Of a DNA stretch of 64,000 nucleotides, positions 1 through 64,000 are shown one piece after another. Every line of letters begins with the position of its first letter. Positions within the stretch are counted from its first letter, which is position 1. The notes beneath the pieces are model-generated. The model was not told the DNA's origin. It worked only from the letters and a program-made list of their open reading frames with translations, and made no database searches. The stretch is from Pelagibacterales bacterium SAG-MED39 (lineage in GTDB: Bacteria > Pseudomonadota > Alphaproteobacteria > Pelagibacterales > Pelagibacteraceae), in the NCBI GenBank assembly GCA_014653625.1, contig JACWEI010000001.1:1-64000 (forward strand). The letters are read 5' to 3'. Made by a program: the position numbers and the translations under genes.

Positions 1-351
1 TTTTTTACCACTACCATTTACAATAGTACTATTATCTTTATCAACCTTAACTTTTTTACATGAACCAAGGTCATCAAGTTTAACATTCTCAAGCTTAATA
101 CCTAAGTCTTCAGAAATAACTTGGCCTCCTGTCAAAATTGCAATATCTTCAAGCATTGCTTTTCTTCTATCCCCAAATCCTGGAGCTTTCACAGCAACAA
201 CTTTTAGACCACCTCTTAATTTATTAACTACTAAAGTTGCTAAAGCTTCACCTTCAACATCCTCAGAAATTATCATTAGCGGTCTACCAGCTTGAACAAC
301 GGCCTCCAAAAGTGGAACCATTGGTTGTAAGTTTGTTAATTTTTTTTCATG
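1..351 (-). CDS. groEL: GroEL chaperonin, internal fragment (inverted piece)
   Basis: Reading the minus strand from about 351 down to 1 gives an uninterrupted GroEL middle segment ([10 protein letters not shown]..., [40 protein letters not shown], ending GSGKK). This is apical and intermediate domain sequence of the 60-kDa chaperonin. It has no start or stop codon and runs off the window at position 1. Its last 22 codons repeat the first codons of the plus-strand groEL piece that begins at 346. The two pieces are parts of one gene joined in inverted orientation, not two genes. Identity as GroEL is certain; the arrangement is probably not genomic. Confidence 0.9.
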
Positions 352-409
352 TAAAAAAGTTAAGGTTGATAAAGATAATAGTACTATTGTAAATGGTAGT
401 GGTAAAAAA
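1..409. repeat. Inverted repeat with 64-bp identical arms across groEL
   Basis: Positions 1-64 are the exact reverse complement of 346-409, with 281 bp between the arms. The left arm may continue outside the window. At the junction the two groEL strands share TTCATG (346-351), which is both Ser-Cys coding on the plus strand and the complement of the His-Glu codons on the minus strand. Joining of opposite strands of the same gene at a short microhomology is the known signature of multiple-displacement-amplification chimeras and of some assembly errors. Confidence 0.9.
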
Positions 410-1060
410 CCTGATATAGAAGCAAGATGCTCATCTATTAAACAACAAATTGATGAAACAACTTCTGATTACGATAAAGAAAAACTTCAAGAAAGATTAG
501 CTAAATTAGCAGGTGGTGTTGCTGTAATTAAAGTTGGAGGTGCTACTGAAGTTGAAGTTAAGGAAAGAAAAGATAGAGTTGAAGATGCATTAAATGCAAC
601 TAGAGCAGCTGTTGAAGAGGGGATTGTAACAGGTGGTGGATGTGCATTATTATATGCTGCTCAAGATCTTGAAAAAGTTAAAGCTAAAGGCGAGGATCAA
701 AAAGCAGGAGTGGATCTTGTAAAAAGAGCTTTAGAAGCCCCCATAAGACAAATTACTAAAAATGCTGGAGTAGATGGTTCAGTAGTGGTTGGTAAATTAT
801 TAGAACAAAATAAAAAATCTCATGGCTATGATGCGCAAAATGAAGAATATTGTGACATGTTTGCTAAAGGTATAATTGATCCTGTAAAAGTTGTTAGAAC
901 GGCTCTACAAGATGCAGCCTCTATTTCTGGATTATTAGTAACAACAGAAGCAATGATAGCTGACAAACCAGATGAAAAAGATGCTGGTGGTGCTCCTGCA
1001 ATGCCTGGAGGAATGGGCGGTATGGGTGGCATGGGAGGAATGGGTGGCATGGGAATGTAA
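346..1060 (+). CDS. groEL: GroEL chaperonin, 3' part
   Basis: The open frame enters the inverted junction at about 346 ([17 protein letters not shown]...) and ends at TAA 1060. The ORF track shows only the last 116 residues, but the same frame reads through [45 protein letters not shown], which is canonical GroEL, followed by the equatorial domain ([11 protein letters not shown]). The protein ends in the glycine/methionine tail [11 protein letters not shown] typical of bacterial GroEL, which projects into the folding cavity. About 238 codons are present of the usual roughly 545. The first half is missing or inverted because of the junction at 346. A hairpin terminator follows 30 bp downstream. 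Confidence 0.93.
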
Positions 1061-1090
1061 ACCCTGTAATTTTAAAATATAAAAATTCTA

Positions 1091-1120
1091 AAAGGCCATT
1101 TTTTGATGGCCTTTTTTTTT
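1091..1120 (+). terminator. Rho-independent terminator of groEL
   Basis: AAAGGCCAT and ATGGCCTTT form a perfect 9-bp stem around a short T-rich loop, followed by a run of T. It lies 30 bp after the groEL stop and before the small ORF at 1141. This is the clearest intrinsic terminator in the window. Confidence 0.88.
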
Positions 1121-1140
1121 GTAAGTATTAAATTGATGCT

Positions 1141-1254
1141 ATGTCTAAGCGATATAGTGGTAAATCTTTTAAAGACTCAAGTGTAAGTAAAAGAGCAAAA
1201 TTGACCTTAAAAGAAAAGAGAAGGTTAAAAAGAGAAAAATCTAAAAAATCTTAA
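1141..1254 (+). CDS. Small highly basic protein, 37 aa
   Basis: This ORF is too short for the supplied track: ATG at 1141 and TAA at 1252-1254, encoding MSKRYSGKSFKD... and ending RRLKREKSKKS. About 40% of residues are Lys or Arg, with a serine-rich N-terminus. It sits alone between the groEL terminator and the convergent helicase gene, whose stop it overlaps by 4 bp (shared TTAA), the same arrangement real convergent genes use elsewhere here. No strong Shine-Dalgarno precedes it. It could be a nucleic-acid-binding or ribosome-associated micro-protein, but I do not recognise a family and chance cannot be excluded. Confidence 0.42.
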   Translation: MSKRYSGKSFKDSSVSKRAKLTLKEKRRLKREKSKKS

Positions 1255-2735
1255 AATTTTCTTCTCTTCTTATTATGCTTTTTAAACGTAAACTGTTTAG
1301 GTCTATTTTTTCTACTTTTAAATTTCTTTTTTCCCTTAAAATCAAAACTTTTTTTTCCCCCATCTGAATTTGAAATTTCTGAGGGTATTTTTTCAAAATA
1401 CTTAGGGTTATTAGTAAATCCTGATGGTTTTGTATGTTTCTTTTTAAAAAATTTTTTCTTTACTTTAAAACCAAAATCTTTTTTTTCATTAATACTCCCT
1501 CTTTTGTCTTCTGTTCCTTTTACATAAAATTTTTTTTTATATTTGAAATTTAATTTTTTCTTTTCTCTAAATTTTCTTTTTTTTTTGTAGGGTCCATCTC
1601 CTCTTCTCTTATTTTTTAAGTTTCTTCTTAGATCATTTTGTACTAGTTTAAAATTTGGGTCTATTAACTTATTGATAGAATTCCACATTGATCTGTCATC
1701 TGAAGTTATAAAAGTTAAAGCGGATCCCTCTGATCCAGCTCTAGCAGTTCTTCCAATCCTATGTATATAATCCTCCGGAACTTGTGGTAAGTCATAATTA
1801 ATTACATGTTGAATTAATGGAATATCGAGACCTCTTGCGGCTACATCTGTTGCAATTAAAATTCTTTTCAAACCTTTTCTAAAAGAGTTTATAACACGAT
1901 CCCTTTTACTTTGACGAAGGTCCCCATGAATTGCGTCTGCGGAATGCCCTTCTTCTTTAAGACGCTTAACCATCTTGTCTGCACTTCTTTTAGTTTTAAC
2001 AAAAACCAAGATTGATCCTTTTCTTGCTAAAAATTGATCAATTAATTCATCATATTTATTTTCTTTGAAAACTTGAAGCGTTTCCTGTTTAATTTTTTTA
2101 ATTGGAACTGAAATAGCACCAGTAGATATTCTCTCAGGTTTATTTAAATATTTTTCTGAAATTTTTAAAATATTTTGAGGTAGAGTTGCTGAAAATAATA
2201 ATGTTTGATGATTTTTCGGTACAAATTTTAAAACCATTTCAATTTGTGGAGTAAAGCCCATATCAAGCATTCTGTCAGTTTCATCTAAAACTAAATACTT
2301 TGTTGCTGTTAAGTTTAAACTTTTTCTCTTTAAGTGATCATTAATTCTACCAGGTGTACCAACTATAATTCTAGACCTATTACCCAGTTGTCTAAGTTGC
2401 TTTTGCATAGACTCACCACCAATTAATAAAGCTGTTCTGATATTGATTTTATCACTAATAATACTTTTAATTGCTTCCATTACTTGTGAGGCTAATTCTC
2501 TTGTTGGGCACATCACTAACGCAAAAGCATTTTTGTCTAAAATTAATTTATTAATTAGAGGTATACTGAAAGCTAATGTTTTGCCTGTACCCGTTTGTGC
2601 AGTACCTAGAATATCTTTGCCTTCTAATGCAACTGGAATAGCCATGCCTTGAATGGGTGTTGGTTTAATAAAATTCATTTTAGATAAAGAATTTTTTAAT
2701 GAGTCCTCTATTTTTATTGATCTAAAATCTTCCAT
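1251..2735 (-). CDS. DEAD-box ATP-dependent RNA helicase (RhlE-like)
   Basis: Superfamily 2 RNA helicase that unwinds structured RNA using ATP, probably in ribosome assembly or mRNA turnover. Two RecA-like domains fill residues 1-370: Q motif (PTPIQ), Walker A (AQTGTGKT), PTRELA, TPGR, a motif II reading LDETD instead of DEAD, SAT, ARGLD and HRIGRTAR. The last 120 residues are an extreme Lys/Arg/Phe-rich tail, presumably disordered and RNA-binding. Length (494) is normal for RhlE-type proteins with tails. It is transcribed divergently from typA. The family call is firm, but which of RhlE, DbpA or CsdA it matches is uncertain because the tail is lineage-specific. Confidence 0.9.
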   Translation of the reverse strand: MEDFRSIKIEDSLKNSLSKMNFIKPTPIQGMAIPVALEGKDILGTAQTGTGKTLAFSIPLINKLILDKNAFALVMCPTRELASQVMEAIKSIISDKINIRTALLIGGESMQKQLRQLGNRSRIIVGTPGRINDHLKRKSLNLTATKYLVLDETDRMLDMGFTPQIEMVLKFVPKNHQTLLFSATLPQNILKISEKYLNKPERISTGAISVPIKKIKQETLQVFKENKYDELIDQFLARKGSILVFVKTKRSADKMVKRLKEEGHSADAIHGDLRQSKRDRVINSFRKGLKRILIATDVAARGLDIPLIQHVINYDLPQVPEDYIHRIGRTARAGSEGSALTFITSDDRSMWNSINKLIDPNFKLVQNDLRRNLKNKRRGDGPYKKKRKFREKKKLNFKYKKKFYVKGTEDKRGSINEKKDFGFKVKKKFFKKKHTKPSGFTNNPKYFEKIPSEISNSDGGKKSFDFKGKKKFKSRKNRPKQFTFKKHNKKRRKF

Positions 2736-2925
2736 TTGATGGTTAAAAAATATATTTTGAAATTTAATTCTTGATTATTTATTGCCTTTAATTTTATTGC
2801 GATATCTATATGTTTTTAAAACAATCACAAGAAATGAATTTTTTATAAAACCTTATTTATCTTATAAATACTGACTTTTTTTTAAGTTTTCAAATCAAAG
2901 AATTAATGTATAAGAGCCACAAATT

Positions 2926-4752
2926 ATGAGTAACAATATCAGAAACATCACTATCATTGCTCACGTTGACCACGGGAAAACTACTTTAATTGATAATCTA
3001 ATGAAACAAAGTGGATCATTTAGAGAAAATGAAATTATTGATGAAAGATTAATGGACTCGGGTGAACTTGAGAAAGAAAGAGGAATTACAATCTTAGCAA
3101 AACCAGCCTCAATTAATTGGAAAGATTCTAGGGTTAATATTATCGACACTCCAGGTCACAGAGATTTTGCAGCAGAAGTTGAAAGAGTATTGGGTATGGC
3201 TGATGGAGCTTTGTTGCTAATTGACTCAGCTGAAGGTGTAATGCCTCAAACAAAATTTGTATTATCAAAAGCTTTAAAACAAGGTTTAAAACCAATTGTT
3301 GTAATTAACAAACTTGATAAGTCAGATCAAAGAGCTGATGAGGTATTGGATGAAACATTTGATTTATTCGTAAGTTTAGATGCAAATGAAGAACAATTAG
3401 ATTTCCCAGTTTTATATGCTAGTGGAAGATCTGGGTGGGCTGATAAGGAAGTAGAAGGTCCAAGACAAAATTTAAATCCTCTTTTAGATCAAATAATTGA
3501 ACATGTTAAACCTGCAGAATTGGATAAAACAAAACCTTTTGCAATGTTGTCAACACTCCTTTATGCAGATAGTTTTTTAGGGAGAAGTTTGGTGGGAAGA
3601 ATTACTCAAGGAACTGCCAAAGCTAATCAAGCTATAAAGGCAATAAATTTAAAAGGTGAAAAGGTTGATGAAGGTAGGCTTACAAAAATTTTTAGATATG
3701 AAGGAACAAAAAAAGTTCCTATTGAGGTTGGAGAGGCAGGAGATATTGTAGTTGTTGCAGGTTTAGAAAAAGCAAGTGTCGCAGATACAATATGTGATTT
3801 AGAGGTTAATGAGCCAATTACTGCTACTCCTATTGATCCTCCTACTATGTCTATTACTATTACAGTTAATACATCTCCTTTGGCTGGCACTGAAGGCAAG
3901 AAACTTACCAGTACACAAATTAGAGAAAGATTAATCACAGAAGCACAGAACAATGTTGGAATTACATTCTCAGAAAATGATGGAAATGATTCTTTTGTAG
4001 TAAGTGGTAGAGGAGAATTAATGTTAGAAATATTGTTAACTCAGATGAGAAGAGAAGGTTTTGAAATGACAGTTAGCCCACCAAAAGTTTTATACAGAAA
4101 AGATAATGATGGAAAAAAACTTGAGCCTATTGAAGAAATTACTATGGATCTTGATGAAGAGTATTCTTCAAAAATAATTGACTCAATGAATAGAAGAAAG
4201 GGTAAATTAATTGAATTAAAAGATACAGGAAAAGATAAAAAGCGATTAATATTCCATGCTCCTACAAGAGGTTTGATGGGTTATACAAGTCGATTTCTTA
4301 CTCTTACAAAGGGAAACGGTGTTATTAATAGAATCTTTCATGATTATGGTAAATTTGAAGGTGAAATGGAAGGTAGAAGAAATGGTGCTTTAATTTCGAT
4401 GGAACAAGGAAAAGCTGTTGCGTTTGCAATATTTAATTTACAGGCTAGAGGTGAAATGTTTGTAACACATAACGATCCGGTTTATCCAGGTATGATTGTT
4501 GGATTATCACCAAAACCAGGAGATATGATAATTAATGTTATGAAAGGTAAAAAACTAACTAACATGAGAACTCAAGGTACAGATGAAAATGTAATTCTTA
4601 CTCCTGTTAGAAAAATGTCGATAGCTGAACAATTAAGTATGTTAAATACAGATGAAGCTTTAGAGATTACTCCAGAGTCGTGCAGATTAAGAAAAGCTAT
4701 TCTTGACCCACATGAGAGAAAAAGAAGTGAAAAATCTAGCTCAGCAGCTTAA
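2926..4752 (+). CDS. typA: Translational GTPase TypA/BipA
   Basis: Ribosome-associated GTPase of the EF-G superfamily that helps 50S assembly and stress adaptation. The G domain occupies about residues 1-200, with AHVDHGKTT (G1), the switch II motif DTPGH and NKLD (G4). Domain II, EF-G-like domains and the TypA-specific C-terminal region follow (GELMLEILLTQMRREGFEM, PTRGLMGYTSRFLT). At 608 aa it is full length. ATG 2926 begins MSNNIRNITIIAHVDHG as in other TypA proteins. Its stop codon overlaps the convergent YczE-like gene by 4 bp (TTAA), with no terminator hairpin between them. Confidence 0.97.
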   Translation: MSNNIRNITIIAHVDHGKTTLIDNLMKQSGSFRENEIIDERLMDSGELEKERGITILAKPASINWKDSRVNIIDTPGHRDFAAEVERVLGMADGALLLIDSAEGVMPQTKFVLSKALKQGLKPIVVINKLDKSDQRADEVLDETFDLFVSLDANEEQLDFPVLYASGRSGWADKEVEGPRQNLNPLLDQIIEHVKPAELDKTKPFAMLSTLLYADSFLGRSLVGRITQGTAKANQAIKAINLKGEKVDEGRLTKIFRYEGTKKVPIEVGEAGDIVVVAGLEKASVADTICDLEVNEPITATPIDPPTMSITITVNTSPLAGTEGKKLTSTQIRERLITEAQNNVGITFSENDGNDSFVVSGRGELMLEILLTQMRREGFEMTVSPPKVLYRKDNDGKKLEPIEEITMDLDEEYSSKIIDSMNRRKGKLIELKDTGKDKKRLIFHAPTRGLMGYTSRFLTLTKGNGVINRIFHDYGKFEGEMEGRRNGALISMEQGKAVAFAIFNLQARGEMFVTHNDPVYPGMIVGLSPKPGDMIINVMKGKKLTNMRTQGTDENVILTPVRKMSIAEQLSMLNTDEALEITPESCRLRKAILDPHERKRSEKSSSAA

Positions 4753-5396
4753 TCAAAAATTTTATCAGTTAAATAAAGTCCCAATGCAACACAGGGTCCT
4801 ATGCCAAAAGCAAATAACAAAGTGCCAACTCCAACAATTCCACCTAAATACCAACCAACACAGACAACTGTAATTTCTAGAGTTGCTCTTACCGCTGCTA
4901 TTGGTAAATTTGTTACTTTTTGTAATCCTATCATCAAACCATCCCTTGGACCTGCTCCTAAATTAGAAACTAAATAAATACCCCCACCTATCCCAACCAT
5001 CATTACAGAAATAACTGCTAAAATTAATTGATGAAGATAAGTAGATGGAGTTGGTACAAATTTTATACAAAGATCAATCATAAATGCAATTATTAAAGCA
5101 TTAAATATAGTTCCTAAACCAGGTTTTTGACCAAGGGGAATCCATAAGGTTAAAACTGCTATACTAATTAAAAGAGTAATAGTCCCAATACTCAAATTTA
5201 CATTTAGAGAAATACCTTGAGCTAAAATACTCCAAGGAGAAGCTCCAGTAAAAGAGACAATTAATAAACCCTCTCCTAAACCAAATAATGCTAAACCAAT
5301 ACATAAAAAAAAGAATGTAGAAAATTTAGGCCTAAAATTATAAGGCTTTTCAGAGCTCCAATTTACTTTTGGTATATTCTTTATTTTTAAAAACAT
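4749..5396 (-). CDS. YczE/YyaS/YitT-family membrane protein
   Basis: Polytopic inner-membrane protein of 215 aa with about five or six hydrophobic segments. It contains the glycine-rich, repeated signatures of the YczE group: GASPWSILAQGIS in the first half and GAGPRDGLMIGLQK in the second half, suggesting an internal duplication. Members are poorly characterised and are thought to be transporters or accessory membrane proteins; no substrate can be inferred here. It is convergent with typA and divergent from the DUF6134-like gene, with about 50 bp between the divergent starts. Family assignment is from motif memory. Confidence 0.75.
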   Translation of the reverse strand: MFLKIKNIPKVNWSSEKPYNFRPKFSTFFFLCIGLALFGLGEGLLIVSFTGASPWSILAQGISLNVNLSIGTITLLISIAVLTLWIPLGQKPGLGTIFNALIIAFMIDLCIKFVPTPSTYLHQLILAVISVMMVGIGGGIYLVSNLGAGPRDGLMIGLQKVTNLPIAAVRATLEITVVCVGWYLGGIVGVGTLLFAFGIGPCVALGLYLTDKIFD

Positions 5397-5448
5397 TTTT
5401 TGATAAATTACTTCTATTATAGAAAAAGTCTATTATTGTAATTATCAA

Positions 5449-6126
5449 ATGAAAAAATTTTTAGTCCTTATAATCATATTATTCTCCACAAATGTTATTG
5501 CTCATATGGATCACTACAAAAAATACAATAAAATTGAAATGGATATTTTTAGAAATGGAGAATTAATAGGGTATAATTATTATTTCTTCACAAGAAAAGG
5601 TGATGAAACAAAGGTTACTAATCAAATAAAGTTTTCTGTAAAAATTTTAGGAGCTACAATTTTTCAAGTGGAGGGATATGGTGAAGAAAAGTATCTAAAA
5701 GATCAATTAATTTCTTATTACTCAAAAACTTTACAAAATGATAAAGAAAAATTTGTAAATTTAGTTTTTAATAAAGATAAAAATAAATTTAATATAAAGG
5801 GCTCTTCTTATTCAGGTGAAGCATCTATTGATAATGTTATAGGTAATTGGTGGAGCCATAAAATTTTGCAGACTGATAGTCAAGTTAGTCCAATTTCTGG
5901 AAGTATAAAAAAACAAGTTGTTACTTTTATAGGTAAAGAAAAAATTGAACAATACGGAAAAACCTTTGAAGTTGATCATTTTAAAATAAATTCTGAAGAT
6001 ATGTCTCTACCAAAAGATAAACGTCTAGATTTTGATATTTGGTTCGATAAAAAAAATTCTACAATTATTAGAGTTTCGTATTCAAGAATGGGTGATTGGG
6101 AATATCGTCTTAAGAATTTTGAATAA
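5449..6126 (+). CDS. Secreted protein, DUF6134-like
   Basis: 225-aa protein with a typical Sec signal peptide (MKKFLVLIIILFSTNVIAHMD; likely cleavage after IA). The mature part is beta-rich and resembles DUF6134 lipocalin-like envelope proteins: an opening strand region (MDIFRNGELIGYNYYFF), a central NWWSHKILQ motif and a C-terminal DIWFDKKNSTIIRVSYSRMGDWEYRL. No catalytic residues are evident. It is probably periplasmic. Function is unknown; the domain call is moderately confident. It ends 5 bp before the convergent pmbA stop. Confidence 0.65.
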   Translation: MKKFLVLIIILFSTNVIAHMDHYKKYNKIEMDIFRNGELIGYNYYFFTRKGDETKVTNQIKFSVKILGATIFQVEGYGEEKYLKDQLISYYSKTLQNDKEKFVNLVFNKDKNKFNIKGSSYSGEASIDNVIGNWWSHKILQTDSQVSPISGSIKKQVVTFIGKEKIEQYGKTFEVDHFKINSEDMSLPKDKRLDFDIWFDKKNSTIIRVSYSRMGDWEYRLKNFE

Positions 6127-6131
6127 ATCTA

Positions 6132-7448
6132 TTATTTGCCTGCAACAACCATGCCTTCAATCATCATGGTTGGTGAATTGGTTGAATATTTAAATTCCAA
6201 ATCATTTGCCAAAGTTATATTTTGAAACATGTCTTTAAAATTTCCAGCTATAGTAATTTCATTAATAGGATATTTGAATTCACCATTTTCCACTAAAAAG
6301 CCAGTTGCTCCTACAGAATAATCCCCAGTTATAATGTTACTTCCATGACCAATGGTTTCTGTGATGTAAAGACATTTTGAATGACAATTTAAAAGATTTT
6401 TAAAAGACATCTCTCCGTTATCAAAATAAAGATTGCTGGTTCCCCCGCACCTTCCATTTGACTTAAGATTTAGCTTTTTTCCATTGTAGGTATCTACCAA
6501 ATAATGCTTTAAAATACCCTCCTCTACTAATTTTAAGGTTTCTGTAATAACCCCCTCGGAGTCAAAGCTCTTAGATCCTAAACCTTTTATAATATCAGGT
6601 TTATCAAAAATATTAATTGAGTCTGAAAATATTTTTTGGTTGATCTTATCTTTTAAAAATGAAGTTCCCCTCGAAATAGAAGAAGACAATATTGCACTTG
6701 TAAAGGCACTTAACATTCCTTTGGCAATTCTTTTATCAAAAATTATAGCAATCTTTTCACTACCAATTTTTTTTGGACTTAATTTTCTAATAGTATTCTC
6801 AGAAGCTGCTTTTCCTAATTCCTCTGCACTTTTTATGTCATCTAGGTGACATTTAAGAGTATATTCATAATCTCTCTCCATACTTTTATCGTCTTTAGCA
6901 ACCGTTACACTGGATGCTACAAACGATGAAGTTTTAAAGCCTTTACAAAAACCGTCACTATTAGCTAAAATGAAATTTGATTTATCTTCAGTGAAACTAG
7001 ACTCAGTATTTACTATTTTTTTGTCAATTGAAGCATAATCTTCTAATCTTGTTAAATATTCTATTTTACCATCATTCTCTATGTGATTATCGTCATATAG
7101 ATTTAAGTCTTTAACTTCTTTTGCAAGTAAATCTTTATCGGGAAGTGAATTAAATTCATCTGCTGGAGTATTTTTTGTAGTTTCAATGCATTTTTCAATT
7201 AATATATTTAAGTTATCTTTTAATAAATTTGATGAAGATATAGATGATTTTTTCTTTCCTATATAAGTAGTAATATCAATACTTAAGTTATCTGATCTGT
7301 TAGATTCATCTAGCTTTTTTTTTCTAAAATTTACAGTCTCAGAAATAGAGCTACCTACATTTACCTCAACACCTGTAGCCCCAAATTTTTTTGCAAGATC
7401 TAAGCAGTAAGAGGCTTTTTTTTCTAAATATTCTTGATCTTTAACCAT
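6132..7448 (-). CDS. pmbA: TldD/PmbA-family metalloprotease subunit PmbA (TldE)
   Basis: PmbA (TldE) pairs with TldD to form a heterodimeric zinc protease that trims unfolded peptides and, in other bacteria, matures RiPPs or degrades CcdA. The protein has the family fold (SSFVASSVTVAKDD, RRxG-type TSNLYFDNGEMS, NIITGDYSVGATGFLVENG, GNFKDMF) but no HExxH motif, as expected for the non-catalytic partner. At 438 aa it is full length. It begins directly after the tldD stop codon with no gap, so the two are translated as one unit. No RiPP precursor or CcdA partner is visible nearby, so a general proteolytic role is more likely. Confidence 0.9.
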   Translation of the reverse strand: MVKDQEYLEKKASYCLDLAKKFGATGVEVNVGSSISETVNFRKKKLDESNRSDNLSIDITTYIGKKKSSISSSNLLKDNLNILIEKCIETTKNTPADEFNSLPDKDLLAKEVKDLNLYDDNHIENDGKIEYLTRLEDYASIDKKIVNTESSFTEDKSNFILANSDGFCKGFKTSSFVASSVTVAKDDKSMERDYEYTLKCHLDDIKSAEELGKAASENTIRKLSPKKIGSEKIAIIFDKRIAKGMLSAFTSAILSSSISRGTSFLKDKINQKIFSDSINIFDKPDIIKGLGSKSFDSEGVITETLKLVEEGILKHYLVDTYNGKKLNLKSNGRCGGTSNLYFDNGEMSFKNLLNCHSKCLYITETIGHGSNIITGDYSVGATGFLVENGEFKYPINEITIAGNFKDMFQNITLANDLEFKYSTNSPTMMIEGMVVAGK

Positions 7449-8861
7449 TTATAATTTCGTACCACCAACTGTCATCTTATTAATTAATATTGAGGGTTGA
7501 GCAACTCCAACTGGAACTCCCTGGCCAGCTTTTCCACAAGTTCCAATACCAGGGTCTATCATCATATCATTACCTACCATTGAAACTTCTTTTAAAATTG
7601 AAGGACCATCTCCAATTAAAGTTGCACCTTTAATGGGTGAACCAATTTTACCATTAATTATTTCATACGCCTCAGTACAATTGAATACAAATTTTCCTGA
7701 TGTAATATCAACTTGACCACCACCAAAGCTAACTGCAAAAATACCTTTATCTACAGATTTGATCATTTCATCTTGAGTTTGCTTACCGCTTAACATCATA
7801 GTATTTCTCATTCTAGGCAAAACAATGTGTCGGAAATTTTCTCTTCTACCACTACCAGTGGATCTAGTTTTCATCAAACGTGCATTTAGTCTATCCTGCA
7901 TAAAGTTTTTTAAAATTCCATTCTCAATTAATACTGTTTTTTCTGTAGGTGTACCTTCATCATCGATCGTAAGACTTCCTCTTCTATTATCTAAGGTTCC
8001 ATCATCAACAATTGTTACTCCTTCACTTGCAACTTTTTGGCCCATCAAATTATGGAAAGCAGAAGTTTTTTTTCTATTAAAATCACCTTCTAAACCATGC
8101 CCAATTGCCTCATGAATTAAAATTGCAGGCCATCCTGGGCCAAGTACAACCTTCATCTCACCAGCTGGCGCTGGTTTGCTCTCCAAATTTACAGAAGCTA
8201 TTCTTAAAGCTTCATCACAAACGTTTTTCCAGTTGTCTTCTTTGAGGTAGGTTTCATAAGACTGTCTTCCACCAATCCCATAAACACCAGTTTCTTTTCT
8301 TCCTTTTTTCTCAAGCATTACAGATACATTGAATCTTACTAAAGGACGAACATCTGTTAGAGTTTCACCACCTGATCTAATTATTTCTATAGATTTTTGT
8401 TCTCCACTAAAATTACTAGTCACCTGCTTAACGTCACTATTTTTAGACCTAAGATATTCATTTACTTTATTCAGAATTTCAATTTTTTTATTAAGTGTTT
8501 TTTGTTCTATTGGATTAATATTCTCATAATACTTTTTATTAGATTTAGGAATTAAGTAATTGTAGTTACCTTTTGAGGATTTAAGTGTTGATTTTAGGTT
8601 GTCCGAAGATTGTTTTAATGAATTTTTAGATATTTCATTTGAATGGGAATACGCAACTACTTCACCCGATACAGCTCTAAATCCAAAACCTAAATCTGAA
8701 TTATAATTAGAATTTTTTATTTTGTTATCATCTAGTAATATGGACTCTGATTTAGAATTTTCTAGATATAATTCTCCATCGTCACATTTTTTTAATGTAT
8801 CAGAGATTATGTTGTCCGCTTCATTTCTAGATAAATCTGAATTTTTGAAGAAATCACTCAT
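7449..8861 (-). CDS. tldD: Metalloprotease TldD
   Basis: Catalytic half of the TldD/TldE protease. The zinc site HEAIGH (residues about 250-255) lies in LIHEAIGHGLEGD, and the C-terminal GIGTCGKAGQGVPVG supplies the conserved cysteine region. The ORF track starts at a TTG (8870); I prefer ATG 8861 (MSDFFKNSDLS), giving 470 aa. It is the first gene of the tldD-pmbA operon and is divergent from the DUF393 gene across about 90 bp that must hold both promoters. The conserved motifs make the assignment secure. Confidence 0.93.
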   Translation of the reverse strand: MSDFFKNSDLSRNEADNIISDTLKKCDDGELYLENSKSESILLDDNKIKNSNYNSDLGFGFRAVSGEVVAYSHSNEISKNSLKQSSDNLKSTLKSSKGNYNYLIPKSNKKYYENINPIEQKTLNKKIEILNKVNEYLRSKNSDVKQVTSNFSGEQKSIEIIRSGGETLTDVRPLVRFNVSVMLEKKGRKETGVYGIGGRQSYETYLKEDNWKNVCDEALRIASVNLESKPAPAGEMKVVLGPGWPAILIHEAIGHGLEGDFNRKKTSAFHNLMGQKVASEGVTIVDDGTLDNRRGSLTIDDEGTPTEKTVLIENGILKNFMQDRLNARLMKTRSTGSGRRENFRHIVLPRMRNTMMLSGKQTQDEMIKSVDKGIFAVSFGGGQVDITSGKFVFNCTEAYEIINGKIGSPIKGATLIGDGPSILKEVSMVGNDMMIDPGIGTCGKAGQGVPVGVAQPSILINKMTVGGTKL

Positions 8862-8952
8862 TACCCTCAATACATAGGATGTTTAGGATAATTTTCAATA
8901 AGTGTATTTTACGCATGTACATAACTTTAGTTAATTAGTAATTATTATAATT

Positions 8953-9300
8953 ATGAAAGTATATTTTAATAATTCTTGTAAAATTTGTAAGGCAGAAATT
9001 GATTTATATAAAAAAGAAAAAATTCAAGAAATTGATTGGGTAGATATAACAAATAATGATTTAGCAGAAAAAGAAACCTCCAAAAATAGTAAAGAGCTAT
9101 TACGAAGACTCCACGTTAAAGAAGGTGAAGAAATCATTCAAGGTGCTGCAGCATTTCTTCTTGTATGGAAGAACATACCTAAGTATAAATTTCTGTATAA
9201 TTTTTTAAGATTACCTATAATTTTTAATTTGTTTTCTCTTGTCTATGAGATAGTTGCTTTTTTTCTATATTTAAAGAATAAAAAACAATTAAAGGGTTAA
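8953..9300 (+). CDS. DCC-family thiol-disulfide oxidoreductase (DUF393)
   Basis: Short thioredoxin-like protein of 115 aa. It starts with MKVYFNNSCKICKAEI, carrying the CxxC motif in the form CKIC, shortly after a first strand, as in DUF393/DCC proteins. WVDI follows, then a hydrophobic C-terminal half (FLLVWKNIPKYKFLYNFLRLPIIF), a typical DUF393 ending that may associate with the membrane. Redox activity is inferred from the family. Its stop overlaps the convergent 97-aa gene by 4 bp (TTAA). Confidence 0.75.
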   Translation: MKVYFNNSCKICKAEIDLYKKEKIQEIDWVDITNNDLAEKETSKNSKELLRRLHVKEGEEIIQGAAAFLLVWKNIPKYKFLYNFLRLPIIFNLFSLVYEIVAFFLYLKNKKQLKG

Positions 9301-9590
9301 TCAAAAAAAAATAACAAAAATTTACTTAATAACGACATAGAAGAAATAAACATAATAAGAACTACTGAATACATTAATAGAACAATCTTATTTTTTTTCC
9401 TTCTAAGTCTAACAAAATCTTTATCATCTAGATCAGAGATATCTCTTTCTCCTATAACTGGATAATCATAACTAAATCGCCAAGTACTATCTCCTAGTCT
9501 TGTGTCTAAATTATTGAAATATTTTATCCATTCTAAAATATATTTTAAAATTAGATAAAGCGTAATGAGAAATATAGTACCTAAGATCAT
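9297..9590 (-). CDS. Small two-helix membrane protein, unknown
   Basis: 97 aa. An N-terminal membrane segment (ILGTIFLITLYLILKYILEWI) is followed by a charged cytoplasmic loop with SYDYPVIGERDISDLDDKDFVRLRRKKNK, then a second membrane helix (IVLLMYSVVLIMFISSMSLLSKFLLFFF). I do not recognise the family. It is transcribed in the same direction as the lysine-rich coiled-coil gene just upstream (30-bp gap), so the two may be co-transcribed. The codon style matches neighbouring genes and the ORF ends at a shared TTAA stop, supporting a real gene. Confidence 0.6.
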   Translation of the reverse strand: MILGTIFLITLYLILKYILEWIKYFNNLDTRLGDSTWRFSYDYPVIGERDISDLDDKDFVRLRRKKNKIVLLMYSVVLIMFISSMSLLSKFLLFFFD

Positions 9591-9620
9591 TTCTAAAAAT
9601 TTTTAATTGTTAATAAATAT

Positions 9621-10826
9621 TTAATTATTATTTTTTGTTCTTTTTCTTCCAATAAGTTGTGTCAATGAGTCTACCATTGTGTCAGAGGCTTTAAATATAT
9701 CTATGCTTTTAAACTCATGGGAAATATTTTTTTCTGGATTTGTTTTATCTTCTACTACAATACCTTTATCAGGTGAATTATCTTTTATATAAATTAATAT
9801 CAACCATTCTTCATCTTCTGACTCATCCCATTTAATAAAAATTTCACCCGTCTCGAACCTTCTATCTATGCATCTGAAAATAGACATGTTTCTTGTAATG
9901 TGTCTTTTATTTAATTGAAATACTAAGCTACTAGCACTTCTATAAAAACTTTCTAAGGCAAATTCAATTTTTTGTCTTGCTAAGGTATATTCTTTTTCTT
10001 TAGATAGTAAGGTTTCTCTGTCTTCATCCCCTTGAAGTTTCACTCCAAGAGCCTCCACTCTCTCTTTAATTTTTTGATCCCTTATAATTCTATATTTTTC
10101 TTTAAGTTTATCAATTCTCTCCTGAAGCCCTGAATAATCTTCTCTTCTTTCTCTTAAAGAAATCTTTTCAAGTCTTTCTAATTCTTTAACTTCCCTAATT
10201 CTAAATTTTTCTATTTGCTTATCTAATTTTAATTGCTGTAAAAATTGCTTTTGTTTTTCTGCTTGCTCTATTCTTAAAATAGCCTGCTCCTTTCTTAAAA
10301 AAAGTTTTATATCTTTTGTTCTTTGTTTTTCTAATCTAGCTTCATCTTTTAAAGCTTGTTCTTTTAATCTTAATCTCAAATCCTCATCTTGTCTTTTTTT
10401 CTTTTCGATCTCAATTTTTTCTTTTCTTTCAGTCTCAATCTTTTCTAATTTCAATCTTCTTTTTTCATCATCTTTTAAAATTTTATAATTTGAAATTGTT
10501 TCAGAAATTTTATCAAAAAAACTCTGAATATATCTTTCTAAATTAAAATTAATTTGAAAATTTAATCGAGGTTTTAAAGATAATTGTAGTTTTACTAATT
10601 TTAAAACAAAACTTTCATTTTGCTTTTTTTTGATATTTGAATAAATATTTATCCTTTTATTATCTCTAAGATTATTATTTTTTATTTTTTTAAGTTTCTT
10701 TTTTAAAAATTTTTTCTTTTTTTTTGTAGTTTTTTTATACCTATTTTTGTATTTTTTTTTTAAAACTTTTTTTTTAAAACTTTTTGATTTTTTTGTTTTT
10801 TTTGATTTTTTTGATTTTTTTTTCAT
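9621..10826 (-). CDS. Lysine-rich coiled-coil protein, unknown
   Basis: The track starts at a TTG (10850); ATG 10826 (MKKKSKKSKKTKK) is more natural and gives 401 aa. Three parts are visible: an N-terminal stretch of about 60 residues that is nearly pure Lys/Arg/Ser; a long Glu/Lys/Arg-rich segment (about 100-290) with continuous coiled-coil character (RLKLEKIETERKEK, KELERLEKISLRERRED); and a compact C-terminal region (LVFQLNKRHITRNMSIFRCIDRR, EIFIKWDESEDEEWLILIYI). No signal peptide or membrane helix is seen. The basic head could bind nucleic acid or acidic surfaces. The C-terminal region looks like a folded domain but I cannot name it. Confidence 0.6.
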   Translation of the reverse strand: MKKKSKKSKKTKKSKSFKKKVLKKKYKNRYKKTTKKKKKFLKKKLKKIKNNNLRDNKRINIYSNIKKKQNESFVLKLVKLQLSLKPRLNFQINFNLERYIQSFFDKISETISNYKILKDDEKRRLKLEKIETERKEKIEIEKKKRQDEDLRLRLKEQALKDEARLEKQRTKDIKLFLRKEQAILRIEQAEKQKQFLQQLKLDKQIEKFRIREVKELERLEKISLRERREDYSGLQERIDKLKEKYRIIRDQKIKERVEALGVKLQGDEDRETLLSKEKEYTLARQKIEFALESFYRSASSLVFQLNKRHITRNMSIFRCIDRRFETGEIFIKWDESEDEEWLILIYIKDNSPDKGIVVEDKTNPEKNISHEFKSIDIFKASDTMVDSLTQLIGRKRTKNNN

Positions 10827-10854
10827 TTTAAAGAAGCTTAATACTATCAATAAT

Positions 10855-12042
10855 TTATTGATAAATATAGTCTCTAGTCACAGGAGTTGATTTATAATTT
10901 TTTGTAAGTTGAAATTGATATACAACTTGGTCTCCCCATTTGAATGCCATTTCACATCCTGCAAGATAAAATTCCCACATTCTAAAAAATTTTTCATCAA
11001 ACATTTTAATAATTTTGTGCTTATTTTTTAAGCAATTTTCCTTCCAGTGTCTCAAAGTATGAGAGTAATGTAGTCTCAGAACCTCAATATCAGTAACGAT
11101 TAAGCCTGCTTTTTCTATGGGAGTTGTTACCTCGCTTAAGCTAGGTGTATATCCTCCTGGAAAAATATATTTTGTTATCCATGGATGTGGGTCTCTAGGT
11201 GGATTTACTGAACCTATAGTATGTATTAATGAAATACCATCTTCTTTTAATAGATTTTCCACTTGTTTGAAAAATTTTTTGTAAAATTTTCTTCCAACAT
11301 GTTCAAACATACCAACACTTACAATTCTATCAAATTTTTCATTGAGCTCTCTATAATCCATTAATTTGAATTTTACCTGATTTTCCAAATTCAAATCTTT
11401 GGCTTTTCGTTTACAATGACTTAATTGGTTTTCAGACAATGTAATTCCTGTAACTTCACACTTTGCACTTTTTGCTATATCTATTGCCAATGATCCCCAG
11501 CCACACCCTATATCTAAAACTTTTTGATTAGGTTTAATATCTAATTTTTTTATAATGTGTTGGATCTTATTATTTTGAGCTGTTTCTAAACTATCATTTT
11601 CATTTTTAAAGTAAGCGCAAGAGTATTGTCTTTTTGGATCCAGGAATAAATCATATAAATCATCAGATATATCATAATGATGAGATACATTCATTTTAGA
11701 TTTTTTTATAAAATTAAAGTTTGTTAAATACCTATATGAACCTCTAAGTCTGTTCATTAAATAACTTAAAAAATTTAAATCACTTCTTCCAAAATTCATT
11801 AATGCTAAATCCAAAAAATCTGTAAGAGTTCCATTTTCGATAATTATTTGTCCATCTGTGTACGCTTCACCAAAATACAAATCAGGGTGAAATAATAATT
11901 TATAATGTAGTTTTTTATTTAAAATTTTTAATTTTATAGGATTGTTACCAGGGTTTCCTATAATATAATCTTTTAAATTTGCATCTGTAAGTATGAACCC
12001 ACCTTTTTTAAAAACTTTGTTTAAAAAACTTGCTAATTGCAT
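10855..12042 (-). CDS. cfa: Cyclopropane-fatty-acyl-phospholipid synthase family methyltransferase
   Basis: Transfers a methyl(ene) group from S-adenosylmethionine to unsaturated acyl chains of membrane phospholipids. A substrate-binding N-terminal domain is followed by HHYDISDDLYDLFLD (about 121-135) and SCAYF. The Rossmann SAM site VLDIGCGWGSLA lies at about 175-186, and ERIVSVGMFEHVG-type motif (RIVSVGMFEHVGRKFY) follows. At 395 aa it is full length. The start is 2 bp after the upstream lyase gene stop, suggesting co-transcription. Some homologues make other methylated lipids, so the exact product is an inference. Confidence 0.9.
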   Translation of the reverse strand: MQLASFLNKVFKKGGFILTDANLKDYIIGNPGNNPIKLKILNKKLHYKLLFHPDLYFGEAYTDGQIIIENGTLTDFLDLALMNFGRSDLNFLSYLMNRLRGSYRYLTNFNFIKKSKMNVSHHYDISDDLYDLFLDPKRQYSCAYFKNENDSLETAQNNKIQHIIKKLDIKPNQKVLDIGCGWGSLAIDIAKSAKCEVTGITLSENQLSHCKRKAKDLNLENQVKFKLMDYRELNEKFDRIVSVGMFEHVGRKFYKKFFKQVENLLKEDGISLIHTIGSVNPPRDPHPWITKYIFPGGYTPSLSEVTTPIEKAGLIVTDIEVLRLHYSHTLRHWKENCLKNKHKIIKMFDEKFFRMWEFYLAGCEMAFKWGDQVVYQFQLTKNYKSTPVTRDYIYQ

Positions 12043-12043
12043 T

Positions 12044-12928
12044 TTAAGCTGCCATTGGTGACTTTGTTGTAAATTTAAGATCTTTTAAATTTTTCATTAA
12101 ATCTTTTTCTTCGTCAAAATTTAACAGTTTAAGAGGTGGTAAAATATTTTTGTAAATTTTATTTTCTTGTGAATAGAATGTGTGTAATCCAGAAATCAAA
12201 TTATATTTATCAAAAACACTTCTTACATTACATAATTTTTGGTTAAATGATTGAGGATTGTGAGAAAAAAAATCATCGTAAACCTTTCGAGATAATTGTG
12301 CCGTAACATTACATGTGGCCGTGATTATTCCCGAGCAACCCATCTCTAAACCCTTCAATAATTTTAACTCTGATCCTGGTAAAATTGAAAAATTATCTAG
12401 ATCTAAATTTTCAAATAAATTATATGAGCTATCTTTCACGCCAACTATTTGATTGGGAAATTTTTTTACAAGTTTTTGAACACAATCTACACTAAATTTG
12501 TAGCCACAAAGTTTTTCAAAATTATAAAGAATAATTTCAGACTCAGGTATAGACTCTACAATTTTAGTATAAAATTCAATTACTTCGCTATCCCCATAAA
12601 TATAATAAGCTGGTGGCATTATTAAAAATTTTTTGAAACCTAATGAAGATGCTATTTTCATTAAATTTATAGTTTCAGCCAAAGAATTCAATCCCGTACC
12701 TACAATAAAGTTTTTTTTAAATTTACTTAACGAAAGCTGGTTTAATAATTTGATTTTTTCAACCACTGGAATAAGTTGAGCTTGGCCTGTGCTTCCAAAA
12801 ATAGCCACACCATGACATCCCTGATCAATAATATTTTCAGAGTGTAAAATCGTTTTTTCAACATTAAGACTTAAATCCTCATTTAAGATTGACAGTCCTG
12901 CCGCATATATACCTTTAATTTTTGACAT
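12044..12928 (-). CDS. DapA/NanA-superfamily lyase, substrate unknown
   Basis: 294-aa class I aldolase-fold protein of the dihydrodipicolinate synthase / N-acetylneuraminate lyase superfamily. The Schiff-base lysine is in VGVKDSS and the catalytic tyrosine in LYNFEKLCG. The carboxylate-binding loop reads GSTGQAQLIP, where true DapA has GTTGE. That and the divergent remainder argue against the lysine-pathway enzyme; a 2-keto-acid aldolase or lyase for a sugar acid or related compound is more likely. It lies immediately upstream of cfa in the same direction with a 1-2 bp gap. The family is certain, the substrate is not. Confidence 0.75.
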   Translation of the reverse strand: MSKIKGIYAAGLSILNEDLSLNVEKTILHSENIIDQGCHGVAIFGSTGQAQLIPVVEKIKLLNQLSLSKFKKNFIVGTGLNSLAETINLMKIASSLGFKKFLIMPPAYYIYGDSEVIEFYTKIVESIPESEIILYNFEKLCGYKFSVDCVQKLVKKFPNQIVGVKDSSYNLFENLDLDNFSILPGSELKLLKGLEMGCSGIITATCNVTAQLSRKVYDDFFSHNPQSFNQKLCNVRSVFDKYNLISGLHTFYSQENKIYKNILPPLKLLNFDEEKDLMKNLKDLKFTTKSPMAA

Positions 12929-12967
12929 AAATTTTTATTAAATAAGTATAATAGAAAAGTTATTTTT

Positions 12968-13894
12968 ATGAAAACAGGAATTTTCTTAAGTTATAAGGGC
13001 CTAGGTGCAAATCTATTGCATTTAAGTTACTGTCACGAAATAGCTAAAAAATTCGGACCAGTTAGCTTAATTACATTAAATCCAAAGTTAAATGAGATAT
13101 TAAAAGACGACCCAAATTTTAATGAGGTAATATATTTAAATAAATTTCATAAAAAAATTACAGATATTTTTCATTTATCAAAATTTCTGAGAACATTAAA
13201 TTTAAAGAATTTTTTTATATTTTATCCAAGCTTAAGATATTTATTGTCTAGCAAAATCGCTGGGATAGAAAATATATATCATTACCCTTTGTTTAAAAAA
13301 AAAAGTTTACATTTAGTTAAGACAGCCAAGATCTTTACTGAAAAAAGTTTAGGTATTAAAGAATGTCCTACCGAAACAAAAATTTTTATTAATGATGAAA
13401 AAATTAAAGACCTAAAAAAAAATGATTTAAAAAAAGTTATCCTTGGTATTGGTTCTTCTGGTCCTACTACAAAATGGGGATATAAAAATTATTCTGCTCT
13501 AATAAGAAAGCTAAACAATATTAGAAGGACATATTTTTATTTACTTTGTGGCTCTAACGAAAGTGAAGATGCCCAAAAAATAATTCAAGAAGTTGGAAAA
13601 GAAACATGTGAGTCATTGAGCAACAAAAGTATATCTGAAGTAAAACATTATATTGCACAAAGTAAAATTTATATTGGAAATGACTCATTTGGCCATCACA
13701 TATCTTGTCAGCTAGGCAAACCAAGTTTTATTATTTTACTTGATACACCTAGAGCTTATTCAGATTATAGTGTTAATCAAAAAAGAATTATTCCACCAGG
13801 TATAGATCTTGATAACATTACTCATGACTCTAGACTAGATCCAAATACAATTTCTGTAGATAAAGTTTTAGATAAAGTAAAGGAATTTATTTAA
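12968..13894 (+). CDS. Glycosyltransferase family 9 (heptosyltransferase-like)
   Basis: 308 aa with a GT-B fold pattern. The N-terminus (GIFLSYKGLGANLLHLSYCHEIAKKFG) and the nucleotide-sugar-binding half (LGIGSSGPTTKWGYKNYSALIRKL, then YIGNDSFGHHISCQLGKPSFIIL) match GT9 ADP-heptose transferases of LPS core synthesis. It is a lone gene with no LPS core cluster around it, so donor and acceptor are unknown. It probably acts at the cytoplasmic face of the inner membrane. Its 3' end overlaps the convergent J-domain gene by 8 bp. Confidence 0.8.
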   Translation: MKTGIFLSYKGLGANLLHLSYCHEIAKKFGPVSLITLNPKLNEILKDDPNFNEVIYLNKFHKKITDIFHLSKFLRTLNLKNFFIFYPSLRYLLSSKIAGIENIYHYPLFKKKSLHLVKTAKIFTEKSLGIKECPTETKIFINDEKIKDLKKNDLKKVILGIGSSGPTTKWGYKNYSALIRKLNNIRRTYFYLLCGSNESEDAQKIIQEVGKETCESLSNKSISEVKHYIAQSKIYIGNDSFGHHISCQLGKPSFIILLDTPRAYSDYSVNQKRIIPPGIDLDNITHDSRLDPNTISVDKVLDKVKEFI

Positions 13895-14390
13895 TTTCCT
13901 CCATCAAAACATCTCTAGCCTCATTTACAATAGATGATAGTCTAGAAGTTTCTGGAGATACATCGGGGTGTATTTTTTTTTGGATTTTAAGATAAGCTTT
14001 ATTAATGTCCTGTTTATTTAATTTTTTTTTTTCATCTAAATTTAATATCTTACAAGACTCCGAAACAGACAGGTTGGAAAAATTTTTATTTTGAGTATTA
14101 TTGAATGAAAATCTTCCACTTCTTCTTAGTGTTTGAATTAATCTAAAAAGAGATATCAATTGGAAAATAGATAATCCTTTTAATTTTAATAGTGCCAAAC
14201 TTGCTAGAGTAAGAGGTAAGCTTAACAAGAATCTTCCACCAATAGCAAATAAAATTGCTAAAACAATTAAACCTAAAATTATTACAAATCTGAGACTTTT
14301 TGATATCTTTTTTGATGAAATATTGGTTATAAATTTTAGTAGAAAATAAAGAATGGTTAATATAACTAATGTATAAATTATAATATTCAT
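13887..14390 (-). CDS. Membrane-anchored J-domain protein
   Basis: Starting at ATG 14390 (MNIIIYTLVILTILYFLLKF) gives 167 aa and avoids the overlap with the divergent peptidase that the track's TTG start would cause. Two or three N-terminal membrane helices are followed by a C-terminal J domain of about 60 residues (SCKILNLDEKKKLNKQDINKAYLKIQKKIHPDVSPE) with an intact HPD motif, which stimulates Hsp70 ATPase activity. The J domain at the C-terminus after membrane segments is like the mitochondrial Tim14/Pam18 type common in alphaproteobacteria. A DnaK partner is not in this window. Confidence 0.8.
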   Translation of the reverse strand: MNIIIYTLVILTILYFLLKFITNISSKKISKSLRFVIILGLIVLAILFAIGGRFLLSLPLTLASLALLKLKGLSIFQLISLFRLIQTLRRSGRFSFNNTQNKNFSNLSVSESCKILNLDEKKKLNKQDINKAYLKIQKKIHPDVSPETSRLSSIVNEARDVLMEEIK

Positions 14391-14405
14391 ATATCTCTCA
14401 GTACA

Positions 14406-16481
14406 ATGAAAGTACCACAACTTAGAAAAAAGTCAGAAATAAAATCTTGTCACAATGTAACATGGGAAGATAACTATAGTTGGATACATCAAAAAGATAT
14501 TTTAGAAGTTTTAAAGGATAAAAATAAATTAAATAGTGAGGTTAAAAGATATCTTGAACAAGAGAATTCTTTTGCAGATTATCATTTAAAGGATACTCGG
14601 GATCTTCAAAAAAAATTATTTGATGAAATAAAAGGAAGAATTAAACTTGATGATGAATCTCTTCCTTACAAAGATCATACGTATGAATATTGGACCAAAA
14701 CTACAACTAAAGGTAATTATTCAATAAAACTTAGAAAAAAAAATAATACTAATAAAGTAGAGGAAATTTGGAATGGTGACAAAGAAAAAGAAAAATTAGG
14801 TGTTGAGTATTTTGGTGTAGGCGATTTAGAAGTTAGTCATAACGATAAATTACTTGGATACTCTTTAGATACTAAAGGTTCTGAGTATTACACTATTTTT
14901 ATTAAAGACATAAGTACTAATAAAACAATCACAAAAGAGATACCAGATACTTCAGGAAGCATCACTTTTAGTTTAGATGATAAATATATTTTTTATTCCA
15001 AACTAGATAAAAATCACCGAGCGAGACAAATTTTTAGGCATAGGATAGGAAATTTAGATGATGGAGATGAATTAATCTTCGAGGAAAAAAGTGAAGCATT
15101 CACTGTAAGTATAAGTCTTAGTTCAGATGAAAAATATTATTTTATTTCAACCTCAGATCACAATACCTCTGAACAATATTATTTTAAAGTTGAAGAAAAA
15201 AAGCCTAATCCAAAATTAATTTTAAAAAGAGAAAAAGGAATTTTATATTCAATAAATTCCTGGGATAAAAAATTTTACAATCATACAAACAAAGGTGCTG
15301 AGGATTTTAAAATTGATATTTCAAATAGTCTTGAAAAACAAAATTGGCAAACTTTTATTCCAGCAAAAAATGAGGTTTTGATTGGAGGTTGTATTTTTTT
15401 AAAAAATTGGATAATTCGCTCTGAAACCTCAAATGCTTTAGATAAATTATTTGTAAGAAATATTTCTAATAATATAGAAGAGGAATTGGTTATTTCTGAT
15501 GAGATCGTTTGTGTGCCAAATATTTCATTGAGACAAAAAGATAAAAATACAGATGAAATTTATGTTGGATATTCATCTCCAAAAACACCCTCAAGGGTTT
15601 ATCTGTATAATCTTGCGCAAAAATCAAAAAAACTAGTTAAAGAACAAGAAATTCCCTCAGGTCATAATTCTAATAATTATATCGTAGAAAGAGTTGACTT
15701 TAAATCACACGATGGAAGAATTGTTCCTCTAACAATCACAAGACACAAAAAAACTAAATTAGATGGATCTGCTAATTTACTTTTATATGGTTATGGTTCT
15801 TATGGAAGTTCAATGAGTCCAAATTTTTCTACAATAAGATTAAGTCTTATTGACAGAAATATAATTTGGGCAACTGCACATATAAGAGGTGGGATGGAAA
15901 AAGGCATGAAGTGGTGGAAAGAAGGTAAACTTACTAATAAAAAAAATACTTTTAAAGACTACATTAGTGCAGCAAAATATTTAATTGATAATAAATATTC
16001 CTCAAAAGGAAAAATAATTGGAATGGGTGGATCAGCTGGAGGATTATTAATGGGGGCTGTGGTTAATCAAGCCCCCGAGTTGTTTTTAGGAATAATAATG
16101 GCAGTACCGTTTGTTGACTCTTTGACAACTAATCTTGATCATTCTCTACCTTTAACTATTGGTGAATTTGATGAATTTGGTAATGCAAAAGAGAACAAGG
16201 AACATTTTGATTATATATTTTCATACGCTCCATATAATAATATCAAAAAAATGGATTATCCTCATATTTTAATTACAACTAGCTTAAGCGACAATAGAGT
16301 ATTATTTGATGAACCAACAAAATTTACAGCTAAACTAAGAGATTATAAAACCGATAATAATTTATTATTATTAAAAACCGAAATGAATGCTGGTCATGGT
16401 GGAAAATCTGGAAGAGATGGAGCTATCGAAGAAATAGCTCTTGATTATGCTTTTGCACTCAAAATTTCAAAAAAAAATTAA
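14406..16481 (+). CDS. ptrB: Oligopeptidase B (prolyl oligopeptidase family S9A)
   Basis: Serine peptidase that cuts short peptides after basic residues. The N-terminal beta-propeller (about 70-400) is followed by an alpha/beta-hydrolase domain: nucleophile in GMGGSAGGLLMGA, aspartate in TSLSDNRV, histidine in NAGHGGKSGR. The family motif GYGSYG with HIRGGMEKG precedes the nucleophile. The length of 691 aa matches the family. No signal peptide is seen, so it is cytoplasmic or periplasm-exported by another route. It starts only 15 bp from the divergent J-domain gene start. Confidence 0.93.
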   Translation: MKVPQLRKKSEIKSCHNVTWEDNYSWIHQKDILEVLKDKNKLNSEVKRYLEQENSFADYHLKDTRDLQKKLFDEIKGRIKLDDESLPYKDHTYEYWTKTTTKGNYSIKLRKKNNTNKVEEIWNGDKEKEKLGVEYFGVGDLEVSHNDKLLGYSLDTKGSEYYTIFIKDISTNKTITKEIPDTSGSITFSLDDKYIFYSKLDKNHRARQIFRHRIGNLDDGDELIFEEKSEAFTVSISLSSDEKYYFISTSDHNTSEQYYFKVEEKKPNPKLILKREKGILYSINSWDKKFYNHTNKGAEDFKIDISNSLEKQNWQTFIPAKNEVLIGGCIFLKNWIIRSETSNALDKLFVRNISNNIEEELVISDEIVCVPNISLRQKDKNTDEIYVGYSSPKTPSRVYLYNLAQKSKKLVKEQEIPSGHNSNNYIVERVDFKSHDGRIVPLTITRHKKTKLDGSANLLLYGYGSYGSSMSPNFSTIRLSLIDRNIIWATAHIRGGMEKGMKWWKEGKLTNKKNTFKDYISAAKYLIDNKYSSKGKIIGMGGSAGGLLMGAVVNQAPELFLGIIMAVPFVDSLTTNLDHSLPLTIGEFDEFGNAKENKEHFDYIFSYAPYNNIKKMDYPHILITTSLSDNRVLFDEPTKFTAKLRDYKTDNNLLLLKTEMNAGHGGKSGRDGAIEEIALDYAFALKISKKN

Positions 16482-16491
16482 ATATATAATA

Positions 16492-16521
16492 TTGAAAATA
16501 TTAATTTAGTTCCTACATACT
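16492..16521 (+). promoter_or_regulatory. Possible promoter for hsp20
   Basis: TTGAAA (16492-16497) and CATACT (16516-16521) with an 18-bp spacer could serve as -35 and -10. Transcription would then begin at about 16525-16528, right at the first hairpin of the leader. The match is weak in this AT-rich DNA, and a heat-shock sigma factor (RpoH) promoter is an alternative reading of the same stretch. Confidence 0.3.
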
Positions 16522-16524
16522 AAA

Positions 16525-16580
16525 TGCAAGTTGCCTAATGGAACTTGCAAAAATAAACTTGCTTAACAAAGGAGAATATT
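16525..16580 (+). promoter_or_regulatory. ROSE-like RNA thermometer in the hsp20 leader
   Basis: Two hairpins can be drawn by eye. Hairpin I is TGCAAGTT...AACTTGCA (16525-16549), 8 bp plus an inner CC/GG with a bulged G. Hairpin II pairs CTTGCTT (16558-16564) with AAGGAG (16569-16574) across an AACA loop, with one unpaired G opposite the Shine-Dalgarno. A UUGCU segment facing the ribosome binding site with a conserved G is the hallmark of ROSE elements, which melt on heating to allow translation of small heat-shock genes in alphaproteobacteria. The ATG is 6 nt after AGGAG. This is inference from pairing and the downstream gene. Confidence 0.65.
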
Positions 16581-17027
16581 ATGACAAGTAAGGACCTATC
16601 TATATTTAATTCACTTAGGCCTTTTTCAATTGGTTTTGATGATATGTTTGATCAATTTGAAAATATGCTAGGAAACGGGGCTTTGACAATGCAGTCAAAC
16701 TACCCGCCCTACAATATCAGAAAGACTGGCAAAGATAATTATGCAATTGAAATTGCTTTAGCTGGTTTTAATAGAAAGGATGTTGAAGTTGAATTTGAAG
16801 ATAATTTATTGACAGTAAAAACAAAACAAGTCAATAAGTCTGAGGATAAGAATGCCGATGGAGAAATTATTCATAAAGGTATTTCTCAAAGACAATTCGC
16901 AAGATCGTTTACTATTGCAGATGACGTAAAAGTTGATGGTGCTCAACTTAAAGATGGTTTATTAACAATATCTTGTGAAAGAATTATTCCTGAGCATAAA
17001 AAGAAAAAACTTATTGAAATTAAATAA
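16581..17027 (+). CDS. Small heat-shock protein, Hsp20/IbpA family
   Basis: ATP-independent holdase that binds unfolding proteins and hands them to DnaK/ClpB. 148 aa: an N-terminal arm (SIFNSLRPFSIGFDDMFDQFENM) typical of alphaproteobacterial IbpA-like proteins, the alpha-crystallin domain (NYPPYNIRKTGKDNYAIEIALAGFNRKDVEVEFEDNLLTVKT... DGLLTISCER), and a C-terminal IEI motif for oligomerisation. A strong Shine-Dalgarno (AAAGGAG) is sequestered in a ROSE-like hairpin, which suggests temperature control of translation. Confidence 0.93.
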   Translation: MTSKDLSIFNSLRPFSIGFDDMFDQFENMLGNGALTMQSNYPPYNIRKTGKDNYAIEIALAGFNRKDVEVEFEDNLLTVKTKQVNKSEDKNADGEIIHKGISQRQFARSFTIADDVKVDGAQLKDGLLTISCERIIPEHKKKKLIEIK

Positions 17028-17040
17028 GCAAACCCTTGCT

Positions 17041-17061
17041 TGCGGAGATTAATTCTCCGCA
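17041..17061. terminator. Hairpin between convergent hsp20 and lipoprotein genes
   Basis: TGCGGAGA and TCTCCGCA form a perfect 8-bp stem with a TTAAT loop. It is unusually GC-rich for this genome and lies 13 bp after the hsp20 stop, just before the convergent lipoprotein gene end. No clear T-run follows on either strand, so it may terminate weakly, or act as an mRNA 3'-end stabiliser. Confidence 0.5.
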
Positions 17062-17068
17062 GGTAAAT

Positions 17069-17374
17069 TTAGAAACACCCTTTTGTAACGAAGCCAATTA
17101 CTATTCCATTGGTATTTATTTCAAATTTTCTTTCACAGGAAATACCATATTTTTTTGTTTTATATATTATTTCCATATTCCCTTTCTCATTTTTATAATC
17201 CTCGGTAGGTTTTCCAAGGTCTATTTTGAGCTCACTTAATGATTTGCCGATATATTTGCTTAATTTTTGATTTTCTTTTTCCACAATAGAATCAGTTTTA
17301 TTTTTAATTGTTTGACAGTTCGATAAGATAAAACTTAAAGAAAGAATTAGGATAATTATTTTGAATTTTTTCAC
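17069..17374 (-). CDS. Small outer-membrane-type lipoprotein, SmpA/OmlA-like
   Basis: 101 aa. The lipoprotein signal peptide MKKFKIIILILSLSFILSNC ends at a lipobox (LSNC). The mature part has a coil (TIKNKTDSIVEKENQKLSKY), then IGKSLSELKIDLGKPTEDYKNEKGNMEIIYKTKKYGISCERKFEI. The leading 'GKSLSELKIDLGKPT' followed by a beta-sheet is the small BamE/SmpA-type pattern found in many envelope lipoproteins. It is too short and divergent to call BamE. A role in the cell envelope is inferred only. Confidence 0.65.
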   Translation of the reverse strand: MKKFKIIILILSLSFILSNCQTIKNKTDSIVEKENQKLSKYIGKSLSELKIDLGKPTEDYKNEKGNMEIIYKTKKYGISCERKFEINTNGIVIGFVTKGCF

Positions 17375-17500
17375 ATTTTTATATTAACAGTGAAATTGTA
17401 GCGTAAATATAAACTTTTAAGTTGTATATTGTGAATAAAGCAACATTTTACAAAGTATTTTTAAAAAGAATCGAATACCAACATATCAATAGGAGGAAAA

Positions 17501-18811
17501 ATGTTAGAAAAATATTTTGAATATAAAAAACATAAAACAAACTTTAAAACTGAGGTAATTGCTGGAGTTACAACTTTTTTAACAATGGCATACATCATGT
17601 TTTTAAACCCTTTCATACTTTCTGGTGAGTTTGCTGGACCCGAAAAAGGTTTTTTTGATTTTGGAGCAGTTTTTACAGCCACAATTGTAGCAACTGCATT
17701 AGCTTGTTTCATAATGGCTTTTTATGGAAAAACTTGGCCAATTGGTCTCGCCCCTGGGATGGGAATCAATGCATTTGTGGCATTTGGAGTCGTAGCAGGT
17801 ATGGGCTATACACCTCAAGCGGCATTAGGAGCTGTTTTAGTTGCAGGTATATTATTTTTAATTATCTCTCTTACTCCAATTAGAGCATGGTTAATTAATT
17901 CAATTCCTAGAAGTTTAAAACTTGGTATTGGAGCTGGAATTGGTTTGTTCTTAGCTATAATTGGCCTAGAAATAATGGGAGTAGTTGCTGATCATCCAGT
18001 AACCCTAGTGACTTTAGGAGATATAAAAAATCCATTAATAATCTTAGGCTGTTTAGCGTTTGTGTCTATGATTGTTATGGAAAAACTAAACATAAAAGGA
18101 AATATAATTATTGGTATTATTGCTTTTAGTATTATTGCTTGGGGATCAGGGCTAGCAAAATTTAATGGTGTTGTGGGAAGTATTCCTCCAATGACATATT
18201 TAATGGATTTTGATTTGACAGCCGCATTCACTGCTGGAATGTCAACAGTAATATTTACTCTTTTGTTTATAGATTTTTTTGATACTGCCGGAACTTTAAC
18301 GTCAGTAGCCAATGTTGCCGGAAAAGTTGATAAAAATGGGAAAGTTCAAGATATAGAAAAAGCTATGATGTCTGATAGTGTTGGAACAGTTGCAGGTGCT
18401 CTAATGGGTACTACTACAGTAACAAGTTACGTAGAATCTGGTGCTGGAGTTAAAGCTGGTGGCAGAACCGGAATGACTTCTTTAGTTATTGGAGTATTAT
18501 TTTTAGCTTGTTTGTTTCTTTCGCCACTTGCTACAAGTCTACCAAAAGAAATAGATGGGGCAGCGCTTCTCTATGTGGCTGTATTATTTGTAAGAAATAT
18601 TACTGATATAGAATGGGATGACATTGGAGAGTCTGCACCGGCTGTCTTAGCTATGATTGCAATGCCCTTAACATACAGTATAAGTAATGGTATTGCGCTG
18701 GCATTTATTTCTTACGCTTTAATCAAAATATTTACTGGAAAGTTTTCTTCAACTTCCCCTGCAATTTGGGTTATCGCTATTTTAAGTTTTATAAGTTTTG
18801 TTGTTGCTTAA
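17501..18811 (+). CDS. NCS2-family purine permease (AzgA/PbuG type)
   Basis: 436-aa inner-membrane transporter with about 12-14 hydrophobic segments. The opening (FKTEVIAGVTTFLTMAYIMFLNPFILS), GLAPGMGINAFVAFGVV, FFDTAGTLTSVA and TTTVTSYVESGAGVKAGGRTG are signatures of the AzgA/PbuG (COG2252) branch that imports adenine, guanine or hypoxanthine. A good Shine-Dalgarno (AGGAGG, 17491-17496) precedes ATG 17501. The convergent neighbour is a purine phosphoribosyltransferase, so uptake and salvage sit side by side. No purine riboswitch is visible in the 126-bp leader. Confidence 0.9.
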   Translation: MLEKYFEYKKHKTNFKTEVIAGVTTFLTMAYIMFLNPFILSGEFAGPEKGFFDFGAVFTATIVATALACFIMAFYGKTWPIGLAPGMGINAFVAFGVVAGMGYTPQAALGAVLVAGILFLIISLTPIRAWLINSIPRSLKLGIGAGIGLFLAIIGLEIMGVVADHPVTLVTLGDIKNPLIILGCLAFVSMIVMEKLNIKGNIIIGIIAFSIIAWGSGLAKFNGVVGSIPPMTYLMDFDLTAAFTAGMSTVIFTLLFIDFFDTAGTLTSVANVAGKVDKNGKVQDIEKAMMSDSVGTVAGALMGTTTVTSYVESGAGVKAGGRTGMTSLVIGVLFLACLFLSPLATSLPKEIDGAALLYVAVLFVRNITDIEWDDIGESAPAVLAMIAMPLTYSISNGIALAFISYALIKIFTGKFSSTSPAIWVIAILSFISFVVA

Positions 18812-18822
18812 ATAAATTTATT

Positions 18823-18850
18823 AATAGGGCTAGTTTAATCTAGCCCTATT
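18823..18850. terminator. Bidirectional terminator between purine permease and phosphoribosyltransferase
   Basis: AATAGGGCTAG and CTAGCCCTATT form an 11-bp perfect stem with a TTTAAT loop, followed on the plus strand by TATTTTTTT. The hairpin overlaps the stop codon (18846-18848) of the convergent phosphoribosyltransferase, so it may serve both genes. Confidence 0.85.
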
Positions 18851-19382
18851 TATTTTTTTCAATAATTTCTTTAATTGATAATTCTTCATAGTGTTCGGTA
18901 GGTTGAACTATCCATGGATCTGAGCTTAATCTTACTGGGCAAAAATCCGGTTCAAATTTAGAGGATTTCTTTTTCCATAAACAAGCTGTTTTAACTTCTT
19001 TTATAAATTCTTTAGTGGGTCCATAACTTTTTAACCATTCAATACTTTTATTGAGTGTCAAACCAGTATCTGATAAATCATCAATCAACAAAACTTTATT
19101 AAAATCTTTTTCATTAGCCAATGAACTTATTTCTCTAGCAAACATAAGTTGTCCTTGTTTATCTTCCATGCCCTTTCCCGTATAACTCTGAATAACTATA
19201 TAGGCTATTGGTAATTTTAAAATTCTTGATAAAATATCTATAATAGGTGCAGCCCCTCTCATAATACCTACTAGAACAGTAGGTTTATAGTTGTTATGAA
19301 TTTGTATTGCTAACTTTTCAACAATTTGGGTATACTCTTTAAAATTGATAATTAATTTTTCTGCCATGGAGTTTTTTATCAT
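18846..19382 (-). CDS. Purine phosphoribosyltransferase (Gpt/hypoxanthine type)
   Basis: Converts a free purine base and PRPP to the nucleotide. The PRPP-binding motif VLLIDDLSDTGLTL is clear, and GIMRGAAPIIDILSRIL supplies the N-terminal loop. The C-terminal WIVQPTEHYEEL resembles the base-recognition hood of xanthine-guanine enzymes. 178 aa from ATG 19382; an ATG at 19367 (MAEKLIINF) is an equally possible start giving 173 aa. The gene faces the purine permease, so salvage of imported purine is the likely role. Base preference cannot be told from the sequence. Confidence 0.85.
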   Translation of the reverse strand: MIKNSMAEKLIINFKEYTQIVEKLAIQIHNNYKPTVLVGIMRGAAPIIDILSRILKLPIAYIVIQSYTGKGMEDKQGQLMFAREISSLANEKDFNKVLLIDDLSDTGLTLNKSIEWLKSYGPTKEFIKEVKTACLWKKKSSKFEPDFCPVRLSSDPWIVQPTEHYEELSIKEIIEKNK

Positions 19383-19414
19383 ATTGAAATAATTAAAAAA
19401 GATTAAAAATAATT

Positions 19415-20308
19415 ATGAAAATATTTGATTGTTTTATGTATTTTGATGAAGACTTAGTTCTTGATTTAAGATTAAATACTTTAAATAAATTTGTTGATCA
19501 ATTTGTTATTGTGGAGTCAGCTTTCAATCATAATGGTGAGAAACGAAGGCCATTATTCGATATTGGAAAATTTAAAAAGTTCAAAGATAAAATAAATTAT
19601 ATACTTGTAGAGGAGGAACCAACAAATTTAAAAGAAGTGCTCAATTATGATAAGCCAAAGAAAAAAATAAATAAACAAATTATGAATGCCTTAAAAAGGG
19701 AGAACCATCAAAGAAATTTGATAGTTAAAGGTTTAGAAGATGCTGATGATGAAGATTGGATAATCGTATCTGATTTAGATGAAATACCAAATTTAGAAAC
19801 ACATAATTTAAAAAAAAAAAGAAATAAATTTGTATTTTTTAGACAATTGATGATTTACTATAAACTTAATTTGGCTCTTAAAGATTTTCCTTGGATAGGT
19901 TCCAAAGCCTGTAGAAAAAAAGATCTTATGTCACCTCAGTGGTTAAGAAACATTAAAGATAGAAATTACTCTTGGTGGCGATTTGATACAATATTTTCTA
20001 ATACAAAATACTCAGATATTGAGATGATCAATGAAGGTGGATGGCATTTTTCATATATCAAAAGTCCGGAAAATATTGAAAAAAAATTAAAATCTTATTT
20101 ACACCATTTAGAATACGAACAAAGCCCTTTAGGAATAACAAAAATAAAAGAATTAATTAAAAAAAAACGAACTGTATATAATCTTAAAGCTGACTCTAGA
20201 TCTAATAAATTCAATCAAGAAAACACTCTCGAAAAACTAGATATTAATTATTTACCTAGATATGTTAAAGATAATTTAATCAAATTTAACGATTGGATAG
20301 AAAAATGA
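19415..20308 (+). CDS. Glycosyltransferase family 17
   Basis: 297 aa. The N-terminus MKIFDCFMYFDEDLVLDLRLNTLNKFVDQFVIVESAFNHNGEKR matches GT17 (beta-1,4-N-acetylglucosaminyltransferase III-like) proteins, which also occur in bacteria and phages with unknown acceptors. EDWIIVSDLDEIPN carries the metal-binding DxD-type motif, and GGWHFSYIKSPENIEKKLKSY follows. It is probably cytoplasmic and involved in surface glycan synthesis. The stop overlaps the start of the DUF1330 gene (ATGA), so the two are translationally coupled although no functional link is known. Confidence 0.85.
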   Translation: MKIFDCFMYFDEDLVLDLRLNTLNKFVDQFVIVESAFNHNGEKRRPLFDIGKFKKFKDKINYILVEEEPTNLKEVLNYDKPKKKINKQIMNALKRENHQRNLIVKGLEDADDEDWIIVSDLDEIPNLETHNLKKKRNKFVFFRQLMIYYKLNLALKDFPWIGSKACRKKDLMSPQWLRNIKDRNYSWWRFDTIFSNTKYSDIEMINEGGWHFSYIKSPENIEKKLKSYLHHLEYEQSPLGITKIKELIKKKRTVYNLKADSRSNKFNQENTLEKLDINYLPRYVKDNLIKFNDWIEK

Positions 20309-20595
20309 GCAAAGGTTATATTGTTTGTGTTTATGAAAGTATAAATGATGATAATGCTTTAAAGAATTATGCAATAAAAGCCAAAGAAGCAGTCAAAAAA
20401 TATAATGGAAAGTTCCTAATAAGAGGAGGACAAAATATTGTTACTGAAGGTCGAGAATTTATAAGAACTGCAGTATTAGAATTTTCTTCTTTCGAAAAAG
20501 CAAAAGAATTTTTTTATTCTTCAGAATATCAAGCAGCACACGAATTACTAAAAGATACTGTTATTAGAAATCATCAAATTGTAGAGGGAAATTAA
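20305..20595 (+). CDS. DUF1330 family protein
   Basis: 96 aa from ATG 20305, which overlaps the preceding TGA as ATGA (the track's 20293 is a TTG). The sequence (GYIVCVYESINDDNALKNYAIKAKEAVKKYNGKFLIRGGQNIVTEG... EFSSFEKAKEFFYSSEYQAAHELLKDTVIRNHQIVEG) matches the dimeric alpha-beta barrel DUF1330 family. These small proteins are widespread in alphaproteobacteria, with no established reaction. Its end overlaps the convergent alkA-type gene by 4 bp. Confidence 0.85.
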   Translation: MSKGYIVCVYESINDDNALKNYAIKAKEAVKKYNGKFLIRGGQNIVTEGREFIRTAVLEFSSFEKAKEFFYSSEYQAAHELLKDTVIRNHQIVEGN

Positions 20596-21227
20596 TATTG
20601 AATAGGTTCTGGATCAATACTTCTCCATAAATACCATGTAGCAACAGAACAATATGGGGAGAATCTTTTTTGTAAAATTTTGACAAATCTATCTGGTGGT
20701 AAATATTTTTTTTTGTAATTTTTTGATATAGCTCTTAAAAGTCCAATATCTTGTATCGGCCAGATATCTGACCTATTATAAGTAAACAACAGTATCATTT
20801 CTGCTGACCATCTTCCTATTTGTTTCAAATTAGATAAATACAGAATCGCTTGCTCATCATTCATTTTACTAATCAATTTTGGATTAAAAGATTTATTTAA
20901 TATTTGTTTAGATAAATTTTTAATTCCTGATATTTTTTGTCTACTTAAACCACAACTTTTCAATTGTGCTGTTGTCAATTTTAAAACTACTTTTGCTTTT
21001 ATCTTATTCTTACATTTTTTTTTAAATTTAAGAAAAACAGAATTAGCAGCGATAACACTTATTTGTTGTCCAATGATACTTTTACATAATGAATAAAATA
21101 TATCTTTTCGAGTTGTTAGTATAGTTTCAGAAGGACTTTTATATCTTGCAATCAAATTTGATAATATTGTATCTTTCTTTGAAAGATATTTTTTAGCCTT
21201 ATTCCAATATTTTGGTACCTTAGTCAT
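20592..21227 (-). CDS. DNA-3-methyladenine glycosylase II (AlkA-type, HhH-GPD)
   Basis: Base-excision repair enzyme that removes alkylated purines from DNA. 211 aa, with a GQQISVIAANSVFLKF helix, then helix-hairpin-helix and GPD signatures: LKQIGRWSAEMILLF followed by the catalytic aspartate in WPIQDIGLLRAI. It lacks the N-terminal TATA-like domain of E. coli AlkA, like many short bacterial MAG-type enzymes. Its first codons overlap the end of the upstream EamA transporter gene by 8 bp, so they probably form one transcript. Confidence 0.88.
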   Translation of the reverse strand: MTKVPKYWNKAKKYLSKKDTILSNLIARYKSPSETILTTRKDIFYSLCKSIIGQQISVIAANSVFLKFKKKCKNKIKAKVVLKLTTAQLKSCGLSRQKISGIKNLSKQILNKSFNPKLISKMNDEQAILYLSNLKQIGRWSAEMILLFTYNRSDIWPIQDIGLLRAISKNYKKKYLPPDRFVKILQKRFSPYCSVATWYLWRSIDPEPIQY

Positions 21228-22104
21228 TTATTGATTTTGAAGTAATTATGCTTTTCTTGTAAATTTCCCTTCTGAAAATTATTAATGTTGAAATTATAAC
21301 TAAAAAAGAGCCTACCAATGTTTTAATTGTTGGTATTTCATTCCAAATAAAATAACCAAAAATTATTGCAAAGACTAAGGCTAAATATTTTAAAGGTGTA
21401 ACCAAAGACACTTCGGCATATTTATAAGATTGACTTAACCATAAATTTGCAACCCCACCAAAAATACCAACTAATGATAATAATATAAAATCATAAAAAT
21501 TAGGTAATACCCAACCTTGTGAGATAGTCAAAAGACTTAATAAAGTTATAGAAAGAGAAAAATAAAAAGAAATTAACCAAACAGGTTCTGTAGATGACAA
21601 TTGCCTTATAGTTATAGCAACATAAGATAATCCTAAACAAAAAATTACAGGAAAAATATAATATATATTCAGCGCACTTATTCCTGGTTCAGTTATAATT
21701 AAAATACCAATAAAGCCTATTAGCACAGCCAACCACCTAAAAATACCAACTTTTTCGCTTAATAAAAATATTGATAAAATAGTTGTAAATATTGGAGCTG
21801 CAAAAGAAATACTTACTACTGTAGCAAGTGGTAGTTCTCTTAAAGCAATAAAAATTGAAACAAGGGCTATTAAACCTGATAAGCATCTCAGTAAATGTAG
21901 TCCAGGTCTATTTGTTTGGTAAAAATTATATAGCCTTTCTCTTGGTATTATGAAGAAATAAAAAACAATCCCAAAAAAACCTCTAAAAAATAATACTTGT
22001 CCAATCGGGTAGTCTATAGACCATTTTACTATAATATCCATTAAAGAAAATGCGCAAATGGATATAAACATGTACAAAAATCCTAATTGATTTTTACTTA
22101 GCAT
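21220..22104 (-). CDS. EamA/DMT-family transporter
   Basis: 294-aa inner-membrane protein with ten hydrophobic segments in two EamA repeats (first: FLYMFISICAFSLMDIIVKW... TILSIFLLSEKVGIFRWLAVLIGFIGILI; second ending LVTPLKYLALVFAIIFGYFIWNEIPTIKTLVGSFLVIIST). It belongs to the drug/metabolite transporter superfamily, often exporters of amino acids or metabolites. SAR11 genomes carry several of these, and the substrate cannot be inferred. It shares a transcript with the AlkA-type gene. Confidence 0.88.
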   Translation of the reverse strand: MLSKNQLGFLYMFISICAFSLMDIIVKWSIDYPIGQVLFFRGFFGIVFYFFIIPRERLYNFYQTNRPGLHLLRCLSGLIALVSIFIALRELPLATVVSISFAAPIFTTILSIFLLSEKVGIFRWLAVLIGFIGILIITEPGISALNIYYIFPVIFCLGLSYVAITIRQLSSTEPVWLISFYFSLSITLLSLLTISQGWVLPNFYDFILLSLVGIFGGVANLWLSQSYKYAEVSLVTPLKYLALVFAIIFGYFIWNEIPTIKTLVGSFLVIISTLIIFRREIYKKSIITSKSIND

Positions 22105-22139
22105 ATGAATAATTTGTAAATTAATTTAAATCATAATCA

Positions 22140-22583
22140 ATGGAAATAGCAGTTTTAGCATTAGGATGTTTTTGGGGGCCTGAAATAAAATTTAGTAAAA
22201 TTGAAGGTATTATCAAAACTGAAGTCGGATATTGTGGGGGTAATAATCCCACAACAAATTATAAAGAAGTTTGTAGTGGTGACACAAACCATGCAGAAGT
22301 TGTAAAACTTGATTTTGATGAAAAAATTATAACTTATGAAAAAATCTTAAGGATCTTCTTTCGGATGCATGATCCAACAACTTTAAACTCTCAGGGACCA
22401 GATTTTGGAACTCAGTATAGAAGTGAGATATTCTATCTGAATGATAATCAAAAATTAGTGGCAGAAAAAGTATTAAATGATGTGAATGAAAGATTATCTG
22501 GAAAAGTCGTTACAAATATTTCTTTGTTAAAAAATTACTGTCCTGCAGAAGAATATCATCAAAAATATTTAGAAAAAAGATAA
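22140..22583 (+). CDS. msrA: Peptide methionine sulfoxide reductase MsrA
   Basis: Reduces the S-epimer of methionine sulfoxide in oxidised proteins. The catalytic cysteine is in LALGCFWGPE near the N-terminus. Downstream are GYCGGNNPTTNYKEVCSGDTNHAEVV, FFRMHDPTTLNSQGPDFGTQYRS and the C-terminal NYCPAEEYHQKYL. At 147 aa it lacks the longer ends of E. coli MsrA but keeps the whole catalytic domain. Only 1 bp separates it from the sulfurtransferase gene. No msrB is present in the window. Confidence 0.95.
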   Translation: MEIAVLALGCFWGPEIKFSKIEGIIKTEVGYCGGNNPTTNYKEVCSGDTNHAEVVKLDFDEKIITYEKILRIFFRMHDPTTLNSQGPDFGTQYRSEIFYLNDNQKLVAEKVLNDVNERLSGKVVTNISLLKNYCPAEEYHQKYLEKR

Positions 22584-22584
22584 G

Positions 22585-23400
22585 ATGTCATTAATAGAGA
22601 CTGATTGGTTAGCTAAAAATCTTGAAAAAGTAAAAATTATTGATTGTTCCTGGCATATGCCTCAAGTTAGAAGAGATGGTTTTGAAGAGTATAAGAATGA
22701 ACATATCCCAAATGCTATTTTTTTTGATTTAGATAATAATTCTAAAAAAGGTATTGATCTCCCTCATATGCTCGTTGAAATAGATGATTGGGAAAGGATC
22801 GTATCAAAAATGGGAATTAGCAAAAATGATAAAATAATCATTTATGATAACTCAGATGTAATCAGTTCTTGCCGGTGTTGGTTTAATTTTATTTATTTTG
22901 GACATGATCCAAAATTAGTGCATGTTTTAAATGGAGGACTAAAAAAATGGATTAATGAAAATAGAGAAATTACAAAAAATTTAACAAAAATTTCAATATC
23001 CAATTATAAAGGTATTGAGAAAAAAGAATATGTAAAAACAAAAAAATTAATCGATCAAAATATAGATGTTCAAAATTTTAAGTTAATCGATGCTAGAAGC
23101 AAAGAAAGATTTGAAGGAAAAGTCTTAGAACCAAGAAAAGGACTTCGAAGTGGAAATATAAAAAATTCTTTTTGTATACCTTTCAACCTATGCTTAAATA
23201 AAGATAAAACTTTTAAAAATAAAAAAGATCTTAAAAATATTTTTGAAAATTACATAAAAAATACAAATGAAAAAAATATTGTCTTTTCATGTGGATCTGG
23301 AGTTACTGCGTGTGTTTTGGCACTAGCTTATTCTCTAATAAATGATAAGTATCACCCATGTATTTATGATGGCTCTTGGGCTGAATACGGAATGATTTAA
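22585..23400 (+). CDS. sseA: Sulfurtransferase, 3-mercaptopyruvate type (rhodanese family)
   Basis: Two-domain rhodanese-fold enzyme of 271 aa. The N-terminal inactive domain (LIETDWLAKNLEKVKIIDCSWHMP) and C-terminal active domain have the catalytic cysteine in VFSCGSGVTACVLALAY. The CGSGVTA loop is characteristic of mercaptopyruvate sulfurtransferases rather than thiosulfate rhodaneses. It probably moves sulfane sulfur from 3-mercaptopyruvate to thiol acceptors in the cytoplasm. It sits between msrA and an RND pump in one tight run of genes. Confidence 0.9.
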   Translation: MSLIETDWLAKNLEKVKIIDCSWHMPQVRRDGFEEYKNEHIPNAIFFDLDNNSKKGIDLPHMLVEIDDWERIVSKMGISKNDKIIIYDNSDVISSCRCWFNFIYFGHDPKLVHVLNGGLKKWINENREITKNLTKISISNYKGIEKKEYVKTKKLIDQNIDVQNFKLIDARSKERFEGKVLEPRKGLRSGNIKNSFCIPFNLCLNKDKTFKNKKDLKNIFENYIKNTNEKNIVFSCGSGVTACVLALAYSLINDKYHPCIYDGSWAEYGMI

Positions 23401-23407
23401 AAAATAT

Positions 23408-24277
23408 ATGAGTAGATCAAAAAAAATAATTTCCATAATATTGGTGTTTTTTTTAATCATAGCAATTGTGATTATTGGAAGAACTATGATTGGAAATCAT
23501 TTTAAAAAAAAATTCAGTAAAATACCTCCACCAGGAATTATTGTTACAAAAGTTTTTAAAAAAGAATTTTCAGGAAAAATAGAAACTTTTGGTACAGCAA
23601 TTTCAAAAAAATCAGAGACTTTTAAAATTAAAAAAAATGATCTTTTTGAAGAGTTAAAATTAAAAAATTTTATTGAAAAAGGAGAAATTTTAATAAAACT
23701 AAAAAGTGGAGATATAATAGCACCATTTAGTGGAGTGTTAGGATATACTGGTTTAACAGAAGACATACTGGTATCTAATAATATAGTTATTATTACACTT
23801 GATGATAACTCCACTATATATTCTGATATCAAAATTCCAGAAAATTACTCATCATATATAAAAAAAGGATTACCAGTAGATGTAAAAATAGCTAGCTATA
23901 GAGATAAAATATTTGAGGGTAAAGTGGACTTTGTTTCGAGTAGAATTAACGCTGACACTAGAAGTTTATTAGCTAGAATAAAAGTAAATAATAAAGACTT
24001 AGAATTAATTTCAGGATCATTGTTAGAAGTTAGTGTTAAATTTAACTTAAGAAATTCATTAAGTGTTCCTGACACAAGTATAATGATTGAAGGAGATAAG
24101 TCTTATGTTTATAAAATTAATGATCAAAATATTGCAAACAAAACTGAAATAAAAACAGGTCTTAGAAGTAACAAAAAAGTAGAAATAATCTCAGGCTTAA
24201 TAGAGGGAGACGTCATTGTAGCTGAAGGATTAAAAAAAGTTAGACCAAGTGGAAAAATAAAACCTATTAAAAAATAA
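23408..24277 (+). CDS. RND efflux pump periplasmic adaptor (membrane fusion protein)
   Basis: 289 aa. One N-terminal membrane anchor (IISIILVFFLIIAIVIIGRTMI) is followed by a split lipoyl domain (FIEKGEILIKLKSGDIIAPFSGVLGYTGL), a beta-barrel domain (DIKIPENYSSYIKKGLPVDVKIASYRD) and a membrane-proximal domain. The alpha-helical hairpin that normally reaches toward TolC is nearly absent, so the protein is much shorter than AcrA-type adaptors (about 370-400 aa). It ends immediately before the RND permease start with no gap. Confidence 0.88.
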   Translation: MSRSKKIISIILVFFLIIAIVIIGRTMIGNHFKKKFSKIPPPGIIVTKVFKKEFSGKIETFGTAISKKSETFKIKKNDLFEELKLKNFIEKGEILIKLKSGDIIAPFSGVLGYTGLTEDILVSNNIVIITLDDNSTIYSDIKIPENYSSYIKKGLPVDVKIASYRDKIFEGKVDFVSSRINADTRSLLARIKVNNKDLELISGSLLEVSVKFNLRNSLSVPDTSIMIEGDKSYVYKINDQNIANKTEIKTGLRSNKKVEIISGLIEGDVIVAEGLKKVRPSGKIKPIKK

Positions 24278-27200
24278 ATGTTTATTACTGAATTGAGCAT
24301 AAAAAGACCAACGGTATCTTGGGTTATGTCTCTTATTTTAATTATTTTTGGTTTATTTGTTTTTTGGAAATTACCAGTAAGAGAATTACCAAATGGAATA
24401 CAGCCCCCTGTTGTACAGATCCAAGTAGATTATAAATCTGCATCAGCCTCAATTGTAGATCAAGAGGTAACTCAGGTTGTTGAGGATGTTATTGGAGGAG
24501 CGGCAGGAATAAAAAATATCGACTCAAAATCTGAAAATGGAAGGAGTACAATCAATATTGAATTCGACACAAGTATTAACTTAGATAACGGTGCTAATGA
24601 TATAAGAGAAAGAGTTGCAAGAATTGTTGACAATTTACCCACTGAGTCTGATCCTCCACAAATACTTAAAAGAGCAGCTGGTTTTACTACAACTATGTGG
24701 TTATCTCTATCTTCGTCAACTTGGAGTGATCTTGAATTAGGGGATTATGCTGAAAGATTTTTAGTTGATCAATTTTCTAGTGTAAAAAACGTTGGAAGAA
24801 TAAGAGTTGGTGGATTAAGGGAATTAAGTATCAGAGTCTGGATTGATCCTATTAGACTTGCTGCCAATAACTTGACTATTAAAGAAGTTGAAACTGCCAT
24901 GAGAGGAGAAAACATAAGTCTTCCAGCTGGTACTCTTGAAGCAGATAATATTGATTTAACACTCAACTTAGATAAATCATATAATAATATCGAATCTATT
25001 AAACAACTACCAATAAAAAAGGCAGGTAATAAAATTATTTTACTATCTGATGTTGCAAAAATAGAATTTGGACCAGTTTCAGAAAAAACTTTATTTAAAG
25101 CTCAAACAAAAGATCAGATAAATTTAAAAACTGTTGGAATTGGTATCTATGCGAGAAGTGGTGCATCTACAGTTGAGCTTTCAAATGATATTAAGAAAAA
25201 AATTGTCCAAGTTAAAAAATCTTTGCCTGAGGAATTAGATTTAAGAGTTTCTTTCAATAGAGCAAACTATGTGGAAGCGGCTATTGAGGAGGTATATAAA
25301 ACTTTATTAATAGCATTTATTTTAGTTGTTCTAATAATTTATCTATTTTTGGGAAATCTGAAGGCGGTTATTGTGCCTGCTATAGCTCTTCCAGTAAGTT
25401 TGATAGCATCTTTTTTAGGTTTATATATATTTGGATTATCGATAAATATTTTTGTTCTTTTGAGTTTTATTCTCGCTATAGGAATAATCACAGACGACTC
25501 TGTCATAATGACAGATGCTATATACAGAAGAATAGAAAATGGTGAAACACCACTAGTTGCAGCCTACAAGGGTTCTAAACAAATTTCTTTTGCAATTATA
25601 GCTACAACATTAATTTTAGTAGCGGTTTTTCTGCCATTAATTTTTGTTGACGGAATTTCTGGAACTTTATTCAAAGAAACAGCAATTGCATTATCTTTTT
25701 CAATAGTTATATCTTCTTTTGTAGCATTAACATTGTCTCCAATGCTTGCTAGTAAATTTTTATATAAAAAAACATCAAAAAAAGGTTTTATACAAAAGTT
25801 TGAAAAATTTTTCATAGGTTTTTCCAATTTCTACAAGGAAACATTGGATATCATTATAAGTAAAACAAAAGCTGTAGTTTTTTTCATAATTTTAATACTT
25901 GTTACATCTGTATTGCTATTTAACTTTTCAAAAAAAGAATTGTTGCCTATGGAAGACCGTGGGGCATATTTAATTATTGGTTCAACTGATGAGGGAAGTT
26001 CCTTCGAATATACTCAAAAACAAGCTCTTAAAGTAGAGTCAAGACTTATACCACTTCTACAAGCTAAGGATAGCCCATATGCAAGATTTATAATGAGAGT
26101 GCCTGGTTTTGGAAATTCAGCTAACTCATATAATAGTTTTATAATAATTGCTTTATTAGATGACTGGAAAAATCGGAAAAAAGGACAACAAGTTGTTCTA
26201 AGAGAAGCTATAGGAAAAATAGTAACTTTACCTCAAGCAGTAGCTTTCCCCATTTCTCCCCAGTCAATAAGGGTGTCTAATTATAATAAACCAGTACAAA
26301 TGGTTGTATACGGAAGCACTTATGAGGAGCTTGAAAATATTCAAAAAAAAGTAATTCAAAAACTAAGAACAAATAAAAACCTTTCAAGAATCGGTTCTGA
26401 TTACAATCGTAACAAACCAGAGGTAAAATTGATAATTAATAAAAATAAAGCTAAAGATTTAGGTGTTTCAACAAAGTCGATAGGTGAAACACTAGAAACT
26501 CTTTATGGGGGTAAAAAAATTACTACTTTTAACAAACTTGGTAAAGAATATCCAATAGTTGTTCAACAGTACTTGTCTGATAGAAGAAACAAAGAAGGAG
26601 TTTCAAAAATATTTGTACGTTCGGAAACAAATGGAAAACTAATTTCTTTAGCTAATCTAGTTAGTTTTAAAGAGGAAGGTTCAGCAAAAGAACTAGCTAG
26701 ATACAATAGACAAAGAGCAGTAACTATATCTGCAAATATTAACGAAGGTTACACTCTTACTGAAGCAATAAAGTACTTTGAGAAAATAATGATTGATTTA
26801 GCGCCTGAAAATCAAATTGCGTGGAAAGGAAAGTCTGAGGAAATTAAAGAAACAAGTAATGAGTTATTTATAATTTTCGCTTTGGCTTTAATGACGGCAT
26901 ATTTGGTAATGGCAGCAACATTTAATTCTTTTATTCACCCATTTATAATTATTTTGACTGTGCCATTAGCTATTTTTGGTGGACTAGTATTTATTTTATT
27001 TCTCAATAGTTCAGTAAATATTTTTTCACAGATTGCACTGATTATACTAATTGGTATTTCAACAAAAAATAGTATTTTGATTGTGGATTATGCTAATCAA
27101 ATCAGAACCACAGGAAAAAATATTGAATTAGCTGTTAAGGAAGCTTGTGCAGTAAGATTCAGGCCCATCATAATGACATCACTAAGCACAATGATTGCAA

Positions 27201-27406
27201 TGATGCCGCTAGTAATAGGAAATATTGGCCCTGGTGCTGGAGAAGGTTCAAGACTAGCTGTTGGATCAACGATTTTAGGAGGAATGATAATTTCAACTTT
27301 CTTTACTTTATATGTAACTCCATCAATGTATTTGGCATTGGCAAAAAATACTAAAAGAATAGATGTAGTAGATTTAGAATTAAAAAAAGAACTTACTAAA
27401 AAATGA
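24278..27406 (+). CDS. RND efflux transporter permease (AcrB/MexF family)
   Basis: 1042 aa, full length for an RND pump: TM1 at 15-35, a porter domain, TM2-6, the second porter domain and TM7-12. The TM4 proton-relay aspartates are in IGIITDDSVIM and the TM10 lysine in ISTKNSILIVDYANQ. GPGAGEGSRLAVGSTILGGM is the usual C-terminal signature. It works with the adjacent short adaptor to expel hydrophobic compounds or lipids from the inner membrane and periplasm. No TolC-type channel gene is nearby, so the outer-membrane partner must be encoded elsewhere. Confidence 0.95.
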   Translation: MFITELSIKRPTVSWVMSLILIIFGLFVFWKLPVRELPNGIQPPVVQIQVDYKSASASIVDQEVTQVVEDVIGGAAGIKNIDSKSENGRSTINIEFDTSINLDNGANDIRERVARIVDNLPTESDPPQILKRAAGFTTTMWLSLSSSTWSDLELGDYAERFLVDQFSSVKNVGRIRVGGLRELSIRVWIDPIRLAANNLTIKEVETAMRGENISLPAGTLEADNIDLTLNLDKSYNNIESIKQLPIKKAGNKIILLSDVAKIEFGPVSEKTLFKAQTKDQINLKTVGIGIYARSGASTVELSNDIKKKIVQVKKSLPEELDLRVSFNRANYVEAAIEEVYKTLLIAFILVVLIIYLFLGNLKAVIVPAIALPVSLIASFLGLYIFGLSINIFVLLSFILAIGIITDDSVIMTDAIYRRIENGETPLVAAYKGSKQISFAIIATTLILVAVFLPLIFVDGISGTLFKETAIALSFSIVISSFVALTLSPMLASKFLYKKTSKKGFIQKFEKFFIGFSNFYKETLDIIISKTKAVVFFIILILVTSVLLFNFSKKELLPMEDRGAYLIIGSTDEGSSFEYTQKQALKVESRLIPLLQAKDSPYARFIMRVPGFGNSANSYNSFIIIALLDDWKNRKKGQQVVLREAIGKIVTLPQAVAFPISPQSIRVSNYNKPVQMVVYGSTYEELENIQKKVIQKLRTNKNLSRIGSDYNRNKPEVKLIINKNKAKDLGVSTKSIGETLETLYGGKKITTFNKLGKEYPIVVQQYLSDRRNKEGVSKIFVRSETNGKLISLANLVSFKEEGSAKELARYNRQRAVTISANINEGYTLTEAIKYFEKIMIDLAPENQIAWKGKSEEIKETSNELFIIFALALMTAYLVMAATFNSFIHPFIIILTVPLAIFGGLVFILFLNSSVNIFSQIALIILIGISTKNSILIVDYANQIRTTGKNIELAVKEACAVRFRPIIMTSLSTMIAMMPLVIGNIGPGAGEGSRLAVGSTILGGMIISTFFTLYVTPSMYLALAKNTKRIDVVDLELKKELTKK

Positions 27407-27995
27407 TATATTTTTTTATTTGAAGAGAATTTTTACATTTAAATAATTGTTGTTTATAAATTTTAGATTGTTTTTCTACTTTCCTTGCTAGTCTAATTAC
27501 TTTTTTATTTTTTTTATAATGTTTATAATTTCCCCAACCCTCATGATAAGCAAGATATTGTCTAAAAGCATCTTTTTTAGAAATTTTAAGAATAGTTTCT
27601 GTTTTATTCGTATACCAACCAATAAAGTCAACACTATCCTTAAATCTTGCTCTTGTAGCTAGTTTGTTTCCTGTTTCTTTTTTATATTGTTCCCAGGTAC
27701 CCTTGACCGCCTGTGAATAACCAAATGAGCTTGAAGGCCTTTTAAAAGGGATTATCTTAAAAATTTTTTTTCTTGCAGGCTTAGCCAACCAATCAAAATC
27801 AGACTCCATTTTTATTATTGCTAGTTGGATATAAATAGGTGTACCCCATTTTTGTTCAACTTTTTTAGAATGTTTATACCAAAGATATTTTTCATCAAAA
27901 ATTAAACAACTATTACTAGTATTAGATGGAATTGAAGAACATCCAGTTAATAAAAAAAAAAATAAGATAATTAATTTATTTTTTAAAAACTCCAT
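27396..27995 (-). CDS. Transglycosylase-SLT-like lipoprotein
   Basis: 199-aa lipoprotein: signal peptide ending at lipobox LLTGC (Cys19). The domain contains IQLAIIKMESDFDWLAKPAR with the glutamate expected for a lytic transglycosylase, then SSSFGYSQAVKGTWEQYKKETG and YLAYHEGWGNYKHYKK. This matches the SLT-like fold that cuts peptidoglycan glycan strands to anhydro-muropeptides. It is probably anchored to the outer membrane. It overlaps the VanZ-like gene by 20 bp upstream and the RND permease by 11 bp at its 3' end. Confidence 0.82.
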   Translation of the reverse strand: MEFLKNKLIILFFFLLTGCSSIPSNTSNSCLIFDEKYLWYKHSKKVEQKWGTPIYIQLAIIKMESDFDWLAKPARKKIFKIIPFKRPSSSFGYSQAVKGTWEQYKKETGNKLATRARFKDSVDFIGWYTNKTETILKISKKDAFRQYLAYHEGWGNYKHYKKNKKVIRLARKVEKQSKIYKQQLFKCKNSLQIKKYIIF

Positions 27996-28368
27996 ATTTA
28001 TTTATAAGATTCCTAATTAAAATTACAACTGCCACTCCTATTAAATTTCCAAATATATCTGACCATTGAAAAGTTCTTTCAGGTATTATTAGATGTAAAA
28101 GCTCTAGAACTATCGATATTACAATCAAATAAATTATAAGAATTTTTATTTGGTTTATTTTATTAAAAGTTAAGAAACCAATTATAGAAATTAAAAAAAA
28201 TACATAAAAATGATTCGACGATATTATAAAATCAGGGGTGATTTGAGGTTGTATTTTTTTATTACCATAAAAAACCTGACCTATTAAACTTCCTGGAAAA
28301 AGATATAAAAAGATCAAAGAAAAGTTTATAGAGATAAAAACTATTTTATATTTTGAAAAAAAATTCAT
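27976..28368 (-). CDS. VanZ-like family membrane protein
   Basis: 130 aa with four hydrophobic segments (ISINFSLIFLYLFPGSLI, FYVFFLISIIGFLTF, ILIIYLIVISIVLELLHLIIP, IFGNLIGVAVVILIRNL). The ELLHLIIPERTFQWSDIFGNLIG segment is the VanZ-like core (E-x..-P..R..D...N..G). Most members outside vancomycin-resistant organisms have unknown roles. Overlap with the transglycosylase-like gene suggests a shared transcript and perhaps an envelope role. Confidence 0.8.
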   Translation of the reverse strand: MNFFSKYKIVFISINFSLIFLYLFPGSLIGQVFYGNKKIQPQITPDFIISSNHFYVFFLISIIGFLTFNKINQIKILIIYLIVISIVLELLHLIIPERTFQWSDIFGNLIGVAVVILIRNLINKYGVFKK

Positions 28369-28416
28369 TATTTAATTATGTAGTTTTATTTACAAATATA
28401 TTTTAAGAATAACAAT

Positions 28417-29130
28417 ATGAGTTTTTTAATACTAGTGAGACATGGCCAAAGTACTTGGAATTTAGAAAAAAGATTCACTGGATGGGTTGATGTTGGGCTT
28501 ACTGAAAAAGGACAATCTGAAGCTAATAAAGCTGGCCTTTTAATAAAAGAAAAAAATATTGAAATCAATTTTTATTATTCTTCTCTTCAATTGAGGGCAA
28601 ATGATACACTTAAAATTATACAAAAGGTTTCAAATGATAAAAAAAATTTCTCTAGAGCTTGGCAATTAAATGAAAGGCATTACGGTGCTCTTACAGGTTT
28701 AAACAAGCTTGAAATGAATAAAAAAATTGGAGAAGACAAAGTTTTCGAATTTCGTCGATCATGGGATATAAAACCAGAACCTCTCAATAAAAAAAGTCCA
28801 TACCATCCAATAAATATTGAAACATATAAAAATATGCCTAAAGAGATGATTCCAGATACTGAGTCTTTAAAAGACACATATGAAAGAGTTACAAAATATT
28901 TTGATGAAGAGATAAAAGATAAATTAGAGGATAAAAATATTCTTATATCAGCCCATGGAAATTCTATAAGAGCATTGTGTAAAAAGTTGTTTGCTCTTGA
29001 CAATAATCAAATTTCCCACTTAGAAATACCTACTGGAAACCCATTAGTAATTAAACTAGGTAATAATTCAAAAATAATTAAATGTGAATATCTTGATAAA
29101 GATAGAGCTAAAAATCTTTTAGTTTTTTAA
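28417..29130 (+). CDS. gpmA: 2,3-bisphosphoglycerate-dependent phosphoglycerate mutase
   Basis: Interconverts 3- and 2-phosphoglycerate in glycolysis/gluconeogenesis. The phosphohistidine is in LVRHGQSTWN near the N-terminus, followed by RFTGWVDVGLTEKG, RHYGALTGLNK and the second histidine in SAHGNSIRALCK. At 237 aa it is full length, with the canonical GpmA insertion. It overlaps the convergent murU gene by 23 bp, the longest convergent overlap in the window. Confidence 0.96.
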   Translation: MSFLILVRHGQSTWNLEKRFTGWVDVGLTEKGQSEANKAGLLIKEKNIEINFYYSSLQLRANDTLKIIQKVSNDKKNFSRAWQLNERHYGALTGLNKLEMNKKIGEDKVFEFRRSWDIKPEPLNKKSPYHPINIETYKNMPKEMIPDTESLKDTYERVTKYFDEEIKDKLEDKNILISAHGNSIRALCKKLFALDNNQISHLEIPTGNPLVIKLGNNSKIIKCEYLDKDRAKNLLVF

Positions 29131-29797
29131 ATATTTCTAAATTTGTTAAATGATGAAACTTATTTGAACTTTCAAAACCATTTAACTTATCTTTTTTTAA
29201 CAATTCATTCCAAATCTCCGAAATTGAGAAATTACGTACATTGTATTTTTCAAACAAATTTCTATTTAAAATTTGACAGCCAATATAAATGAAATCATTA
29301 TTCACATTCTTTTTTAATAAATTACTTTTTAAATCAAAGTCTCCTTTGAGATTTTTATCAAAGCTTAACTTTTTATTTACCAAAAAAAGAATATTATTTA
29401 ATTTTTTTGAAAAGTAAAAATTCTTCATATCATTAATTTCATTGATATAGTATTTGTGCCATAAAGTGTCTGGATTGAAAATTATGAAATCGTTATCTTT
29501 CGAATTCTCAATCATGTTTAAAATTCCACCTCCTGTATCTAAAATTTCTTTTCCATCTTCAATTATTTGAATATCAATAGGGAATTTTTTAATTTCAATA
29601 AATTCTAAAATTTGGCTACTTAAATGAAACGTATTAAGAAAAATTTTTTTAATACCAAGCTTTATTATAATATTAATACATCTTTCTAATATTGTTATAC
29701 CGTCCAACTCAAGCAGTGGCTTGGGTGTTGCCAATGTTAGAGGATTTAATCTTTTACCTAGTCCTGCACACAGTATTAATGCTGTATTAATTTTCAT
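29108..29797 (-). CDS. murU: N-acetylmuramate alpha-1-phosphate uridylyltransferase (MurU-like)
   Basis: Nucleotidyltransferase of 229 aa with the sugar-phosphate-activating signature ALILCAGLGKRLNPLTLATPKPLLELDG and FIIFNPDTLWH. Placed directly after an AmgK-like kinase, it should convert MurNAc-1-phosphate to UDP-MurNAc, recycling cell-wall muramic acid without MurA/MurB. It overlaps the kinase gene by 11 bp. Assignment depends on the kinase-transferase pairing; an unrelated sugar-nucleotide role is less likely. Confidence 0.85.
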   Translation of the reverse strand: MKINTALILCAGLGKRLNPLTLATPKPLLELDGITILERCINIIIKLGIKKIFLNTFHLSSQILEFIEIKKFPIDIQIIEDGKEILDTGGGILNMIENSKDNDFIIFNPDTLWHKYYINEINDMKNFYFSKKLNNILFLVNKKLSFDKNLKGDFDLKSNLLKKNVNNDFIYIGCQILNRNLFEKYNVRNFSISEIWNELLKKDKLNGFESSNKFHHLTNLEIFKKLKDF

Positions 29798-30734
29798 TTA
29801 ATTTTATTTTTAAATTTTTTTTTAATAGTTTTTTCAAGTCTTGAAATTTTTCATTTTCATTGATCCGCGTTTTAATTAATTTCCATGTATAAGGTATCAT
29901 TTTTAAATAATTCTTTTTCCCATCCCTTAATGCAAGTCGTGTAAATATCCCAATCACTTTTAAATTTCTCAAAATTGATAATATTTCAAAATCATTTTTA
30001 AATTTTTTTAAATCTAATTTTTTTTGTCTTTTTACATAAAAGTTGAAAACTTTTTTTTTAAATGATTTAGAGGTTTTAAATCTCACATCATCTATCAATG
30101 AGGCTAAATCGTAGGCTCTGTTTCCAATTAAAGCATCTTGGCTATCTATTAATCCTATTTGATTGTTTACCACCATTAAATTTGAAACGTGAAAGTCTCT
30201 ATGTACAAAAAAATTGTTTTTTAATTTTAAATTATTTGCAAGTCGTTTAATTATTTTTTTGAATTCTTTTTTAAATTTATCATTAGTAAACTCTGAAAAG
30301 TTTTTTTTTACATACCAATCACAAAACAAATTTGCTTCATTTATAAGTATTTTTTTATCATATTTGGGAATCGTATAATCTTTATTTTTAAAGTTTTTAA
30401 TTTTTCTATTTCTTATTGCTTGAACTTTATTCAATAAGTTAATTATTTTTTTAAAATATTTAAACTTATTGATTTTTTTTTTATTCAATTTAGTAAAAAT
30501 GGTTTCATTTCCAAAATCTTGTATCTCAATGTAATTCTTTTTATAATTTTCCTTATACAAACTTGGTGCTAAAATTTTATTTTTGTTTAGAACCTTATTA
30601 ATTGCATCATACACAAGCAAATTTTTAAATTTTTCTTTCTTAGCAACCACAATAATCGAAGTATTGCGATTATTTTTTTTTCTATAAAAGTTTCTTATGG
30701 ATGCGTCACCTTTTATTTTTATCAGATTTTTCAT
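29787..30734 (-). CDS. amgK: N-acetylmuramate/N-acetylglucosamine kinase (AmgK-like)
   Basis: Phosphotransferase of the aminoglycoside-kinase fold, 315 aa. FFVHRDFHVSNLMVV carries the catalytic loop and IGLIDSQDALIGNRAYDLASLIDD the metal-binding DxD-type region. An N-terminal DASIRNFYR segment is usual for AmgK (G-x-A-S-x-R-x-Y/F). It phosphorylates MurNAc at C1 for MurU, whose gene follows. The proteins here are unusually lysine-rich. The tsaE-amgK-murU order is a common alphaproteobacterial arrangement. Confidence 0.85.
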   Translation of the reverse strand: MKNLIKIKGDASIRNFYRKKNNRNTSIIVVAKKEKFKNLLVYDAINKVLNKNKILAPSLYKENYKKNYIEIQDFGNETIFTKLNKKKINKFKYFKKIINLLNKVQAIRNRKIKNFKNKDYTIPKYDKKILINEANLFCDWYVKKNFSEFTNDKFKKEFKKIIKRLANNLKLKNNFFVHRDFHVSNLMVVNNQIGLIDSQDALIGNRAYDLASLIDDVRFKTSKSFKKKVFNFYVKRQKKLDLKKFKNDFEILSILRNLKVIGIFTRLALRDGKKNYLKMIPYTWKLIKTRINENEKFQDLKKLLKKNLKIKLNEN

Positions 30735-30741
30735 AAAAAAA

Positions 30742-31197
30742 TTACAGATTTAAACCTTTGATTTGTATAGATCTTGTTTCATGATCTTTTCCATATTCAA
30801 AATTTAATTCTATCAAATTTTGAGGTTTTTCCCTTATAATTTGTGGCCATTCTATTAATGTAATTGTATTAAAATTGTCTCCAAATAAATTTAAATTTTT
30901 TATTTCATCAACTGATTTTAATCTAAATAAATCATAATGGTTTATCTTAATCTCATTAATTTGATATTCATTTAGTAAGGTAAAAGTTGGACTGGTAACA
31001 TCAGTTATTTCTAGTTTATTATCTTTTTGTATTTGGTTAATTAGATATCTTATAAAAGTAGTTTTACCTACTCCCATTTCACCATATAAAAAAACTATGT
31101 TTCCAGATTTGAGTTTTTTTGAAAATTTATCAGCTAATTCCTTTGTTTTTTTTTCTGATGATAAATCTATTTTATCTTTACTAATAGCGATAGGCAT
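30742..31197 (-). CDS. tsaE: tRNA threonylcarbamoyladenosine biosynthesis ATPase TsaE
   Basis: Small P-loop ATPase that works with TsaB-TsaD to make t6A37 in ANN-decoding tRNAs. 151 aa with Walker [26 protein letters not shown] and INHYDLFRL, all characteristic of TsaE/YjeE. Its start overlaps the end of ahcY by 17 bp and it is followed after 7 bp by amgK, so ahcY-tsaE-amgK-murU is probably a single transcript. Confidence 0.95.
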
Positions 31198-32467
31198 CAG
31201 GTTTATAAGGACCCTCTACTCCAACACTAATATAATCTGCTTGTTCTTTAGAAAGTTTTGTCAGTTTTGCACCTACTTTTTTTAGGTGTAGAGTTGCAAC
31301 TTTTTCATCTAAATGTTTTGGTAATACATAAACTTTGTTTTCATAATTTTTATGATTATTCCAGAGCTCTATTTGGGCAATTACTTGATTTGTGAAGGAT
31401 GCACTCATTACGAAACTTGGGTGACCTGTGGCACAGCCTAAGTTAACCAATCTTCCTTCAGCTAAAAGAATTATTCTTTTTTTGCTTGGAAGCTCTATTT
31501 CATGCACTTGAGGTTTCACTTCAGTCCATTTATAATTCTTTAAAGCCTCAACTTGAATTTCGTTATCGAAGTGCCCTATATTACATAAAATTGCTCGATC
31601 TTTCATATCTCGCATATGGTCTGCTGTAACAATATCTTTGTTACCTGTTGCTGTCACAACTATGTCAGCTTTACTTATAGCTTCATCCATTAAAACAACT
31701 TCATACCCCTCCATTGCAGCTTGTAAGGCACAAATAGGATCTGCCTCTGTAACTAAAACTCTTGCACCGCTTTGTCTTAAAGATGCTGCACTTCCTTTTC
31801 CTACATCCCCAAATCCTGCTACAATTGCAATTTTACCTGACATCATAACATCGGTGGCTCTTCTTATTCCATCAACTAAACTCTCTCTACAACCATATAG
31901 ATTATCAAATTTTGATTTTGTAACTGAGTCATTAACATTAATTGCTGGAAGTAAAAGTGATTTTTCTTTTTCCATCTTATTCAATGCTTTAATGCCGGTA
32001 GTCGTTTCTTCTGAAACTCCTTTTACATCTTTTAATAAATCTTTATATTCATTGTGCATTATCGCTGTAAGATCACCTCCATCGTCTAACAGCATATTTG
32101 GTTTCCAATCTTTTTCGCCTATAATTGTTTGTTTAATACACCAAAGGTATTCCTCTTCAGTTTCACCTTTCCAAGCATAAACTGGTATTCCTACTTTTGC
32201 GATTGCCGCAGCTGCATGGTCTTGAGTAGAAAAGATGTTACAAGAAGACCATCTTACTTCAGCACCCAAATTTACCAAGGTTTCAATCAATACGGCTGTT
32301 TGAATTGTCATATGAAGACAGCCGATAATTTTTGCTCCTTTTAAAGGTGATTTTCCAGAATACTCATCTCTTAGAGCCATTAATCCTGGCATTTCACTTT
32401 CAGCTATAGAAATTTCTTTACGACCAAATTCTGCTTGAGATATATCTTTAACTTTGAAATCTTTCAT
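31181..32467 (-). CDS. ahcY: Adenosylhomocysteinase
   Basis: Hydrolyses S-adenosylhomocysteine to adenosine and homocysteine, relieving inhibition of methyltransferases. 428 aa with [17 protein letters not shown], the NAD-binding [14 protein letters not shown], the [18 protein letters not shown] segment with the catalytic lysine, and C-terminal [20 protein letters not shown]...PYKPDAYRY, the tail that closes the NAD site. There is only a 45-bp gap to the upstream sensor kinase gene, with no SAH riboswitch visible in it. Works with the SAM economy represented elsewhere by metX/metW. Confidence 0.97.
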
Positions 32468-32512
32468 GAAGAGTTTTCTAACAATAAAGGGTTAATTAAT
32501 CAATAGCACTCT

Positions 32513-34054
32513 TTAAACTTTAGGAAATATAATTTCCATACTTGCGCCCTTTCGATCTAACCTATTGGAAGCTTTAATTGTAGCATTATGCAAATCAACT
32601 AAATTTTTTACTATGTTTAAACCAAGGCCAGAATGCTGACCAAATTTATCTGGTCTATTACTATAAAATCTATTAAATATTTTGTTTGTATCTTTTTCTT
32701 TAAACCCTTCGCCTTCATCTAATATATTTAAAAGCACTTTATTATCATTTGATCTTGACACTTTCACAACTATTTCTTTGTTATCTTCACTAAAAGAAAC
32801 TGCATTATCCAGGAGATTAGCTACTATTTGTTCAATCCTATTTTCTATACCATTTATATAATATCTATCCTTTTTATCATTTTTATAAGAAATTTTAATT
32901 CCTCTTTTTAATTTATAGATATTATTAAAATCATCTACAACTGATTTTATAATTGGTTCGATATCTAGTCTTTTTATTTTTTCTTTACTTAAAGCAACTT
33001 CATCTTTTAATATTTGAGAATAATCTGTAATTAATCTTTCAATTCTTTGTACATCATGACACAATATATCAATCAGCTTGACTCTCTGATTAATATCATT
33101 TGTATCATGTAAAATCTCAGATGCACTTTTTAAGGAGGCAAGAGGATTTCTTATTTCATGAACTAGATCAGTAGAAAAATTTTCTGCATGTGATATTCGT
33201 TTTTGTAATTCTAGTGTCATATCATCTAAAGAATTTGATAGCAGTCCCAATTCATCGTTTCTTAATTTCAATATATCAATATTAGTAGTTTTAGGATTTT
33301 TATTTTTTATTGTCTTAGTATAGCTTACTAAATTCTTTATAGGTTTAAGAAAATACCTATTAAGAACAAATGAAAAAATTACTATTACTATCCCAACCGC
33401 TATTGCAGTTCTGATTATAAAACTCTTCCTTTCATCAATTGCTGCTTTGATGTCATTTGCATTTTCAGTAATAGCCAAATAACCAATATTTTTACCATTT
33501 TGCATTACATTTTTAATTGTAATTAACTTAAATTTATTGAACTCTTCTTGCGTAAATGTGAAAGGGATTCCAACTTTTTTAGAACCAGCATAGTTAATTA
33601 ATACATCGTTTAATGAAACAGCATAATCATTTCCAATATCAATATTCTTCTTTTCAGTTATCTCTTTCGTTTTTTTTTCATTTAATATTTCTAATTCTAC
33701 AGTATCTAATCTTGTTGAAAATGATCTTGGATCAAGATCTAAGGTATCAGTATCTCCAACTAAATTAAGTTCATTATCAAAAAATATTACTCTATCAAGA
33801 TTTTGAAAAAGAAATCTTGTAGAAAATAAAAAACTTCTTATATCTTCTTCAACAAACTTAACATTTAATCTAGTAATATTATCAATAGTATTATTTATTA
33901 CCTCTATGTGATTTGAGGATTTTTTTTTAATTAAATTTGGTTGTACATTTTTTATATAAACAAATGTAAATAAACCAATAATTGTAAAAAAAATTAAATT
34001 TATAAATAAAAATTTTTTTAAAATAGATAAATTTTTAAGAGTGTCGTTGAACAT
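32513..34054 (-). CDS. Sensor histidine kinase (ChvG/EnvZ-like)
   Basis: 513-aa membrane kinase. Two membrane helices (about 14-34 and 211-235) bracket a periplasmic sensor region of some 175 residues; HAMP domain (PIKNLVSYTKTIKNKN), dimerisation/phosphoacceptor helix with His299 (FSTDLVHEIRNPLASLKS), then the ATP-binding domain (NLLDNAVSF, DEGEGF, HSGLGLNIVKNL). It is coupled to the response regulator by a TAATG overlap. The layout most resembles ChvG, the alphaproteobacterial envelope/acid sensor, but the usual HprK neighbour is missing and EnvZ-type annotation is possible. Confidence 0.9.
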   Translation of the reverse strand: MFNDTLKNLSILKKFLFINLIFFTIIGLFTFVYIKNVQPNLIKKKSSNHIEVINNTIDNITRLNVKFVEEDIRSFLFSTRFLFQNLDRVIFFDNELNLVGDTDTLDLDPRSFSTRLDTVELEILNEKKTKEITEKKNIDIGNDYAVSLNDVLINYAGSKKVGIPFTFTQEEFNKFKLITIKNVMQNGKNIGYLAITENANDIKAAIDERKSFIIRTAIAVGIVIVIFSFVLNRYFLKPIKNLVSYTKTIKNKNPKTTNIDILKLRNDELGLLSNSLDDMTLELQKRISHAENFSTDLVHEIRNPLASLKSASEILHDTNDINQRVKLIDILCHDVQRIERLITDYSQILKDEVALSKEKIKRLDIEPIIKSVVDDFNNIYKLKRGIKISYKNDKKDRYYINGIENRIEQIVANLLDNAVSFSEDNKEIVVKVSRSNDNKVLLNILDEGEGFKEKDTNKIFNRFYSNRPDKFGQHSGLGLNIVKNLVDLHNATIKASNRLDRKGASMEIIFPKV

Positions 34055-34761
34055 TAGTTAACGTTCCATCTGTATCCACTTCCGTATCTGGTTTCTATGG
34101 CTGAAAATTCAGGATCAACTTTTTTAAATTTTTTTCTAATTCTCTTAACATGGCTATCAATCGTCCTATCTTCTATATCAGTGTCTTCTCTATAAGCAAT
34201 ATCCATCAACTGGGCTCTTTCTTTAATAATCCCAGGTCTTTTTGCTAATTCTTTCACTAATAAGAATTCTGTAGTTGTTAATTTGTCTGGTAATTGCTTA
34301 CCATTCCATTCACACTCCAATTGAGAGGGATCTAGTTTGAGTTTGCCATGTGAAATGATGCTTTTATTTTCTTCTATCGTATCTTTGGTATCTTTTTTTC
34401 GAAGCTGTACTCTAATTCTTTCAATTAAAACTTTAATTGAAAATCCTCCTGATTTTTTTACAAAATCGTCAGCACCTAATTTTAATCCTAATAACTCATC
34501 AATTTCATCATCTTTGGATGTTAAAAAAATAACTGGTAAAGATGTTTTTTTTCTTAATTTTTTTAATAATTCCTCTCCATCCATTTTTGGCATCTTGATA
34601 TCAATTATTGCTAAATCAGGAGGGGTTCTAGTAAGTCCAATTAAAGCACTTTCACCATCGATATAGGTTTGAACGTTAAACCCTTCTTTTTCTAAAGCTA
34701 TGCTTAGACTAGTTAAGATATTTCGATCATCATCTATTAAAGCAATTGTTTGTTTAAGCAT
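34054..34761 (-). CDS. OmpR-family response regulator (ChvI-like)
   Basis: 235 aa: receiver domain with phosphoacceptor Asp54 (PPDLAIIDIKMPKMDG), switch region FLTSKDDEIDELLGLKLGADDFVKK, and an OmpR/PhoB winged helix (TTEFLLVKELAKRPGIIKERAQLMDIAY, TIDSHVKRIRKKFKK, IETRYGSGYRW). Partner of the kinase encoded immediately downstream. The 'RKKDTKDTIEENK' linker and receiver resemble ChvI, the alphaproteobacterial envelope-stress regulator; target genes cannot be named from this window. Confidence 0.92.
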   Translation of the reverse strand: MLKQTIALIDDDRNILTSLSIALEKEGFNVQTYIDGESALIGLTRTPPDLAIIDIKMPKMDGEELLKKLRKKTSLPVIFLTSKDDEIDELLGLKLGADDFVKKSGGFSIKVLIERIRVQLRKKDTKDTIEENKSIISHGKLKLDPSQLECEWNGKQLPDKLTTTEFLLVKELAKRPGIIKERAQLMDIAYREDTDIEDRTIDSHVKRIRKKFKKVDPEFSAIETRYGSGYRWNVN

Positions 34762-34811
34762 ACTTACTTATAAAAATACTAAATTGTTCTAATTTGGGCA
34801 ACTAATTAAAA

Positions 34812-37586
34812 TTAGTGAAGTGCACCCCAGTTATCACCGATATTCAGATCTACAGTTAAGGGTATAGAGAAAGAATGTTGATCACTGTTAGCTACACTTG
34901 TCATTTCTTCTATTATCATTCCACTGATCCTTTTTGAGTCCTCTTTTGGTGCCTCAAAAATTAATTCATCATGAATTTGGAGGAGCATTCTTGTATTATT
35001 GTCTTTTATCTCACTAAATTTTTTATCTAATCTAATCATTGCCAATCTCATAATTTCAGATGCAGATCCTTGAATAGGAGCATTTATTGCGGCACGTTCT
35101 TGGAAATTCCTTACATTATAATTCTTATCGTTAATACTTATAAAATGCGATTTTCTTCCAAAAATATTATTTACATAACCACTTTTTCTACAAAATTTAA
35201 TTGTTTGATCCATATAAATTTTAATTTCTGGAAATTTTGCAAAATAAGCATTTAAAAATTCTTCAGCCTCATAGTTAGTTACATTTATTTGCTTGGCTAA
35301 TCCATATTGAGAAATACCATAAATAATTCCAAAATTTATAGCCTTTGCTTTTCTTCTTTGATCTTGATTAACTTTTTTAATATCAACGTTAAATATTTGA
35401 CTAGCTGTAAGGGAATGAATGTCTTCATTATTTTTGAAAGCTTTTTTTAATCCTTTAACGTCTGCTAGGTCAGCTAGAATTCTCATTTCAATCTGATTAT
35501 AGTCTGCAGAAATCAAAACATGATTTTTTTTAGCTATAAAAGCTTTTCTTATATCCTTACCGTCCTCAGATTTTATAGGAATATTTTGTAAATTAGGATC
35601 ACTTGAAGCTAATCTTCCAGTAGTAGTGGCTGCGAGTAAAAACGATGTATGAACTCTTTTTGTCAGTGAATTAATGTGTTCTGGTAAAGAATCTGTGTAA
35701 GTATTTTTTAATTTAGAAACTTGTCTCCAATCTAAAACTAATTGTGGAAATTTATGTCCTTTAAAGGCAAGATCTTCTAAAACCGATGCACTTGTTGCAA
35801 AACTTCCTTTTTTAGTTTTTTTAAGATCAGCTATTTTAAGATCATTATACAAAATTTCTCCTAATTGTTTTGGAGAGGCAATATTAAATTCTTTATTTGA
35901 TATCTTAAAAATTTCTTTTTGAAGTTTTTCTATTTTTTTTTCAAATTTAATAGACAAAAATTTAAGAAACTTATCATCAATTTTAATACCTTCAATTTCC
36001 ATAAACGCCAAAATTTTTATCATTGGTTTTTCAAAAACTTCATAAATATGAATCATTTTCTCATCTTTCAAACTTTTGTGAAACTTTTTGTATAATCTAA
36101 AAGTAATATCTGCATCTTCCGCGGCGTAATCTTTTGCTTTTTCAATGTCAACCTCACTAAAATTTATTTCTTTTTTTCCAGATCCTACTAATTCTTTAAA
36201 AGTAATAGTCTTATGATCTAGATGAATTTTAGACAATGTATCCATATTATGTCTATTTTTTCCAGCATCTAATACATACGACATGAGCATCGTATCCTCC
36301 ATTGAAGCAATATGAATACCTTGTTTAAACAATATAATAAAATCAAATTTTATATTTTGTCCTATCTTTTTAACACTAGGGTCTTCAAGCAACGGTTTTA
36401 ATTTTTTTAAAACTATATCTTTCTTTATGCATTTTTTTGAATTATGGCCGATAGGGATATAGCAAGCCTTACCGATTTTAGAGCTTAAAGAAATGCCTAT
36501 TAGATCAGCTTGATGGGGATCTAACGAACTCGTTTCAGTATCTACGGCGACCTCTCCTGCTTCTTCAGCTTCTTTTACGTAATTATCAATTTCGTTGGGA
36601 TCAATAATCAAATGATATTCTTTTTTATCAATAGTTTTTTGATTTTCATTGGTTTTCAGGCTGCTTTTAACACTATCTAAACTTGGTTCACCGTACGCTG
36701 AGATAGCCGAACTTAATAGTCTATTAAACTCCATTTCCCTTAAAAATTTATACAGTTTTTTTTTATCGATTTCTTTTAATTTGAATTCACTTAAATCTCT
36801 ATCTACTGGGGCGTCATGTTTTAAAGTTACTAGTTTCTTACTAATTAATGCTTTATCTTTGTTTTCAATAAGTGTTTCTCTTCTTTTGTTCTGTTTAATT
36901 TCATCAGCAGACTTCAAAAGCGTTTCGAGATCCCCGTATTTGTTAATTAATTCTGCGGCAGTTTTTACACCTATTCCTGGAACGCCAGGAACATTGTCAC
37001 TGCTATCACCAGCTAAAGCTTGAACGTCAATTACTTTATGAGGTTCAACTCCAAATTTATTTTGCACATCTTCTTGAGAAATAAATTTATTTTTCATCGG
37101 ATCAAAAATTCGAACATCTTTTTTAAATAATTGCATTAAATCTTTGTCTGAGGATACAATTGTAACTTTTGCACCTTTTTTTAAAATTTGATCTGTATAA
37201 GTCGCTATCAAGTCATCTGCTTCGTAATTTACAAGATCAATTGAAGGTAAATTAAAGGCCAAAACTGATTTTCTAATATATTCAAATTGTGGAGCTAAAT
37301 CATCTGGGGCTTCTGAACGATTAGCTTTGTAATCACTATAGATTTCGTTTCTAAAAGTTTTTCTAGCTGAGTCAAAGATTACTGCAAAATGTGAAGGTTT
37401 TTGTTTATTTTCCTTAGATTTAGAATCCTCGAGTAATTTAAATAACATACTACAAAATCCGCTTACCGCACCAGTTGGTAATCCATCACTTTTTCGTGTT
37501 AAAGGTGGTAAAGCGTAGTAAGCTCTAAAAATATAACCTGAGCCATCGACTAGATAAAAATGATCTTTTTTTTGAATTTTGCTCAT
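34812..37586 (-). CDS. polA: DNA polymerase I
   Basis: Okazaki-fragment maturation and repair polymerase with all three activities. 924 aa: 5'-nuclease domain (1-290; YLVDGSGYIFRAYYALPPLT, YEADDLIATY, PGVPGIGVKTAAELI), 3'-5' proofreading domain with intact motifs (VDTETSSLD, GQNIKFD, YAAEDADIT), and polymerase domain (ISADYNQIEMRILA; O-helix RRKAKAINFGIIYGIS; LLQIHDELIFEAP). Proofreading residues are all retained. Monocistronic or loosely linked to the regulator genes 50 bp downstream. Confidence 0.98.
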   Translation of the reverse strand: MSKIQKKDHFYLVDGSGYIFRAYYALPPLTRKSDGLPTGAVSGFCSMLFKLLEDSKSKENKQKPSHFAVIFDSARKTFRNEIYSDYKANRSEAPDDLAPQFEYIRKSVLAFNLPSIDLVNYEADDLIATYTDQILKKGAKVTIVSSDKDLMQLFKKDVRIFDPMKNKFISQEDVQNKFGVEPHKVIDVQALAGDSSDNVPGVPGIGVKTAAELINKYGDLETLLKSADEIKQNKRRETLIENKDKALISKKLVTLKHDAPVDRDLSEFKLKEIDKKKLYKFLREMEFNRLLSSAISAYGEPSLDSVKSSLKTNENQKTIDKKEYHLIIDPNEIDNYVKEAEEAGEVAVDTETSSLDPHQADLIGISLSSKIGKACYIPIGHNSKKCIKKDIVLKKLKPLLEDPSVKKIGQNIKFDFIILFKQGIHIASMEDTMLMSYVLDAGKNRHNMDTLSKIHLDHKTITFKELVGSGKKEINFSEVDIEKAKDYAAEDADITFRLYKKFHKSLKDEKMIHIYEVFEKPMIKILAFMEIEGIKIDDKFLKFLSIKFEKKIEKLQKEIFKISNKEFNIASPKQLGEILYNDLKIADLKKTKKGSFATSASVLEDLAFKGHKFPQLVLDWRQVSKLKNTYTDSLPEHINSLTKRVHTSFLLAATTTGRLASSDPNLQNIPIKSEDGKDIRKAFIAKKNHVLISADYNQIEMRILADLADVKGLKKAFKNNEDIHSLTASQIFNVDIKKVNQDQRRKAKAINFGIIYGISQYGLAKQINVTNYEAEEFLNAYFAKFPEIKIYMDQTIKFCRKSGYVNNIFGRKSHFISINDKNYNVRNFQERAAINAPIQGSASEIMRLAMIRLDKKFSEIKDNNTRMLLQIHDELIFEAPKEDSKRISGMIIEEMTSVANSDQHSFSIPLTVDLNIGDNWGALH

Positions 37587-37632
37587 AATAAATAAATATA
37601 GATTATAGATTAAAATAAGAGTATTATTTTTT

Positions 37633-38184
37633 ATGGAACTTATAAAGCAAAATACTCAATCGCAAATAATAAAATCTTTACTTGTTATATTTGTAGGTTC
37701 TTTAGTTTTGGCCATTTCTGCTAAAATTAAAATACCTTTTTACCCAGTCCCAATGACAATGCAAACATTTGTTGTATTGTTTCTTGGAATAAGTTTTGGA
37801 TATAAAGTTGCTCTCGCTACAGTAGGTTTGTACTTATTGGAAGGAATAGTGGGATTGCCTGTTTTTTCTAATTCTCCAGAAAGAGGAATTGGTTTAGCTT
37901 ATTTTACGGGCCCGACCATGGGATATCTTATAGGATTTCTTTTGGCTTGTTTTTTAGCTTCCTTTATTAAGTCTGCTGATAATTATTTCATAATTTTTAC
38001 AAAACTAATATTGTCAGTTTCTACTATTTATATTTTGGGAGTTTTATGGTTAGGAACTATAATAGGTTGGGATAAACCGATTTTTGAATTAGGTGTTGTA
38101 CCTTTTCTGTTAGCTGAGTTATTCAAAATTGTATTATTAACAATTTTGACTAAGAAAATTTTAAAATTAAGAAAATTTATTTAG
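37633..38184 (+). CDS. bioY: Biotin transporter BioY
   Basis: 183-aa S-component of an energy-coupling-factor biotin importer. About six membrane helices; the signature KIPFYPVPMTMQTFVVLFLGISFGYK and later GLPVFSNSPERGIGLAYFTGPTMGYLIGF are diagnostic for BioY. No BioM/BioN genes adjoin it, so it either works alone, as some BioY proteins do, or with an energy module encoded elsewhere. It implies biotin scavenging. It overlaps the convergent regulator gene by 8 bp. Confidence 0.93.
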   Translation: MELIKQNTQSQIIKSLLVIFVGSLVLAISAKIKIPFYPVPMTMQTFVVLFLGISFGYKVALATVGLYLLEGIVGLPVFSNSPERGIGLAYFTGPTMGYLIGFLLACFLASFIKSADNYFIIFTKLILSVSTIYILGVLWLGTIIGWDKPIFELGVVPFLLAELFKIVLLTILTKKILKLRKFI

Positions 38185-38740
38185 GTGATCTTTTAGAAAG
38201 GATTCTTTGAAGGGTTCTTCTGTGCATCTTCAATCTTCTAGCAGTCTCTGAAACGTTTCGATTACACAATTCAAATACTCTATGTATATGTTCCCACTTA
38301 ACTCTATCAGCTGACATAGGATTTTCCGGTGGAGCTGCTTTCTTTGTAGGGTCAGCTAATAATGCTTTTTCAACATCATCGGCGTCAGCAGGTTTAGCCA
38401 AATAATCTATTGCTCCTTCTTTTATGGCTGCAACTGCTGTAGGAATATTTCCATAACCTGTTAACATTATAATTCTACTTTCTGAATTGGATGTTTGTAT
38501 TTGTTTAACAACCTCTAAGCCATTTCCATCATTCAGTCTTAAATCAACTACTGCGAATCCAGGTTTTTTTGCTTTGACTGAGTCTATGCCTTTTTGCACA
38601 CCCTCAGCTTGAATAACCTCGAATCCCTTCTTTTCCATGGCTCTTGCTAACCTCTCTCTAAAAGGATTATCATCATCAACTATCAACAGGGATTTATTCT
38701 CAAAATCCTTCAAATTTTGCAGTGTTGGCTCATTTTTCAT
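38177..38740 (-). CDS. regA: Redox response regulator ActR/RegA/PrrA
   Basis: The track begins at GTG 38767; ATG 38740 gives 187 aa, the standard length. Receiver domain with acidic pocket SLLIVDDDNPFRERLARAMEKKGFEV and phosphoacceptor in FAVVDLRLNDGNGLEV; LTGYGNIPTAVAAIKEGAIDYLAKPADADDVE; a short proline-containing linker; then the Fis-like HTH NVSETARRLKMHRRTLQRILSKR, nearly invariant among alphaproteobacteria. It controls redox-dependent energy metabolism with the RegB kinase, which is not in this window. Located head-to-head with the polyamine operon. Confidence 0.93.
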   Translation of the reverse strand: MKNEPTLQNLKDFENKSLLIVDDDNPFRERLARAMEKKGFEVIQAEGVQKGIDSVKAKKPGFAVVDLRLNDGNGLEVVKQIQTSNSESRIIMLTGYGNIPTAVAAIKEGAIDYLAKPADADDVEKALLADPTKKAAPPENPMSADRVKWEHIHRVFELCNRNVSETARRLKMHRRTLQRILSKRSPK

Positions 38741-38888
38741 GATTATGATATGGTCATTTTTTTCCACAATTCAATAGGTAATTATTTGCTTTACATTGAA
38801 TAACTATTGGATTAATTGCTCGAATTACTAAAGTTATTTTTAAATAAAAAGACTTTTTTTTGTTAAATTTTTTTGGGGGGCATTTTAA

Positions 38889-40073
38889 ATGCAAAAATTT
38901 AAGTCGGTTGAAGAATTGGTTAATCAACTGAAACCTGATAAACCAGTCTATTGCATCAGAAAGAATTCTATTCTTTCTGCATCAAACTTTTTTCAAAAAA
39001 AATTTCCTGGCAAAGTTCTATTCGCAGTTAAAACTAATCCTCATCAAGAAGTTATAAAGACTTTAATCAAAAGTGGAATTAATCAATTTGATGTTGCATC
39101 TATTGAAGAGGTAAAGACAGTAAGAAAATTTACTAAAACAGCTAAATGTTCTTATATGCACACTGTAAAAAGTCGAGAAAGTATTAGTGAAGCATATTTT
39201 AAATATGGTATTAAAACATTTTCACTAGATACAAAGGATGAACTAATTAAAATTATTGAAATTACAAACAATGCTAAAGACCTCGAGCTATTTGTAAGAG
39301 TATCTGTATCAAATGAACATGCTGAGATTGACTTATCAAAAAAATTTGGTGCTTTAAGTTCTGAAGCTGCTGGACTTTTAAGGTTAGCTAGACAACATTC
39401 AAGTAAGGTTGGCTTGAGTTTTCATGTTGGATCTCAATGTATGCACCCAATCTCTTATGCTAAAGGCATTACTGAAATAGGAAACATAATTAAAAAAACA
39501 AAAATTATTCCAGATTATATTAATGTTGGAGGTGGGTTTCCAACTATATATCCAGATCTTATTCCACAATCTTTAAATAATTATTTTAGTGAAATTAAAA
39601 AAAGTTTGGAAAATTTAAAGATTGATAAATTGCCTGAAATTATATGTGAACCTGGTCGGGCGTTAGTGGCCGAAAGTGGCTCAACAATTGTTAGAGTTAA
39701 TCTAAGAAAAAAACAAAAACTTTATATCAATGATGGAACTTATGGCACACTTTTTGATGCAGGAACGCCGAACATAGTATTTCCATCAAGAATGATTAAA
39801 AATAGTTCTAATAAAATAATTTCAAAAAAATTAACAGCTTTTGATTTCTATGGTCCGACTTGTGATAGTATGGATTATATGAAGGGCCCTTTTCTTCTTC
39901 CAAATAATATTAAAGAGAATGACTATATTGAACTTGGTCAATTAGGATCTTATGGTTTAACATTTAGAACTCAATTTAATGGATTCTTTTCAGATGAAAT
40001 TTATGAAGTTGAAGATAAACCAATCATGACTCTTTATGATAAAGAGATTGATAAAGCAACATTGGTTGCTTAA
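38889..40073 (+). CDS. Ornithine (lysine/ornithine) decarboxylase, alanine-racemase fold
   Basis: PLP-dependent decarboxylase of 394 aa making putrescine from ornithine. The PLP lysine is in LFAVKTNPHQEVIKTL; HVGSQC, GGGFPTIYPD, CEPGRALVAESG and DGTYGTLFDAG form the active site; YGPTCDSMDYMKGPFLLP carries the decarboxylase Cys-Asp pair at the dimer interface. The fold also includes lysine and diaminopimelate decarboxylases; the CDS motif and length favour ODC or a bifunctional L/ODC. A G6 run (38875-38880) 8 bp before the ATG may act as ribosome binding site. TAATG-coupled to the next gene. Confidence 0.88.
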   Translation: MQKFKSVEELVNQLKPDKPVYCIRKNSILSASNFFQKKFPGKVLFAVKTNPHQEVIKTLIKSGINQFDVASIEEVKTVRKFTKTAKCSYMHTVKSRESISEAYFKYGIKTFSLDTKDELIKIIEITNNAKDLELFVRVSVSNEHAEIDLSKKFGALSSEAAGLLRLARQHSSKVGLSFHVGSQCMHPISYAKGITEIGNIIKKTKIIPDYINVGGGFPTIYPDLIPQSLNNYFSEIKKSLENLKIDKLPEIICEPGRALVAESGSTIVRVNLRKKQKLYINDGTYGTLFDAGTPNIVFPSRMIKNSSNKIISKKLTAFDFYGPTCDSMDYMKGPFLLPNNIKENDYIELGQLGSYGLTFRTQFNGFFSDEIYEVEDKPIMTLYDKEIDKATLVA

Positions 40074-41116
40074 TGTCAGAGAATAAAAGCTTAGGTCATA
40101 ATAGTAAGAAAGATTTTTTAAAAAATCCTGTAGAGCATATAGATATTACATCTTTCGATGCCAGAAAGATTATTTCATCCATGGAAAAAATGTCATTTGT
40201 ATCTAGAGAAACTGCTAATGCAGCAAATATATATAATGAAATGTTGAGAGATAAAGAGTGTACGATATTTTTAACTTTAGCTGGCTCTACTTCTGCAGCT
40301 GGATGTATGAACATCTATAAAGATCTAGTAAAATACAATATGGTAGATGCTATTGTTGCGACCGGAGCATCAATAATAGATATGGATTTTTTTGAAGCTT
40401 TGGGCTTCAAACATTATCGAGGATCCCAATTTCAAGATGATACTGAACTAAGAAAAAACTACATTGATAGAATTTATGACACTTATATCGATGAAGAAGA
40501 GTTACAAATTTGTGATAAAAAAATTTCTGAGATAGCAGATAATTTAGAGCCTAGAAGTTATACTTCAAGAGAATTTATATATGAAATGGGTAAGTATTTA
40601 AAAAAAAACTCTATTAAAAAAGACTCTTTAATTGAAACAGCATATGACAATAATGTTCCAATATTTTGCCCTGCTTTCACTGACTCTAGTGCAGGTTTTG
40701 GATTAGTAATTCATCAAGAAAAAAATCCAAAAAAACATATGACAATTGACTCAATAAGAGAATTTAGAGAATTAACTGAAATTAAAATCCAATCAAAAGG
40801 TTCTGGTTTATTTATGATTGGTGGAGGGGTGCCAAAAAATTTTATTCAAGATACAGTGATATGTGCTGAGCTTTTAGGTAAAGAAGTTGATATGCATAAA
40901 TATGCTGTACAAATCACTGTAGCTGATTCTAGAGATGGAGCTTGTAGTAGTTCAACTTTAAAAGAAGCTAGTTCTTGGGGTAAAGTAAATGTAACTAAAG
41001 AACAAATGGTTTTTGCAGAAGCTACAAGTGTACTTCCATTAATTGCTAGTGATGCCTATCATAGGGCTGAGTGGAAAAATAGAGAAAGAAAAAATTTCTC
41101 AAAAATATTTGGATAG
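40073..41116 (+). CDS. Deoxyhypusine-synthase-like protein (probable homospermidine synthase-type)
   Basis: 347 aa of the deoxyhypusine synthase family. LTLAGSTSAAGCMNIYKDLVKYNMVDAIVATGASI and GGGVPKNFIQD are NAD-site motifs; ADSRDGACSSSTLKEASSWGKV retains the catalytic lysine at about residue 304 (EAVSWGK in eukaryotic DHS). Bacteria have no eIF5A to modify, so the likely reaction is aminobutyl transfer between free polyamines, giving homospermidine. Sandwiched between ornithine decarboxylase (TAATG overlap) and agmatinase, which supply putrescine. The family is clear; the exact product is inference. Confidence 0.85.
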   Translation: MSENKSLGHNSKKDFLKNPVEHIDITSFDARKIISSMEKMSFVSRETANAANIYNEMLRDKECTIFLTLAGSTSAAGCMNIYKDLVKYNMVDAIVATGASIIDMDFFEALGFKHYRGSQFQDDTELRKNYIDRIYDTYIDEEELQICDKKISEIADNLEPRSYTSREFIYEMGKYLKKNSIKKDSLIETAYDNNVPIFCPAFTDSSAGFGLVIHQEKNPKKHMTIDSIREFRELTEIKIQSKGSGLFMIGGGVPKNFIQDTVICAELLGKEVDMHKYAVQITVADSRDGACSSSTLKEASSWGKVNVTKEQMVFAEATSVLPLIASDAYHRAEWKNRERKNFSKIFG

Positions 41117-41120
41117 TAAC

Positions 41121-41996
41121 TTGAAATATTTATCAAATAAAAAAGGTTTTTTAGGAGTTGATAATAAGTTCAATTTTCGAGAGCGAGTAGTAATAGTCCC
41201 TTTTGGTCTTGAAAAAACTGTAAGCTATGGTGGAGGCACAAAAAATGGTCCGAAAGAAATAATTAAAGCCTCTCATCAAGTAGAATTATATGATGAAGAA
41301 TTGAATTGTGAACCTTATAAAAAAATAGGAATTAAAACATTAAAACCTTTTAAGATTGATAGAAATATAAATAAAGCTCTAAAAAAAATAGCTAGTTTAA
41401 ATAAAGAAATCTTAAATAAAAAACTTTTTCCTATGACTTTTGGAGGTGAACATTCAATTACACCTGGATGTATTGAGCCATTTGTAAAAAAATATAAGAA
41501 AATTTGCATTTTACATTTCGATGCTCATGCAGATTTAAGAGATAGCTATAACGGGAATAAATTTTCCCATGCCTCAGCAATCAGAAGATGTTTGGATTAT
41601 AAAAATGTTTCTGTTATTTCATTTGGAATTAGAAATATTTCTCAAAGTGAAATCCCATTTCTGAAAAAGAATAAATCAAGAATAAATTTATTTTGGGCTA
41701 AAGATAAAGCAAATTGGAGTCTGCAAAAATTTAAAAAATTAATAAAGAATAAGACTGTTTATCTAACTTTTGATGTTGATGGTTTTGACTCTAGTATTAT
41801 GCCTGCTACTGGTACACCAGAACCAGGTGGATTGTTTTGGGATGAAACTTTAGATATAATAAGAATAGCTGCTAAAAATTCTAACATAGTTGGAGCAGAT
41901 ATAAATGAACTTGCACCAATAAAAGGTTTCAACTCTTATAATTTTTTAGTAGCAAAGCTAGCATATAAAATATTAACTTATAAATATTTATACTAA
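41121..41996 (+). CDS. speB: Agmatinase/ureohydrolase
   Basis: Mn-dependent ureohydrolase with all metal ligand motifs: GGEHSITPG, HFDAHADLRD, FDVDGFDSSIMP. TGTPEPGGLFWDE is the typical agmatinase loop. It would cleave agmatine to putrescine and urea. The track starts at TTG 41043; ATG 41052 is the first ATG but overlaps the preceding gene by 65 bp. TTG 41121, 4 bp after that gene's stop, gives 291 aa and lines up with B. subtilis SpeB, so I prefer it; the start is uncertain. Third gene of the polyamine operon. Related enzymes act on aminopropylagmatine, so substrate is not proven. Confidence 0.85.
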   Translation: MKYLSNKKGFLGVDNKFNFRERVVIVPFGLEKTVSYGGGTKNGPKEIIKASHQVELYDEELNCEPYKKIGIKTLKPFKIDRNINKALKKIASLNKEILNKKLFPMTFGGEHSITPGCIEPFVKKYKKICILHFDAHADLRDSYNGNKFSHASAIRRCLDYKNVSVISFGIRNISQSEIPFLKKNKSRINLFWAKDKANWSLQKFKKLIKNKTVYLTFDVDGFDSSIMPATGTPEPGGLFWDETLDIIRIAAKNSNIVGADINELAPIKGFNSYNFLVAKLAYKILTYKYLY

Positions 41997-41998
41997 AT

Positions 41999-42547
41999 CT
42001 ATACAGGCTTAAATGTTTTTAAGAGAAATCTAAATGGAATTAGCATTGTTAATGCCACTAAAATCTTGACTGCTAAATCTCCGAATGCAAGTGTAACCCA
42101 AGGTATCCCTGTTGCATAAAAGGATATTGAGAAAAATAGAAAAGTATCAACTGTAGATCCAATAAGTGAAGATGTTAATGGAGCAATAAACCAGTCCCTT
42201 TTTCTAAGTTTATCGAATATTTGAACATCTAACAGCTGTGCCGTTAAAAATGCAGTACCTGAACCTATGGCAATTCTTAAAGATATTAGGTCTGCAAAAT
42301 TTGTCGAAAACAAAAGAGTAAAACTAATTCCTATAGCAAAGCCAATATAAACAATTTTTCTAGCAACTTTCTTGCCATACGATCTATTGGCAAGATCAGT
42401 GATCAGGAAAGCAATTGGGTAACTAAATGCACCATAAGTTAATATTTCTTCCAAACCATAATATTTAATTGGAAATTGAACTAAATAATTAGAAGCTAAA
42501 ACAACAACTCCCATAAAAAATGAGAGTATCAAAAATATTTTATTCAT
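41999..42547 (-). CDS. yhhQ: Queuosine precursor transporter YhhQ (VUT family)
   Basis: 182 aa with about five or six membrane segments. GAFSYPIAFLITDLANRSYGKKVARKIVYIGF, FLTAQLLDVQIFDKLRKRDWFIAPLTSSLIGSTVDTFLFFSISFY are signatures of the VUT/YhhQ importers of preQ0/preQ1 or queuine. Its presence suggests the cell scavenges a queuosine precursor. TAATG overlap with rpmB upstream means it rides on ribosomal-protein expression. There is no preQ1 riboswitch in the operon leader. Confidence 0.88.
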   Translation of the reverse strand: MNKIFLILSFFMGVVVLASNYLVQFPIKYYGLEEILTYGAFSYPIAFLITDLANRSYGKKVARKIVYIGFAIGISFTLLFSTNFADLISLRIAIGSGTAFLTAQLLDVQIFDKLRKRDWFIAPLTSSLIGSTVDTFLFFSISFYATGIPWVTLAFGDLAVKILVALTMLIPFRFLLKTFKPV

Positions 42548-42861
42548 TAGGCAGTTTTAGATTGAATAAGTTTTTTTTGAAATGGAGATTTAATTAGCAA
42601 ACTCTTTTTTAATTTTTTTAATCTTGGAGATAAATTTTTATTTTTAACAGTCTTCAAGAACTCGTCGAAACTTCCTTTTTTATCAACAGATCTAACACCA
42701 GCGTTGCTAACTGTTAGTTTCATGCTTCTTTTCAAAAGTTCACTAGTAAATTTTACTTTTTTTAAATTGGGCAGGAATCTTCTTTTTGTCTTGTTGTTAG
42801 CATGACTAACATTATGGCCCTTCATAGGATTTTTTCCAGTTAGTTCACATTTTTTTGCCAT
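42547..42861 (-). CDS. rpmB: Large ribosomal subunit protein bL28
   Basis: 104 aa. [38 protein letters not shown] is the conserved bL28 N-terminus, and [23 protein letters not shown]-type sequence follows. It has the longer alphaproteobacterial C-terminal extension (usual bL28 about 78 aa in E. coli). Linked by TAATG to yhhQ downstream; not adjacent to rpmG. Confidence 0.95.
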
Positions 42862-42912
42862 TATAACTCGACTATATAAGGTGAGATATGGATTGCGTCA
42901 AGTTTATATGAT

Positions 42913-43965
42913 TTAAGATTGTCTTTTTTTTCCTATAATCTCAGTAAAATTCTTAACACCATCCTTCAATAGTAATTCTTTTAACTCTTTTTTGATAATA
43001 CCCACTACATTTGGACCTCTATAAACCATCCCAGTGTACAGCTGAACATAATCAGCACCTGCCAAAAATTTTTTATAAGCACTCATACCTGAGTCTACTC
43101 CTCCCACTCCTATAATTTTAATTCTTCCTTCTAAAATATTATAAAATTTATTAATCAAACTTGTAGATTTTTCCTCAATCGGTTTACCTGATAATCCACC
43201 TTTTTGATGTTTTAGAATATTGCTCAATCGATCTCTAGTAGAGTCCGAGGTGTTTGAAATAATTACAGCTTCAATATTATTATCTAAAAGAACATCAGAA
43301 ATTTTACTGACATCTTGATCGCTTATATCAGGTGAAACTTTCACAACAATTGGTATTGATGAGTTCAAAATTTTTTTTTCTTTATCAATCGCCTTTAATA
43401 ATTCATCTAATTTAAATTCATCATGAAAACTTCTTAAGTCTTCTGTGTTTGGTGAGGAAATATTTATTGTAATATAATCTGCTACTTCACAAAAAGTTTT
43501 CAAACATTCAATATAATCACCATTTCGGTCCTTAGTATCTTTGTTTGGACCTATATTTACACCCAGTAAACCAATCTGCTTTTTAGATTTAATTCTATCT
43601 AAAACATTTTTTGATCCAAAATTATTAAAACCAAGTCTATTAATCAGGGCCTCATCTTCGACCAGCCTAAAAACTCTAGGTTTAGGATTTCCATATTGCT
43701 GAAGGGGCGTAACTGTACCAACTTCAACAAAACCAAAACCAAGCTTAAATAATGAATTATATACTTCTGCATTTTTATCAAAACCTGCCGCTATTCCTAT
43801 TGGATTTTCTAAATTTCTATTAAATAATTTAGTTTTAAATAAAGGATTATTCTTATCTTCATCCATAATGTTTGGAGCAAAATTAAATTTTAAAGATTTA
43901 ATAGCTAAACTGTGAGCTGTCTCAGGATCTAATTTGAAAATTAAAGATCTTAAATTTGAAAACAT
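42913..43965 (-). CDS. pyrD: Dihydroorotate dehydrogenase, quinone-linked (class 2)
   Basis: Fourth step of UMP synthesis, passing electrons to the quinone pool at the inner membrane. 350 aa; FMN/orotate site motifs NPIGIAAGFDKNAEVYNSLFKLGFGFVEVGTVTP, INISSPNTEDLRSF with the class 2 catalytic serine, VVKVSPDISD, IISNTS, and IIGVGGVDSGMSAYKKFLAGADYVQLYTGMVYRGP. The N-terminal amphipathic helix (LRSLIFKLDPETAHSLAIKSLKF) is the class 2 membrane-binding region. TAATG overlap with lysK upstream. Confidence 0.96.
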   Translation of the reverse strand: MFSNLRSLIFKLDPETAHSLAIKSLKFNFAPNIMDEDKNNPLFKTKLFNRNLENPIGIAAGFDKNAEVYNSLFKLGFGFVEVGTVTPLQQYGNPKPRVFRLVEDEALINRLGFNNFGSKNVLDRIKSKKQIGLLGVNIGPNKDTKDRNGDYIECLKTFCEVADYITINISSPNTEDLRSFHDEFKLDELLKAIDKEKKILNSSIPIVVKVSPDISDQDVSKISDVLLDNNIEAVIISNTSDSTRDRLSNILKHQKGGLSGKPIEEKSTSLINKFYNILEGRIKIIGVGGVDSGMSAYKKFLAGADYVQLYTGMVYRGPNVVGIIKKELKELLLKDGVKNFTEIIGKKRQS

Positions 43966-45527
43966 TATTTAATTTTATTTATTATAAGATCTTTTGTTTC
44001 TTTAACACCAAAAAAACTTATAAAAAAACCCATTCGAGGACCATTTTCATCACCAAATACCACTTGATAAATCAACTTAAACCAATCTCTTAGATTTTCT
44101 GCATAACCATTTTCTTTACCTGTTGAGTAAATTAATGTTTGAATATCCTCAGGTGTCATTTTATCGTTACAAGTTTCTAGAGTTTTGACTAAAGACTCTA
44201 GAGCTTTTTTTTCTTCTAAATTTGGAGTTTTGTATTTTTTCTTTGCTTTTATTATGTCATTAAAATATTTGATAGCATAACCCACTAGATTATCAAAAAT
44301 AGGATGATCTTTTTCTGAGATATTTTCTTTATATTTTTTAACAAACTTCCATAAAAGTTCTTTATTATCTGCGTTACTTGTCTCAACAAGATTTAATAAC
44401 ATCGAAAAAGACATAATTATATTTTCTTGAGGAGGAGTACTATTGTGTACGTGCCAAGCAGGATTCATTAGTAATTGTAATTCATCTTGATTTTTTGCTT
44501 TTTCAATTGAGTCTAGATATTCATCCACAGCTTTAGGAACAATTTCATTATAAAGTTTTTTAGCTCTTTTAGGATTTTGATACATATATAATGATAAGCT
44601 TTCAGGTGAAGCATATTGAAGCCATTGATCAATTGTAATACCATTTCCTTTTGATTTCGATATTTTTTCCCCTTTTTCATCTAAAAATAACTCGTAAGCA
44701 AAACCAGATGGATTAGTTTTTCCAATTAGTTTGATAATTTTTGATGATAAAATTGCACTTTCTATAAGATCTTTTCCATACATTTCAAAATCAATATCTA
44801 AAGCATACCATCTCATAGCCCAGTCAACTTTCCATTGTAATTTACAATTTCCATCTAGAACACTAGACTCTAGATCTTTTCCTTTGTTATCAAAAATAAT
44901 TATAGATTTTTTTTCGTTTATCTCTTTTACTGGAATTTCTAATACTCGCCCTGTTTCAGGACATATGGGCAAAAAAGGGCTATAAGTTTTTTGACGTTCT
45001 TTTCCTAAAGTTGGTAATATGATGTTCATTATTCCCTTATAATTTTTTAAGATAACTTCTAAAGAGGGATTAAAAAAACCTGATTTGTAAAGTTTAGTTG
45101 AACTTTTAAAATTATAAATAAATTTAAAATTATTCAAAAAATCTTTTAACATTTCATTATTATGTTCACCAAAACTTTTAAATTTTTTAAAAGGGTCTGG
45201 AACTTGTGTAAGTGGTTTATGCAAATTTTCTTCTAGTAATTCTTTGTTAGGAACATTTTCAGGTACTTTTCTTAATCCATCCATATCATCTGAAAAAGTC
45301 AAAATTTCTGTTGGAAGATCTGTTAAATGCTTTAAAGCATTTACCATCATCGAAGTTCTAGCAACTTCACCAAAAGTTCCTATGTGAGGTAATCCACTTG
45401 GTCCGTAGCCAGTTTGAAGTGTGATTTTTCCTTTTTTTTCAATAATAGATTTTCTTTCTCTAAGTAACTTTTTAGCCTCAACGAATGGCCAAGCACTTGT
45501 TTTTTCTAAGTTTTCTTTTTTAATCAT
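43965..45527 (-). CDS. lysK: Lysyl-tRNA synthetase, class I
   Basis: Class I LysRS, the archaeal/alphaproteobacterial type unrelated to LysS/LysU. Start set at ATG 45527 (MIKKENLEKTSAWPF) instead of the track's TTG, giving 520 aa. GPSGLPHIGTFGEVARTSM is the HIGH-like motif and EKISKSKGNGITI the KMSKS motif; FSDDMDGLRKVP and WAMRWYALDIDFEMYGKDL are family signatures. It charges tRNA-Lys. Co-transcribed with pyrD. Confidence 0.95.
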   Translation of the reverse strand: MIKKENLEKTSAWPFVEAKKLLRERKSIIEKKGKITLQTGYGPSGLPHIGTFGEVARTSMMVNALKHLTDLPTEILTFSDDMDGLRKVPENVPNKELLEENLHKPLTQVPDPFKKFKSFGEHNNEMLKDFLNNFKFIYNFKSSTKLYKSGFFNPSLEVILKNYKGIMNIILPTLGKERQKTYSPFLPICPETGRVLEIPVKEINEKKSIIIFDNKGKDLESSVLDGNCKLQWKVDWAMRWYALDIDFEMYGKDLIESAILSSKIIKLIGKTNPSGFAYELFLDEKGEKISKSKGNGITIDQWLQYASPESLSLYMYQNPKRAKKLYNEIVPKAVDEYLDSIEKAKNQDELQLLMNPAWHVHNSTPPQENIIMSFSMLLNLVETSNADNKELLWKFVKKYKENISEKDHPIFDNLVGYAIKYFNDIIKAKKKYKTPNLEEKKALESLVKTLETCNDKMTPEDIQTLIYSTGKENGYAENLRDWFKLIYQVVFGDENGPRMGFFISFFGVKETKDLIINKIK

Positions 45528-45615
45528 GAATAATTCAAACAAAATCTAATATTAACGAACAACTTAATTCTTATAGAGTTGAAATTTATTTACCATAAAA
45601 TAATGTTCTTTCAAA

Positions 45616-47055
45616 ATGTCTAATTATAAAACTGTTTTTTTTACACTAGGGATACTTCAAATAATCCTAGGGATTTTTATGTTAGTGCCTATTATTGTGC
45701 AACTGATCTATAGCCAGTTTGATTCGTCTTTTTTTGGAGCTTCTATCGTAACAATAGTTTTCGGTACTTTATTTTTTTTATCAAATTTGGATCATGAAAA
45801 AAAACTAAATTTACAACAAGCTTTTTTGCTCACAGCACTTTCTTGGTTAAGTATTGCAATCTTTGGGTCTCTTCCTTTTGTATTTTCTGATTTAAACTTT
45901 TCATTCACTAATGCTTTTTTTGAGAGTATGTCAGGGATTACTACTACTGGCTCTACAATTATCTCAAATCTTGAGGATATGCCTAAAGGTATTTTACTAT
46001 GGAGAGCAATACTTCAATGGTTGGGTGGTATTGGTATAATCGTAATGGCAATTACTTTAATGCCAATTATGAATGTTGGAGGTATGCAGCTATTTAAAAT
46101 ATCCAACAATGACTCATCAGAAAAAATTCTTCCAAAATCAAAAGAGGTCGCACTGAGATTAATTTATATTTATTCAGGTCTAACTGCTCTTTGTGCTATT
46201 ACTTATAATATTTTTGGAATGGATATTTTTGATAGTATTACTCATTCTATGACGACAATAGCAACAGGAGGTTTTTCAAATTATAATCAGTCTATTGGTT
46301 TTTTTAATAGCGTTGCAATAGAAACATCTGCAATGATTTTTATAATTTTGGGAAGTCTTCCTTTTATTGTTTATATAAAATTTCTAAATGGAAATAGATC
46401 TATCTTTACTTCTGATACTCAAATTAAAACTTTTTTAAAGGTTATATTTGTATCTATTATAATTTTATCAGTTTATCTATCAATTAATAATTCAAGTTCA
46501 TTTAATATAAGGTCAGTCTTTTTTAATGTCATTTCAATTTTGACAGGAACTGGTTATGTAAATGCACAATTTGATAGTTGGGGAAGTTTTGCATTAGTTT
46601 TATTTTTAGGTTTAATGTTTATCGGAGGATGCGCAGGTTCAACAACTTGTGGTATTAAAATATTTCGATTTCAAATTCTTTATTCTTTTATAGCAAATCA
46701 GCTCAAAAAAATTATTTATCCCAAGGGTATTTTTGTTTTGAAATATGACCAGAGTCAAATCGATAATAAATTTATTGCTTCAATAATTTCATTTATATAC
46801 ATGTATTTAGTAATATTTTTTTTATTGTCAGCTTTGTTATCTTTAACAGGGCTTGATTTTGTTACAGCAATATCAGGTGCTGCTACTTCCATTTCTAATG
46901 TTGGTCCTGGGTTAGGATCCATAATTGGTCCTAATGGAAATTTTTCAACTCTACCTGATGTTTCAAAGTGGATTTTAACTATTGGTATGATCTTGGGAAG
47001 ATTAGAACTTTTTGCAATATTAGTTTTATTCCTTCCATCCTTTTGGAGAAATTAA
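45616..47055 (+). CDS. trkH: Trk-type potassium uptake protein TrkH
   Basis: 479-aa inner-membrane K+ channel-like transporter with four pore repeats: SMSGITTTGSTIISNLEDMP, TTIATGGFSNYNQSIGFF, ILTGTGYVNAQFDSWG and SAAT-type AISGAATSISNVGPGLGSIIGP. FVGGCAGSTTCGIKIFRFQIL (here FIGGCAGSTTCGIKIFR) is the conserved cytosolic segment. The regulatory TrkA subunit is not in the window. One base separates it from the AmpG-like permease gene. Confidence 0.95.
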   Translation: MSNYKTVFFTLGILQIILGIFMLVPIIVQLIYSQFDSSFFGASIVTIVFGTLFFLSNLDHEKKLNLQQAFLLTALSWLSIAIFGSLPFVFSDLNFSFTNAFFESMSGITTTGSTIISNLEDMPKGILLWRAILQWLGGIGIIVMAITLMPIMNVGGMQLFKISNNDSSEKILPKSKEVALRLIYIYSGLTALCAITYNIFGMDIFDSITHSMTTIATGGFSNYNQSIGFFNSVAIETSAMIFIILGSLPFIVYIKFLNGNRSIFTSDTQIKTFLKVIFVSIIILSVYLSINNSSSFNIRSVFFNVISILTGTGYVNAQFDSWGSFALVLFLGLMFIGGCAGSTTCGIKIFRFQILYSFIANQLKKIIYPKGIFVLKYDQSQIDNKFIASIISFIYMYLVIFFLLSALLSLTGLDFVTAISGAATSISNVGPGLGSIIGPNGNFSTLPDVSKWILTIGMILGRLELFAILVLFLPSFWRN

Positions 47056-47056
47056 A

Positions 47057-48433
47057 ATGATTGAAATAAAAAAACAATCTCTTTCAGAAACCTTCTCAAT
47101 TTACTTTGATAAAAGAATGTTAAAAATATTATTATTAGGTGCAATTTCTGGATTTCCTTGGGTTTTAATCGGAAGTAGTCTTAGTTTATGGTTAAAGGAA
47201 GATGGACTTAGTAGATCAACCGTAGGCTGGGCTGGACTTATATTTGCTGTTTATGCTTTTAATTATTTATGGGCACCTTTAGTTGATAGGATCCAAATAC
47301 CCTTTTTAACAAAAAAAATTGGTCATAGAAGAGGGTGGATTGTATTAATGCAATCATTAATTTTGTTATCTCTTTTTTTATGGAGCATGATTAATCCAAC
47401 AGAAAATTTAGCATTAGTTATTACTGTTGGACTTTTAATTGCTGTAGCATCAGCAACACAAGACATAACAGTTGACGCATTAAGAATAGAACAAATTGGA
47501 GAAAATGAAGGTGGGGCAATGGCTGCTGGTGCCGCAATGGCTGTGGTTGGGTGGTGGAGTGGATATAAACTTGGAGGCATATTATCTTTATTTTCTGCTG
47601 AATTTTTAGAAAATGCAGGTTTTGAAAATTACTGGCAATTAACTTTTTTAATTTTAGGAATTCTAATAATTTTAATGAATATTGGACTCATGTTTATTCA
47701 TGAAACAGGTCATGAAGATAGACGAATAAAACAGTTAGAAAATGACAAACTAATCTCAAGCAAATTTATAAAACAAAACATCTTTACTCTATCATTGTCT
47801 TGGGTTGCAGGTACTATTGGTGGACCAATTTCAAGTTTTTTCAAAAAAAATGGCTTTCAAATTGCTATTGGAATATTAAGTTTTGTATTTTTATTTAAAG
47901 TTGGTGAAGCTTTTTTGGGTCGTATGTCTATCATTTTTTATAAAGAAATAGGTTTTAGTAAATCAGATATTGCTATCTATTCTAAAACATTAGGTTGGAT
48001 AACGACTGTAATTTTTACTCTTTTGGGAGGACTTTTTGTTATTAGATCAGGTGTTTTAAAAGCTATGTTTCTAGCTGGAATTATTATGGCCAGTACAAAC
48101 CTTTTATTTAGTCTATTAGCGTGGAGCGATAAATCTGAGTTATTATTTGCTATTGCAGTAATCTTTGATGATATTGCAGCAGCATTTGCGACAGTTGCAT
48201 TTGTGGCATTTATTTCCTTACTAGTTGATAGAGCTTACACTGCAACTCAATATGCACTTTTGGCTTCAATAGGAACTGCTGGAAGAACAACATTAGCATC
48301 ATCATCAGGTGCTCTTGTAGATTGGCTAAATGGTGATTGGGGTACTTTTTTTATATTAACTGCCCTAATGGTTATACCTTCTTTAATTATATTATGGATT
48401 ATGAGGAATAAATTAAAACTTTATGAAAAATAA
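47057..48433 (+). CDS. ampG: AmpG-like MFS permease
   Basis: 458 aa, 12 or more membrane helices of the major facilitator superfamily. LLLGAISGFPWVLIGSSLSLWLKEDGLSRSTVGWAGLIFAVYAFNYLWAPLVDR and SATQDITVDALRIE are strongly AmpG-like, the importer of anhydro-muropeptides for cell-wall recycling. The next gene encodes an NlpC/P60 peptidase and overlaps by 11 bp, which supports the role. AmpG family members with other substrates exist, so the transported compound is inferred. Confidence 0.82.
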   Translation: MIEIKKQSLSETFSIYFDKRMLKILLLGAISGFPWVLIGSSLSLWLKEDGLSRSTVGWAGLIFAVYAFNYLWAPLVDRIQIPFLTKKIGHRRGWIVLMQSLILLSLFLWSMINPTENLALVITVGLLIAVASATQDITVDALRIEQIGENEGGAMAAGAAMAVVGWWSGYKLGGILSLFSAEFLENAGFENYWQLTFLILGILIILMNIGLMFIHETGHEDRRIKQLENDKLISSKFIKQNIFTLSLSWVAGTIGGPISSFFKKNGFQIAIGILSFVFLFKVGEAFLGRMSIIFYKEIGFSKSDIAIYSKTLGWITTVIFTLLGGLFVIRSGVLKAMFLAGIIMASTNLLFSLLAWSDKSELLFAIAVIFDDIAAAFATVAFVAFISLLVDRAYTATQYALLASIGTAGRTTLASSSGALVDWLNGDWGTFFILTALMVIPSLIILWIMRNKLKLYEK

Positions 48434-49175
48434 TTTTCTCAATATTTCTGTCACAAATATCTATTCAAAACCTTCTTTAAAGTCAGAAGTTACATCCCAG
48501 ATTTTATATGGAGAAAAATTTAAGGTTTTATCAAAAAAAAGAAATTGGGTAAAAATTAAAACTAGTTTTGATAACTATATTGGTTTTATTAAACAGAATA
48601 AATTTTATGAAAAATTTAAACCTTCGCTTAAAATTTCTAAATTAAAATCAAAAATATTTAGAAAGCAAAATAATAGATATATCCCAACAGATAAATTTCT
48701 TTATTTTGGAACAGGAATTGTAGCTCTTAATGAAGATAGAAATTATTTTGAGTATAAAAAAAATAAATGGATAAGAAAAAAAGATCTTAAAAAAATTAAT
48801 TATGTTGAGAAAAATTTTTTAAAAGTAATTAAATTATTTTTAGGTTGTAAATACATGTGGGGTGGTAAAACATCTAATGGTATTGATTGCTCAGCTTTAA
48901 TTCAAATATACTTTTATTATAATAGAATTTTTTTTCCAAGAGATACAAAAGATCAAATAAAATTTTGTAAAAAAAAGATAAGTAAAAAAATAAATAAAGG
49001 CGATATTATTTTTTGGAAAGGTCATGTAGGTATGAGCATAAATCAATTAAATTTTATTCATGCTTACGGTCCAAAAAAAAAAGTCTTAATTATGCCCACA
49101 AAACATACAATAAAGTTGATTTCTAAAACTGCAAATTTAAGCGTAAAAAAAATAACAAATATAAAAAATTATTAG
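48423..49175 (+). CDS. NlpC/P60 peptidase with N-terminal SH3 domains
   Basis: 250 aa without an obvious signal peptide. Two SH3-like segments occupy about 5-120 (NIYSKPSLKSEVTSQILYGEKFKVLSKKRNWVKIK). The C-terminal NlpC/P60 domain has the catalytic cysteine in GIDCSALIQIYF, the histidine in WKGHVGMSIN and a second histidine in NFIHAYG. The family cuts D-gamma-glutamyl-diamino acid bonds in murein peptides. A cytoplasmic enzyme next to an AmpG-like importer fits degradation of recycled muropeptides. Its end overlaps convergent tyrC by 4 bp. Confidence 0.85.
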   Translation: MKNNFLNISVTNIYSKPSLKSEVTSQILYGEKFKVLSKKRNWVKIKTSFDNYIGFIKQNKFYEKFKPSLKISKLKSKIFRKQNNRYIPTDKFLYFGTGIVALNEDRNYFEYKKNKWIRKKDLKKINYVEKNFLKVIKLFLGCKYMWGGKTSNGIDCSALIQIYFYYNRIFFPRDTKDQIKFCKKKISKKINKGDIIFWKGHVGMSINQLNFIHAYGPKKKVLIMPTKHTIKLISKTANLSVKKITNIKNY

Positions 49176-50068
49176 TCTCTTCCAAAATTAGGTAAATTAA
49201 TATCTTGTTTTAATTTAATTATCTGAGATCTAACTTTTTTTGTTTGAACTAATTTTTTAATAATTGATTTATTGTTTTTGGAATTAATGTCTTTTTTAAA
49301 TTCATTTAAATTTTTTATAAATAAGTTTATAGCCTTTAAAACATTAGTTTTATTATCAAAAAAAATATCTCTCCACATTACCTCATTTGAGGCTGCGATT
49401 CTTGAAAAATCTCTTAAACCACCAGCACTAAATTTTATTAAATCATGTTTTTGCTTTTTCTCAAAAGTTTGAGCTGTTTTTACTAAATTGTAAGCTATGA
49501 GATGGGGCAAGTGACTTGTGATTGAAAAAATTTTATCATGTTTTGTGGGACTCATCAAAACTGTTTTGGATCCCATTTTTTTCCAGAAAGAGTCTACTAA
49601 CTTTAAATGTTTAAAGTTGGTTTTTTTATCTTTTACCAAAACGCACCATTTACCTTCAAACAAATCTTGTTTTCCATGTTCTGGTCCACTCACTTCAGAA
49701 CCAGCTATTGGATGGCTTGAAATCCAAGAAATATTTTTTTTTAAATTTTTATTAACTACTTTTAATGAATTTGATTTTGATGAACCAATGTCTGTAATAA
49801 TATGATTTTTAGTTAAAAATTTATTTAATTTTAAAATAATCTTTTTGTATTCACTCATCGGTGTGCAAAAAATAATCATATTGATCTCTGACATTATATC
49901 TTCAGGTTTTTTTGTAATGATACCTGGTAATTTTAATTTTTTAATTTTAGATAAATTTTTTTTTGATTTTTCAAAAATAAAAATTTTTTTTGCTAATTTC
50001 TTTTTTTTTATTCTTCTCAATAAAGATGAGCCTAGTAATCCACAGCCTATAATTAATATATTTTTCAT
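49172..50068 (-). CDS. tyrC: Prephenate/arogenate (cyclohexadienyl) dehydrogenase
   Basis: Oxidative decarboxylation of prephenate or arogenate in tyrosine synthesis. 298 aa: NAD(P)-binding IIGCGLLGSSLLRRIKKK, DIGSSKSN, ISSHPIAGSEVSGPEHG (substrate-binding histidine), LPHLIAYNLV and GGLRDFSRIAAS. Length and motifs fit TyrC of alphaproteobacteria. It is coupled to hisC by an ATGA overlap, the common hisC-tyrC order of this class. Confidence 0.92.
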   Translation of the reverse strand: MKNILIIGCGLLGSSLLRRIKKKKLAKKIFIFEKSKKNLSKIKKLKLPGIITKKPEDIMSEINMIIFCTPMSEYKKIILKLNKFLTKNHIITDIGSSKSNSLKVVNKNLKKNISWISSHPIAGSEVSGPEHGKQDLFEGKWCVLVKDKKTNFKHLKLVDSFWKKMGSKTVLMSPTKHDKIFSITSHLPHLIAYNLVKTAQTFEKKQKHDLIKFSAGGLRDFSRIAASNEVMWRDIFFDNKTNVLKAINLFIKNLNEFKKDINSKNNKSIIKKLVQTKKVRSQIIKLKQDINLPNFGRD

Positions 50069-51150
50069 TTGCCAAATATTCTTTCTACACTTCTCATAAA
50101 TTTTAGGTTATCATTTCTTGAACCAATTGTTAATCTCAATCTATTTTTAATTTTATAACCATACTCTGTTGATCTTAAAATAATTCCTTTTGCTTTTAAC
50201 TTTTCATAGAAATTTTTAGCTTTGAATTTACAATTTGAGAAGTCTAATAGTAAAAAATTTGCACTAATTTCATTTGAGTAAATATTGTACTGATTTAAAA
50301 ATTTTTTTATTTTTGAAGCATATAATAAATTATGTTGTACAGACTGAGAGACAAATTTTGTATCTTTAAGAGATTCCACTGCAGCAAGTTGAGCAACTTC
50401 ATTAACGTTAAACGGAGGTTTTATTAAGTTTAAAGCATCAACAATTTTTCTAGGCCCATATCCCCAACCTATTCGTAAAGAAGCTAATCCATATATTTTT
50501 GAAAATGTTCTTAAAATGAAAACATTTTTTTTATTTCTAAATAAGTCTAGACCAGATTTATAATCTCGATTTTTCATATATTCAAAATAAGCATCGTCTA
50601 CAACGAGTAATATATTTTTTCTCAATTTCTTTCTTAGTTGCACAAGTTCAAATTTATTGAGATATGTGCCTGTTGGATTATTTGGGTTTGCTATAAAAAC
50701 TATTTTTGTTTTTTTTGTTACTTTTTTTAAAATCTCAGAAATAGATATTTTAAAATTTTTTTCTTTAGAAAAAACTACCTTTGCTCCCACTATCTTTGAA
50801 TAAATTCTATACATCAAAAAACTATATTGAGGGACTATGACCTCGTCATTTTGTTTAAGAAAAAGCTGACAGAGCATCTGAATTATCTCATCAGAGCCAG
50901 CTCCACAGATAATTTTATCTATATCACATTTAAATTTTTTGGATATTTGATCTCTTAACTTTTTTGATGTTCCATCTGGGTATCTAGAAAAGTTTGTATT
51001 TTTTTTTAAAATTACTTTTTTTGCTTTTGAACTAACACCTAAAGCAGATTCGTTAGCAGAGAGCTTAATGACCTTTTTTAATTTTTTTATAGTAGATTTG
51101 CCCGGTTCATAGGCTTCTATGTTGATTTTTTTAAATGATAGATTTGTCAT
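50065..51150 (-). CDS. hisC: Histidinol-phosphate/aromatic aminotransferase
   Basis: PLP-dependent class II aminotransferase of 361 aa. PLP lysine in LRTFSKIYGLASLRIGWGYG, NPNNPTGTYL, DDAYFEYM, and C-terminal LRLTIGSRNDN. It acts in histidine synthesis and, given coupling to tyrC, probably also transaminates prephenate or 4-hydroxyphenylpyruvate for tyrosine and phenylalanine. It is divergent from metX across 193 bp. Confidence 0.92.
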   Translation of the reverse strand: MTNLSFKKINIEAYEPGKSTIKKLKKVIKLSANESALGVSSKAKKVILKKNTNFSRYPDGTSKKLRDQISKKFKCDIDKIICGAGSDEIIQMLCQLFLKQNDEVIVPQYSFLMYRIYSKIVGAKVVFSKEKNFKISISEILKKVTKKTKIVFIANPNNPTGTYLNKFELVQLRKKLRKNILLVVDDAYFEYMKNRDYKSGLDLFRNKKNVFILRTFSKIYGLASLRIGWGYGPRKIVDALNLIKPPFNVNEVAQLAAVESLKDTKFVSQSVQHNLLYASKIKKFLNQYNIYSNEISANFLLLDFSNCKFKAKNFYEKLKAKGIILRSTEYGYKIKNRLRLTIGSRNDNLKFMRSVERIFGK

Positions 51151-51224
51151 TTTTTTTAAATTTAAGCTCTTTATAAATAAAATAACAATTTTTTATATAG
51201 TATTAGTAAATTTATTTAAAAAAA

Positions 51225-51253
51225 TTGACATACTAAATAACTTCTAGTACAAA
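51225..51253 (+). promoter_or_regulatory. Sigma-70-type promoter of metX
   Basis: Perfect -35 TTGACA (51225-51230), 17-bp spacer, -10 TACAAA (51248-51253). The predicted transcription start, about 51259-51261, coincides with the first stem of the SAM-II aptamer, so the riboswitch is at the very 5' end of the message. Confidence 0.75.
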
Positions 51254-51257
51254 ATTT

Positions 51258-51310
51258 ATGCGCTGATTTAACTGAATTGCGAGCGCTTTAAAAAAACCGC
51301 TAAAAATGTT
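51258..51310 (+). promoter_or_regulatory. SAM-II riboswitch
   Basis: The motif GCGCTGATTTAA...TTGCGAGCGC...CGCTAAAAA matches the SAM-II (SAM-alpha) consensus closely. P1 pairs GCGCT (51260-51264) with AGCGC (51282-51286); the conserved CUGAUUUAA and the downstream GCUAAAAA form the pseudoknot that binds S-adenosylmethionine. SAM-II elements are known upstream of metX/metA in alphaproteobacteria and mainly shut off translation when SAM is abundant. The metX ATG lies 34 nt downstream. No terminator hairpin is visible. Confidence 0.9.
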
Positions 51311-51343
51311 TTTTTTCTCACAATTCAATATTTGGCAATTATT

Positions 51344-52459
51344 ATGAATGTTAAAGAGAATATAAAAACACTTATTGTTAATAAGCCTCTAAAGCTTGAT
51401 TGCGGTCAAACTATTAATGAGTTTCCATTAGCATATGAAACCTATGGGTCACTTAATAAAGATAAGAATAATGCTATATTGGTTTTTCATGCATTAACAG
51501 GTGATCAATTTGTTACGGGAAAAAATCCTATTACAAATAAGGATGGTTGGTGGTCTTATGCAGTCGGTCCAAATAAATCAATTGATACAAATAAATACTT
51601 CGTAATTTGTGCCAATGTAATTGGAGGATGTATGGGCTCTTTTGGTCCTAGTCATAAAAACCCTAAAACAAACAAAACATATGGGACTGACTTTCCCATA
51701 ATTACAATCAACGATATAGTTAATGCTCAAGTTAATTTGCTAGATCATTTTGGAATTAGAAAACTTTTTTCTGTTGTTGGAGGTTCAATGGGTGGAATGC
51801 AAGTATTGCAGTTTGTAAGTAATTTTCCTGACAAAACGAAAACTGCTGTACCTATAGCTTGTACAGCAAGTCATTCGGCACAAAATATTGCTTTTAATGA
51901 ACTTGGTAGACAGGCAATCACTGCAGACCATAATTGGTCCAAAGGAGAATACTCCTCAAATAATACGATTCCTGATAAAGGTTTGGCTGTAGCAAGAATG
52001 GCTGCACATATAACTTACTTATCTAAAAAAGGTCTTCAAGAAAAGTTTGGAAGAAAACTTCAAGAAAGAGATGATCTTAAATTTGGCTTTGATGCTGATT
52101 TTCAAATAGAGAGTTATTTGAGATATCAAGGTTCAGTTTTTGTAGATAGATTTGATGCGAATAGTTATCTTTATATCACTCGTGCAATGGATTATTTTGA
52201 TTTAGCAAAACAATTTAAGGGTAATTTATCTAATGCTTTTATAAAAACTAATGCAAAATTTTTTGTTATATCTTTTACATCTGATTGGCTTTATCCAACA
52301 CAAGAAAATAAAGATATAGTAATTGCATTGAATGCTATTGGAGCAGATGTTGGCTTCGTTGAAATAGAGTCTGATAAAGGTCACGATTCATTTTTATTGG
52401 ATGTCCCAGATTTTTTAAGTGCTCTTAAAAATTTTTTAGATCAATCTTATAAAGAATAA
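51344..52459 (+). CDS. metX: Homoserine O-acetyltransferase
   Basis: Activates homoserine for methionine synthesis. The track uses a TTG at 51332; ATG 51344 (MNVKENIKTLIVNKP) is the more likely start, 371 aa. Alpha/beta-hydrolase fold with PLAYETYGSLN, FHALTGDQFV, nucleophile in VVGGSMGGMQVLQF, aspartate in SFTSDWLYP and histidine in SDKGHDSFLLD. It is controlled by the SAM-II riboswitch and followed by metW. Acyl donor choice (acetyl or succinyl) cannot be read with certainty by eye. Confidence 0.95.
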   Translation: MNVKENIKTLIVNKPLKLDCGQTINEFPLAYETYGSLNKDKNNAILVFHALTGDQFVTGKNPITNKDGWWSYAVGPNKSIDTNKYFVICANVIGGCMGSFGPSHKNPKTNKTYGTDFPIITINDIVNAQVNLLDHFGIRKLFSVVGGSMGGMQVLQFVSNFPDKTKTAVPIACTASHSAQNIAFNELGRQAITADHNWSKGEYSSNNTIPDKGLAVARMAAHITYLSKKGLQEKFGRKLQERDDLKFGFDADFQIESYLRYQGSVFVDRFDANSYLYITRAMDYFDLAKQFKGNLSNAFIKTNAKFFVISFTSDWLYPTQENKDIVIALNAIGADVGFVEIESDKGHDSFLLDVPDFLSALKNFLDQSYKE

Positions 52460-52462
52460 ATT

Positions 52463-53059
52463 ATGAAATTAGAGTTTAAAATTATTGCAGACTTATTGGA
52501 GGAAAATACTAGAGTCTTAGATGTTGGATGTGATGATGGAACTTTAATGGAGTTTCTGAAAAAAAATAAAAATATAGATATAAGAGGTATTGAGATTTCA
52601 AAAAAGAAAGTTCAAGTTTGTATTTCAAAAGGATTAACTGTACTTGAGGGTAATGCTGAATTTGACTTAAAACAATTTCCAGAAAATTCTTTTGATTATG
52701 TTGTATTAGGACAAACTTTACAGGCTTTTGTAAATCCGGAAATAGTTATTAAAGAACTTTTGAGGGTTGGAAAAAAAGCAATTGTAACTATTCCTAATTT
52801 TGGTCATTGGAAAGTAAGACTTAATCTATTGACAAAAGGAACTATGCCTGTCACAAAAACATTACCAAATGATTGGTATAACACACCAAACATTCATATG
52901 TGTACAATAAAAGATTTTGTAAAATTTTCTAAAACTATTAATTTTAAAATTTATAAATCTCTTGCACTAATGAATAAAAATGTTTCAAATATAAACAATT
53001 CTAACTTATCTTTTAAAAATTTATTTGCTGAGCTTGGTATTTTCTTAATAGAGAAATAA
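52463..53059 (+). CDS. metW: MetW, methionine biosynthesis partner of MetX
   Basis: 198-aa SAM-dependent-methyltransferase-fold protein: RVLDVGCDDGTLMEFL, QTLQAFVNPEIVIKELLRVGKKAIVTIPNFGHWKVRLNLLTKGTMPVTKTLPNDWYNTPNIHMCTIKDF is diagnostic for MetW. MetW activates MetX in proteobacteria. The gene is 3 bp after metX, as usual, and under the same SAM-II riboswitch. Confidence 0.95.
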   Translation: MKLEFKIIADLLEENTRVLDVGCDDGTLMEFLKKNKNIDIRGIEISKKKVQVCISKGLTVLEGNAEFDLKQFPENSFDYVVLGQTLQAFVNPEIVIKELLRVGKKAIVTIPNFGHWKVRLNLLTKGTMPVTKTLPNDWYNTPNIHMCTIKDFVKFSKTINFKIYKSLALMNKNVSNINNSNLSFKNLFAELGIFLIEK

Positions 53060-53060
53060 T

Positions 53061-53780
53061 ATGAAAGTTGAAATAATCAAATGTCTACAAGATAACTACA
53101 GTTATATTATTCTTGATGAAAAAAATCAGATAGCATGTGTTATCGATCCAAGTGAAGCACAACCAATTATTAATTTTGTTGAAGAAAAAAAGATACAATT
53201 AAAGTACATTTTAAATACTCACCATCATTATGATCATATTGGTGGAAATGAAGAACTCAAAAAAAAATATAATTCTAAAATTGTTGGATTTAAAGAAGAT
53301 AGAAATCGCATTCCAGGAATTGACGAATTTGTAGAAAACAATCAAATTTGGAAAGCAGATAATTTTGAGGCAAAAATTTTTCATGTTCCAGGACATACTT
53401 CAGGACATATTGCTTATCATTTTTATAAAGAAAAAAAAATTTTCACTGGTGATACACTATTCTCTTTAGGTTGTGGTAGAATTTTTGAAGGAACATATGA
53501 GGAAATGTTTAATTCTTTAAATAAAATAAAAAATCTTTCAGACGATACAAAGATTTACTGTGGACACGAGTATACTTTACAAAATTCAAAATTTTGTATT
53601 TATCACGACTCAAAAAATTTAAATCTCAGAAAAAAAATTATTGAAATTAAAGAAAAGGTAAGAAAAGGTTTGCCAACTATTCCAAGTATTTTAAAAGATG
53701 AAATTAAGTGTAATATATTCCTAAAAGCAAAAGATTTAGAAAGCTTTTCAAAATTAAGAGATTTAAAGGATAATTTTTAA
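53061..53780 (+). CDS. gloB: Hydroxyacylglutathione hydrolase (glyoxalase II)
   Basis: Binuclear metal hydrolase that splits S-lactoylglutathione in methylglyoxal detoxification. 239 aa of the metallo-beta-lactamase fold: THHHYDHIGGNEELK, HVPGHTSGHIAYHF, FTGDTLFSLGCGRIFEGT, YCGHEYTLQN, all typical of GloB. One base after metW, so it is likely to share the metX transcript although the pathways are unrelated. Confidence 0.93.
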   Translation: MKVEIIKCLQDNYSYIILDEKNQIACVIDPSEAQPIINFVEEKKIQLKYILNTHHHYDHIGGNEELKKKYNSKIVGFKEDRNRIPGIDEFVENNQIWKADNFEAKIFHVPGHTSGHIAYHFYKEKKIFTGDTLFSLGCGRIFEGTYEEMFNSLNKIKNLSDDTKIYCGHEYTLQNSKFCIYHDSKNLNLRKKIIEIKEKVRKGLPTIPSILKDEIKCNIFLKAKDLESFSKLRDLKDNF

Positions 53781-53790
53781 GTTATAGAGC

Positions 53791-53818
53791 TTGACTAAAA
53801 TATCGCTGAGACTATATT
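53791..53818 (+). promoter_or_regulatory. Promoter of the rplU run
   Basis: TTGACT (53791-53796), 16-bp spacer, TATATT (53813-53818), a good sigma-70 match 27 bp upstream of rplU. Seven to nine tightly packed genes follow, so this may drive much of the 53.8-60.4 kb run. Confidence 0.65.
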
Positions 53819-53844
53819 GCGGATACAAATTTTAACATTATTTT

Positions 53845-54243
53845 ATGTCATACGCAGTAATACAAACAGGTGGTAAGCAGTATAAGGTAAAATCTGGGGA
53901 GATTCTTAAGATTGAAAAATTACCAGATTCTAAAGTTGATACTAAAATAGAATTTAATGAAATCTTAGCTTATGGAGATAGTAAGATAATTGAAGTTGGA
54001 TCTCCAATTGTTCAAGGGGCAAAAGTTGAAGCTAATTTGATTAAAAATAGTAAAAATAGAACTGTTTTAATTTTTAAGAAAAGAAGAAGACAAAACTCAA
54101 GAAGAAAAAATGGACATAGACAGGAATATTCTATGATAAGAATCAATAAGATTTTTTCAAAAGATGGAAAAGTATTGTCTGAAGCAGAAAAAATTTCTAA
54201 GCCTTCAAAAAAAGAAGAGGCTAAAAAGGAAACAAGTAAGTAA
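53845..54243 (+). CDS. rplU: Large ribosomal subunit protein bL21
   Basis: 132 aa. AVIQTGGKQYKVKSGEILKIEKL is the canonical bL21 start; KKRRRQNSRRKNGHRQEYSMIRINKI is the conserved rRNA-binding region. A 25-residue Lys/Glu-rich tail follows the usual end (KPSKKEEAKKETSK). First gene of the rplU-rpmA-obgE order conserved across bacteria. Confidence 0.97.
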   Translation: MSYAVIQTGGKQYKVKSGEILKIEKLPDSKVDTKIEFNEILAYGDSKIIEVGSPIVQGAKVEANLIKNSKNRTVLIFKKRRRQNSRRKNGHRQEYSMIRINKIFSKDGKVLSEAEKISKPSKKEEAKKETSK

Positions 54244-54256
54244 TTAGGAATAAGTT

Positions 54257-54511
54257 ATGGCAACAAAAAAAGCAGGTGGATCCTCTAGAAACGGACGAGA
54301 TAGTGCCGGTCGTAGATTAGGTGTAAAAAAATATGGTGGTGAAACAGTTATACCTGGAAATATAATTGTAAGACAAAGAGGAACCAAAATATTCCCTGGA
54401 GAAAATGTAGGAATGGGCAAAGATCACTCCATTTTTTCAGTAATAAAAGGTAAAGTAGTTTTTAAAAAAACTAAATCGGATAGAACTTTTGTTTCAGTAA
54501 AACCCAATTAA
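54257..54511 (+). CDS. rpmA: Large ribosomal subunit protein bL27
   Basis: 84 aa. [48 protein letters not shown] is unmistakably bL27. The N-terminal tail reaches the peptidyl-transferase centre. 13 bp after rplU. Confidence 0.98.
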
Positions 54512-54530
54512 TAGTACAACTTTAAACTAG

Positions 54531-56618
<2,088 letters not shown>

Positions 56619-56619
<1 letters not shown>

Positions 56620-57869
56620 TGAAAAATTTATTGATTAATATTGGTAAAAAATCAAAAAAAGCTTTTTCTAATCAAATAAATTCCAAGAAAAAGGACAGGA
56701 TTTTAAAGGATTATTACCTATTAATTGAAAAAAATAAAAAGTTAATTTTAAATGAGAATAAAAAAGATATTAAGAATGCGTTAAAAAAAAAGATTAAAGA
56801 TAATTTAATAAAAAGACTGATTTTAGATGATAAAAAAATATCAGATATCATTAATTCAATCAAAAAAATAATAAAATTAAAAGATCCAACAAATATTGTC
56901 CTTGAAAAATGGAAGAGACCAAATGGTTTAAATATCTCTAAAGTATCAATTCCAATAGGAGTTATTGGAATAATTTATGAAAGCAGGCCAAATGTTACAT
57001 CTGATGTCGCTTCTTTATGTTTTAAATCAGGTAATCCAGTAATTTTAAAAGGTGGGTCAGAGGCATTTTATTCAAATCTCATACTTTCAAAACTCTTTAG
57101 AAAGTCTTTAAAAAAAAATAAAGTTGACGAAAATTTTATTCAATTTATTGACATCAAAAAAAGAACTGTAGTCGATTTTCTTTTAACTAAAATGAGCAGA
57201 TTCATTGATGTAATTATTCCAAGAGGAGGAAAAGGTTTAGTTAAAAAAGTTCAAGATTTATCAACAGTTCCAACTATTGGTCATTTAGAAGGTATCTGTC
57301 ATTCTTATGTAGATAAAGATGCAAATCCTAAAATAGCTCAAAATGTTGTTTACAATGCAAAGTTAAGAAATACTGCAATTTGTGGTGCAACAGAAACAAT
57401 ATTATTACATAAACAAATTATAAAAAAAATTGGTAATTCAATTTTAAAAAGTTTAGAGGAGAGTGGATGTAAAATTATTGGAGACAGTAAAATAATGAAA
57501 TTCTACAAAGGAAACGTAAAAAAAGCTTCTGATAAAGATTGGTCTAGAGAATATTTATCCTCAGTTGTTTCAGTAAAATCAGTAAATAATTTAAATGAAG
57601 CAATAGCCCATATTAATAAATATGGAACTATGCACACTGACTCAATCATCACAGAGAATAAAAAATCTGCGAAAAAATTTTTAGATGAAACAAAAAGTTC
57701 CATTGCGATGCATAACACATCTACTCAATTTGCAGATGGAGGTGAATTTGGTTTTGGTGGAGAAGTTGGAATTTCAACAAATACTCTTCCACCGCGTGGA
57801 CCAGTTGGCTTAAATCAATTAGTTTCCTACAAGTATCAAATAACTAGCAAAGGAAAAATAAGGAAATAA
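56619..57869 (+). CDS. proA: Gamma-glutamyl phosphate reductase
   Basis: Second proline-pathway enzyme, 416 aa of the aldehyde-dehydrogenase superfamily. PIGVIGIIYESRPNVTSDVASLCFKSGNPVILKGGSEA is the NADPH site; KLRNTAICGATETILLH holds the catalytic cysteine; C-terminal GGEFGFGGEVGISTNTLPPRGPVGLNQLVSYKYQ is diagnostic. Follows proB in the same reading unit. Confidence 0.97.
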
Positions 57870-57870
57870 T

Positions 57871-58392
57871 GTGAGCTTAAAGAAAAATAAAATTGGTATT
57901 CTTGGTGGAACTTTTGATCCTGCTCATAAAGGTCATTTAACAATATCTAAAGAAGCAGTAAAAAGATTTATGTTAAAAGAGGTAATTTGGGCAATTACAA
58001 AGAAAAATCCCTTTAAAAGAAAAAGTAATACAAATCTAAATACAAGAATAAAGAATTGTAAAAAAATTATTGGAAATAAAAGATATATAAAAGTTGGTTT
58101 TTATGAGGATATTATCAAATCAAATAGAACAATTAATTTGATTAATTTCTTTTGTAAAAAGAAAAAAAGTGAGATTTATTTTTTAATGGGGGCAGACAAT
58201 TTAATTAATTTTCATAAATGGCATAAGTGGAAAACTATTTCACAAAAATGTAATATTGTTGTCTTTGATCGTCATGGATATAAAAAAAAATCATTAAATT
58301 CGACTACATACAGAAGGCTAAATAAGAAAAATCTGAAATTTATAGAATTTAATAAGGTCAATATTTCTTCTTCTCAATTGAGAAAAATTTGA
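57871..58392 (+). CDS. nadD: Nicotinate-nucleotide adenylyltransferase
   Basis: Adenylates nicotinate mononucleotide in NAD synthesis. GTG start at 57871, with an AGGAAA ribosome site 9-10 nt upstream; no ATG is available in this frame nearby. 173 aa with GILGGTFDPAHKGHLTISKEA (nucleotide-binding HxGH) and MGADNLINFHKWHKWKTI. The protein stops directly after the ISSSQLRK motif, whereas most NadD proteins continue for another 15-30 residues, so the C-terminal helix is missing. Confidence 0.93.
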   Translation: MSLKKNKIGILGGTFDPAHKGHLTISKEAVKRFMLKEVIWAITKKNPFKRKSNTNLNTRIKNCKKIIGNKRYIKVGFYEDIIKSNRTINLINFFCKKKKSEIYFLMGADNLINFHKWHKWKTISQKCNIVVFDRHGYKKKSLNSTTYRRLNKKNLKFIEFNKVNISSSQLRKI

Positions 58393-58409
58393 TAGTCTTA
58401 AATTAATTA

Positions 58410-58760
58410 ATGGATAAAATTTTTGATCTAAAACAAATAGTTATCAACACACTAGATACAAACAAAGCACAAGACATAGTAAGCATTGATCTTAAAGACA
58501 AAAGTTCTATGGCTGATTTTATGATAATTGCTAGTGGAACATCGTCTAGACATATACAATCTTTATCAGAGCAAGTTTTAGAAAAATTAAAAAATAGTGG
58601 AGTTAAAGACTCTAGGATAGAGGGCAAAGATAGCAGTGAATGGAAGTTGGTTGATGGTATTGACTTAATTGTTCATATATTTCATCCAGAAAAAAGGAAA
58701 TTTTATGAACTTGAAAAAATGTGGTCTGAATTAATACCTAAAGAAAAATTAATTATATGA
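58410..58760 (+). CDS. rsfS: Ribosomal silencing factor RsfS
   Basis: 116 aa of the Iojap/RsfS family, which binds uL14 and blocks subunit joining during starvation. KAQDIVSIDLKDKSSMADFMIIASGTSSRHIQSLSEQVLEKLK and GKDSSEWKLVDGIDLIVHIFHPEKRKFYELEKMW are conserved. ATGA overlap with the ctpA-type peptidase gene; the rlmH gene that often sits here is absent. Confidence 0.96.
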   Translation: MDKIFDLKQIVINTLDTNKAQDIVSIDLKDKSSMADFMIIASGTSSRHIQSLSEQVLEKLKNSGVKDSRIEGKDSSEWKLVDGIDLIVHIFHPEKRKFYELEKMWSELIPKEKLII

Positions 58761-59893
58761 TTAATAAAATTTTAGCAGCACTATTATTGATTTGTACATT
58801 TTTTGTTTCCAAAGCTTACTCCTCTGAAAATAATATTTATAAAAAAATTGATTTATTCGGAGAGGTTCTTGAAAAAATAAATAAAGAATATGTGGATGAA
58901 ATAAATCAATCTGAAAGTATGGATTCTGCAATAAATGGTCTTCTTCAGTCATTAGATCCTTATTCAGCTTATATGTCCCCAGAAATTTTTAACGAAATGC
59001 AAACTGAAACTAGTGGTGAGTTTGGAGGATTAGGTATTGAAGTGGGTATGGAGTCTGGAGTTGTTAAAGTAATTTCCCCTATTGATGATACACCTGCATC
59101 CAAAGCAGGTATTAAGGCAGGAGATTACATTGTCAAAATAAACAATACACAAGTTCAAGGAAAATCTTTAAGCGAAGCGGTAGATTTGATGAGAGGTCCA
59201 GTTGGTTCTGGAATTGAATTGACTATAAGAAGACGAGGAGAAAAGAAAGCCCTAATTTTCAATATAGTAAGAGAAGTAATTCAAATTAAATCTGTCAAAG
59301 CAGATCTTTTAGAAAAAAATATTGGATATGTTAGATTAACGTCATTTAATGAAAATAGTGGTAAACAAATTGAAAGAGAAATAAAAAAATTAGAGAAAAA
59401 TGATTCTGTAAAATCATATATTCTAGATTTAAGAAACAATCCTGGTGGTTTACTTTCTCAAGCAATAAAAATTTCAGATTTTTTTTTAGATAACGGGGAA
59501 ATAGTATCTACCAAAAGTAGAAAAGCTTCTGAAAATAGAAAATGGTTTGCTAAGAAAGGTGACCTTACAAATGGTAAGAAGTTAATTGTGTTGATTAATT
59601 ATGGTTCAGCATCAGCCTCGGAAATTGTAGCTGGTGCTCTAAAAGATCATAAAAGAGCAATTTTATTAGGGGAAAATAGTTATGGAAAAGGTTCTGTTCA
59701 ATCAATAATTCCTCTAAAAAATAAGGGTGCAATAAGATTAACTGTTGCCAAATATTACTTACCCTCTGGAAAATCTATTTCTGAAGTTGGTGTATCACCT
59801 GATATAGAAATTGGTGAAGAGAACAAGGACTTTAAAATAAAAACTAAAACAGATAATCAATTAGATTACGCTATCAAACTTCTTAACGGTTAA
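58757..59893 (+). CDS. ctpA: S41-family carboxyl-terminal processing peptidase
   Basis: Periplasmic serine/lysine protease, 378 aa. Signal peptide (MINKILAALLLICTFFVSKAYS), helical N-region, PDZ domain (about 75-160; GIEVGMESGVVKVISPIDDTPASKAGIKAGDYIVKIN), and catalytic core with the serine in NYGSASASEIVAGALKD and the lysine in SYGKGSVQSIIPL. The family trims envelope proteins and regulates murein hydrolases. Overlaps rsfS by 4 bp and precedes rppH by 1 bp. Confidence 0.95.
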   Translation: MINKILAALLLICTFFVSKAYSSENNIYKKIDLFGEVLEKINKEYVDEINQSESMDSAINGLLQSLDPYSAYMSPEIFNEMQTETSGEFGGLGIEVGMESGVVKVISPIDDTPASKAGIKAGDYIVKINNTQVQGKSLSEAVDLMRGPVGSGIELTIRRRGEKKALIFNIVREVIQIKSVKADLLEKNIGYVRLTSFNENSGKQIEREIKKLEKNDSVKSYILDLRNNPGGLLSQAIKISDFFLDNGEIVSTKSRKASENRKWFAKKGDLTNGKKLIVLINYGSASASEIVAGALKDHKRAILLGENSYGKGSVQSIIPLKNKGAIRLTVAKYYLPSGKSISEVGVSPDIEIGEENKDFKIKTKTDNQLDYAIKLLNG

Positions 59894-59894
59894 A

Positions 59895-60371
59895 ATGAGA
59901 GAAAAATTTAGAGATTTACCACTCAGAAGTGGTGTGGGGATAATTGTCTTAAATAAAGAAAATAAAATTTTTGTTGCTAAAAGAATTGATAATCCAAAAA
60001 ATTTTTGGCAAATGCCTCAGGGTGGTGTAGATGAAGGAGAAGATTTTTTGACTGCAGCCTATAGAGAATTAGAGGAAGAAACTAGTATCAAAAAAGTAGA
60101 AATGATTAAAGAAATTGATGGAACAATAACCTACGAACTTCCAGATCATTTATTGGGTATTATATGGAAAGGTAAGTATAGAGGACAAAAACAAAAATGG
60201 TTTTTAATGAGATTTTTAGGAGATGATGAAGAAATTAATATCAAAACAAATAAACCTGAGTTTTTAGAATGGAAGTGGATAGATTTGGATAGACTGACTG
60301 AGGTAGTAGTCGACTTCAAATTTCATGTTTATAAGGAACTTAAAGAAAAAATAAAAAAAATAATTAATTAA
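59895..60371 (+). CDS. rppH: RNA pyrophosphohydrolase RppH
   Basis: Nudix hydrolase (158 aa) that removes the 5' pyrophosphate of mRNA to trigger decay. LPLRSGVGIIVLNKENKIFVAKR, FWQMPQGGVDEGEDFLTAAYRELEEETSI (complete Nudix box) and KWFLMRFLGDD are RppH signatures. Its 3' end overlaps atpC by 8 bp in convergent orientation. Confidence 0.94.
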   Translation: MREKFRDLPLRSGVGIIVLNKENKIFVAKRIDNPKNFWQMPQGGVDEGEDFLTAAYRELEEETSIKKVEMIKEIDGTITYELPDHLLGIIWKGKYRGQKQKWFLMRFLGDDEEINIKTNKPEFLEWKWIDLDRLTEVVVDFKFHVYKELKEKIKKIIN

Positions 60372-60755
60372 GCGATTTCAATACTTCAATTTTTTGATCA
60401 ACTAAATACTTGGATTGGTCATTTATTTCAGGATTACTTGCTTCCTCTTCAGCTAACTTCAGTAAATCTTGCTGTTTAGATTTATCTAAATCTGTAAGAT
60501 TAAATATTGAGCTAGTTAGAATTGATAAATTATTATTTTTAAATTCAATAATGCCATCTTCAACATAGTAATTTTCATCACCAGATTTTGATAAAATTTT
60601 GATAACCCCGGGTTTTAAAAATGAAATAATAGAAATGTGATCTTTAAGTATCCCCATCTCACCTTCAAATGCAGGTACAACAACCTCGGAAACGTCTTCT
60701 TTAACTAAAAAAGATTTTTCTGGATTTACTATTTCAATTTTAAACTCGTCACTCA

Positions 60756-60756
<1 letters not shown>
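60364..60756 (-). CDS. atpC: ATP synthase epsilon subunit
   Basis: 130 aa. FKIEIVNPEKSFLVKEDVSEVVVPAFEGEMGILKDHISIISFLKPGVI is the epsilon beta-sandwich; the C-terminal helices are short. It inhibits and couples the F1 motor to the rotor. TAATG overlap with atpD. Confidence 0.93.
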
Positions 60757-63052
<2,296 letters not shown>

Positions 63053-63058
63053 AAGTAA

Positions 63059-64000
63059 TTAATTCTTAAAATTTACTTTTAATTGAGTAATTACTTCAAC
63101 AAGCAATCTCTCTTTATCATCTTCAAGTTTTCCTGAACTTAAAATTGAGTCAATAATTTCAGGTTTATCTGATTTACATTTCTTAATTATTTGATTTTCA
63201 AACTCAGCAATATCTTTTGACTCTATATCATCCAAATACCCTTTCACCCCACAAAAAACTGATATAACTTGTTCAGCTACTGTCATTGGAGAATATTGTT
63301 TTTGTTTAAGAAGCTCTGTTAACTTAGAGCCTCTGTTTAAAAGTTGTTGAGTTGATGCGTCTAAATCAGAGCCAAATTGAGCAAAAGCAGCCATCTCTCT
63401 GTATTGAGCAAGTTCTAATTTCATTGATCCTGAAACCTTTTTCATAGCTTTAGTCTGAGCTGAGGACCCAACTCTTGAAACTGATAGTCCAACGTTAATT
63501 GCTGGTCTTATACCTTGATTGAAAAGTTCAGTTTCTAAAAAAATTTGACCATCTGTAATTGAAATTACGTTGGTTGGAATAAATGCAGATACATCACCAC
63601 CTTGTGTTTCAATAATTGGAAGTGCTGTTAAGGAACCTCCACCATGTTCATCACTTAATTTAGCGGCTCTTTCAAGTAATCTACTATGTAAATAAAAAAC
63701 ATCTCCTGGGTATGCTTCTCGACCTGGAGGTCTTCTTAAAAGTAGAGACATTTGTCTATAAGCAACTGCCTGTTTTGATAAATCATCGTAAATAATTAAT
63801 GCATGCATACCATTATCTCTAAAATATTCACCCATTGTACAGCCAGTGTAAGGGGCTAAAAACTGAAGTGGCGCAGAGTCTGAGGCGGTAGCTGCAACGA
63901 TAGTTGTATATTCCATTGCGCCAGCTTCTTCTAAGGTTTTTTGAATTTGTCTTACAGTTGATCTTTTTTGACCAATCGCAACATAAACACAGTAAAGTTT
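63059..64000 (-). CDS. atpA: ATP synthase alpha subunit (5' end outside window)
   Basis: About 313 C-terminal residues of roughly 510 are present. The frame continues past the track's ATG (63916) to the window edge, reading [35 protein letters not shown], so that ATG is internal. [35 protein letters not shown] and [47 protein letters not shown] are invariant alpha-subunit blocks. The stop is TAA at 63059-63061. It precedes atpG-atpD-atpC in the standard operon. Confidence 0.98.

Follow-up and report, generated by a model that had tools for sequence, protein, structure and literature searches.

Does the short leader of a small heat-shock gene in a SAR11 genome act as an RNA thermometer? The question is raised by the 56 bases directly ahead of the start codon of hsp20 in a 64,000-nucleotide stretch of DNA (the window), which the initial annotation had read as a ROSE-like element in a SAR11-type genome. 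SAR11 bacteria count among the ocean's most abundant cells and possess few regulators; a protein-free heat sensor kept throughout SAR11 would give them one of a small number of direct responses to temperature. Covariation, a sigma-32-type promoter and a sub-threshold match to the Rfam family ROSE_3 support the original reading. The leader is very probably a short, two-hairpin ROSE-like thermometer with a predicted heat response, in which the blocking strand has a putative second, in-gene partner in some genera.

The hsp20 gene, its promoter and its leader

The closest named relatives of the Hsp20 protein belong to Pelagibacteraceae, and the source genome is therefore SAR11 (Pelagibacteraceae). 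The gene downstream of the leader is a small heat-shock gene, as its product exceeds the PF00011 cut-off in a profile search (64 bits, cut-off 20.8); the IbpA equivalog model gives 103 bits, under its cut-off of 212. An hsp20 gene was found in 342 of the 397 genomes sampled from the order. One genus member (G057; L057 and L058) carries a divergent hsp20 together with a second, weak hsp20-like match of 31% identity. In the window, the upstream flank (14406–16481) is a prolyl oligopeptidase gene (PF02897, PF00326), which stops at 16481, and the downstream flank (17501–18811) is a gene for a xanthine/uracil-type permease (PF00860). A perfect hairpin, TGCGGAGATTAATTCTCCGCA, lies directly after hsp20 at 17041–17061; it has no clear T run and is a possible candidate for the transcript end. 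Features of the locus are as follows.

16492–16496, + strand: -35 element TTGAA of a sigma-32-type promoter; TTGAA is present in 127/127 leaders of the genus, mostly as CTTGAAA
16513–16520, + strand: -10 element CTACATAC; genus consensus CCATATAA
16525–16549, + strand: hairpin I, UGCAAGUU[G]CC-UAAU-GGAACUUGCA, 10 bp, bulged G at 16533
16558–16564, + strand: anti-Shine-Dalgarno strand CUUGCUU of hairpin II, bulged G at 16561
16569–16574, + strand: ribosome-binding site AAGGAG, paired within hairpin II
16581–17027, + strand: hsp20, IbpA-like small heat-shock protein, 148 aa
16586–16592, + strand: AAGUAAG in hsp20 codons 2–4, putative second and mutually exclusive partner of CUUGCUU, from codon conservation and synonymous controls

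The two promoter boxes resemble the sigma-32 consensus of Pseudomonas ibpA (PMC3669281), and RpoH scores above the TIGR02392 cut-off in the source genome and in four others. Spacing between TTGAA and the CCATATAA-like box is 16 in 119 of the 127 leaders, and the latter box starts 20 nt ahead of the bulged G of hairpin I in 108. Given promoter-like boxes at such a near-fixed distance, the message should begin at hairpin I, with a predicted start at about 16525.

The 56-base leader is made up of hairpin I and hairpin II (16558–16574), the latter reading CUU[G]CUU-AACA-AAGGAG with one bulged G. All motifs named in the initial annotation lie where it had placed them (TGCAAGTT at 16525, AACTTGC at 16542 and 16556, CTTGCTT at 16558 and AAGGAG at 16569). 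Both of its hairpins are real and exceed chance, including the pairing of CUUGCUU with AAGGAG around a single bulged G; the upstream hairpin stands at 16525–16549, and the bulged G at 16533 is an addition to what had been described. The segment 16520–16600 has a folding z-score of -3.05 against 200 dinucleotide shuffles, only one of which folds at least as well. The structural features expected of a ROSE-like element are thus present, namely a U(U/C)GCU strand that pairs with the ribosome site leaving a single bulged G (CUU[G]CUU/AAGGAG), and at least one stable 5′ hairpin, here the covarying hairpin I, ahead of the sensing hairpin. A FourU thermometer, with four consecutive U on the ribosome site, was considered and rejected, since the blocking strand CUUGCUU has no UUUU.

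A scan of the window against Rfam gave no match at gathering score. ROSE_3 (RF02523) nevertheless aligns over its full length to 16525–16586, with two hairpins and a bulge in each 5′ arm, but scores 29.4 bits (E 8.8e-4 in a 1.2-kb search), short of the gathering score of 43 bits. Comparison with the Rfam ROSE models, which the initial annotation had proposed as a check, therefore bears it out in the end-to-end alignment and not in the score. The gathering score was reached in none of 20 genomes (best 35.1 bits), most leaders being missed and most SAR11 relatives scoring lower or not at all, and Rfam scans of the leaders of 38 relatives gave no ROSE match at the E-values used. With the right anatomy and a score below the threshold, the leader is ROSE-like and lies outside RF02523. 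Most such SAR11 elements are missed by the Rfam models and are hence invisible to routine annotation.

Conservation and covariation of the two hairpins

The comparative set within the genus consisted of 127 distinct hsp20 leaders. In a motif-anchored count over the six bulge-adjacent pairs of hairpin I, 97% of cells are paired, compared with 24–56% when the partner strand is slid by one to three bases, and compensatory exchanges (G-C/A-U; A-U/U-A/G-C; U-A/C-G/G-C/A-U) occur at several pairs. The core of hairpin II is near-invariant, CTTGCT and GGAG being located in 127/127 leaders; in a single leader the motif finder took an upstream GGAG. Such constancy is to be expected at a ribosome site, and with so little change in either strand hairpin II shows little covariation within the genus. 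Some lineages of other genera (g7 and part of g8) carry CUCGCUU, which converts a U-G pair to C-G.

A covariance-model alignment extended the comparison across genera. Of its 33 matches, 32 are hsp20 leaders, which come from both families and several genera. Having been fitted to the structure, this alignment is biased in its favour; 97.0% of its cells are paired (81% in shuffles), 73 cells are double-changed (14.7 in shuffles), and 13 of the 16 pairs include double changes. Because the loop and the ribosome site are out of place in some rows of the MAFFT alignment (A1), pair counts from it understate hairpin II, and the motif-anchored and structure-fitted counts were used. Compensatory change in relatives, which the initial annotation had asked for, is accordingly strong for hairpin I and modest, across genera, for hairpin II. 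Its further suggestion that the first arm pairs with the second AACTTGC to release the ribosome site did not hold: that pairing is not conserved (72.7% of cells paired), its outermost pair forms in 15 of 56 rows, and its covariation score is no higher than that of a one-column slide.

Leaders of the sister family have a sequence of their own, in which RNAalifold independently predicts the same design, a bulged-G hairpin over the ribosome site. In these divergent two-hairpin leaders (L059–L090), which gave no Rfam match, the register is shifted and AAUCGCUUAAGGAGGAUU covers the ribosome site. Chance structure in an AT-rich leader, to which the lack of an Rfam match at gathering score in the window might point, was rejected on the comparative evidence; given conservation and covariation in 127 leaders and beyond, we consider such a coincidence extremely improbable.

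A covariance model built from the hsp20 leader element gave one significant match in each of ten SAR11 genomes, and no further significant copies were found in them. In seven (G000, G012, G122, G123, G127, G121 and G125) the match was placed at the start of hsp20. Among 289 alphaproteobacterial genomes, six matches fell outside SAR11, and five of these are hsp20 leaders by sequence. For L211 and L212 the downstream sequence translates into Hsp20 proteins; inspection by eye places L209, L210 and L213 ahead of an Hsp20-like reading frame that runs along the opposite strand of the retrieved locus. The sixth, L214, is not an hsp20 leader. The ROSE-like leaders L209–L213 represent other alphaproteobacterial families, and ROSE_3 did not reach the Rfam cut-off in the four of these genomes that were searched with it. 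Judged from sequence, the two-hairpin design ahead of hsp20 is shared by genera of Pelagibacteraceae, the sister family and a small number of other Alphaproteobacteria.

Codon constraint at the start of hsp20

Codon 3 of hsp20 is AGT in 127/127 leaders, although AGT accounts for only 8% of serine codons elsewhere in the same genes, and codon 4 is AAG in 123/127, AAG making up 22% of lysine codons elsewhere in them. These codons rank first and second among 117 conserved columns, and third-position identity between hsp20 genes has a median of 0.64. A general early-codon bias was rejected as the cause of AAG, as lysine codons at positions 2–8 of the window genes are AAA in 71 cases and AAG in 5. 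Genera g1, g9, g10 and g13 show the signal strongly and g6 shows it in part; L189 also has it, and all others lack it.

Seven base pairs can form between AAGUAAG and CUUGCUU. Folding computed at 20 C gives the blocking strand in the window a probability of 0.987 of pairing with the coding region; the median for 400 synonymous variants is 0.029, and not one of them attains the value of the window. Over all 127 leaders, the mean is 0.86 against 0.04 in synonymous controls. Both strands are near-invariant, and covariation therefore cannot prove this pairing. Whether Pelagibacter and nearby genera possess a two-partner device, with a blocking strand that pairs with either the ribosome site or codons 2–4 and with selection acting on the coding sequence, appears to us evenly balanced.

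Folding of the leader alone predicts that AAGGAG is closed in the cold and opens progressively on warming. With the sequence extended to the first 18 bases of hsp20, nearest-neighbour folding pairs CUUGCUU with codons 2–4 and not with AAGGAG in the minimum-energy structure, the coding-region helix prevails at each temperature computed, and AAGGAG is mostly unpaired yet enclosed in a loop. A ribosome site open at low temperature, which the initial annotation would have counted against a thermometer, is thus absent from the leader-only folds and partly present with the coding start. The method decides little, as it is a weak judge that gives no clear melting for E. coli ibpA, a known thermometer. 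Compared with synonymous variants, the computed cost of opening the whole 30S site is about 1 kcal/mol higher, whereas freeing the ribosome site alone is 2–4 kcal/mol easier. With these opposed costs, both a second lock and a switch are possible; the coding-region partner would most likely serve as an additional lock, with the start region shut inside a loop, a direction of effect put forward as a proposal.

A switch, with translation off when the anti-Shine-Dalgarno strand is paired to the ribosome site and on when it is paired to codons 2–4, would draw on the mutual exclusion of the two pairings, on the cheaper release of AAGGAG and on the retention of AGT AAG against codon bias. We regard it as decidedly unlikely, because the codon 2–4 helix lies within the 30S footprint and makes the whole site costlier to open, the computed fold does not change with temperature, and other SAR11 genera and other Alphaproteobacteria have hairpin II with no matching coding partner. 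A plain ROSE-like thermometer, in which AGT AAG is constrained by something else, such as an internal AAGGA resembling a ribosome site in codons 4–5 or a protein or small RNA that binds there, is a possible though less favoured account. Codons AAG GAT do read AAGGA, which AAA would weaken, and the constraint is confined to some genera, but AAGGA leaves the AGT of codon 3 (127/127) unexplained in genes dominated by other serine codons. AGG at codon 4 and GGT at codon 3 (L179) retain the pairing, which also counts against this account, though AAA (2 leaders) and AGA (1) each break one pair.

The hairpins might instead be mainly a binding site through which Hsp20 represses itself, with temperature sensed via client load. 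E. coli IbpA sets the precedent, repressing its own mRNA through the 5′ UTR with a requirement for R93 (PMC10474464), and SAR11 Hsp20 has Arg aligned to R93 and R97 and Tyr at Y34. It has Ser at K98, however, its binding of RNA is hypothetical, and in E. coli the repression acts on top of a ROSE element and does not replace it. As the main function of the hairpins this seems rather unlikely; by analogy, IbpA-like autoregulation could operate on top of a SAR11 thermometer.

Proposed mechanism and relation to known thermometers

Under the favoured thermometer reading, a sigma-32-type promoter would yield an mRNA that begins at hairpin I. At low temperature, CUU[G]CUU would pair with AAGGAG around the bulged G and block 30S binding. 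Warming would melt the weak helix of hairpin II while hairpin I remains folded, as extrapolated from Pseudomonas ibpA, so that Hsp20 would be translated at the time when heat is also raising transcription of its gene. The blocking strand in Pelagibacter and the nearest genera is in addition complementary to codons 2–4, which selection keeps.

Literature searches on ROSE elements in Pelagibacter and on thermometers in SAR11 found no description of the hsp20 leader. The main text of Meyer et al. 2009 on P. ubique mentions neither heat shock nor thermometers (PMC2704228). The available text of Stav et al. 2019 reports one possible RNA thermometer in SAR11 strain HIMB5 and leaves its leader unspecified (PMC6429828); that candidate, likewise predicted in SAR11, may or may not be the hsp20 leader. 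Classical ROSE elements (Bradyrhizobium hspA, E. coli ibpA) share the U(U/C)GCU anti-Shine-Dalgarno strand and the association with small heat-shock genes, but have three to four hairpins (PMC3669281).

The short ROSE-like elements of Pseudomonas ibpA, experimentally established as thermometers, have a sigma-32 promoter and a two-hairpin leader of 61–62 nt (Krajewski et al. 2013, PMC3669281). The SAR11 locus resembles them in its leader of about 60 nt, its sigma-32-type promoter, its small heat-shock gene and its two hairpins, the 5′ one stable and the second pairing U(U/C)GCU with the ribosome site. It differs in that the leader is far more AT-rich, that both hairpins carry a bulged G, and that in Pelagibacter-type genera the coding start contains AGUAAG complementary to the blocking strand, a constraint that, if it reflects pairing, would extend ROSE-like thermometers into coding sequence.
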